From NCBI GenBank assembly GCA_903868115.1, contig CAIPUA010000302.1, forward strand, positions 1-36,437: a stretch of 36,437 bases of DNA, in the 5' to 3' direction. Shown here one piece after another: positions 1-36,437 of this stretch. The stretch is from an uncultured Holophagaceae bacterium. Lineage in GTDB: Bacteria; Acidobacteriota; Holophagae; Holophagales; Holophagaceae. Position 1 is the first letter of the stretch. Every line of letters begins with the position of its first letter. Made by a program: the position numbers and the translations under genes. Below the pieces are notes generated by a model. The model did no database searches and was not told the origin of the DNA. It saw nothing but the letters and a program-made list of their open reading frames with translations.

Positions 1-699
1 GCCCTGTGCGATCACATCCTCGGCACTGGCCTTGCGGTAGAGTTCGGTCGGAATGTCCTGGATGAGGGTTCCTCCCGTTCCCACATTCAGGCTCTGGAAT
101 CCCAGGCAGATCCCGAGCATGGGAAACCCGGGCCGTGCGTTGAGGAGCGCCTGCCTGTTGACATCCTGCGACCCGCCCAGCAGATGGAAGATGGCCGAAA
201 GTTCCAGGTAGTTCCGGATGGGATCTTCGACCTGCGTGAGAAGGTTCGTCTTCTGGTGGAAGATGGAGGCCGGAATGTCGGACCCGCCGAAGAAAATGAC
301 GCCATCGGCCTTCTGAAGGATGGCCTCGAATTCGGGTGTGCAGGCGTTCTGCTTGAAGATGTCGGGTTCGCGGATTTCCGCAGAGATGGTATGGAACTTA
401 AGCCAGTCGAGGGTATGCTCGGTGAGGTATTTTTTGGAAGCCTCAAAGTCTTCGCTTTGCTTGATGTGGAAGACGCCGATGACGGTGAGATCCGGGACAT
501 CGAGGATCCCCTTGCGCCTCAAGGCGGCCAGACACCGGATGTTGTAGACCGTGGGATTGAATACGACGAGGCGAACGCCGTCCCGGACAGGTCGCGGTGG
601 GTCCAGAAAGCGTTCCAGCGTCTGTGCCGGCAGTGGAAGGCCGATGACTAGGCAAATCACTAGGTTCCACACGCACTTCAAGATGTTAATTCGGTTCAT
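1..699 (-). CDS. Exported peptidase C26 / class I glutamine amidotransferase-like hydrolase, partial (C-terminus beyond left edge)
   Basis: The frame is open from an ATG at 699 to the window edge, giving 233 residues without the C-terminus. Residues 1-26 look like a Sec signal peptide: a short basic start, a hydrophobic stretch and LPAQ before the mature part. FFGGSDIPAS (about 136-145) and GICLGFQSLN (nucleophile Cys198), followed by GGTLIQDIP, match the gamma-glutamyl hydrolase/PuuD group of C26 enzymes. These cleave gamma-glutamyl amide bonds. The catalytic His/Glu part lies outside the window. GGGAGAAG sits just upstream of the ATG. The gene is 34 bases downstream of the epimerase gene on the same strand, so it is probably the third gene of a murein-peptide operon. 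A gamma-D-glutamyl substrate is my inference; the family call is solid and the substrate is not. Confidence 0.82.
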   Translation of the reverse strand, partial: MNRINILKCVWNLVICLVIGLPLPAQTLERFLDPPRPVRDGVRLVVFNPTVYNIRCLAALRRKGILDVPDLTVIGVFHIKQSEDFEASKKYLTEHTLDWLKFHTISAEIREPDIFKQNACTPEFEAILQKADGVIFFGGSDIPASIFHQKTNLLTQVEDPIRNYLELSAIFHLLGGSQDVNRQALLNARPGFPMLGICLGFQSLNVGTGGTLIQDIPTELYRKASAEDVIAQG

Positions 700-733
700 G
701 CCCTTCTCCCAGGTCGTAGGCTTGGTTGCCTAT

Positions 734-1867
734 TCAGTCCTTCACAAGGCGGATACCCAGTCCCGACGCGTTGGGAAGGATAAGCTTGCCCTTCTCCACT
801 CTCACACCGGAAAAGGGATCGTTCGCAATCAGCAGATGGCCATCCAAGTCGGCATAATCCACCAGCGGAGACAGATGCGCCGCCGCAGTGACGGTGCAGG
901 AGCTCGACACCATGCAGCCGATCATGGTCTTCATGCCAAGGGCCTTGGCCACGGTGATCTGTCGATGGGCTTCAAGGATCCCGCCGGACTTGTCGAGCTT
1001 GATGACGATGCCATCGTAGGCCTCGCGGAGTTCGGGGATTTCTGCGGCGGAATGGCAGGCTTCATCAGCGAAGATCGGGATGTGCACGCGGCTCCGGATC
1101 CAGCGTGTTTCCTCCACCATGCGGGCCGGGAGGGGTTGTTCGATGAGCTCTACGCCCTGGGACTCCAGCCAGTTGATTTTCCGAACGGCCTCCTCCTTAT
1201 TGGTCCAGCCCTCGTTGGCATCCACGCGGAGGGGTTTCTTCGTGACACTGCGCACGGCATCGAGAGTGGCCTCGTCCGAAGCCAGGCCGACCTTGATCTT
1301 GAGGAAGGGGAAATCCGCAGCTTCGCGCACTTTCTGTCGCGTTACCTCGGGCGTGTCGATGCCGATGGACATGGTGGTCACAGCCGCATCCGCAGGATCC
1401 AAGCCGAAGTACCTGTAGATCGGCACACCAAGTTTTTTGCCCATCCAGTCCATGAGCGCCAGATCCACGGCAGCCAGGGCCGCCCGCTGCCCCGGTAGAC
1501 GCCGGTCCAAATCGGCGAGCAGCTTTTCGAACCGCCATGGGTCGGCAGAGGCGATCAGCAACTGCACCGACTCAAGGGCTTTCTGTCCTCCCAGGGCGCT
1601 CTGTTGGTATCTGACGATGCCAGCGCCCTCGCCATAACCCGTGATTCCATCCCGGCTGTACTGCACGTGCAGCGTGTCCCGATAAGCACTGGAGGACATC
1701 GTGGTGGTCCACAAGTGCCGGAGTTCCAGCCGCCGAACCCGAACCGAGAAGATGCCGCCCCCACTCCCTCCCGACTTCAGGTCTTGCGGTTCCAAAGCAC
1801 CCCGACCAAGGAGTGTGGCGCCCGCCGTGGCGGCAGCCAGCGTCTGGAAGAGTTCTCGTCGCTTCAT
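734..1867 (-). CDS. Tat-exported dipeptide epimerase (L-Ala-D/L-Glu epimerase-like, enolase superfamily)
   Basis: A 377-residue member of the mandelate racemase/muconate lactonizing enzyme family. Its relatives epimerise the Glu of L-Ala-D-Glu from murein so that ordinary dipeptidases can use it. Visible active-site signatures are FLKIKVG (KxK), RVDANEGW, IEQPL, FADEAC and VIKLDKSGG, in the expected order of metal ligands and acid/base lysines. The N-terminus MKRRELFQTLAAATAGATLL has an RRxLF twin-arginine motif followed by a hydrophobic stretch, so Tat export is likely. That is unusual, because the well-known YcjG/YkfB enzymes are cytoplasmic. I chose the ATG at 1867 because GGAGG lies just upstream and it makes an ATGA overlap with the NlpC/P60 gene. 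An upstream in-frame start would put 12 residues ahead of the Tat motif. Exact dipeptide specificity cannot be read from sequence. Confidence 0.88.
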   Translation of the reverse strand: MKRRELFQTLAAATAGATLLGRGALEPQDLKSGGSGGGIFSVRVRRLELRHLWTTTMSSSAYRDTLHVQYSRDGITGYGEGAGIVRYQQSALGGQKALESVQLLIASADPWRFEKLLADLDRRLPGQRAALAAVDLALMDWMGKKLGVPIYRYFGLDPADAAVTTMSIGIDTPEVTRQKVREAADFPFLKIKVGLASDEATLDAVRSVTKKPLRVDANEGWTNKEEAVRKINWLESQGVELIEQPLPARMVEETRWIRSRVHIPIFADEACHSAAEIPELREAYDGIVIKLDKSGGILEAHRQITVAKALGMKTMIGCMVSSSCTVTAAAHLSPLVDYADLDGHLLIANDPFSGVRVEKGKLILPNASGLGIRLVKD

Positions 1868-2757
1868 TTCAGCCTCCGCATCGCCACCAAAAGCTTGGAC
1901 CACGACGGGTCACTCATCTCGGAAATCTGGACACGGGGGTGATATCTGGGCGCACCATGGATGAAGGAGCCTTGCCCAAGGTACATCCCAGTGTGGGTTA
2001 CATGGGCAGCATCCTTGCCGAAGAAGAGTAGATCGCCCGGCTGCAGCAATGTCGGGTCTGCCACGGTCACCAATCCAGACCATGCCACCTGGATGCGAGC
2101 ATCCCTTGGCATGAGGGCGCCCCGGCTTTGGACAATCGTCTGCGTGAACCCGGAGCAGTCGAACCCGAATGTGGACTTGCCCCCCCAGGTGTAGGTGATT
2201 CCCAGGAAGCGCCTAGCCAACTCGAGCGAGGCCTCGATGCTTAGCCGCTTGAGGTCGGTCCGCACATCGCCCTGCTGGATCCAGGCCACGCGCTGATCGG
2301 GGAGCTTCACCTCGATCCAGCGCTGGGTGTCCTTCCCGCCGTTCAGGCGCTCGAGGCGCACGCCAAAGGGTGCGGCCATCACCGGGGCATGCTTGGTCGT
2401 GTCGGGCTCGAAGTAGATGTTCGCAGCCAAGGCGTCTACCTCCACTACCGTGCCAGGTTCCAGGAAGGCAGGATAGCGTTCGGAATTTTTCAAGGCTCGA
2501 AGTGTCGAGACCTGGACCCAGCCGGGATAGTCGTCATCTCCCTTGACCCTGACCCACCCTGCCTTGCGATCCAGTTCCACCAGCCTTGCGCCAAGCACGG
2601 CCTGGGAAACCACATCGCTATCAACCCGAGGACCAGAGTGGAAGTTGATCACGGGGGTAATGACCACATGAGTCACAGGATCCTGGGCCCATCCCAACGG
2701 ACAGGCGAGTGCGATGAGCAGGCATACCCACAGGCCACGGAGACAAGCAGAGTTCAT
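1864..2757 (-). CDS. Exported SH3b-NlpC/P60 gamma-D-glutamyl-L-diamino acid endopeptidase
   Basis: 297 residues. A signal peptide (about 1-25, ending GWAQ) is followed by two bacterial SH3-like regions (about 30-90 and 100-165, with GWVRVKG and RVAWIQ strands) and a C-terminal NlpC/P60 cysteine peptidase domain. The catalytic triad is visible: Cys201 in FDCSGF, His255 in HVTHTGMYLG and His267 in FIHGAP. This layout matches YkfC-type enzymes, which cut the bond between gamma-D-Glu and the diamino acid of murein peptides and release L-Ala-D-Glu. The next gene, overlapping by four bases, encodes the epimerase for that product, which supports the assignment. It is the first gene of the leftward group; the 252-base gap to the divergent VanX-like gene must hold promoters, but I see no convincing boxes. 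Confidence 0.9.
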   Translation of the reverse strand: MNSACLRGLWVCLLIALACPLGWAQDPVTHVVITPVINFHSGPRVDSDVVSQAVLGARLVELDRKAGWVRVKGDDDYPGWVQVSTLRALKNSERYPAFLEPGTVVEVDALAANIYFEPDTTKHAPVMAAPFGVRLERLNGGKDTQRWIEVKLPDQRVAWIQQGDVRTDLKRLSIEASLELARRFLGITYTWGGKSTFGFDCSGFTQTIVQSRGALMPRDARIQVAWSGLVTVADPTLLQPGDLLFFGKDAAHVTHTGMYLGQGSFIHGAPRYHPRVQISEMSDPSWSKLLVAMRRLK

Positions 2758-3009
2758 GGAGAAGCCTCACGAAGGGATCTACACCAGGATCCAGTCCATC
2801 TTTGCAGATGAATCCCTGGACTTGAAGAGAACTGAAAATTCGACCTTCCGGTGCTGCGGCTCCCGCCCACCCATTCAGGATTGCCGCTTCGATTGTCTAG
2901 AAATTCAGTTAGCCTTTTGTCATGTTCCCCGGCAGCGTCACTGATGTCTCACCCCAATCCCCGATGAAGTGACCTGTTCCCGAAAGCGGCGGGTCATCCC
3001 CAACCACGC

Positions 3010-4449
3010 ATGATCGGATCGATATATATGCTGAAACCATTTTTCAAGCTCACCTTCCTGGTATTGGCGACGACCCTGGCCTCCCGGGCCAAGGGCGGCC
3101 CAGAACCGGGCGTTCCAGTTCCCCCATTGGCTCTCCTGATCGCAAAGGCCAAGGAGGCCATCCCACCCTCATTGCCCAAGAGCCGTCTCGCTCCGAACCT
3201 GGTGGAAGTCACCACCCTCGACCCCGGGATTCGTCTCGACATCCGCTATGCCTCGAAGGACAACTTTCTCCATGTTCCGGTCTATGGGCTGGCCAAAGCC
3301 TTTCTTCAGCGCCCAGTGGCCGAGGCTGTGGTACGGGTTAATCGTAACCTCAAGCGCTCGGGGTTCGCCCTGCGCATCCTGGATGCCTATCGGCCCTGGT
3401 GGGTCACCAAGGTGTTCTGGGATGCCACTGCCCCCGTGAACCGTGACTATGTCGCAGATCCCGCAAAGGGCTCGGTGCACAACCGGGGTTGCGCCGTGGA
3501 TCTGGATCTGGTCCACCTCGCCGATGGAACGCCAGCCACGATGCCCAGCGATTACGACGAGATGTCCCCTCGATCCCACGCCAACTACGCCGGAGGGTCC
3601 ACCGAGGCGCGACATCACCGGGACACGCTGCGATCCGCCATGGAGGCAGAGGGCTTCAGAGTCCTAAAGGAGGAGTGGTGGCACTTCGACCATGCCTCCA
3701 GTCCCGATTACCCGATCATGAATCTGCCCTTCGAATCGATCCGCGATAGGTCCGCCGAGCTCGCCAAAGCCGGACAGGTCCTGCTGGTCACCACTCCCGA
3801 CTGGAACAATCCACAGGGAGGATTGCAGCGGTTCGAACGACTGAAAGGCTCTCTGGTGCCAGTGGGTGCGCCTCTGCCGGTCTGGGTCGGGCACGCCGGC
3901 ATGGCATGGCGGAATGATGATGGGGCTCCCTCCCCGCCCGCTGTCGGCCCGATGAAACGCGAGGGGGATGGTCGTGCCCCGGCAGGCATCCTGGCCTTTG
4001 GTGACATGTGGGGCTACGCGCCCCAGGCGCCTGAAGGTGTCCGGTTTTCCTACCGTTCCGCCACGGATTGCGACCGATGCGTGGACGATTCTGACCACCC
4101 CGACTACGGGAAAATCCTTCGCGTGGAATCCCCAAAGGCTCCGGTGACTTGGCGATCCGCCGAACGCCTGCGCCTTGACTCGGACCACTACCGGTATTTG
4201 GTCGTGATCCACTACAACGACCTCCACCCTCGCAAGGCCGTGGGTAGTTGCATTTTCCTCCATGTGGCCCCACCGCCCGGGGGGGGCACCGCAGGCTGCA
4301 CCGCCCTGGCTGCAAACGATTTGCTCACCCTTCTCCGGTGGATGGATCCTGCCCAGAACCCTCTGCTCGTCCAGGTTCCTGAACCTCTGCTGGACACAGC
4401 CCGCGCGGCGTGGAACCTGCCTAGCGAACTCCATCCGACGGTCCACTGA
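3010..4449 (+). CDS. Exported VanX-type D-Ala-D-Ala dipeptidase fused to a YkuD-like L,D-transpeptidase/peptidase domain
   Basis: 479 residues with two catalytic domains. After a signal-like segment (about 7-27), residues 65-240 form a peptidase M15D domain. It has DAYRPW, SVHNRGCAVDLDL (zinc ligands His157, Asp164) and EWWHFDH (Glu222, His225), matching the SxHxxGxAxD and ExWH motifs of VanX/DdpX. Residues about 245-460 resemble COG3786-type YkuD proteins: VVIHYN, then GSCIFLH and TAGCTAL with the presumed nucleophile Cys430. VanX enzymes are normally about 200 residues and single-domain, so the fusion is notable. The expected role is release of D-Ala from D-Ala-D-Ala plus cutting or exchange at a diamino acid bond. 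No clear Shine-Dalgarno decides between ATG 3010 and ATG 3028; the latter gives a cleaner signal peptide. It heads the rightward group. Confidence 0.85.
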   Translation: MIGSIYMLKPFFKLTFLVLATTLASRAKGGPEPGVPVPPLALLIAKAKEAIPPSLPKSRLAPNLVEVTTLDPGIRLDIRYASKDNFLHVPVYGLAKAFLQRPVAEAVVRVNRNLKRSGFALRILDAYRPWWVTKVFWDATAPVNRDYVADPAKGSVHNRGCAVDLDLVHLADGTPATMPSDYDEMSPRSHANYAGGSTEARHHRDTLRSAMEAEGFRVLKEEWWHFDHASSPDYPIMNLPFESIRDRSAELAKAGQVLLVTTPDWNNPQGGLQRFERLKGSLVPVGAPLPVWVGHAGMAWRNDDGAPSPPAVGPMKREGDGRAPAGILAFGDMWGYAPQAPEGVRFSYRSATDCDRCVDDSDHPDYGKILRVESPKAPVTWRSAERLRLDSDHYRYLVVIHYNDLHPRKAVGSCIFLHVAPPPGGGTAGCTALAANDLLTLLRWMDPAQNPLLVQVPEPLLDTARAAWNLPSELHPTVH

Positions 4450-4517
4450 GCCGACCCACGCACCACAAGCCCCTTACTCTTTCCTTGCTACCTTTTCCAT
4501 TCCCTCCGGAGTTCCCC

Positions 4518-5894
4518 GTGTCCATCTGCCGCCTCAGTCTCGCCCTGCTCCTCCTCACCCCTTTCCTGCACGCTCAGACAGCCAAACCCACGCTCCACGA
4601 GGCGCTGATGGCTGCCCGCGCCGATCGTGCGGGGGAACCTGGCGTGGCCGCGGCCTTCCAGCGCCTCGCGGTTGCGCATGGAACGCCACTCTATGTTTAC
4701 GATCAGGCATATATCCGTGGCCAAGTCGCGGCCCTTCGCGCAGCCTTTGCGCCACGCTTTCCAAAATTGCGGATCCTCTACGCCCTGAAGGCCAACACCA
4801 ATCCCGAGGTGATCGGCCTGCTCAAAGCCGAGGGGCTCGGGGCCGAAGTGGTCTCGCAGGGCGAAATAGAAACGGCGCTGCGCGTAGGGTATGCCGGACC
4901 CGAGATCATGTTCACATCATCCTCCAAAGGCCCTGGTGAGATCCGCCGCGCCATCGAACTCGGAACGGTGCTCAATGTGGATTCCATGGATGAACTGAAC
5001 CAGGTCCGAGCGGAGGCGCGCCGCCAGAAGAAACAGGCGAGCATTTCCTTCCGCATCAATCCCGGAGTGGATCCCCACACCATCCACCAGATCAACACCG
5101 GTATCGCGGAATCGAAGTTCGGCCTCCACCTTCAGGGCGGAATCGCGTTCAAGGCCTACGAAACAGCCCTCGCCATGCCCGAGATCCGCATCGCAGGCGC
5201 TCACTGCCACATCGGCTCCCAGATTACCGAGACCGAGGGCTACCTTCTGACGGCGCGCAAGATGATGGGACTGCTGAAGGATCTCAAGGAAAGGCTTGGC
5301 ATCCAGCTCGGCTTTCTGGATTTGGGCGGCGGACTTGGCATTCCCTACCAGGACGGCCAGGTCGTCATGTCGCCTGAGGAACTCGCCAAGGCCCTTGCAC
5401 CCGTCTGGAAGGAGGGGATCGCAGCCGCAGGCTATGAGCCGACCCTCTGGCTCGAGCCGGGGCGATTCTTTGTGGGCGGTTCAGGGTTCCTCGTGGTTCG
5501 CGTGAATACCATCAAGGAGACACCGGTGAAAACCTTTGTGAATGTGGATGCCGGATTCAACACCCTCATGCGCCCCGCCATGTACCAGGCCTATCACCGC
5601 GTACGCATGATCGGGAAAACCCAGGACCCGCTTTTGGTGGATATCGCCGGTGATGTCTGCGAGACCGGGGACATCCTTGCCGCAGGCCGCCTGCTGCCTC
5701 GTGCGCACGCCGGAGACCTGCTGGTGATCCTCGATGCCGGTGCCTATGGGTTCTCCATGTCCAGCGAGTACAACGCTCGCCCGCTGCCCGCTGAAGTGAT
5801 GGTGGAAGGAGATACCGCCCGCGTTATCCGTCGCCGAGGCAGTTTCCCGGAGCTCTTTCGGAGTGCTGAAGCGACTCCTGCCGCACGAAAGTAG
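4518..5894 (+). CDS. lysA: Signal-peptide-bearing diaminopimelate decarboxylase (LysA fold, PLP-dependent)
   Basis: 458 residues, fold-III PLP decarboxylase. Motifs in order: YALKAN (PLP Lys91), FRINPGVDP, GAHCHIGSQ, LDLGGGLGIPY, LEPGRFFVGGSG, CETGD (catalytic Cys) and GAYGFSMSSEYN. All active-site signatures of meso-diaminopimelate decarboxylase are present, so L-lysine plus CO2 are the expected products. The first 20 residues (SICRLSLALLLLTPFLHAQ) form a textbook Sec signal peptide, absent from ordinary cytoplasmic LysA. I chose GTG 4518 because CCGGAG lies seven bases upstream; a TTG at 4485 would only lengthen the N-region. The gene sits between two exported murein hydrolases, suggesting a periplasmic enzyme that decarboxylates diaminopimelate freed from murein rather than the lysine biosynthesis enzyme. 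Location and substrate pool are inferred. Exported fold-III PLP enzymes have precedent in periplasmic amino acid racemases. Confidence 0.88.
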   Translation: MSICRLSLALLLLTPFLHAQTAKPTLHEALMAARADRAGEPGVAAAFQRLAVAHGTPLYVYDQAYIRGQVAALRAAFAPRFPKLRILYALKANTNPEVIGLLKAEGLGAEVVSQGEIETALRVGYAGPEIMFTSSSKGPGEIRRAIELGTVLNVDSMDELNQVRAEARRQKKQASISFRINPGVDPHTIHQINTGIAESKFGLHLQGGIAFKAYETALAMPEIRIAGAHCHIGSQITETEGYLLTARKMMGLLKDLKERLGIQLGFLDLGGGLGIPYQDGQVVMSPEELAKALAPVWKEGIAAAGYEPTLWLEPGRFFVGGSGFLVVRVNTIKETPVKTFVNVDAGFNTLMRPAMYQAYHRVRMIGKTQDPLLVDIAGDVCETGDILAAGRLLPRAHAGDLLVILDAGAYGFSMSSEYNARPLPAEVMVEGDTARVIRRRGSFPELFRSAEATPAARK

Positions 5895-5896
5895 CC

Positions 5897-6664
5897 ATGG
5901 CACGGATTCTCCACCCCTCACCTCTCATCCTGGGCCGATCGGCTCTGGGCACTGCGCTCCTGCTGACCGCTGCGGCCTGCCATCCCCCACGGAACGGCCT
6001 TGCAGTATGGAGGCCCTCCCCTAACTTCAATGCCCGTCGCCCCCAAATGGTGGTCATCCACCATACGGCTGAGAAGTCCTTTGACGCAGCCCTCAAGATC
6101 CTGCAAACCCAGAACAGCGGTGGACCCGTGAGTTCCCACTACCTGATCGGCCGGGATGGCCGTCTCGCGCAGTTGGTGTCGGATGACCATCGGGCCTACC
6201 ACGCGGGGGGTGGTACTTGGGGACCCTATCGGGACTTGAACTCCCTCTCCATCGGCATCGAACTCGACAACAACGGGTTCGAACCCTTCGCGCAGCCCCA
6301 GATCGAGGCCCTGATCGTGCTCCTGGAGGACCTGACCAGGCGATTCAGCATTTCTCGCACCCAGATCCTGGGGCACGCCGATGTGGATCCGATCCGCAAA
6401 CAGGATCCCAATGCCACTTTCCCCTGGAAGCTTTTGGCAGAGCGCGGGTTTGGCCTCTGGCCCGACAAAATTCTGGCGAATCCCCCAGGGGAATTCGACC
6501 CCTGGATGGCCATGAAGGTGATCGGATATTCCCTGAAGGATCCGGCCGCTTCCCTCCGTGCCTTTCACCTGCATTACCACAGCACCGAATCAGGCGAGTT
6601 GGATGACCTGGATCGCCGGATCCTGTTCAACCTCCAGGCGAAATTTCTGGAGACTCTCCACTGA
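5897..6664 (+). CDS. N-acetylmuramoyl-L-alanine amidase, Amidase_2 (AmiD/AmpD-like), probable lipoprotein
   Basis: 255 residues. The N-terminus has a hydrophobic segment ending LLTAAAC (Cys28), an imperfect lipobox, so membrane anchoring is likely. The Amidase_2 domain spans about 45-185. VIHHTA gives the first zinc His (55 or 56), IGIELDN the catalytic Glu122, and GHADVDPIRKQDPNATFPW supplies His160 and Asp170. This last block is the AmpD-family signature GHxDVxPxRKxDP. The C-terminal part (about 205-250) resembles a small peptidoglycan-binding helical domain, as in AmiD. It cleaves the lactyl amide between MurNAc and L-Ala and would supply free stem peptides to its exported neighbours. It begins two bases after the decarboxylase stop codon, so the two are almost certainly cotranscribed. 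Confidence 0.88.
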   Translation: MARILHPSPLILGRSALGTALLLTAAACHPPRNGLAVWRPSPNFNARRPQMVVIHHTAEKSFDAALKILQTQNSGGPVSSHYLIGRDGRLAQLVSDDHRAYHAGGGTWGPYRDLNSLSIGIELDNNGFEPFAQPQIEALIVLLEDLTRRFSISRTQILGHADVDPIRKQDPNATFPWKLLAERGFGLWPDKILANPPGEFDPWMAMKVIGYSLKDPAASLRAFHLHYHSTESGELDDLDRRILFNLQAKFLETLH

Positions 6665-6733
6665 ATTCAAGTTCGTTGCCACACGAAAAACCCAAGGGCC
6701 CTTCGATTATCCTGGCCCAGCCGAGGTTGTCCC

Positions 6734-7972
6734 ATGATCCCCACGCCCTTCGCGGCCCTCAACGCCGATCCCTCCCTGGGAGTGCTCTTTCTGCTGGCCC
6801 TGCTGTGGCTGGGCGCGAAGCTCGGAGGTGAACTCGCCACGCGGCTGAGGGTGCCCACGGTGGTGGGCGAGCTGGTGGCGGGCATGGTCCTGATGGCCTG
6901 CCACCGGCAGTGGCCAGTTCTTCCCAATGTGGCTGCGGACCCAGCGGCGGACCTGCTGGCCACCATCGGCGTGATCATCCTCATGTTCAGTGTGGGCCTG
7001 GAGAGCACGGTACCCCAGATGATGAAGGTGGGCCTACCGGCGCTTCGGGTCGCAGTGGTGGGCGTGATCGTCCCCGTGGTGCTGGGCCTGGGCGCGGTGC
7101 TGCTCCTGCTGGGCGCCGGGATCTCGGCCGTGGGGGCGCTCTTCGTGGGCGCCTGCCTCTGTGCCACCTCCGTGGGCATCTCCGCCCGGGTGCTGCAGGA
7201 GAAGGGCGCGGGAGACACGCCGGAGGGTCGGGTGATCCTGGGCGCCGCCGTCATCGATGATGTGCTGGGCTTGCTGGTGCTGGTTTTGGTGGCCGGGATG
7301 GCCAAGGCGGCCGCAGGCGGCCAGGCTATCCCCTGGGGCGGTGTGGGCCGGACGCTGCTGATCGCCGTGGTCTTTCTGGCCGGAGCCCTGACGCTGGGGC
7401 GGTGGGCCACGCCGCATCTCTTCCGGGTGGCCAATCGGTTCCGGGTGGAGGAAGTGCTGCTGCCCCTGTCGCTGGCCTTCGGCTTCCTGATGGCCTGGGG
7501 CGGCGGTCACGCGGGCCTGGCCCCCATCGTCGGTGCATACGCCGCCGGTCTGATCCTGGAACCCACGCATGTTGAGATCCTTCAAGAGCGGGAACAGAAG
7601 AGCCTGGAGGCCCTGCTCCATCCCCTGGTAACGGCCCTGGCGCCCCTCTTCTTCGTGGTGATGGGCGCGCGCATCGACCCCCGCAGCCTGCTTCAGCCGA
7701 ACATCCTGGGCCTGGCCCTGGCCCTTACCCTGCTGGGCGCTGTGGGCAAGTACGTAGCCGGTTTCGCCGCCGGGCGCGGCTTCAACCCCCATATCGTGGG
7801 CTGGGGCATGATGCCCCGGGGCGAGGTGGGCCTCATCTTCGTGGCCACGGGCGCCCAGCTCCAGATCCTCAGCCCCAGCGTCCAGACCGCCGTGGTGATG
7901 GCCATGCTGCTCACCACCATGCTGGGCCCCATCGGCCTGGGCTGGCTGCTACACCGGCGCACAGAGGCCTGA
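6734..7972 (+). CDS. Cation:proton antiporter, CPA2 family (Kef/NapA-type)
   Basis: 412 residues, about 12 hydrophobic segments, no cytoplasmic TrkA domain. VPTVVGELVAGMVL in the first helices, FSVGLE, and AAVIDDVLGL with the paired aspartates used in ion exchange identify the CPA2 monovalent cation/proton antiporters. MGARIDP and MMPRGEVGLIFV are further family signatures. It acts in the inner membrane, exchanging Na+ or K+ for protons; the ion cannot be told from sequence. It starts 69 bases after the amidase gene and is followed after 52 bases by a cation-coupled amino acid symporter. A functional pairing through the sodium gradient is possible but inferred. The coding sequence is visibly more GC-rich at third positions than the genes before it. 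Confidence 0.88.
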   Translation: MIPTPFAALNADPSLGVLFLLALLWLGAKLGGELATRLRVPTVVGELVAGMVLMACHRQWPVLPNVAADPAADLLATIGVIILMFSVGLESTVPQMMKVGLPALRVAVVGVIVPVVLGLGAVLLLLGAGISAVGALFVGACLCATSVGISARVLQEKGAGDTPEGRVILGAAVIDDVLGLLVLVLVAGMAKAAAGGQAIPWGGVGRTLLIAVVFLAGALTLGRWATPHLFRVANRFRVEEVLLPLSLAFGFLMAWGGGHAGLAPIVGAYAAGLILEPTHVEILQEREQKSLEALLHPLVTALAPLFFVVMGARIDPRSLLQPNILGLALALTLLGAVGKYVAGFAAGRGFNPHIVGWGMMPRGEVGLIFVATGAQLQILSPSVQTAVVMAMLLTTMLGPIGLGWLLHRRTEA

Positions 7973-8024
7973 ACGGCACCGTGTGCTAATGTTTGGCCAC
8001 GCCATCATTCCAGGAGAACACACC

Positions 8025-9467
8025 ATGAACCTTCACGCGCTCGTGGACTACATCAACGGATGGGTGTGGGGCATGCCCCTCGTCGTCCTCTGTCTCGGTG
8101 CGGGCGTGGTCTTCTCTGTGTGGACGCGCTTCCTGCAGGTGCGCCACATCAAGGGCATGGTGACCCAGCTCTGGAAGGGCCAGGCTTCGGACAGCGGCAT
8201 CAGCAGCTTCCAGGGCTTCGCCATGGCCCTGGGTGGGCGCATCGGAACGGGCAACATCGCGGGGGTGGCCACAGCCATCGCCATGGGCGGCCCGGGGGCG
8301 CTGTTCTGGATGTGGGTCATCGCTTTTCTGGGGGCCGGGTCGGCCTTCATCGAGGCGACCCTGGCCCAGGTGTGGAAGGAGAAGGTGGACGGGGAATACC
8401 GCGGTGGACCTTCCTATTACATCGAGCGGGGGCTGGGGATGAAGTGGTATGCCGTGCTCTTCGCCGCCGTCACCGTGATCTCCTGCGGCCTCTTGCTGCC
8501 GGGCATCCAGTCCAACAGCATCGCGGGTGCCTGCAACAGCGCGCTACACTTGCCGGTCTGGATCACGGGCCTTGCCACCACCGGCCTTCTGGCCCTCATC
8601 ATCTTCGGCGGAGTGAAACGCATCGGCCGAGTCGCTGAATTGGCCGTGCCCTTCATGGCCCTGGGCTACATGCTCATGGCCATGACCATCGTCATCATTG
8701 ATATCAAGCGGGTGCCGGAAGTCCTGCGGCTGGTCTTCAGTTCGGCCTTCGGCATGCACGCGGCCTTCGGCGGCATCGCCGGCTCCGCCATCGCCTGGGG
8801 CGTGAAGCGCGGCATCTTCAGCAACGAGGCGGGCCAGGGCACTGGCCCCCAGGCCGCCGCCGCCGCCGAGGTGGCCCATCCCGCCCAGCAGGGCCTAGTG
8901 CAGGCCTTCTCTGTGTATGTAGACACCCTGGGGGTATGCACCGCCACAGGCATCATGGTGCTGCTCACGGGTCAGTACAACGTGACGGATGGCCGGGGCG
9001 GCTTCCTGGTTTCCAACATCCCGGGGGTGGAGCACGGCCCCCTCTACACCCAGCGGGCCGTGGATACCGTGCTGCCGGGCTTCGGGCCGGCATTCGTGGC
9101 GGTGGCGCTCTTCTTCTTCGCCTTCACCACCCTGATGGCCTACGCCTACTACGCCGAGTCCAACGTGGCATTCCTGCTGCGGGGCCGCAACACCAAATGG
9201 GGTATTGCCGCTATCCGCGTGGGTCTGCTGGGCATGACTTACTTCGGCGCCGTACGCACCGCGTCCCTCATGTGGGGCATGGGTGATATCGGCGTGGGGC
9301 TCATGGCCTGGCTCAACATCGTGGCCATCCTGCTGCTGGCCCCCACGGGCATAAAGGTGCTGCGGGACTACGAACGCCAGGAGAAGGCGGGCACTCCACT
9401 CAGCTTCGACCCCTGCGAGCTGGGCATCCCCAATACCGCGTGCTGGGAACCCAAAGATCAGAGCTAG
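8025..9467 (+). CDS. Alanine/glycine:cation symporter (AGCS family)
   Basis: 480 residues with about ten membrane helices. Family signatures include ALGGRIGTGNIAGVATAIAM near the N-terminus, FWMWVIAFLGAGSAFIEATLAQ, YRGGPSYYIERGLG, and GIFSNEAGQGTGPQAAAAA in the second half. AGCS proteins take up alanine or glycine with Na+ or H+ at the inner membrane. ATG 8025 is chosen because CAGGAGAAC lies just upstream; an in-frame GTG at 7983 would add 14 residues unlike the family N-terminus. Its place downstream of the exported murein-peptide genes, in the same direction, suggests it could import alanine released from stem peptides. That link is an inference from context only. Confidence 0.92.
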   Translation: MNLHALVDYINGWVWGMPLVVLCLGAGVVFSVWTRFLQVRHIKGMVTQLWKGQASDSGISSFQGFAMALGGRIGTGNIAGVATAIAMGGPGALFWMWVIAFLGAGSAFIEATLAQVWKEKVDGEYRGGPSYYIERGLGMKWYAVLFAAVTVISCGLLLPGIQSNSIAGACNSALHLPVWITGLATTGLLALIIFGGVKRIGRVAELAVPFMALGYMLMAMTIVIIDIKRVPEVLRLVFSSAFGMHAAFGGIAGSAIAWGVKRGIFSNEAGQGTGPQAAAAAEVAHPAQQGLVQAFSVYVDTLGVCTATGIMVLLTGQYNVTDGRGGFLVSNIPGVEHGPLYTQRAVDTVLPGFGPAFVAVALFFFAFTTLMAYAYYAESNVAFLLRGRNTKWGIAAIRVGLLGMTYFGAVRTASLMWGMGDIGVGLMAWLNIVAILLLAPTGIKVLRDYERQEKAGTPLSFDPCELGIPNTACWEPKDQS

Positions 9468-9482
9468 GAGAACAAACAGGCG

Positions 9483-10214
9483 ATGATGTCCAAGGTCCAG
9501 ATCCCGAAAGGCCTGCTGGCTGCATTGGTGGCGGTTGCTGGCGCGGCAGTGCTCGGAATGGTTTTTCTCCTGGGCCGGGAATCGGGTCGTAGCGAACTGA
9601 TGAGGCACCCACAGGAATCGGGTGGCACGGGTGTCTCGGCGCTTCTTCCCTCCGCAAGCCCCGCTTTGGCTGCGGAGTCCGTCTCTCAGCCCGCGCCAGA
9701 AGCTCCAATCGTGGCACCGATCCCGGGTGCGGAGGGTACCGGGCAAGCCGAGCTGCCGCGGCCCGCTGGAGCAGGTTCATCCGTGGTGATTCCTTTGGGT
9801 ATCGCAATCCCCCAGGGCGACTCCACGCGCGCTGCGGTGGCGGCCTATTTACAGACCGTCCAAAACATCCAACCGGAAGCGAGCGGGGACCCCGAGGCCA
9901 TGGCCCAACGAGTCGTGATGGGTCTGGGAAAAGGGGACACCTCGGGCTTCGATGGCATGATCCAGCAAGCTCAAACAGCCCGAAGTCGCCTGTCGGCCAT
10001 TACGCCACCCCAACCTTGCGCCGCCTATCACAAGGAGAGTCTCGCGAGCCTGGATGCAGGCCTGGACTTGATGCACACCATGAAGAAGGCTCTTTCATCC
10101 CCCGAGTCAGGCACACAATTGCTCGACCTCGCCGACCGTGCCAATGCCTTGAAGGTCCGCTCCGAGGCGCTCCAACTCCAGGAAAAAGCGTTGAAACAAC
10201 GCTACAGCGAATAG
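9483..10214 (+). CDS. Unrecognised single-pass membrane protein with Ala/Pro-rich linker and helical C-terminal domain
   Basis: 243 residues that I do not recognise. A hydrophobic segment (about 10-30) acts as an N-terminal anchor or uncleaved signal. It is followed by a low-complexity Ala/Pro/Ser/Gly linker (about 45-105), then a predicted all-helical domain (about 115-243) with regular heptad-like spacing in its last 50 residues. The most likely topology places the helical part in the periplasm. TAGGAG precedes the ATG, and it starts 15 bases after the symporter stop codon, so it is probably cotranscribed with it. It ends before a strong hairpin. The helical part might be a partner or regulator of the symporter, but nothing in the sequence shows this. 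Confidence 0.7.
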   Translation: MMSKVQIPKGLLAALVAVAGAAVLGMVFLLGRESGRSELMRHPQESGGTGVSALLPSASPALAAESVSQPAPEAPIVAPIPGAEGTGQAELPRPAGAGSSVVIPLGIAIPQGDSTRAAVAAYLQTVQNIQPEASGDPEAMAQRVVMGLGKGDTSGFDGMIQQAQTARSRLSAITPPQPCAAYHKESLASLDAGLDLMHTMKKALSSPESGTQLLDLADRANALKVRSEALQLQEKALKQRYSE

Positions 10215-10386
10215 TGCATTATCTTCGTCCTCCCCAGCGCGGACACCGCACCGGGAGCCGTTCAGGGATGAGCAGCGCGGCGTCTGCAGCCGCCCTCGTG
10301 GCGGTCATGGCGGCAACCAGCGCCAGCAGTTGATTACAACCGGATGGCGCACATGACTTCCCCTTTCCCTTCATTTTCCAACTTCA

Positions 10387-10417
10387 ACAAAGGAGCCCGA
10401 TTCTCGCGCTCCTTTGT
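10387..10417. terminator. Bidirectional terminator hairpin between the membrane-protein gene and arcC
   Basis: A perfect 10-bp inverted repeat, ACAAAGGAGC / GCTCCTTTGT, with an 11-base loop. It lies between convergent genes, 173 bases after one stop codon and 16 bases from the other. Both flanks have only short T-rich stretches, so efficiency is uncertain. Confidence 0.65.
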
Positions 10418-10432
10418 CGTGAAAACGGCAAA

Positions 10433-11380
10433 TCAGTCCCGCACGATCCGCGTACCGACCGTCTCGTAGGGTTCCTGACCCAGGGCCTCGGGGCTGGTGA
10501 TCAGCACCTCGTGGCCCCCGGCCACGATGAAGGCGATGGCGGATTCGATCTTGGGGCCCATGGAGCCCGGAGGGAACTGCCCATCGGCCAGGTGCTGGCG
10601 GGCCTCCTCGACCGTCATCCGATCAACCCATTTCTGGGTGGGCCTTCCGAAGTCCACGGCCACCTTGGGCACGCCGGTGAGGATCACGTAAGTATCCGCC
10701 CCCAGCTGCTCGGCGAGCAGCGAGGAGAGGCGATCCTTGTCGATGACGGCCTCAACGCCCACCAGGAAGCCGCTGGCATCGCGAATCACGGGGATGCCCC
10801 CGCCGCCCCCGGCGATGACGCAGTGACCGGCCCCGAGCAGGAGCTTCACGGCCTCCAACTGGACGATCTCCAGGGGCTTGGGCGAGGGCACGACCTTGCG
10901 CCAGCCGCGGCCCGCGTCCTCCTTCATGTGCCACTTCTTCTGCTTCTGGAGCTCCACAGCGCGGAATTCGGTGTAGAAGGGCCCCACTGGCTTGGTGGGG
11001 TTCTCGAAGCCTGGATCTTCCTTGTCCACCACCACCTCGGTGAGCACCGTGGTGACCGGACACGCATGCTTGATGTAGCGCAGCCGGTTGATGAGCATCC
11101 GCTCGATGATGTAGCCCATGGAGCCCTGGGTCATGGCATCCGCGATATCGAGCGTGTAGGGCGGGATCTTATTGGCGCCCATTTCCTGCTGGATGAGGAT
11201 GTTGCCCACCTGGGGTCCGTTGCCGTGGACCACGCAGAGGCTGTAGCCCGCCTGGATGACGTTGGCGAACATCTCGGCGCATTCCCGCGCGTTCTCCAAC
11301 TGCTCCTCCTGGAGTCCCTGCTCCTTCTCCTTGAGCAGGGCGTTTCCGCCGATGGCGATCAGGGCAATTTTATTAGACAT
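10433..11380 (-). CDS. arcC: Carbamate kinase
   Basis: 315 residues, the usual length. The amino acid kinase fold is clear: ALIAIGGNALL at the N-terminus, CVVHGNGPQVGNILIQ, AMTQGSMGYIIE, a central GGGGGIPV block, IDKDRLSSLLAEQLGADTYVILTGV and FPPGSMGPKIESAIAFI. The enzyme interconverts carbamoyl phosphate plus ADP with carbamate plus ATP in the cytoplasm. It normally provides ATP during arginine, agmatine or allantoin catabolism. No arginine deiminase or ornithine carbamoyltransferase gene is adjacent, so its pathway here is unknown. It is transcribed away from glyQ, with an 8-base T tract in its leader. Confidence 0.95.
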   Translation of the reverse strand: MSNKIALIAIGGNALLKEKEQGLQEEQLENARECAEMFANVIQAGYSLCVVHGNGPQVGNILIQQEMGANKIPPYTLDIADAMTQGSMGYIIERMLINRLRYIKHACPVTTVLTEVVVDKEDPGFENPTKPVGPFYTEFRAVELQKQKKWHMKEDAGRGWRKVVPSPKPLEIVQLEAVKLLLGAGHCVIAGGGGGIPVIRDASGFLVGVEAVIDKDRLSSLLAEQLGADTYVILTGVPKVAVDFGRPTQKWVDRMTVEEARQHLADGQFPPGSMGPKIESAIAFIVAGGHEVLITSPEALGQEPYETVGTRIVRD

Positions 11381-11402
11381 GAGGTTCCCGATGAAAAAAA
11401 AT

Positions 11403-11447
11403 ATTCTATCAGTGAACTTCGGATTCGCGACAGAATCCCGATAGAAT
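11403..11447. promoter_or_regulatory. Possible back-to-back promoters for arcC and glyQ
   Basis: The 89-base gap between the divergent genes holds an inverted repeat ATTCTATC (11403-11410) / GATAGAAT (11440-11447). Read on each strand, the outward copy contains TAGAAT, a good -10 box placed 22 bases before glyQ and about 35 before arcC. I see no strong -35 box for either, so this is tentative. Confidence 0.35.
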
Positions 11448-11469
11448 CTAGGTTTTTCGCGGGTTTCCC

Positions 11470-12369
11470 ATGCATGTCCAAGAACTGATCCTCCGGCTCC
11501 AGCGCTACTGGGCCGACCGCGGCTGCCTCGTGGGCCAGCCCTACGACATCGAGAAGGGCGCGGGCACCATGAATCCGCTGACCTTCTTCGGGGCCCTGGG
11601 GCCCAAGCCCTGGAACGTGGGCTATGTGGAGCCCAGCCGCCGCCCCGGGGACGGCCGCTACGGCGAGAACCCCTTCCGCCTTTACAAACACCACCAGTTC
11701 CAAGTGATTCTCAAGCCCTCCCCCGCCAAGGTCCAGGAGATGTATATCGCCTCCCTCGAGGCTCTGGGCATCGATATGCGCAAGCACGATCTGCGTTTCG
11801 AGGAGGACAACTGGGAGAGCCCCACTCTGGGCGCCTGGGGCGTGGGTTGGCAGGTGGTGCTGGACGGCATGGAGATCAGCCAGTTCACCTACTTCCAGCA
11901 GGTGGCGGGCATCGACTGCCGCCCCGTGAGCGCCGAATTGACCTACGGCATCGAGCGCATCTGCATGTTCCTCACCGGCATCGACAATATTTTCGATCTC
12001 ACCTGGGGCGAGATAACCACCGACCAGGGAATCTTCCCCATCAAATACGGGGATGTACGCCACCGTGAGGAATTCGAGCTCAGCGCCTACAGCTTCGAGC
12101 ACGCCAACCTCGAGTTGCACTGGATGCTCTTCACCGAATACGAGAAGGAGGGCTGGCGAATGGTCAAGGACCACGGTCACTTCCTCTCCGCCTACGATCA
12201 GGCCCTCAAGATGAGTCACACCTTCAATGTGTTGGACGCCCGAGGCGCCGTAAGCACCACCGAACGCCCCGGCATCATCAAGCGGGTGCGCGATCTCGCC
12301 TGCGCCTGCGCCCGGGCCTACCTGGAGCACGAGACCACGAAAGCCGACGCCGCCCAGGAGGTGAAGTGA
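11470..12369 (+). CDS. glyQ: Glycine--tRNA ligase alpha subunit
   Basis: 299 residues, the typical length for the alpha chain of the heterotetrameric bacterial enzyme. The start [18 protein letters not shown] is characteristic. So are [67 protein letters not shown], the motif 2 region and ITYFQQVAG-like FTYFQQVAG. This subunit holds the catalytic core that makes glycyl-adenylate. The beta subunit gene follows with a one-base overlap (TGATG), so the two are translationally coupled in a fixed ratio. Confidence 0.97.
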
Positions 12370-14429
12370 TGGACACCCGCACCCTCCTGTTGGAACTGCA
12401 CTGCGAGGAAATCCCCGCGCGGTTCTTGAAATCGCTCTCGGGTGAATTCGCGGAGGCCTTCAAGGCCTGGGCCTTGGAGCAGAAGCTGGATCAACTGCGC
12501 ACCGAATTCTTCTACAGCCCCCGCAAACTGGCCTGGCGCGTCGAAGGCCTGCCCGTAGCCCAGGCGGACCAGATCGAAATCCAGGTTGGACCCCCGCAGC
12601 GGATGTGCGTGGACGAGAGCGGCATGCCGACCCAGACGGGCCAAAAATTCGCGGAGAAGTGGGGCATCGAGTTCAGCGCTGTGCGCTTCGAACAGCCGAC
12701 AGGCAAGAAAGAACCCTGCGCGGTCGTCACGCTCAAGAAGGAGGGAAGGCCCACGCTCCAGCTTCTGACCGAGGCCCTGCCAGGCCTGGTTTCGGGCCTC
12801 CATGTCCCAAAGGCCATGCGGTGGGGCTACAGCGAATTCGAATTCGTCCGCCCCATCCGCAACATCCTCTGCCTCTTCGGCCACGAAATCGTGCCCATCG
12901 AGATCGATGGCGTGAAGGCCGGTGCCACCACCTGGGGTCATCGCCTGTACCACCGGGATCATCCGGAAGCCATGGCGATCAAACACCCAGAAGCCTACGA
13001 GACCACGCTGGAATCTGCGGGCGTGGTTGCCGCCTTCGGCAAGCGCCGCCGCCTCATGGACGATCAACTGAAGCGGCTTGCGGCAGAAGTGGCCGGCCAA
13101 GTGGTCGAGGACGAAGAACTTCTGGACGTGTTGGCTGAGATCGTGGAATGCCCCAAAATCATTCGCGGCGAATTTCCGGTTTCCTTCCTGGATCTGCCCA
13201 AAGAAGTGCTGGTGACCAGCCTGAAGGAGCACCAAAAGTCCTTCTGCATCGAGAACGACAAGGGCGAACTGCTGCCTTGTTTCCTCACCGCTGCCAACCG
13301 CCCTGATGATCCCCAGGGCTTCGTCAAGGGTGGCAACGAGTGGGTGCTCAAAGCCCGGCTATACGACGCCCGCTTTTTCTTTGCCGAGGACCGGCGCACG
13401 CGCCTCGAGACTCGCCTGGAGAAGCTCTCCCACCTCACCTTCCACCGCGAACTGGGCAGCTATGTGGAAAAGACCGAGCGCATCACCCGCATCGCCGAGA
13501 AACTCGCCGCCGACCGGGGCCTCGATGTCGCCTTGGCCCGGGAGGCCGCGCGGCTCTGCAAGGCCGATCTCGTCACGCTGATGGTGGGTGAATTCCCGGA
13601 GCTCCAGGGCGTCATGGGAGGCGAATACCTCAGAAACGAAGGCCAGCCGCAAGATGTCTGGATGGCCGTGAAGGAGCACTACCAGCCGGTGAGCGCGGAA
13701 GGAGATATCCCAACGACCCCCATGGGTGGCGTGCTGGCCGTGGCCGACAAGCTGGACACCGTGGTCGGCTGCTTCGCCATCGGCCAGATCCCCACCGGCT
13801 CCAAGGATCCCCTGGCTCTGCGCCGTGCCGGTCAAGGCATCGTGCGGATCGCCTGGGAGCAGGGCTGGACCCTGAACCTCGCCGATCTGGTGGAAGAGGG
13901 ACTCGGCGCCGTCAAGGCCCGGGCCGTGAAGCCTGAATCGGAGTCCAGGGAAGCCCTGCTCACTTTCTTCCGGGATCGCGTGGCCTATCAGCTTGAGCAT
14001 TCCGGCTTGCCGGGGCCGGTGCGCCGCTCGGCCCTGCCGGCGGGCTGGTCCGACCTGAAGGATTTGCGGGCACGCTGCGAGGCGCTTTCTCAATTCGCCG
14101 AGGACGCCCGCTTCGCCAGCCTCGCCCAAAGCGCCAAGCGCATCGGCAACATCCTGAAGGACGAGGAACCCCGGGAGGAGTTCGATGCCGCCCTGCTCCA
14201 GCAGGACGAAGAGAAGGCCCTCGCCGCCCACCTGATCCGGCTGGAAATGGCTCCGGATCACGGGGCCCTGCTCAATTCCCTCGCCGAACTGGTCCAACCC
14301 CTGGAGGCCTTCTTCAATTCAGTCATGGTGAAGTGCGAGGATGCCGCCCTCCGCAGCGCGCGCCTGTCGCTGCTCCACCGACTCCGCAAGACTTTCCTGC
14401 GGGTGGCGGATTTCAGTCAGTGGCAGTGA
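12369..14429 (+). CDS. glyS: Glycine--tRNA ligase beta subunit
   Basis: 686 residues, normal for the beta chain, which binds tRNA-Gly. Recognisable blocks are LLLELHCEEIPARF at the start, FFYSPRKLAWRV, KAMRWG, FVRPIRNILCLFG, TWGHRLYHR, LTSLKEHQKSF-like VTSLKEHQKSF, DARFFFAEDR, LCKADLVTLMVGEFPELQGVMGGEY in segments, and the C-terminal DALR anticodon-binding region. AGGAGGTGA precedes the ATG at 12369, which overlaps the glyQ stop codon; a GTG three bases earlier is a less likely start. No terminator is evident after the stop. Confidence 0.97.
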   Translation: MDTRTLLLELHCEEIPARFLKSLSGEFAEAFKAWALEQKLDQLRTEFFYSPRKLAWRVEGLPVAQADQIEIQVGPPQRMCVDESGMPTQTGQKFAEKWGIEFSAVRFEQPTGKKEPCAVVTLKKEGRPTLQLLTEALPGLVSGLHVPKAMRWGYSEFEFVRPIRNILCLFGHEIVPIEIDGVKAGATTWGHRLYHRDHPEAMAIKHPEAYETTLESAGVVAAFGKRRRLMDDQLKRLAAEVAGQVVEDEELLDVLAEIVECPKIIRGEFPVSFLDLPKEVLVTSLKEHQKSFCIENDKGELLPCFLTAANRPDDPQGFVKGGNEWVLKARLYDARFFFAEDRRTRLETRLEKLSHLTFHRELGSYVEKTERITRIAEKLAADRGLDVALAREAARLCKADLVTLMVGEFPELQGVMGGEYLRNEGQPQDVWMAVKEHYQPVSAEGDIPTTPMGGVLAVADKLDTVVGCFAIGQIPTGSKDPLALRRAGQGIVRIAWEQGWTLNLADLVEEGLGAVKARAVKPESESREALLTFFRDRVAYQLEHSGLPGPVRRSALPAGWSDLKDLRARCEALSQFAEDARFASLAQSAKRIGNILKDEEPREEFDAALLQQDEEKALAAHLIRLEMAPDHGALLNSLAELVQPLEAFFNSVMVKCEDAALRSARLSLLHRLRKTFLRVADFSQWQ

Positions 14430-14565
14430 ACACGCCGGTCATGCCCCTGCTTCGTCCAATTCGAATAAATCCAATCCGCGTCTGTCCTTGCGTCCTGTCT
14501 ATACTTGTCTCATATCTACCAGATGGGTCACCCAGGATTCACAGCTATGCGCGAAGGAGTGTGGG

Positions 14566-15867
14566 ATGGCAACGCGAACGCTCGCAGTCATCATGGCGGG
14601 AGGAATGGGAGAGCGGCTGCGGCCCCTCACGGATGTCCGGACAAAGCCCGCTGTGCCCTTCGGCGCGATCTTTCGGATCATCGATTTCCCACTCAGCAAC
14701 TGCATCAATTCCGGCGTTCGCCAGATCCTGGTGCTCACCCAATACAAGTCCCGCTCCCTTAGTCGCCATCTCACGACCGGCTTCAATTTCCTTTCCTCGC
14801 GTCTGGATGAGTTCATCGAAGAGATTCCGGCCCAGATGCAGCTAGGCAACCAGTGGTACAAGGGCACCGCCGATGCCATCCGCCAGAACCTGGGTTTCAT
14901 TGACAGCGTCGCCGCGGATCACCTCCTCGTCCTGGCTGGGGACCATGTTTACAAGATGGACTACCGGCTCCTCCGGCAATTCCACGAGGAACGCGGCGCG
15001 GCCCTCACCGTGTCGGTTTTGCGGGTTCCCGCCTCCGTCGCAGCCGGTGAATATGGAGTGCTGGAGGTCGACGAACACGGGCGAATCGTCGGTTTCGAGG
15101 AAAAGCCCGCCCATCCCAAATGCCTTCCCGGCACCACCGATTGCATGGCCTCCATGGGCATCTACATTTTCGAGAATGGGGCGCTGCATCGGTGGCTGGA
15201 CAATGACCTCGTGGATTTCGGCAAGGATGTGATCCCGGCCATGGTGCAGGCGGGTGAAGGGGTCTACGCGTATGACTTCTCGGCGTTGAACCAGATCGAG
15301 GACTTCGTCGCCGTTTCCCGCGACGGCAAGTGGGTCAAGGAACTCAAGCTCACGGAGGATGCCGGCTACTGGCGCGATGTCGGCACGCTCGACTCTCTCT
15401 GGCAGGCCAACATCGACCTTGTGTCGGTCAAGCCCCCCTTCTCCTTATACGGCGAAAGATGGCCCTTCTTCCGAAGTCCCACCTTCTTCCCACCAGCCAA
15501 GTTCGTGCACGAGGAGGGCTCCCGGGTCGGCATGGCCTTGCGCTCCATCGTCGCGGAGGGGGTCATCGTCTCTGGAGCCACGGTCCGAACCAGTGTGCTC
15601 GGTGCAGGCACGATTGTGCATAGCCACGCCTTGGTGGAGTACTCCGTGATCTTCGGGGGCAGCCTGCGCAAGGAAAAAGTCCTGGAGACCTCCATCGGCC
15701 GGCACTGCCACGTTCGCAACGCCATCCTGGACCGGAACGTGACCCTCCGGGAAGGAACCACCATCGGCTATGACCGCGAGAAGGACCAGAGCCGGGGACT
15801 CAAGACCGTGTCCATTCCAGGCACGGACGACTATGTGGTGGCCGTGGGTCGGGGGACGGTTCTATAG
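14566..15867 (+). CDS. glgC: Glucose-1-phosphate adenylyltransferase (ADP-glucose pyrophosphorylase)
   Basis: 433 residues. The nucleotidyltransferase signature MAGGMGERLRPLTDVRTKPA, then FRIIDFPLSNCINSG, YKSRSLSRH, WYKGTADAIRQN, VLAGDHVYKMDYR, GFEEKP, YWRDVGTLDSLWQAN and a C-terminal left-handed beta-helix region identify GlgC. It makes ADP-glucose from glucose-1-phosphate and ATP, the committed step of glycogen synthesis. The start at 14566 is set by AAGGAGTG upstream and by the family N-terminus. The same frame stays open upstream into glyS, but that extension is not family-like. No other glg gene is nearby. Confidence 0.95.
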   Translation: MATRTLAVIMAGGMGERLRPLTDVRTKPAVPFGAIFRIIDFPLSNCINSGVRQILVLTQYKSRSLSRHLTTGFNFLSSRLDEFIEEIPAQMQLGNQWYKGTADAIRQNLGFIDSVAADHLLVLAGDHVYKMDYRLLRQFHEERGAALTVSVLRVPASVAAGEYGVLEVDEHGRIVGFEEKPAHPKCLPGTTDCMASMGIYIFENGALHRWLDNDLVDFGKDVIPAMVQAGEGVYAYDFSALNQIEDFVAVSRDGKWVKELKLTEDAGYWRDVGTLDSLWQANIDLVSVKPPFSLYGERWPFFRSPTFFPPAKFVHEEGSRVGMALRSIVAEGVIVSGATVRTSVLGAGTIVHSHALVEYSVIFGGSLRKEKVLETSIGRHCHVRNAILDRNVTLREGTTIGYDREKDQSRGLKTVSIPGTDDYVVAVGRGTVL

Positions 15868-15891
15868 CTCACCCTTGAAATTCAACCAGAC

Positions 15892-17853
15892 TCAGAGCGC
15901 CTCCAAGGAGCGCTGCCGCTCCTCCCAGTCGGCCATGGCGTAGGCGAGGTCCATCTCGATGGCCTTCAACGCCTCCGTCTTTTCCTGGAAGCTCTTCCAG
16001 TCGGAGGGATCCACCGAGACCAGTTCGTCGTTTAGCATTGCGGCCTTGGCCTCCAGTTCTGCAACCTTCGCCTCGGCTTCGCCGATCAGGCGCTCCTGCC
16101 GCTTCGCTCTCTTCTGACGTTCCTTGTCGATGGCGACCGGCTTCAATGGAACTGGGACGGTCTTCGTCGCTTCCCTGGCCTTAGGGACTTCCTTCATTCT
16201 GGGCTTGGCATGGGGCTCATCTTCGTCGGTCGGTTCATGACCAAGATCGAGATCCACCCAAGCCTGGTGTTCCTCGTAACTGCCTTCCCGGAATTCCGCC
16301 TTGCCTTCATGGATGCGCAGCAGGGAGTCGGAGATGCGCCCCAGCAGATAGCGGTCGTGGGTAACAAGCACCACGGCTCCCGTGAAGCTGAGAATCGTGT
16401 CCTCCATGGCCTCCATGGAGTGGATGTCCATGTGGTTGGTGGGCTCGTCCAGCATCAACAGGTTCACGCCTTCCCGGATCAGCGTGGCGATGGAGAGTCG
16501 CGCGCGCTCCCCACCGCTAAGCACCGTGACAGGCTTGTCCACATCATCCCCACGGAACTGAAACTTGGCCAGAAAGCCCAAGACATCCTGCTTGGGCGCC
16601 ATGGGGATCACAGCCTGAATCTGCTGGAAGACCGAATTGCGGGGATCCAGGTTCTTGTGGTGCTGATCGAAGTAGCCCAGCTTCACCTGGCTGCCGAGCC
16701 GGCAGGTGCCAGCGAGGAAAGGAATCTCTTCCGAGATGGCCTTGAGTAGCGTGGATTTGCCGGTGCCATTGAATCCCACGATGGCAAGCTTCTGCCCGCG
16801 TTTCACCTGCAGATGCTCGAGGGGCGCGAAGAGGGGTACGCCATCCCAGCCCACGCTCACCTTCTCAAGAACCAGAGCCGTGTCTCCGCTTCGCTGGGTC
16901 TCAGGAAAACTGAACTTCACCTTGCGACGGTCGCGAAGCGGCTTGTCGATGCGCTGAAGCTTAGCAAGGTGCGTGCGACGTCCACGGGCCTGCTTCGTGT
17001 TCTGCCCCGCGATATTGCGGCGGATGTAATCTTCCTGGCGCTTGATGTAGCCCTGTTGCTGTTCGAAATGACGCTCAGCGATCTCGAGTTCCTGCTCCTT
17101 CTTCTCCATGAACTCGGTATAGCTGCCTTCATAGGCACGGCTGCGGCCAGCTTCAATCTCGAGGATGCTGGTAGCAACGCCATCCAGAAAGTAGCGGTCA
17201 TGGCTGATGACAGCCACCGTAGCGGTGGTGTCGTTCAGGAAGCTCTCGAGCCAGCGCAGGCTGGGCAGATCCAGATGGTTCGTCGGCTCGTCCAGGAGCA
17301 GCAGATCCTGGCCCTGCAGGATGGCCTTCGCTAGCATCACGCGACTCTTCTGGCCACCGCTGAGTTCACAGACCTTCTTGTCGAGCAGGTCCAGGGTGAA
17401 GCCCAGCGCGAAGAGAATGCCTTCCGCACGCGCTCGGATCGTGAATCCATCGAGGCGCTCGAAGGCTTCGGTGGCGACCTGATACTGCGGCATCACCGTT
17501 TCCAGGTCCGCGCCCACTTCGGACATGCGGTGTTCAAGATCGCGCATGGAACGCTGCAGCGCCTCGATTTCACCAAAGGCCGCAAGCGTCTCATCCAGCA
17601 CGCCGCCATCGGTCTCAGGCTCCAGATCCTGAGCGTAATGCCCCATGCGGATGCCGCGTTCCCTGGAGGGGCGCACGGCGACACCGCCATCCAGTTCCAG
17701 TTGGCCCAGCAGCACCTTGAAGAGCGTACTCTTCCCCGCGCCGTTGCGGCCGATGACGCCCCAGCACTCATCTTCCTGCAGCACCCAAGTGACATCCTTC
17801 AGGACTTCCTGAGGGCCGAAACGTAGGTGGGCGTGGTTGAGACTAGCGAGCAT
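15892..17853 (-). CDS. ABC-F family ATPase (Uup-like ribosome-associated protein)
   Basis: 653 residues with two ABC domains and no membrane segments. Domain 1 has GRNGAGKST, LSGGQKSR and LLLLDEPTNHLD; domain 2 has GFNGTGKST, LSGGERARL and LLMLDEPTNHMD. Between them lies the charged ABC_tran_Xtn linker (IAGQNTKQARGRR) that contacts tRNA on the ribosome in this family. The end (about 565-653) is a charged coiled coil of the ABC_tran_CTD type, typical of Uup. Such proteins act in the cytoplasm on stalled or assembling ribosomes; a few give antibiotic protection. ATG 17853 is chosen by homology and GGAAAG upstream. The frame continues upstream through the tRNA gene, which is plainly not coding. 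Confidence 0.92.
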   Translation of the reverse strand: MLASLNHAHLRFGPQEVLKDVTWVLQEDECWGVIGRNGAGKSTLFKVLLGQLELDGGVAVRPSRERGIRMGHYAQDLEPETDGGVLDETLAAFGEIEALQRSMRDLEHRMSEVGADLETVMPQYQVATEAFERLDGFTIRARAEGILFALGFTLDLLDKKVCELSGGQKSRVMLAKAILQGQDLLLLDEPTNHLDLPSLRWLESFLNDTTATVAVISHDRYFLDGVATSILEIEAGRSRAYEGSYTEFMEKKEQELEIAERHFEQQQGYIKRQEDYIRRNIAGQNTKQARGRRTHLAKLQRIDKPLRDRRKVKFSFPETQRSGDTALVLEKVSVGWDGVPLFAPLEHLQVKRGQKLAIVGFNGTGKSTLLKAISEEIPFLAGTCRLGSQVKLGYFDQHHKNLDPRNSVFQQIQAVIPMAPKQDVLGFLAKFQFRGDDVDKPVTVLSGGERARLSIATLIREGVNLLMLDEPTNHMDIHSMEAMEDTILSFTGAVVLVTHDRYLLGRISDSLLRIHEGKAEFREGSYEEHQAWVDLDLGHEPTDEDEPHAKPRMKEVPKAREATKTVPVPLKPVAIDKERQKRAKRQERLIGEAEAKVAELEAKAAMLNDELVSVDPSDWKSFQEKTEALKAIEMDLAYAMADWEERQRSLEAL

Positions 17854-17912
17854 GATCGGCTTTCCGCATTCCACAGACAGCTTGAGGCTTGAGCGCAGGG
17901 GGGAATAAAACG

Positions 17913-17938
17913 AATCGGCCGCCCAAAGGCGGCCGATT
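17913..17938 (-). terminator. Terminator of tRNA-Ala
   Basis: A perfect 11-bp stem, AATCGGCCGCC / GGCGGCCGATT, with a 4-base loop, begins two bases past the CCA end of the tRNA gene. On the minus strand it runs into CGTTTTATT. It separates the tRNA from the ABC-F gene. Confidence 0.85.
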
Positions 17939-17939
17939 T

Positions 17940-18015
<76 letters not shown>

Positions 18016-18076
18016 AGGAAATACTAGTCTCCCACGGGTTGCGGGCACGATCAAGCGAAAAAAACGGGCAGGGAGT

Positions 18077-19897
18077 TCAGGGCTTTTGCAATCGCAGGTT
18101 CTGGCCGATCTGGAGCTTGCCGCCCTTGATTTTGTTCCACTTTCGGAGATCACCAAGTTCCAGACCGTACCGCACACTGATGGAAAATAGTGTCTCCCCC
18201 CGCTTCACCCGATGGAACCTGGGCCGGACGGTATCGGGTTTCCCGGAGCCGACCACGGAGGACACTGGGGAAGTTGGAGTTACAGCCATGGGTTCGGGCG
18301 CCTTCGTGCGCACGGGAACTGGGACCGAAGGCAAGCTTCCAGATGGCTCACCTGCCTCGGGCGCGACCTGGATTGGAGGTGTCGATGCACTATTGGTGTT
18401 GCCACTCCCTCCGGTCCCCGGTGAGCCAGGAATGGCGGGCAAGGGCTCCAGTGGCTGCTCAGCAAGCACCTTGGCCCGTTCTGCGAATGGTTTGAGATCG
18501 ATCTCGTCGATGGGAAAACTGGAGGGTGGCGGAAGCTTGATCCTCCGGCCCTGCTTGAACTGAGCCTTCGTGATGCCGTTCGCCGCAAGCAGATCCTCCG
18601 GGCTAAGTTTGAAGCGGGCTGCCACCTTCGCCAGGGTGTCGCCCTTGCGGATCGCGTAGCCTTTGAAATCCACCCGCTCCCCCCCAGGGATCCTCGTCAG
18701 AGCGCGAGCGGTCGTACTGCCCGTTCCGGGTGGTACCCGAAGCACATAGCGCCCCGGAGGCGTAGAGGCGCGAAGAAGCTCTGGGTTCAACTCCTTCAGC
18801 AGCTCGACATTCGTGCCAGCGTACTTCGCAAGGACCGGCAGGCTGGTCATCCGGTCCACTTCCACTGCCTCGAAGGCATAGGGCCGCATCTGGACAAGGC
18901 TGAGTCCGTAGCGCTCCGGGAAGCGTCCCACGAGAATCGCAGCACACAGCTTCGGCACGTATTGTTTAGTCTCGGTGCGCAAAACACGACTGCGCGCCAT
19001 GTCCCAGAAGTTGCGGCTACCCAAGCCCTGAGAGGCGCGGTCTGTCGTGAGAGGTCCAGCGTTGTAGCCCACCAACGCGAGATACCAGTCGCCTTCCCGC
19101 TCGTAGAGTTTTTTCAGATACTTTGCCGCAGCGCGTGTGGCCTTCACTGGATCGCGGCGTTCTTCCACCCAGGCATTGCCATTAAGCCCGTACATGCGCC
19201 CGGTCGAACGGATGAACTGCCACATGCCTACGGCCTTCGCTCGGCTGCGAGCGGTGTTCTTGAAGCCGGATTCAATGACCGCGAGATAGGCCAAATCCTG
19301 GGGCACGCCTTCTTCCGCAAAGATCTGCTTGATCATGGGCATGTATTGAGTTGCCCTGGAGAGCGCGCCTTCCACAAACCCTCGTTTGTCGGCGGTAAAG
19401 CTGCGCACCCAAGCCAGCACCTGAGCATTGAGATCGATGGGGAAATCGAAGTCGGCCCCCTGCTCTGCGGCAAGAACCTGATCCCGCTCGGCCTTCAATT
19501 CGGCGGGCGAAAGTGCCACGATCTCTTCGGCCATTCTCAGACCATCGTCGGGAGTCGACTCTTCCTGGATCTGGCGCTGCAGGACTCGCAGACGCTCGAT
19601 CAGCGGCAGGATATCCGGTCGCCGCAGGACCTCTGGGGACCAGTCGGCCACCAGAATCTCGGCCTCATCAGCCCCCGAAGAGGCCGTGTCCCATTCCTCT
19701 GCCTCAACGGATCTTTCAGCGGTCTCGATCAGCGTTCTCAGTCGCGAGACAGCCGATGCATGCGGAGGCACTGCTTCGACTTCGGACTGAGTGACCACTA
19801 CCTGGGCGGCCGACAGACTGCCGCCCCCCCCCGCCACTCCGAAGGCGGCGAGGAACAGGACCAACAGTCCCAGGCGGCGGCCCGGTCGGAAAGGCAC
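18077..19897 (-). CDS. mltD: MltD-like membrane-bound lytic murein transglycosylase with LysM domains
   Basis: 606 residues. A signal peptide (about 1-31, ending SLSAA) is followed by a helical region, then an SLT catalytic domain (about 185-330). This has YLAVIESGF (catalytic Glu near 209), AVGMWQFIRSTGRMYGLNG in part, and ALVGYNAG. After the MltD-specific LysM-like stretch (about 375-425) come two LysM domains: one at about 435-480 (YAIRKGDTL) and one at the C-terminus (HRVKRGETLFSISVRYG), split by a Pro/Ser-rich linker. It cleaves MurNAc-GlcNAc bonds in the periplasm, giving 1,6-anhydro ends. The GTG start directly follows the gcvH stop codon with no gap, so translation is probably coupled. 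There is no obvious functional link to glycine cleavage. Confidence 0.92.
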   Translation of the reverse strand: MPFRPGRRLGLLVLFLAAFGVAGGGGSLSAAQVVVTQSEVEAVPPHASAVSRLRTLIETAERSVEAEEWDTASSGADEAEILVADWSPEVLRRPDILPLIERLRVLQRQIQEESTPDDGLRMAEEIVALSPAELKAERDQVLAAEQGADFDFPIDLNAQVLAWVRSFTADKRGFVEGALSRATQYMPMIKQIFAEEGVPQDLAYLAVIESGFKNTARSRAKAVGMWQFIRSTGRMYGLNGNAWVEERRDPVKATRAAAKYLKKLYEREGDWYLALVGYNAGPLTTDRASQGLGSRNFWDMARSRVLRTETKQYVPKLCAAILVGRFPERYGLSLVQMRPYAFEAVEVDRMTSLPVLAKYAGTNVELLKELNPELLRASTPPGRYVLRVPPGTGSTTARALTRIPGGERVDFKGYAIRKGDTLAKVAARFKLSPEDLLAANGITKAQFKQGRRIKLPPPSSFPIDEIDLKPFAERAKVLAEQPLEPLPAIPGSPGTGGSGNTNSASTPPIQVAPEAGEPSGSLPSVPVPVRTKAPEPMAVTPTSPVSSVVGSGKPDTVRPRFHRVKRGETLFSISVRYGLELGDLRKWNKIKGGKLQIGQNLRLQKP

Positions 19898-20284
19898 TCA
19901 GAGTGCCTCGCTGACGACATGAATTTCGTAGGCCTTAGCATCCAGGAGTTCAGGGTTTATGGAACCGACCAGCTTGATCTTCAGCATCCAGCCCTTGCCG
20001 TAAGGATCCTCGTTCACGAACTCGGGATGGGCCTCGAGTTCGCCGTTCGCCTCGAGCACCTCACCATCGGAGGGGAGGTAGCACTCGGAAACGGTTTTCA
20101 CAGATTCCACGGTGCCGAACTCTTCACCCGCCGCCATGGCGGCCCCAACCTCGGGAAGCTGAACGAACACGACATCGCCAAGGGCTTCCTGAGCGTAGTG
20201 AGTGATCCCGATGAGGGCCGTCCCATCACCCAGAGGCTTCAGATACTCGTGGTTCTTGGTGTACTGGCAGTCGGCAGGAAACAT
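19898..20284 (-). CDS. gcvH: Glycine cleavage system H protein
   Basis: 128 residues, a normal size. YTKNHEYLKP near the N-terminus, IGITHYAQEALGDVVFVQLPE in segments, and VESVKTVSECYLPSDGEV with the lysine that takes the lipoyl arm are classic H-protein features, as is GWMLKIK near the end. It shuttles the aminomethyl group between P, T and L proteins. ATG 20284 is chosen because TTGGAGG lies six bases upstream. The gcvT-family gene lies 109 bases upstream on the same strand, and the transglycosylase gene follows immediately. Confidence 0.95.
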   Translation of the reverse strand: MFPADCQYTKNHEYLKPLGDGTALIGITHYAQEALGDVVFVQLPEVGAAMAAGEEFGTVESVKTVSECYLPSDGEVLEANGELEAHPEFVNEDPYGKGWMLKIKLVGSINPELLDAKAYEIHVVSEAL

Positions 20285-20393
20285 GGGAACCTCCAAAGGG
20301 ATGGGATCAGTGTACTAGGACTTGGATTTAGCGATGGGTGGGCGAGCTTTAGGGTGGCACGCTCATTAAGACGGCCCGAACGATTTCGCGATC

Positions 20394-21659
20394 TCACAGA
20401 AAGGTCTTCAGCGCCTTCCGCGCGGTGCGATCGGGCCGGACGTCCGTCTCGATCACCACCTGGATCGCGCGCTTCCCGTCCTTGATCTCCACGGCGGTGC
20501 CGGGCGCAAGCTTCGATCCGACCTTGATGAAGCCACAGCAGAGACCCTTGATGGCGAGGCCCGCCGGCTTTTCGGGGGACGCGATACTGAATATTTTGCC
20601 CTCGTGCCGCCCAATGGCCATGTCGGTGGCACAGGTCAGGACGGTCCCGATCTCCTTTCCGTCCAGGTACACTCTGGCGTTGTGCGCATCCACCTTCCGG
20701 AGGTCGTGCCCAACGAAGGTCAGGGTGTACGGCGCGTCGGACGCCTTTTCAAGGGCGGCGGACCCATGGAAGGCCTTCGTGAAGCCGTCGCCGGCAGGCG
20801 TGAACGGGAGCGCGAAGGGCCAGGGGTGGTGGATGAAGGTCCACGGCCCGATGTCCTGGTGCGAGAGCGGCAGCACGGCTCCCGTGCGCAGCGAATCGCG
20901 GGCCGCCAAGCCGCACGGCGTCAGGCCAAACTCCTCCCCCGCCGCCACTATGGCTTCCCAAACCTTCACGGTGTGGGCCCGCTCCACGAACAGCTCGAAG
21001 CCCACCTCACCGGTGTAGCCCGAACGCGACAGCAGCATCGGGGTGCCGTCGGCCAGCTGCACCTGCCCTGCCAGTGTCGACGCGGGATCGAAGTGCCCCT
21101 TCGCCGAGAAGTAGGGGAGCTTGTCGAACACCGCCTCGGGGTTCCTCAGGATCTTCGCCATCACCTTGATCGAGGCTGGCCCCTGGATGTCGATCTTGCC
21201 GAGCTGGTCGGTCAGGTCGATCACGTTCACGTCCCGGCCCTTCGCCTGCTCGGCCACGTGCTTGGCGACGAGGCCGCCCATGCTCGCATTGACTACGACC
21301 ATGTATTCCCCGTCGATGATCTTGTAGACGAGGCTGTCGTCGATCGCATTGCCGTACTCGTCGAGGAACGCACCATACACGCACCTGCCGTCGGTGAGCG
21401 GCGCATTGTCCTTGCCAACACAGGCGTTCAGGTTGCGCGTGAAGCACCACTGCAGCAATTCGAATGCGTCCTTTCCAAACACACGGAGGGTCGCCATATG
21501 GCTTGTATCGAACAGCCCGGCCAGGGAGACGACCGCCAGGTGCTCGTTCCGAGCGCTGGCATACCAGACGGGCATGAGGTAGTCGCCGAACTCGACGAGG
21601 TTGGCTCCGTGCGACTTGTGCCAATCAAACAAGGGCGTCTGTTTTTTCGCACTGGCCAT
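20394..21659 (-). CDS. gcvT: GcvT-family aminomethyltransferase (glycine cleavage T protein or close relative)
   Basis: 421 residues, longer than the usual 360-370. TPLFDWHKSHGANLVEFGDYLMPVWY in segments, SLAGLFDTSHMA, NAIDDSLVYKI (the folate-site Asp region), IDIQGPAS, SRSGYTGEVGFEL and GLAARDSLRTG define the folate-binding GCV_T fold. The C-terminal barrel follows. The block LPLSHQDIGPWTFIHHPW after the ARDSLR motif differs from the usual LPLYGHEL-type sequence, so this may be a T-protein paralogue that is not strictly GcvT. ATG 21659 has CGGGAG upstream. It lies upstream of gcvH on the same strand, which favours a role in glycine cleavage, but no P-protein gene is present here. I see no glycine riboswitch in the 97 bases before it. 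Confidence 0.85.
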   Translation of the reverse strand: MASAKKQTPLFDWHKSHGANLVEFGDYLMPVWYASARNEHLAVVSLAGLFDTSHMATLRVFGKDAFELLQWCFTRNLNACVGKDNAPLTDGRCVYGAFLDEYGNAIDDSLVYKIIDGEYMVVVNASMGGLVAKHVAEQAKGRDVNVIDLTDQLGKIDIQGPASIKVMAKILRNPEAVFDKLPYFSAKGHFDPASTLAGQVQLADGTPMLLSRSGYTGEVGFELFVERAHTVKVWEAIVAAGEEFGLTPCGLAARDSLRTGAVLPLSHQDIGPWTFIHHPWPFALPFTPAGDGFTKAFHGSAALEKASDAPYTLTFVGHDLRKVDAHNARVYLDGKEIGTVLTCATDMAIGRHEGKIFSIASPEKPAGLAIKGLCCGFIKVGSKLAPGTAVEIKDGKRAIQVVIETDVRPDRTARKALKTFL

Positions 21660-21756
21660 AGGGTTCTCCCGGGAGAATTGCGTTACGAAATGTCTCGATT
21701 CTAATTCAGACAGAAGACAAACCACCCATTGAGATTGGTCACAACCCGGCCATTTG

Positions 21757-22497
21757 TCAGGCCCTCCTGGCCCACGGCAACAGCCCAGTCAAGCACCATC
21801 CGAGGGCCCAGCACCCGGGGTATTCCTCGCTGGCTTCAATCCGCACCTTGACGGGAAGCAATTCGACACCGTTATGGACCGCGGAATCCAGCTCCTGGGC
21901 ATACCCGGGATCGATCTCCCGGGCGGCGTCGAACGCAGACACATCCTCCCGGTGCACGAAGAAGGCGATGACAGCCCTGTGTCCCAGTCGCACCATCCCC
22001 TGGAGTTCTCGGAGATGCTTGAGACCTCGCTGGGTCACGGCGTCAGGGAAGCAGGCCAAGTCGCCGATCTTCAGTGTCGTGTTCTTCACCTCGATGTAGA
22101 CCTGGCGACCCTCGGCATCCAGGGCCCAGACATCGACGCGGCTGTTCTCGAGCCCGTATTTCACTTCAGTGCGAATCTCCCGCAGACCCGGCAGGCCCGG
22201 CAGGCTGTCCTGGCGGGCCGCTTCGGCGACCACATTGTTGGGGACGCCCGTCTCCACACCAATCCAGGTGCCCTCGCGACGACACGCAACCCAGGTGAAC
22301 TTGAGCTTGCGCGCAGGATTCACGGCCGGTTCCAGGAGCACGAGATCCCCAGGCTCCCAACAGGTGGTCATGGCTCCCGTATTGGTACAATGGGCCACGA
22401 CGAGGCGGCCATCATCCAACTCCACGTCCACCAGAAAGCGCTGGTAGCGTCTCAGGATCCGCCCCGGAACCAGGTTTCCCTTCTCGATCAGGGCCAT
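21757..22497 (-). CDS. sfsA: SfsA family DNA/RNA nuclease-like protein (sugar fermentation stimulation protein)
   Basis: 246 residues. The conserved SfsA blocks are visible: RYQRFLVDVEL, AHCTNTGAMTTCWEPGD, KLKFTW, GVETGVPN, SRVDVWAL, YIEVKNTTL (nuclease-like E-x-K core), FPDAVTQRGLKHLRELQ and AVIAFFVHRED. The family has an OB-fold N-terminus and a PD-(D/E)xK-like core, and its cellular role is poorly defined. It overlaps the end of gmhB by ten bases, so the two are cotranscribed. Confidence 0.93.
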   Translation of the reverse strand: MALIEKGNLVPGRILRRYQRFLVDVELDDGRLVVAHCTNTGAMTTCWEPGDLVLLEPAVNPARKLKFTWVACRREGTWIGVETGVPNNVVAEAARQDSLPGLPGLREIRTEVKYGLENSRVDVWALDAEGRQVYIEVKNTTLKIGDLACFPDAVTQRGLKHLRELQGMVRLGHRAVIAFFVHREDVSAFDAAREIDPGYAQELDSAVHNGVELLPVKVRIEASEEYPGCWALGWCLTGLLPWARRA

Positions 22498-23045
22498 GTA
22501 GCCAAGATCCGATCAATGGCCTCGGCGAGATCGTCCGCCACGAGATCCGCGAGTGCCGGATTGACCTTGCTGCCATGGCCCGTACGGACCAAGGCGACGC
22601 GACAACCCGCATTCCGGCCGGCCTCAAGGTCAATATGTTTGTCCCCGATCATCCATGACCGGGACAAGTCGACGCCGTGTTCCTCAGCCGCCCTCAGGAT
22701 CATGCCGGGATTCGGTTTTCGCTCCGGATGATCCTCATGCCGGTAATCGGCCTGAGCCTCTGGGTGGAATGGGCAGACATAGGCTCCATCGATGTGAGCG
22801 CGATGCACGGACAGGAGTTCTCCCAAACGGTGCATCACCGCTTCGTAGTCCTTCCATCCAAACTTCCCTTTCCCGATACCCGCCTGGTTCGTGATGATGA
22901 GAACCGGAATTTCGCGGGCGTTCAGAGTCGCAATGGCCTGTCCCGCCGCCCGGGTAAGTACCGCTTCCTCGGGGCGATGAAGGTGGTCCACTTCCTCGTT
23001 AAGAGTCCCATCCCGGTCGATGAAAATCGCAGGTCTCTTCGACAC
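22488..23045 (-). CDS. gmhB: HAD-family D-glycero-D-manno-heptose-1,7-bisphosphate 7-phosphatase
   Basis: 185 residues. FIDRDGTLNEE (nucleophile Asp and acid/base Asp), LIITNQAGIGKG, YVCPFHPEA and HPERKPNPGMI match GmhB of the HAD superfamily, as does MIGDKHIDLEAGRNAG (the last aspartate motif). It removes the 7-phosphate in ADP-heptose synthesis for the LPS inner core, consistent with a Gram-negative envelope. The zinc-site Cys and His residues in CPFHPEA...ADYRHEDHPE are partly conserved. GTG 23045 is chosen because AGGAG lies about ten bases upstream; an ATG at 23099 would place that site inside the gene. Confidence 0.88.
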   Translation of the reverse strand: MSKRPAIFIDRDGTLNEEVDHLHRPEEAVLTRAAGQAIATLNAREIPVLIITNQAGIGKGKFGWKDYEAVMHRLGELLSVHRAHIDGAYVCPFHPEAQADYRHEDHPERKPNPGMILRAAEEHGVDLSRSWMIGDKHIDLEAGRNAGCRVALVRTGHGSKVNPALADLVADDLAEAIDRILATWP

Positions 23046-23115
23046 GCTTCGACAGCTCCTCCCGGGCGAGATCAGGCCCTGAATTCCATCATGCACCAAG
23101 CCGGGAGTGCTCCGC

Positions 23116-23679
23116 TCAGGCGGAACGCCCCCGCGACTGGGTGGCTCGGAAAAAGTAGTGCAGGCCGGAGGTGAGCACGAGCAGGGCGACCAGGTAGTAG
23201 CCCCAGGGGAGCAACCAGCCCGTCCACTGGCGCGGACCCACCGCGTTGGCCAGCAGCCCGCAGGAGATCGCTCCGAGTTCCGTGGCCGTGGTGAATTTCC
23301 CCAGAAGGGTCGGCTTCAAGCGATCTCTCCCCAGACGATCGAAGGCCAGGAGGGCCACGAGGGACATCGTGACATCCCGTGAGATGGCCAGGATGGAGAC
23401 CCAAACGGGAATCCTGGCAAACGGCGGAGTCCCGGGCAGCGCCATGAGGATGAAGGCCGTGGTCATCAGCAGCTTGTCTGCGGCCGGATCCAGGATCGCG
23501 CCCAGCTCAGAGCACTGGTTGAAGCGGCGGGCGATGAAGCCGTCCAACAGATCCGTGAACCCGGCTCCCATGAAGATCAGGCAAGCCTCCAGCGCGTGCC
23601 CATACCATAGGGCGATCGCGAAGAAGGGCACCGCAAGGATGCGCAAAAGCGTCAGGATGTTCGGAAGAGTGGTAAACAT
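23116..23679 (-). CDS. pgsA: CDP-diacylglycerol--glycerol-3-phosphate 3-phosphatidyltransferase
   Basis: 187 residues with four to five membrane segments. It begins TLPNILTLLRILAVPFF as PgsA proteins do and carries the CDP-alcohol phosphotransferase motif DG(x2)AR(x8)G(x3)D(x3)D in DLLDGFIARR...ELGAILDPAADK. It makes phosphatidylglycerol phosphate at the inner membrane. ATG 23679 is preferred because a TACAAT box (23704-23699) would give a transcript starting about 12 bases before it. An in-frame ATG at 23700 is possible. Neither has a clear Shine-Dalgarno. It diverges from feoA. Confidence 0.92.
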   Translation of the reverse strand: MFTTLPNILTLLRILAVPFFAIALWYGHALEACLIFMGAGFTDLLDGFIARRFNQCSELGAILDPAADKLLMTTAFILMALPGTPPFARIPVWVSILAISRDVTMSLVALLAFDRLGRDRLKPTLLGKFTTATELGAISCGLLANAVGPRQWTGWLLPWGYYLVALLVLTSGLHYFFRATQSRGRSA

Positions 23680-23741
23680 TGGATTCGGCGTCGATTGCAT
23701 TGTATCGGAACAGGTTGTGACACAGGTCTCAGGGCGGTGCC

Positions 23742-23769
23742 TTGCCATCTTCGGCGTGGGTGTTAGACT
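23742..23769 (+). promoter_or_regulatory. Possible promoter of feoA-feoB
   Basis: TTGCCA (23742-23747) and TAGACT (23764-23769) are 16 bases apart, a plausible housekeeping promoter 19 bases before the feoA ATG. I see no recognisable Fur box around it. Confidence 0.4.
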
Positions 23770-23788
23770 CCGAAATGAGGTTGAGATC

Positions 23789-24031
23789 ATGTCTCATATT
23801 ACATTCAAACGGCTGAGTGAGTTGCTTCCGGGTGAGGAAGCTAGGGTTCTGCAGATTCACACCCAAGGCTCCATCCGGAAAAGACTCCTGGAAATGGGTT
23901 TCGTTCCGGGGGCCCACCTGAAGGTTGAAAAGCTTGCGCCACTCGGGGATCCGATGGAACTGATCATCATGGGCTACCACCTCTCACTCCGACGCGAAGA
24001 GAGCGACTGCATCCTGGTGGAGAACGCCTGA
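23789..24031 (+). CDS. feoA: Ferrous iron transport protein A
   Basis: 80 residues, the usual size. RLSELLPGEEARV, RKRLLEMGFVPGAHLKVEKLAPLGDP in segments and LSLRREESDCILVE give the SH3-like FeoA fold. It is a small cytoplasmic accessory that supports FeoB. ATG 23789 has TGAGG eight bases upstream. Its stop overlaps the feoB start by one base (TGATG). A short inverted repeat TGAGA/TCTCA (23782-23796) brackets the start codon. Confidence 0.94.
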   Translation: MSHITFKRLSELLPGEEARVLQIHTQGSIRKRLLEMGFVPGAHLKVEKLAPLGDPMELIIMGYHLSLRREESDCILVENA

Positions 24032-26205
24032 TGGTGACGGTTGCCCTCGCCGGGAACCCCAACTCTGGCAAGACCTCGATCTTCAACGCGTTGACCGGAG
24101 CCCGACACCATGTCGGCAATTGGTCGGGCGTCACGGTCGAACGCCGCAGCGGCCTATGCCTAATGGGTTCGATTGAAGTCGAGGTGGTGGACCTTCCGGG
24201 CACCTACTCCTTGGCCGCACAGAGTGAGGATGAGCGGATCGCCGCACGCTTCCTCTCGGCACCCGAGGTAGATGTCATCGTGAATGTCCTGGACGCCTCG
24301 AACCTGGAGCGCAATCTATACCTCACCACGCACCTGCTCGAACTCCGCCGCCCCATGGTCTTTGCACTCAACATGGTGGATGATGCCGAGCGTCAGGGTA
24401 TTCGGATCGACCTGAAGGCCCTCTCTACGCTTTTGGGCGGCCCGGTCATCCCCACGGTGGGGAACCGCGAGGATGGCATGGAGGAACTCAAGGAGGCCAT
24501 CCTCCGAGTGTTCGCCCGCCAGGAGTCCACCGTGCGTCCCATCACCGTCGCGTATGGGGAGGATATCGACCGAGAACTCACGAAACTGGAGCGGGAGATT
24601 GCCCGCGACGAGCGCTTGGTCGCCGAGCGGGCTCCGCGTTGGCTTGCCCTGCAACTCCTCGACCATGCTCCCGAAGCCGAAGCCCTGGTCGAGCAAAGCC
24701 ACGCCAGGATCGCGATCGGAAACCAAGTCGAGGCCAGCCTCGCGTTCCTGGAAAAACATCTGGGTGCCGACGGCACCACGCTACTCGCTGAGCGGCGCTA
24801 TGGATTCGCCCACGGGCTGATGCGAGAAACCGTTCTGACAACCGGAACCGGTCAGCGCACTCGGACGGACCGAATCGACACACTGCTGACAAACCGCTGG
24901 TTGGGGATCCCCATCTTCATCGCCATCATGGTGGGGGTTTACGCCCTCACCTTCGTTGCAGGCAGGTACCCACAGGACTGGATCGCCGCCGGCTTTGCCC
25001 ATCTCCACACCTGGGTCAGCTCTCACATCCCGCAAGGTGAACTGGCCAGCTTGTTGGTGGACGGCGTGATTCCAGGCGTCGGCGCCGTGGTGGTCTTCGT
25101 GCCCGTGATCATGCTACTGATGGGCTGCATCGCTTTTCTCGAAGACACCGGCTACATGGCCAGGGCCGCCTTCATCATGGATCGCCTGATGCACGTGATG
25201 GGTCTACACGGGAAGAGCTTCATCCCCCTCATCATGGGAACGGGCTGCAATGTACCCGCTGTCCAGGCCACCCGCACCATCGAGAGCCGCACGGACCGCT
25301 TCATCACTATTCTGGTGAGCCCTCTGATTTCATGCTCCGCTCGCCTCCAGGTCTACATTGTCATCGCGGGGACCTTCTTCGCCCCGATTCACGCAGCCTT
25401 CGCCATCCTCGCCATGCACTTCCTGGGCTTTGGGCTCGCCATGACGATGGGCAAGGTGCTTCGCCTCACCTTTTTCCGGGGAGAGAACGCACCCTTCGTC
25501 ATGGAACTTCCGCCGTACCGCCTCCCGGTCCTGAAGAGCACCCTCATACACATGTGGGAAAAAGGCCGCATCTTCCTTTCCCGCGCAGGCACCGTCATCC
25601 TTGCCGGAGCAACCCTGGTATGGTTCCTGTCTCACTATCCAGGAATCGCCAACCGACAATGGACGGCAGAACGGCAGCAGCAGGAGGAAGCCGTCCGCAG
25701 GCAAAAGCTCTCGCCTGCAGAGGAATCGGAAAAGATCGCAACCGTCCAACTCGCTTACGAAAGCCGGGTCATGAATTCCAGCCTGGCCGCTCGCTTTGGC
25801 AAAATCCTCCAGCCCTTTCTGGCGCCCATTCTCGACCCCGATCACACGCGCACAGAAGCCTGGAAAGATGGTGTGGCCCTCACCGCCGGTTTCGTCGCCA
25901 AGGAGATCGTGGTGGGCACCCTGGCCGTTGTGCATCAAGCCCCGGCCGAGAAGGCTGGGGAAGCCACCGCTCAGAGCCCACTCCAGGAAACGCTGAGGCG
26001 GCATTCCGGGATGACGCCTCTCACGGCGCTCGCCTTCATGGTCTTCACCCTGCTCTATACGCCATGCCTGGGCACGATCGGCATGATCCTCAAGGAGACC
26101 CAAAGTTGGGCATGGGCCTTGTTCTCAATCGCCTACGGGCTGGCGCTCGGCTGGCTTGTGGCCTTCCTAACCGTCCACTTCGGCCGGATGCTCAAATTCG
26201 TGTGA
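24031..26205 (+). CDS. feoB: Ferrous iron transporter B
   Basis: 724 residues. The N-terminal G domain has GNPNSGKTSIFNALTG (G1), NWSGVTVE (switch I), DLPGTYSL (G3) and NMVDDA (G4), then a helical GDI-like region to about 275. The membrane part has two Gate-type repeats; GTGCNVPAVQATRTIESR and PLISCSARLQVYIVI contain the conserved Cys residues tied to iron passage. It takes up Fe2+ across the inner membrane. About 60 charged residues (about 540-610, from NRQWTAERQQQEE onward) form a soluble loop before the last helices, as in long FeoB proteins. It is coupled to feoA, and a Cys-rich small gene follows. Confidence 0.97.
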   Translation: MVTVALAGNPNSGKTSIFNALTGARHHVGNWSGVTVERRSGLCLMGSIEVEVVDLPGTYSLAAQSEDERIAARFLSAPEVDVIVNVLDASNLERNLYLTTHLLELRRPMVFALNMVDDAERQGIRIDLKALSTLLGGPVIPTVGNREDGMEELKEAILRVFARQESTVRPITVAYGEDIDRELTKLEREIARDERLVAERAPRWLALQLLDHAPEAEALVEQSHARIAIGNQVEASLAFLEKHLGADGTTLLAERRYGFAHGLMRETVLTTGTGQRTRTDRIDTLLTNRWLGIPIFIAIMVGVYALTFVAGRYPQDWIAAGFAHLHTWVSSHIPQGELASLLVDGVIPGVGAVVVFVPVIMLLMGCIAFLEDTGYMARAAFIMDRLMHVMGLHGKSFIPLIMGTGCNVPAVQATRTIESRTDRFITILVSPLISCSARLQVYIVIAGTFFAPIHAAFAILAMHFLGFGLAMTMGKVLRLTFFRGENAPFVMELPPYRLPVLKSTLIHMWEKGRIFLSRAGTVILAGATLVWFLSHYPGIANRQWTAERQQQEEAVRRQKLSPAEESEKIATVQLAYESRVMNSSLAARFGKILQPFLAPILDPDHTRTEAWKDGVALTAGFVAKEIVVGTLAVVHQAPAEKAGEATAQSPLQETLRRHSGMTPLTALAFMVFTLLYTPCLGTIGMILKETQSWAWALFSIAYGLALGWLVAFLTVHFGRMLKFV

Positions 26206-26211
26206 GATGAC

Positions 26212-26379
26212 ATGAGCCTGCAGACCTTGATCGTCCTTATGGCCGTTGCCGGTGCGGTCCGTTTTTTCGCCTTCGCCCTCACGGCCGAATTGCGAAGGCC
26301 AGGCAAATGCTCCTCAGGCTGCGGACGCTGCGGGCCAAGGCCGTGTTCGGCCAAGCATCCCGCACCCGAAAGAATCTGA
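26212..26379 (+). CDS. FeoB-associated Cys-rich small membrane protein
   Basis: 55 residues, starting seven bases after the feoB stop codon. It has one hydrophobic helix (about residues 4-25) followed by a basic, Cys-rich tail with CSSGCGRCG (Cys33, 37, 40) and Cys45. This single helix plus CxxxCxxC tail right after feoB matches the FeoB-associated Cys-rich membrane protein family (Pfam FeoB_associated). The role is not established; metal binding at the membrane exit of FeoB or protein-protein contact are suggestions. The tail is rich in Pro/Arg/Lys and should face the cytoplasm by the positive-inside rule. Confidence 0.8.
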   Translation: MSLQTLIVLMAVAGAVRFFAFALTAELRRPGKCSSGCGRCGPRPCSAKHPAPERI

Positions 26380-26435
26380 GCCGACCCGACCCACATGCAA
26401 CTGGGCATCTGATCCTGACCGAATGCCCGATTGAG

Positions 26436-27320
26436 TTACTCGTCCTTAATCTCGCCCGCTTCCAGCAGGTTCGTAATGAAGCGCTGGAGTTCGTCATCCC
26501 CCAAGATGCCACGGCGCTGAAGCATCTTGATAACGCCCAGGATCAGCGTCCGGGTCTTGAAGGTTTCAAGGCGCCTCGATTGTTGGGCACCGACGGAACG
26601 GGAGTGGACGACCAGGGGCGAATCCGAGACCAGACGGGCGGGCGGGCGGGGTGAGTCCAGGGTCTCTGCGGGGTCGGATACAAAAAAACTGAACGGATTG
26701 GTGACCGCAGTGGCCGCCTCCCCGGCCGGATCTACGTCGAAGAAGGGGTCGCTGGCATATTTCACCACCACCGGGGGGTCCGACGGATGGGGTTCCGCGT
26801 GCAGCGGGATTTCGAAGGACACGGGCAGACATTCCCTTGTCGCGACCGATTCGACCTCGATGGGGCCACCGCCGGGCATGTCCAGTTTCCGGTACTGTTC
26901 CGGAATGGCGTGTTTGAGCGAAGAATACGACAAAACTACCGGTTCAATATTGAGCCCCGAGGCGAAGCGGGCGCTGTCGATAGCGTTCAGGTCAGAGGGA
27001 TCGACCATGGCCAGCACAAGAGATTTTGGCTCCTTGAGGCTGACGGGAAGGATGTTCAGTTGGTCCGCGAGTCGCCGGGGGATCCGCTTGAGGACCTCTG
27101 TGGGCACATCCAGGTTCCGGACATCCAGTCGGGGCACACCGGTCTGGTGGGCCAGAAAATCCATCAGAACGTCCTCGCTCACGAAGCCGAGGGCTACGAG
27201 ATTACTCCCCGTCCGGCCACCAGCGATCCGCTGGTGGCGGAGTGCCTCCTGCAACTGGGCGGTACTGATGAGTCCCGCTTCAACGAGCATTTCTCCGAGT
27301 TTCTTGTTCTCCGAGGGCAT
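26436..27320 (-). CDS. MshEN-domain protein without ATPase (GspE/PilB N-terminal domain protein)
   Basis: 294 residues. Residues 1-150 form a GspE/PilB N-terminal (MshEN/T2SSE_N) domain: KKLGEMLVEAGLISTAQLQEAL in part, RTGSNLVALGFVSEDVLMDFLA in part, then RIPRRLADQLNILPVS and LVLAMVDPSDLNAID. In type IV pilus and type II secretion ATPases this domain often binds c-di-GMP. There is no Walker A or other ATPase motif. The middle (about 165-245) is low-complexity and Pro/Asp-rich, and the last 50 residues are helical (LGVIKMLQRRGILGDDELQRF in part). It is therefore a stand-alone domain protein, possibly a c-di-GMP-responsive adaptor. ATG 27320 is preferred by alignment to the domain start; an ATG at 27341 is possible. 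Confidence 0.8.
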   Translation of the reverse strand: MPSENKKLGEMLVEAGLISTAQLQEALRHQRIAGGRTGSNLVALGFVSEDVLMDFLAHQTGVPRLDVRNLDVPTEVLKRIPRRLADQLNILPVSLKEPKSLVLAMVDPSDLNAIDSARFASGLNIEPVVLSYSSLKHAIPEQYRKLDMPGGGPIEVESVATRECLPVSFEIPLHAEPHPSDPPVVVKYASDPFFDVDPAGEAATAVTNPFSFFVSDPAETLDSPRPPARLVSDSPLVVHSRSVGAQQSRRLETFKTRTLILGVIKMLQRRGILGDDELQRFITNLLEAGEIKDE

Positions 27321-27400
27321 GGGGCAATAACCTTTCTGCATTAGGATTGATAGAAGTCTACATTTATCCTCGGCCAGGCGCCAGCAACTAAGGATGCCCC

Positions 27401-28003
27401 ATGGACCCAACTTCTGAAGCCCTGATGAGATCGGCCCTCCACGACTTGGCCAATGTGCTGTGCGGAATCCAGGGCATCCTGGAACTGAGTGAGCCACATC
27501 TGCCGTTGACCCCAAGGGACCGAGCTCGCCTGGAGGCAGTCATTTCGGACGGCATGGTGGCCCTTGACCGCTCTCGCCATCTGGCCATGGGCACCTTCCC
27601 GGACTCCATGGTGGAATCTGGGCTGGACTGGCGACACCAACTCGCGGAGCAACTGAAGCCCCTGGGCACGCTCTTCCGGCGCCAGTTTCGGGTCCTCTAC
27701 GGAGGAAAACCTGCCGATGACCGCTGGCCGGGGGAACTCCTCCGGAGCTATGCCAGGGCACTCACACGGCAGATCCTTCCCTACGTCCAATCCGAATCGG
27801 TGGAGATCCACTGCAGCGGGGATTCGAGGGAATGGCGCCTGCAATGGTCGCAAACGACCGTGATCCCCGAGAGCCTACGACCCGAAATGGAAACCCGCCC
27901 GCGGGACATCAGCGCGCGGTGGGCCATGCGGGTGGGCACAGCCCTCAACGCGACTCTGAGCGCAGATAAGGACGGATTGCTGGCCAGGATTCCCCGATCC
28001 TGA
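27401..28003 (+). CDS. Histidine phosphotransferase-like protein (degenerate histidine kinase core)
   Basis: 200 residues, family not firmly recognised. SALHDLANVLCGIQGILEL (His14) reads like the DHp helix of HisKA domains (HDLxNxLxxIxG), followed by a second helix with regular hydrophobics (about 40-65). The rest (about 85-200) could be a shrunken ATPase-like fold without N, G1 or G2 box residues, as in ChpT-type phosphotransferases. A phosphorelay shuttle at His14 is a reasonable hypothesis; an alternative is a dimerisation-only scaffold. AAGGA lies seven bases before the ATG. It is divergent from the MshEN gene and nine bases ahead of the TIGR02757 gene. Confidence 0.6.
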   Translation: MDPTSEALMRSALHDLANVLCGIQGILELSEPHLPLTPRDRARLEAVISDGMVALDRSRHLAMGTFPDSMVESGLDWRHQLAEQLKPLGTLFRRQFRVLYGGKPADDRWPGELLRSYARALTRQILPYVQSESVEIHCSGDSREWRLQWSQTTVIPESLRPEMETRPRDISARWAMRVGTALNATLSADKDGLLARIPRS

Positions 28004-28011
28004 GAAAAGCC

Positions 28012-28899
28012 GTGGAGCCTAATCGCATAAAGGCCCTCCGGGCCTCCCTGGGCGACTTGGTGGTCAAGTATCACGAGCCCAGAGCCCTCGAAGCGGACCC
28101 GCTGAGCCTCGTACGGTCCTTTGACGACCCGTGGGACCGGGAGGTTGCCGCGTGGATCGCGGCCCCCCTGGCTTACGGCCGGGTCGCCCCCATGCTCCGA
28201 GCCATCCAGAGAGTGCTGGCCCCCCTGGGGCCCTCCCCCAGCGACTGGCTTCGCAACACGCCTGCTGCCGAGGTGCGAAAGACACTGAAAGCGGCGCTGC
28301 CGAACTGGGCCTGGCGGTTCCATACCCGGCCGGACATGGTCGAGTGGATGCTGGCATGGAAGCGCCTCGACGCCGAAAGTGGCGGCCAGGGGATGGCAAT
28401 ATACTTCTTGCCAACCACCGACCAGAGCGCAGAAGAGGCCCTCTCGGTGCTTGTCCAGAGGCTCAGGCGCGAACTGCCCGGCAGTTATGGGATCCGGTTC
28501 TCCCTGCCCGACCCCATGGAAGGCTCGGCCTGCAAGCGCTGGCGCATGTTCCTGCGCTGGCTAGTGCGGGACGGGTGGCCCGATCTCGGCCAATGGCGCA
28601 GTTATCGCAAAAAGGCCCTCGTAATCCCTCTGGATACACATGTTGCCCGAACTGCCCGGCTCATAGGCCTCAGCTCCCGTGCGACCCCGGACGGCCGAAT
28701 GGCGATGGAGATCACCGAGGCCCTCCGCTCCATCGATCCCTCGGATCCCTTGCGCTTCGACTTCGCCCTTTCCCATCTGGGTATCCTCGGGGACTGCCCT
28801 GGGGACCCTTCGCTTCCGAGGTGTGGATCCTGCGCCCTGGTCTCCCTGTGCTCAGCAGGAGTGATAAAACGCAAAACCCTCTCGCCAGCTTTGCCTTGA
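28012..28899 (+). CDS. TIGR02757 family protein (DUF2400), putative HhH-GPD-like DNA-binding protein
   Basis: 295 residues. Family-typical blocks are the start (YHEPRALEADPLSLVRSF in part), AAWIAAPLAYGRVAPML, FHTRPDMVEW, RWRMFLRWLVRDGWPDLGQW in part and IPLDTHVARTARLIGL. TIGR02757 proteins are uncharacterised but resemble helix-hairpin-helix DNA glycosylases. Near the C-terminus four cysteines are spaced C-x8-C-x2-C-x5-C (DCPGDP...RCGSCALVSLC), close to the C-x6-C-x2-C-x5-C iron-sulfur motif of endonuclease III. A [4Fe-4S] cluster is plausible but inferred. GTG 28012 lies nine bases after the previous stop codon, so the two are cotranscribed. Confidence 0.85.
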   Translation: MEPNRIKALRASLGDLVVKYHEPRALEADPLSLVRSFDDPWDREVAAWIAAPLAYGRVAPMLRAIQRVLAPLGPSPSDWLRNTPAAEVRKTLKAALPNWAWRFHTRPDMVEWMLAWKRLDAESGGQGMAIYFLPTTDQSAEEALSVLVQRLRRELPGSYGIRFSLPDPMEGSACKRWRMFLRWLVRDGWPDLGQWRSYRKKALVIPLDTHVARTARLIGLSSRATPDGRMAMEITEALRSIDPSDPLRFDFALSHLGILGDCPGDPSLPRCGSCALVSLCSAGVIKRKTLSPALP

Positions 28900-29052
28900 C
28901 GGCCGAATAACCTCTACACTTGGGCAGGACTGGATGGATGCGGATCTTTTTTTAAGAGTTACGCAGGGGTCGGGCCTCCGGCCCACCCGCATTCAGTTTC
29001 TCTGCCCGACAGGCCATGAAGCTCTTCGCCGTCCAGATCCAAGGAGAACCCC

Positions 29053-30231
29053 ATGATCATTCTGACCCTGAACGCAGGATCCAGTTCCCTGAAGTTCAAC
29101 GTCATTAACATGGCCACGGAAACATCACTCGCCGACGGCATCGCTGAGCGCATCGGGATCAAAGAGGGCTTCATCCGCTGGAGCGTTCAGGGTGAGAGGG
29201 GACGCCTGGAAGTGGACATGAAAGACCACCGGCAGGCCCTCGGCCACATCATGGAGAAGCTCCACGAGACCGTGCTGCTAGACGAGAACGTCGCAGGCGT
29301 CGGCCACCGCGTGGCCCACGGCGGTCCGAACTTCGGTGACCCCATGGTGATCACACCTGCAGTCCTCAAGGAGATCGAGGAACTGGCCTTCTATGCGCCG
29401 CTCCACAATCCCGCCCACGGCATGGGCATCCGCACGGCCCAGGAGATGTTCCCCGGCGTGCCCCATGTCGCCGTCTTTGACACGGCCTTCCACCACAGCA
29501 TGCCCGATTATGCTTACACCTACGGCCTGCCCTATGAGCTGAACCAAAAACTGGGTCTGCGCCGCTATGGATTCCACGGCACCAGTCACCTCTATGTGGC
29601 CGAGCGCACCGCGGTCCTGCTCGGCAAACCGCTCGAACAGCTCAAAATCGTAACCTGTCACCTGGGCAATGGCAGCTCCATCGCTGCCGTGGATTGCGGC
29701 AAGAGCATCGACACCAGCATGGGGCTGACACCCTTGGAAGGCCTTATCATGGGCACCCGCTGCGGTAATGTGGATCCCGGCGCGATCCTCACGGTGATGG
29801 AAAAGGAGAACATGGACTTCAAGGGTCTCAACAATCTCTTGAACAAGCAGTCTGGATTGCTGGGCCTCTCAGGCATCTCCTCCGACTGCCGCGAGATCGA
29901 GGAAGCCCTTAATTCCAGTGATCGTGCCCGCCTGACCTACGAGGTCCTCAGCTATGGGGTCCTGAAATATGTCGGCGCCTATGCCGCCGCCATGAACGGC
30001 TTGGATGCAATCACCTTCACCGCCGGTATCGGCGAAAACGGCCCTATTCTCCGCTCTTGGGTTTGCAGTCGCCTTACCAATCTGCTGGGCGTGAAAATTG
30101 ATGAAGTCCTCAACAACACTCGCCGCAAGGACGACCGCCTCATTTCCACGCCGGATTCGCGCGTGGCCGTGGCCATCATCCCCACGAACGAGGAACTGAT
30201 GATCGCCCGTTACACCACCAAATTCATCTGA
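29053..30231 (+). CDS. ackA: Acetate kinase
   Basis: 392 residues. LTLNAGSSSLKFNV, GHRVAHGG, FDTAFHHSMP, RRYGFHGTSHLYV, CHLGNGSSIAA, MGLTPLEGLIMGTRCGNVDPG in segments, and FTAGIGENGP are the acetate kinase signatures. It interconverts acetate plus ATP with acetyl phosphate plus ADP. The usual GTRSGD-type segment reads GTRCGN here, a small variation near the active site. AAGGAGAA lies just before the ATG. It stands alone, without pta, and ends at a strong terminator. The 153 bases upstream contain a T7 run (28950-28956 area) but no clear promoter. Confidence 0.97.
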   Translation: MIILTLNAGSSSLKFNVINMATETSLADGIAERIGIKEGFIRWSVQGERGRLEVDMKDHRQALGHIMEKLHETVLLDENVAGVGHRVAHGGPNFGDPMVITPAVLKEIEELAFYAPLHNPAHGMGIRTAQEMFPGVPHVAVFDTAFHHSMPDYAYTYGLPYELNQKLGLRRYGFHGTSHLYVAERTAVLLGKPLEQLKIVTCHLGNGSSIAAVDCGKSIDTSMGLTPLEGLIMGTRCGNVDPGAILTVMEKENMDFKGLNNLLNKQSGLLGLSGISSDCREIEEALNSSDRARLTYEVLSYGVLKYVGAYAAAMNGLDAITFTAGIGENGPILRSWVCSRLTNLLGVKIDEVLNNTRRKDDRLISTPDSRVAVAIIPTNEELMIARYTTKFI

Positions 30232-30244
30232 AGCGGTTGGATTC

Positions 30245-30280
30245 ATGAAAAGCGGGGCCTGGTCGGGCCCCGCTTTTCAT
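30245..30280 (+). terminator. Strong terminator after ackA
   Basis: A perfect 15-bp inverted repeat, ATGAAAAGCGGGGCC / GGCCCCGCTTTTCAT, with a 6-base loop, 13 bases past the ackA stop codon. The stem's own TTTT forms the T-rich part. Confidence 0.9.
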
Positions 30281-30451
30281 GGGTGAGACTTTTCGAGGAT
30301 CGTGACACCGTTCTCCGGCGCCCTGCGACCATTCGCCGATGTTTCCCGGGAGGCGGCCGAATGGTGGAAGCCCCCCATCCTAAACGGCGCCATCCTCTCC
30401 TCCGTAGGTTGTGCATCGACTTGCTCGAACTCTTTCCAAGCGGAGGTTGCC

Positions 30452-31663
30452 ATGAAAAAGCGGTGGTGGATCGTGGGTGCTTCCAGCGTCCTGGTCGTGG
30501 CGGTGCTGCTCGCCGCGGGAAAGGGCGGGAAACCAACTAAGGGAGACGATGCCACCCCCTTCCGCCTCGGCAAGGTCCAGCAGGAAGATTTGCAGATCAG
30601 TGTGCGCGAGGTGGGCGCGGTGGACCCCGTCACCAAGGTGGATGTGAAGAGCACGGTCAGTGGCAAGATCGTCGGACTAAAAGTACGCGAGGGTGCCGTA
30701 GTGAGGGCAGGTGAGGTGCTGGCCGAGGTGGAGCCAGATGTGAATCAGGCCCAGACCCTTTCCGATGTGAAGGGCAACCTCTCCCAGGCCCGCGTCAGCT
30801 TCAAGAACGCCGAGCGCGATTTCGAGCAACAGGCTTCGCTCTACAAGGAAGGGCTGATTTCTGAGCAGGCACACCGCGGTGCAAAAACCACTCGTGATCT
30901 CGCGGAAGAAGCCTTCAAGTCGGCTGAAACTCGCTACCAGATCGTAGAGGATCGCGGCATTCCCATCAGCGGCAACGCTACCAGCCAGCGAGCCCGCGTC
31001 ACGGCACCCATGAACGGCGTGGTGATCAGAAAGGGTGTCGAGTTGGGCGATACCATCACCAGCGGTGTTTCCAGCTTCAGCGCCGGTACCGTAGTCTTCA
31101 CGGTGGCCGATCTCAAGAGCCTCATCATTCGCGTGAATCTCAACGAAGTGGATATCGCGAAAGTGCAAGTGGGCCTTCCCGTTCGCGTGAACCTGGACGC
31201 CTATCCGCAGAAAACCTTCACCGGCAAGGTGCGCTTCGTGGCTCCGGCCGCCAAGCTGGCCGAGAAGATCAAGGTTTTTGAAGTGGAAGTGGCACTGGAT
31301 GAACTCACCGAAGCCTTCCGCACCGGCATGAGTGCCAATGTGGAAATCCTGGGCGAACGCCGGGCCAAGGCACTGTCGATTCCACTGGAAGCCCTCCACC
31401 GCAAGGAAGGTCAGACGGTGGTCTACCGACTGAAGAAGGCCCTCAAACCCGAGGACTACAAGCGGGCCAAGGATGCTCTTGGTGGCCGCGGAAAATTCAC
31501 CTGGCTTTCGGAGCACTGGAAGGAATTCTTCGAATCCGTCTCCGTCAAGGCTGGCCTCGCCACCCTGGAGCGCGTGGAGGTGCTTTCGGGCCTGAGTGAA
31601 GGCGACCAAGTCTGCCTCGAAGATCCCACGCGGAAGAAGGTCGAGAAGGACGAGGACATGTAA
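30452..31663 (+). CDS. MacA-like periplasmic adaptor (HlyD/membrane fusion protein)
   Basis: 403 residues. An N-terminal membrane anchor (about 5-22) is followed by a first lipoyl half (VDVKSTVSGKIVGLKVREGAVV in part). A coiled-coil hairpin rich in charged residues (about 90-155) comes next, then the second lipoyl half (RARVTAPMNGVVIRKGVELG in part) and beta-barrel and membrane-proximal domains (FTVADLKSLIIRVNLNEVDI in part). This is the adaptor that links a MacB-type inner-membrane exporter to an outer-membrane channel. ATG 30452 has CGGAGG six bases upstream. About 50 residues (345-375) between the last beta strands are unusually charged. It heads the operon with the ATPase and two permeases. 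Confidence 0.9.
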   Translation: MKKRWWIVGASSVLVVAVLLAAGKGGKPTKGDDATPFRLGKVQQEDLQISVREVGAVDPVTKVDVKSTVSGKIVGLKVREGAVVRAGEVLAEVEPDVNQAQTLSDVKGNLSQARVSFKNAERDFEQQASLYKEGLISEQAHRGAKTTRDLAEEAFKSAETRYQIVEDRGIPISGNATSQRARVTAPMNGVVIRKGVELGDTITSGVSSFSAGTVVFTVADLKSLIIRVNLNEVDIAKVQVGLPVRVNLDAYPQKTFTGKVRFVAPAAKLAEKIKVFEVEVALDELTEAFRTGMSANVEILGERRAKALSIPLEALHRKEGQTVVYRLKKALKPEDYKRAKDALGGRGKFTWLSEHWKEFFESVSVKAGLATLERVEVLSGLSEGDQVCLEDPTRKKVEKDEDM

Positions 31664-31724
31664 GTGCCGCCATGGCTTGGTAGCCCAAGTTTCAGGTCAC
31701 AAGCCTCAAGCCCAGGAGAATTCC

Positions 31725-32411
31725 ATGCGCCCTGTCATCCAGACCCGCGCCATCACCAAGACCTTTGGCAGCAACGGTACAGCGGTACACGCCCTGCGTG
31801 GCATCGACCTCGATGTGGAGCCGGGTGAATTCATGGCCCTGATCGGCCCCAGCGGCTCCGGGAAATCCACCCTCATGGCCATCCTGGGATGTCTTGACCG
31901 CCCTACGGCGGGGACCTACACACTGGACGGCGAGGAAGTTCAGGGCCTCTCGGGCCGAGAACTGGCCGCCATCCGCAACCGCAAGATCGGGTTCATTTTT
32001 CAGGCCTACAATTTGCTGCCCAAGGCGTCCGTGTTGCGCAATGTCGAACTGCCGCTGCTCTACGGTGGCGTTGGACGCAAGGAACGGCGCGAGCGGGCCC
32101 TGCATCTGCTGGAGCAGGTGGGTATCCCCGAGAAGGCCACCAAGTTGCCGGGAGAGCTTTCCGGCGGCCAGAAACAGCGCGTCTCCATCGCCCGATCCCT
32201 GGCAGCGGGCCCTGCCCTGCTACTGGCCGACGAGCCCACCGGTGCTCTGGATTCCAAAACCGGCGCCGAGATTCTCGATCTTTTTGGGCAACTCAACGCC
32301 GCTGGCAATACGGTGATCCTGGTGACCCACGATCTTGGCATCGCCGCCATGGCGCGACGACGCGTTGAAATTTCGGATGGACTCATTGCCTGCAGCGAGG
32401 CGACCCCATGA
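31725..32411 (+). CDS. ABC transporter ATP-binding protein, MacB/LolD type
   Basis: 228 residues. GPSGSGKSTLMAILGCLDRPTAG in part (Walker A), IFQAYNLLPKASVLRNVELPL in part (Q-loop), LSGGQKQRVSIAR and LLADEPTGALDSKTG are the hallmarks of the MacB/LolD/FtsE group. It hydrolyses ATP in the cytoplasm to drive the mechanotransmission cycle of its permease. AGGAGA precedes ATG 31725. Its stop overlaps the first permease start in an ATGA arrangement, so they are translationally coupled. Confidence 0.95.
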   Translation: MRPVIQTRAITKTFGSNGTAVHALRGIDLDVEPGEFMALIGPSGSGKSTLMAILGCLDRPTAGTYTLDGEEVQGLSGRELAAIRNRKIGFIFQAYNLLPKASVLRNVELPLLYGGVGRKERRERALHLLEQVGIPEKATKLPGELSGGQKQRVSIARSLAAGPALLLADEPTGALDSKTGAEILDLFGQLNAAGNTVILVTHDLGIAAMARRRVEISDGLIACSEATP

Positions 32412-33661
32412 GCCGCGGCATCCTGCGCGAACGGGTCATCGAAGCCTGGGCTGAGGTCCGGGAAAACCTGGGCCGTGCCTCCCTCCAAAGCCTAGGCGTC
32501 ATGCTCGGGGTGGCCTCGGTGCTGGGTGGGTTTTCCATCACGGATTCCTTCCGTCAGCGCAGCGAGCAGCTTTACGTCAAGCTGGGTGGCCTTGACAAAC
32601 TTACGGTGCAGAACAGTCCGGTGGCTTCCGAGGGCAAGCCCACCGCCCTGCGCGCCGCGAATCTCGGACTCCGCCAGGAAGACCGCGATGACACCGAACA
32701 GATAAGGCCCGAGGATGTGCAGGGCATCTCCATGGTGAAGGGTTTGCGCGCGCGGGTACGCTCGGCCTTTGCAGATCAGGAGCGCTCCGTGAGTGGCATC
32801 GGCGGCGACTTTTTGGCCATAGAGGGCTACGAAGTGGCCCAGGGGCGGGCCCTTACGACCCAGGATCTGGCCGCCGCCGCGCCGGTGGCGCTGCTGGGCA
32901 GCGAGGCCGCTGAGACCTTTTTCCCTTCTGCCAACGCGATCGGCGCCACGATCCGCGTGGGCGATACACCTGTTCAGGTGATTGGCGTCCTGCATGAGCG
33001 CTACTTCCGGTTCAGCAAGGTGGAAGGACGCCACAACATGTTCCGGCGGCAGAACCGACTCATCGCTGTGCCCTCCAGCCTCGTACAGAGGCGCCTGCAG
33101 GGGGACGTTCACGGGCGGTTGGATCGGATCACCTACCGTCTCCCTAAGATCGACGCCATGCCCGCCTTTACCCAGGCGCTGCGCAGCATCCTCAAACCCA
33201 ATCACCGACTGGAGGACGACTTCCGCCTCGACGATGTCCAGGCCCGCATCCGCAAGCGGGATAACAACGGCGAAGCCTACAACATCATCTTCATGCTCAG
33301 CGGCGTGCTCGCCCTGCTGGGGGGAGGCCTGGTCAATGTGAACATTCAACTGGCAGGCCTCAAGGAGCGCGTGAGAGAAGTTGGCATCAAGATGGCCATT
33401 GGCGCGCCAGGGTCCGAAATTTTCAAGGGTTTCATGACGGAGGCCTTGCTGCTCACAGGCCTCGGCGGCCTGGTGGGACTGGTCATTGGCATCGGCTTCT
33501 CCTGGTTCATCACGTTCATTCTGGGTGTGCCGCTGACCATGAGTCTCGCCAGCTTCCTTTGGGCATATTTCATGGCCACGGTCTTCGGCTTCGTCTTTGC
33601 GCTGTATCCAGCCTGGAAGGCCAGCAAGCTCTCTCCAATGGAGGCCTTGCACTATGAATAA
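32408..33661 (+). CDS. MacB/FtsX-type ABC permease 1
   Basis: 417 residues with the MacB layout: one N-terminal helix (AEVRENLGRASLQSLGVMLG onward), a large periplasmic MacB_PCD domain (about 50-285) and three C-terminal helices ending LYPAWKASKLSPMEALHYE. VREVGIKMAIGAPGSEIFKGF in part is the coupling helix that meets the ATPase. It works with the ATPase and the HlyD adaptor to expel a substrate from the periplasmic side; the substrate is unknown. The TAA stop at 33659-33661 is formed by the first bases of an inserted element; the final residues are encoded in the left copy of a 23-bp repeat. Confidence 0.92.
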   Translation: MSRGILRERVIEAWAEVRENLGRASLQSLGVMLGVASVLGGFSITDSFRQRSEQLYVKLGGLDKLTVQNSPVASEGKPTALRAANLGLRQEDRDDTEQIRPEDVQGISMVKGLRARVRSAFADQERSVSGIGGDFLAIEGYEVAQGRALTTQDLAAAAPVALLGSEAAETFFPSANAIGATIRVGDTPVQVIGVLHERYFRFSKVEGRHNMFRRQNRLIAVPSSLVQRRLQGDVHGRLDRITYRLPKIDAMPAFTQALRSILKPNHRLEDDFRLDDVQARIRKRDNNGEAYNIIFMLSGVLALLGGGLVNVNIQLAGLKERVREVGIKMAIGAPGSEIFKGFMTEALLLTGLGGLVGLVIGIGFSWFITFILGVPLTMSLASFLWAYFMATVFGFVFALYPAWKASKLSPMEALHYE

Positions 33662-33776
33662 TCGCAGTGTCTCCCTTCGATGTGATTCGCTCCCTGTGGG
33701 GCCCCGCTCCGCACGCTCCACCGGAGCGTGCTCCACGACCCACATGGTCGCGACCAATGGAGGCCTTGCACTATGA
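33635..33776 (+). repeat. Element insertion 1: 23-bp perfect direct repeats flanking 96 bp
   Basis: The 23 bases at 33635-33657 (starting CCAATGGAGG, the 3' tail of permease 1) are repeated exactly at 33754-33776. The bases just outside the copies differ, so the repeat boundaries are sharp, although the first two bases (CC) also complete a palindrome with the element end. The left copy encodes the last residues of permease 1. The right copy carries GGAGG and the ATG of permease 2. This looks like a target-site duplication. Confidence 0.85.
33658..33753 (+). mobile_element. Small hairpin-forming interspersed element, copy 1 (96 bp)
   Basis: Lies between the two 23-bp repeats. The first 26 bases are unique; the last 70 (33684-33753) match copy 2 at 61 of 70 positions without gaps. 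It folds into an outer stem TGTGGG (33695-33700) / CCCACA (33739-33744) and an inner 9-bp stem GCACGCTCC (33711-33719) / GGAGCGTGC (33723-33731). The palindrome GGTCGCGACC (33746-33755) spans its right junction. It encodes no convincing protein, so any movement would need an enzyme supplied elsewhere. Confidence 0.7.
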
Positions 33777-35056
33777 GTGAAGCTGCCCTCCGCCTCCTTC
33801 TTCCGGCCGTCCGGCAGCAATCCCGCCTCGCCTGGGTAGGCCTGTTGTGGGAAGTTGTCATCAGCGGCCTGCGGGAACTCTGGTCCCACAAGCTGCGGTC
33901 CATGCTGACGCTGACACTGCTCACGCTGGGTGTCTTCGCGCTGGTGGTGATGACCAGCGTTATGGATGGCATCGTGGATAAGGTTTCCATGGGCTTCAAG
34001 GGTCTGTCCTTCGATGGCACCATTCAACTCAGCCAGAAGGCTCCCGAGACCACGGAAGAACAGAAGCGTTTCGCCATGAGCCCGGGACTTCGCCACGAGG
34101 ACCTGTCGCGGCTGGCTTCTCCGCATCCGCTCGTGAAGGCCTTCCTTCCTCGCGCCACCAAAGCCGCGACCATTCGCATTGGAACTGGACTGGAGCGCAC
34201 CTTTGCGACGGGTGTCACACCCGAATATTTTCCTTGGCAGAACCGCCCCATCGCCAGTGGTCGAGGGCTAACGGAAGACGACGCCCGTCGCCGCAGCGCC
34301 GTGACCGTACTGGGCGGCAGTCTGGCCTCGAAACTCTTCAACGGCACCGACCCCGTGGGTCGCGCTGTGACGGTGGATGGCCAGAGCTTCCAGGTCATCG
34401 GCGTGCTGGCGCCCCTCCAGATAATGAGTGACGATACCTGGCTGGATGCCAACGGCCTCCTCATGCCCATCGAAGCCTACATGGACCGCATGGATCCCAA
34501 ACACGCCCTGGACCGCCTCTATGTAAAGATGGCGCACAAAGGGGACCTGAACGAAGTAACCTCGGCCCTGCTGTCTCGAGCGAGACAGGCCCATCACGGC
34601 ATCGATGATGTGGAGACCACGGATCTCGCCGCCGAGTTGGTGCGTGCCTACCAGCAGTTCGAGGATCAGATGTGGGGCTGGAAGGTCGTTCTTCAGAGCC
34701 TCGCGGGAACAGTGCTGCTGGTGGGCGGTGTAGGTGTCTTAAGCGTGATGCTCATCTCCTTCTCGGATCGCCGCTACGAGATCGGTCTTCGCAAGGCCAT
34801 GGGCGCGACGGATCAGCAAATTTTTATCCAGTTCCTCCTCGAAGCCGTGGTGCTTGCTGCCCTTGGCGCTCTCGCAGGCACCGTGGCGGGTTCCTTCCTG
34901 TGCCGCCTGCTCTCTTCCAGCTTCCCCTTCGGCCTCGTCGTGAACACATACGGTCTGGTAATGGCGTGGATCGTTGCCCTGTCCTTGGCGATTCTGTTCG
35001 GCCTCTACCCTGCGTTCCGGGCAATGCGACTGTCTCCAATGGAAGCCATGCGCTGA
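33773..35056 (+). CDS. MacB/FtsX-type ABC permease 2
   Basis: 427 residues, MacB layout: N-terminal helix after WEVVISGLRELWSHKLRSML in part, periplasmic domain (about 65-295), and three C-terminal helices. YEIGLRKAMGATDQQIFIQFLLEA in part is the coupling helix, and the end reads MRLSPMEAMR. It is a diverged paralogue of permease 1, so the exporter may use a heterodimer. ATG 33773 is chosen because GGAGG lies nine bases upstream and the residues match the family start. Before the insertion this ATG would have overlapped the end of permease 1 in an ATGAGTGA arrangement. The gene ends in the left copy of a second direct repeat. Confidence 0.9.
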   Translation: MSEAALRLLLPAVRQQSRLAWVGLLWEVVISGLRELWSHKLRSMLTLTLLTLGVFALVVMTSVMDGIVDKVSMGFKGLSFDGTIQLSQKAPETTEEQKRFAMSPGLRHEDLSRLASPHPLVKAFLPRATKAATIRIGTGLERTFATGVTPEYFPWQNRPIASGRGLTEDDARRRSAVTVLGGSLASKLFNGTDPVGRAVTVDGQSFQVIGVLAPLQIMSDDTWLDANGLLMPIEAYMDRMDPKHALDRLYVKMAHKGDLNEVTSALLSRARQAHHGIDDVETTDLAAELVRAYQQFEDQMWGWKVVLQSLAGTVLLVGGVGVLSVMLISFSDRRYEIGLRKAMGATDQQIFIQFLLEAVVLAALGALAGTVAGSFLCRLLSSSFPFGLVVNTYGLVMAWIVALSLAILFGLYPAFRAMRLSPMEAMR

Positions 35057-35172
35057 GGGAATAGTCCCTCCCCGGCGGGATGATTCGCTCTCTGTGGGTC
35101 CCCGCTCCGTGCGCTCCACTGGAGCGCCCTTCGCGACCCACATGGTCGCGACCAATGGAAGCCATGCGCTGA
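35036..35172 (+). repeat. Element insertion 2: 21-bp perfect direct repeats flanking 95 bp
   Basis: The 21 bases at 35036-35056 (starting CCAATGGAAG, the 3' tail and TGA stop of permease 2) are repeated exactly at 35152-35172. The outside bases differ. The repeats begin at the position equivalent to insertion 1, at the codons for the shared ending LSPMEA. The right copy runs straight into the operon terminator. Confidence 0.85.
35057..35151 (+). mobile_element. Small hairpin-forming interspersed element, copy 2 (95 bp)
   Basis: The last 70 bases (35082-35151) are the core shared with copy 1; the first 25 are unrelated to it. The outer stem is TGTGGGTC (35093-35100) / GACCCACA (35135-35142). 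The inner stem is GCGCTCC (35111-35117) / GGAGCGC (35121-35127) with a 3-base loop. One inner-stem pair is A-T in copy 1 and G-C here, a compensatory change. GGTCGCGACC spans the right junction (35144-35153) as in copy 1. Confidence 0.7.
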
Positions 35173-35202
35173 TAAATCGCGCCAAGGCATGGCGCGATTT
35201 AT
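35172..35202. terminator. Bidirectional terminator between the exporter operon and the GGDEF gene
   Basis: A perfect 12-bp stem, ATAAATCGCGCC (35172-35183) / GGCGCGATTTAT (35191-35202), with a 7-base loop. It lies between convergent genes and contains the stop codon of the minus-strand gene. There is no long T tract. Confidence 0.75.
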
Positions 35203-36437
35203 GTCGGGGGAGTGTCCCAGATCAGGGATTCCTTGGTCACCGACGCCTTCACGTCCAGGTGCCCCTCATGAATGAGTTCAGCGATTTCCAGGGGGAGACG
35301 ATTCTTGAGGATCGCGGAGTCGCCCTCCACCGTGGGATAGATTCCCACCCAGGCATCGCGACCTGATCGCTTCGCCGCCAGGAGGCAATGATCCGCGAGG
35401 TCCACGACGCGCTCCCACTCGAAGAGGTCCGCATTCTCGGGGACGAAGGGAAGGTAGGCGAAACCCTGGGAGCAGGTGCGGCGGAACAGCCGTTCCTTGC
35501 CAACGCAGAAGGGGTGGAGCGCAACGGCGGACCGGACCCGTTCCACGAGAATCGTGGATTCGCGGCGGCTCACATTCCGCGCCACGATCAGGAATTCTTC
35601 GCCGCCCCAACGAATCACGGAGTCCGAGTCGCGGATGGCACCTCGCAGGATATCCGCCATTTCCTGGATGACACGATCCCCCGCGGTATGTCCAAACTGA
35701 TCGTTCACCGCCTTGAAGTGGTCGATGTCCACCATGATGAAGACGATATCCACGTTCTGGGACATGCGCTCTTCTCGTCCCAGCGCGGAACCCCGCTGTT
35801 CCCGGCGGATCTGCGCGACGGTATCCGGCATGGCGACGGAGAGATAGCGCCGATTCCGCAGGCCCGTCAGTGGATCCGAAAGGCTCTGATCCCGCAGCGC
35901 CGCGTTCGCGCGCACCAACTCCCGCGTCCGGGCCGCCACCATCTCTTCGAGCAGTCGATTGCGCCGCCGGATGACGCGAATTCGTGAATGGACGAACATC
36001 CCTACCAATCCGATCCCCATAACCACCATGAGACTTCGCGCCCACCAGGTCTCCCACCATGCCGGTAGCACTTCGAAACGAAAGAGGGAGGAAGGCCCCC
36101 AGACACCCTGCCCCACCCGCGCCCGGACCTCGAACTGGTAGCGGCCCGGACCAAGTTTGGGAAACCGCTCGGGCGTTCCATCGGTCAGGTGCCAGTCGGG
36201 TTCGAGGCCCAGGAGGCGCACCTGATACCGAAGGCCCCCTTCGCGGGCGAAGCTCGGCGCCGCGAAACGAACCTCGAAGGTATTGTCCCGATGGGCGGCC
36301 ATGGGGATTGCCGATCCATCCGGCGAAACCGATCGACCTCCCAGACGGCATGAGAGGATTACCGCATGCGGAGGGGGAGGCACACCTCGGTAGGCCTGGG
36401 CCTTGAAATGGGCCAGGCCCGTACTCGTCCCGATCCA
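35199..36437 (-). CDS. Propeller/Y_Y_Y-domain membrane diguanylate cyclase, partial (N-terminus beyond right edge)
   Basis: The frame is open to the window edge, giving 412 residues of the C-terminal part. The first residues, WIGTSTGLAHF, match a Reg_prop (two-component regulator propeller) repeat. A Y_Y_Y domain follows (YQVRLLGLEPDWHLTDGTPERFP in part, FEVLPAWWETWWARS), then one membrane helix, a coiled segment (RRRNRLLEEMVAARTREL in part) and a GGDEF domain. The active site reads GGEEF, and RDSD lies exactly five residues before it, an intact inhibitory I-site. It should sense a periplasmic signal and make c-di-GMP. The missing N-terminus probably holds further propeller blades and a signal peptide. 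The TAA stop lies inside the terminator hairpin. Confidence 0.9.
   Translation of the reverse strand, partial: WIGTSTGLAHFKAQAYRGVPPPPHAVILSCRLGGRSVSPDGSAIPMAAHRDNTFEVRFAAPSFAREGGLRYQVRLLGLEPDWHLTDGTPERFPKLGPGRYQFEVRARVGQGVWGPSSLFRFEVLPAWWETWWARSLMVVMGIGLVGMFVHSRIRVIRRRNRLLEEMVAARTRELVRANAALRDQSLSDPLTGLRNRRYLSVAMPDTVAQIRREQRGSALGREERMSQNVDIVFIMVDIDHFKAVNDQFGHTAGDRVIQEMADILRGAIRDSDSVIRWGGEEFLIVARNVSRRESTILVERVRSAVALHPFCVGKERLFRRTCSQGFAYLPFVPENADLFEWERVVDLADHCLLAAKRSGRDAWVGIYPTVEGDSAILKNRLPLEIAELIHEGHLDVKASVTKESLIWDTPPT

Follow-up and report, generated by a model that had tools for sequence, protein, structure and literature searches.

At 89 of 130 copies of a 71-bp hairpin element from the Holophagaceae, the first 14 nt 3' of the element recur upstream of it with at most two mismatches, compared with 11 of 381 control segments. 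The copied flank at the 3' end of the element is no chance event. The copied host stretch begins 16–280 bp before the element, with a mode of about 48 bp. A reading to which we give about an even chance is that the element is a mobile palindrome, non-autonomous and flanked by a long duplication of variable length, the two copies of which are later kept alike by recombination.

Two elements at neighbouring permease genes

The window, i.e., the whole analysed stretch of 36,437 nucleotides from an uncultured Holophagaceae bacterium, contains two MacB/FtsX-type permease genes with an ABC ATPase and an HlyD protein as neighbours (Table 1). The open reading frame of permease 1 ends with ...TAT GAA TAA, and the ATG of permease 2 (33773) lies within the second of two exact 23-bp repeats that are 119 bp apart from start to start and thus have 96 bp between them. 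A preliminary description of the region had pointed out this perfect repeat and the effect of its removal, and both observations hold: when one repeat and the insert are taken out in silico, CTATGAGTGA is obtained and the stop/start overlap of the permeases is restored. It was also right that the duplication leaves the genes intact, as the second repeat supplies permease 2 with both its GGAGG and its ATG.

The same description treated the whole 96 bp as a hairpin element. A dispersed hairpin is indeed present, but the conserved element is an imperfect palindrome of 71 bp. The 25-bp stretch ahead of it is probably either filler or native sequence that belonged to the first repeat copy and has diverged. 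An element-supplied TAA for permease 1, as earlier suggested, is not required: element-free relatives carry ATGAATAG at this place and G003 retains native ATGAATAGCGGC where the window has the 25-bp stretch, so the TAA looks like a changed native stop. Nor can 23 bp be taken as a set target-duplication length, given where the copied stretch begins at other copies. Because the identity between repeat copies declines with distance from the duplication start, the 23 bp in the window are the part still recognisable.

A second copy of the element, overlooked earlier, occupies the homologous site at the end of permease 2 and is 87% identical to copy 1 over 90 nt. It has its own exact 21-bp repeat, CCAATGGAAGCCATGCGCTGA, which matches permease 2 and differs from the repeat at permease 1, as duplication of local sequence predicts. 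Copy 2 is missing from G001 and G003, which belong to the same genus as the window genome, and has therefore either been gained in this lineage or been lost on two occasions. In G015 the permease 2 tail (also L016) has TGATTCGTGTGGGCTTCTCTAGACCCA directly at the stop codon, resembling a shrunken element.

Table 1. Positions of the permease genes, repeats and elements in the window, and loci of related features in other genomes.
Feature	Position or locus	Strand	Basis or remark
Permease 1, MacB/FtsX type	32408..33661	+	ORF list, Pfam MacB_PCD and FtsX; last codons duplicated
D1, first copy of 23-bp direct repeat, permease 1 tail	33635..33657	+	exact repeat
25-bp stretch between repeat and element copy 1	33658..33682	+	unconserved between loci; similarity profile
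71-bp hairpin element copy 1, TGATTCGCTCC...GGTCGCGA	33683..33753	+	alignment, covariance model, 96.1 bits
D2, second copy of 23-bp repeat	33754..33776	+	abuts 3' end of element copy 1
Permease 2, MacB/FtsX type	33773..35056	+	Pfam
First copy of 21-bp repeat, permease 2 tail	35036..35056	+	
24-bp unconserved stretch ahead of element copy 2	35057..35080	+	
71-bp hairpin element copy 2	35081..35151	+	89.1 bits
Second copy of 21-bp repeat	35152..35172	+	abuts element copy 2; element-free native site in G001, G003, G016
Element after SRP RNA or RNase P RNA	L008, L017, L033, L299, L301, L310, L316, L322, L326, L347, L355; L312		
Cut-off copies of locus A gene	G045:C29, C12, C34; G049:C3; G047:C8; G085:C7:132527		

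Host range and structure of the element family

The source genome contains six to eight related copies. A covariance model built from 17 copies detected the element in 60 of the 77 Holophagaceae genomes, with up to 29 copies per genome and mostly in Geothrix, and in none of 16 genomes from two other families of the class. Named records with the 18-base end pattern of the element belong to Geothrix and other Holophagaceae; matches to this pattern outside the family look like chance. In Rfam the element has no match; a hit at another place in the region was below threshold and due to chance. The end pattern was unmatched in viral contigs, and carriage of the element by phages was rejected on this basis. 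The family is not reported in the open-licence literature that we searched. Elements or element ends also lie a few hundred bases from contig ends (G085:C2, G085:C14, G045:C20, G046:C3, and G080:C9 and C22), which probably makes the copy numbers counted in draft genomes underestimates.

The terminal inverted repeats, in which TTCGCTCCCTGTGGG pairs with CCCACATGGTCGCGA, covary, and the ends of the element are exact and read TGATTC and GCGA. Among 98 aligned copies, 20 of the 23 pairs show changes on both sides and 96.5% of the paired cells hold standard pairs, compared with 37–47% in slid controls and likewise far lower values in shuffled ones; as the alignment was fitted to the covariance model, these statistics lean towards structure. 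The stems contain about equally many G-T (40) and A-C (30) cells. This lack of a G-U excess argues for a DNA palindrome that matters on both strands rather than a one-strand RNA, and a functional RNA on the element strand was rejected for the same reason. Judged from its pairing pattern, the element looks like a DNA-level hairpin.

Two variant forms were seen. In L028, L030, and L034 the hairpins are shorter, keeping the inner arm alone (GCAGGCTCCACCGGAGCCTGC type) within different outer stems, and some have long flanking repeats. In G. fermentans (G045:C9:69503–69705; L086) seven left arms, TGATTCCCTCCCTGTGGGG, follow each other at ∼31 bp, the last one within one full element.

Small size, a palindromic sequence and a dispersed, mostly intergenic occurrence would also suit a REP element dependent on a RAYT transposase, or an RNA element that spreads through reverse transcription. 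We regard these routes as highly improbable. Matches to Y1 transposases were found in 13 of the 77 genomes, with none in G042, G085, G045, and G051, and reverse transcriptases in 23 of 77, with none in G085, G045, G051, and G055; both routes were rejected as the enzymes are missing from several high-copy genomes. The absent G-U excess further speaks against copying of an RNA. REP/BIME sequences resemble the element in being dispersed extragenic palindromes that occur in arrays and at gene ends. However, REPs are 20–40 bp long with a GTAG or CGTC tag (PMC3733652), whereas the element is 71 bp, lacks a GTAG/CGTC end and has flanking duplications, and RAYT is missing from most host genomes.

Flanking duplications and element-free sites

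Flanking repeats accompany most copies elsewhere, not only those in the window, so the refuting condition of the preliminary description, copies at other places without such repeats, does not hold. About a third of the copies have no recognisable repeat. Per-locus medians of the duplication start (24 loci) range from 16 to 270 bp upstream, most being 38–66 bp, and the junction at the 3' end of the element is exact at most loci. The two repeat copies have an identity of 0.97–0.99 in the first 12 bases and of ∼0.45 after 30, on a background of about 0.3–0.4 as measured inside the element. At the start of the copied stretch there is a weak preference for C or G after A or T. A local origin of the unconserved spacers was rejected, their match to the surroundings being overall no better than that of shuffled controls. 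In the recent-looking copy at L328 the identity is 36/36 and then none, ending abruptly before the element; simple target duplication fails to explain such a stop, which is seen in some recent-looking copies.

As a rule the copied stretch extends across the edge of a gene, which can be the 3' end of a protein gene, a 5' end in antisense, or the 3' end of an SRP RNA or RNase P RNA. This siting could reflect selection, a duplication that spans a gene end being harmless. The element lies just 3' of the SRP RNA in several genera and of the RNase P RNA in G050, and the RNA 3' end is duplicated in most of these cases. One target gene tail we take to be groEL. At locus A, extra copies of the gene break off after ...HELIHYKL, where different sequence takes over, and several of them lie at contig ends (L356–L361); these truncated copies look like another repeated element.

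RNA 3' ends and the presumed groEL tail as targets, together with the regeneration of the gene end, recall a mini integrative element, for which a site-specific recombinase would insert at conserved gene ends and the repeats would be attachment-site copies, as for genomic islands at the 3' ends of RNA genes. Genomic islands and homing elements that replace gene 3' ends likewise duplicate and regenerate the tail, with SRP RNA and RNase P RNA among their targets. In contrast to these, the element has a 71-bp core without a gene inside and many targets per element type. With one element end joined to many unrelated target sequences, and a target start that shifts inside one gene, we find such an origin very unlikely.

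Element-free sites exist among the relatives, at the permease 1 site in G001 and G016 and at the permease 2 site in G001, G003, and G016. A comparison of 30 genomes at one gene tail also revealed empty sites, the element being missing from many genomes. As G001 has the left-arm-like ATTCGCTCCTTGGGG at the matching position, it is uncertain whether it represents a clean pre-insertion site. A pre-existing left arm as a required target was rejected, since it is seen at a minority of loci only.

The gene tails of the element-free G070 and G044 equal the sequence right of the element in G068 and G043, respectively, while the left tail in the latter two resembles the tails of other element-bearing species. 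Such mosaics would be expected if a unit of gene tail and hairpin (about 120 bp) entered the same gene in other species by recombination in the tail, e.g., from a small circle or transformed DNA, with the recipient tail becoming the second repeat. The different tails of G051 (CGCACGG to the left, CCCACGG to the right) and the constant length of single units at the 30-genome comparison locus (120–122 bp in 10 of 10 genomes compared) fit the same idea. It nevertheless leaves unexplained how the element arrives at new loci and why unrelated genes share the hairpin. Moreover, the non-coding unit (identity 0.79–0.96) does not clearly exceed the 100 bp of coding sequence beside it (0.75–0.94), and in the closest pair, G075 with the element and G054/G076 without it (91% identical upstream), the tails left and right of the insert in G075 are both native-like. 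We therefore consider this kind of spread improbable.

Insertion or local duplication

The nearest neighbour of an element copy is found at the same locus in another genome for 80 of 111 copies and within the same genome for one of 111. Copies thus group by locus across species and hardly by genome, which means that many are old rather than fresh insertions. The two repeat copies within a genome were in 8/8 groups more alike than first-to-second-copy comparisons between genomes, and tandem units, which show recombination between repeats, occur at L070, L072, L081, L024, L033, and L085. Both the within-genome likeness and the tandem units can be understood if the repeats recombine or are repeatedly re-created. 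At one gene tail (cluster 5) the duplication start and the distance from element to stop vary between species, which favours repeated events, as separate insertions would give.

The orthology of elements by locus across species and genera is also what a hairpin-provoked tandem duplication predicts, and this remains a serious rival although we rate it as rather unlikely. Here the palindrome would be old and fixed, and stalled replication or cleavage at the hairpin base would join its 3' end to an upstream position X, whereupon the stretch from X to the element is tandemly duplicated and the second element lost. The variation of X between species at one locus (seen at cluster 5 and at the presumed groEL tail) agrees with this, as do the true tandem arrays, the left-arm remnants 3' of the second repeat in L014, L016, L012, and L076, and the run of left arms spaced about 31 bp apart in G. 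fermentans. On the other hand, a remnant of the second element is missing at most loci, and microhomology between the element end and the base before X is not clear. Likewise, the right-hand copy being the own gene tail of element-free G070 and G044 suggests that the element and the left tail were added, and copy 2 in the window requires a gain in its lineage or two losses. Insertion and hairpin-provoked duplication differ on whether the element and the repeat arrive together.

Under insertion with a long, variable duplication, the palindromes would form a family of mobile DNA elements, small and non-autonomous and, as far as tested, restricted to Holophagaceae, that enter at gene edges by means of a putative trans-acting enzyme. 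The enzyme would make wide cuts of variable spacing, typically about 40–56 bp and ranging from 16 to 280 bp, and the segment between the cuts would end up on both sides of the element, by which the gene survives. The empty sites at the comparison locus (G070, G044, and G054/G076) and the lack of copy 2 in G001 and G003 count in favour of this reading. Later recombination between the direct repeats may produce deletions, seen as element-free relatives, as well as tandem arrays and repeat copies that change together in each genome. A search for an autonomous parent with distant ends gave none in four Geothrix genomes, the left and right element ends never being far apart at up to two mismatches. 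To our knowledge, no known transposase gives duplications that range from 16 to 280 bp. Somewhat more tentatively, it is possible that the 3' end of a mobile hairpin becomes linked to host sequence at an upstream point, tens to hundreds of bases away, that is chosen freely, the gene-sparing duplication being built by each insertion or activity via an undescribed enzyme or repair route.

Small palindromic repeats usually have short target duplications or none. Bacterial MITEs (QMITE2, ERIC, Chunjie) share with the element a small non-coding sequence, imperfect terminal inverted repeats, a strong hairpin, a mostly intergenic position and flanking direct repeats. The direct repeats of QMITE2 are 7–9 bp (PMC10969869), whereas the duplications described here have no set short length and start at variable distances of 16–280 bp; the element is also GC-rich, and no autonomous partner was seen in the four Geothrix genomes. 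Unusually long target duplications are otherwise found in the IS1202 group (16–28 bp; PMC10132070). Members of this group are, however, full insertion sequences with a transposase, unlike the non-coding element with its longer and variable duplications, and the related ISAjo2 type ends in TGT/ACA while the ends read from the element sequence differ.

Found next to protein genes and next to SRP RNA and RNase P RNA alike, with long duplicates of the neighbouring gene edge that vary in extent, this hairpin family suggests a small repeat, so far undescribed, whose spread or rearrangement leaves genes unbroken. If it transposes, its enzyme would cut unusually wide; if repair is responsible, it would be natural for hairpins to set off tandem duplications of a defined kind. 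The Geothrix species that can be cultured include some that carry a copy at a given locus and some that lack it, so either reading is testable.
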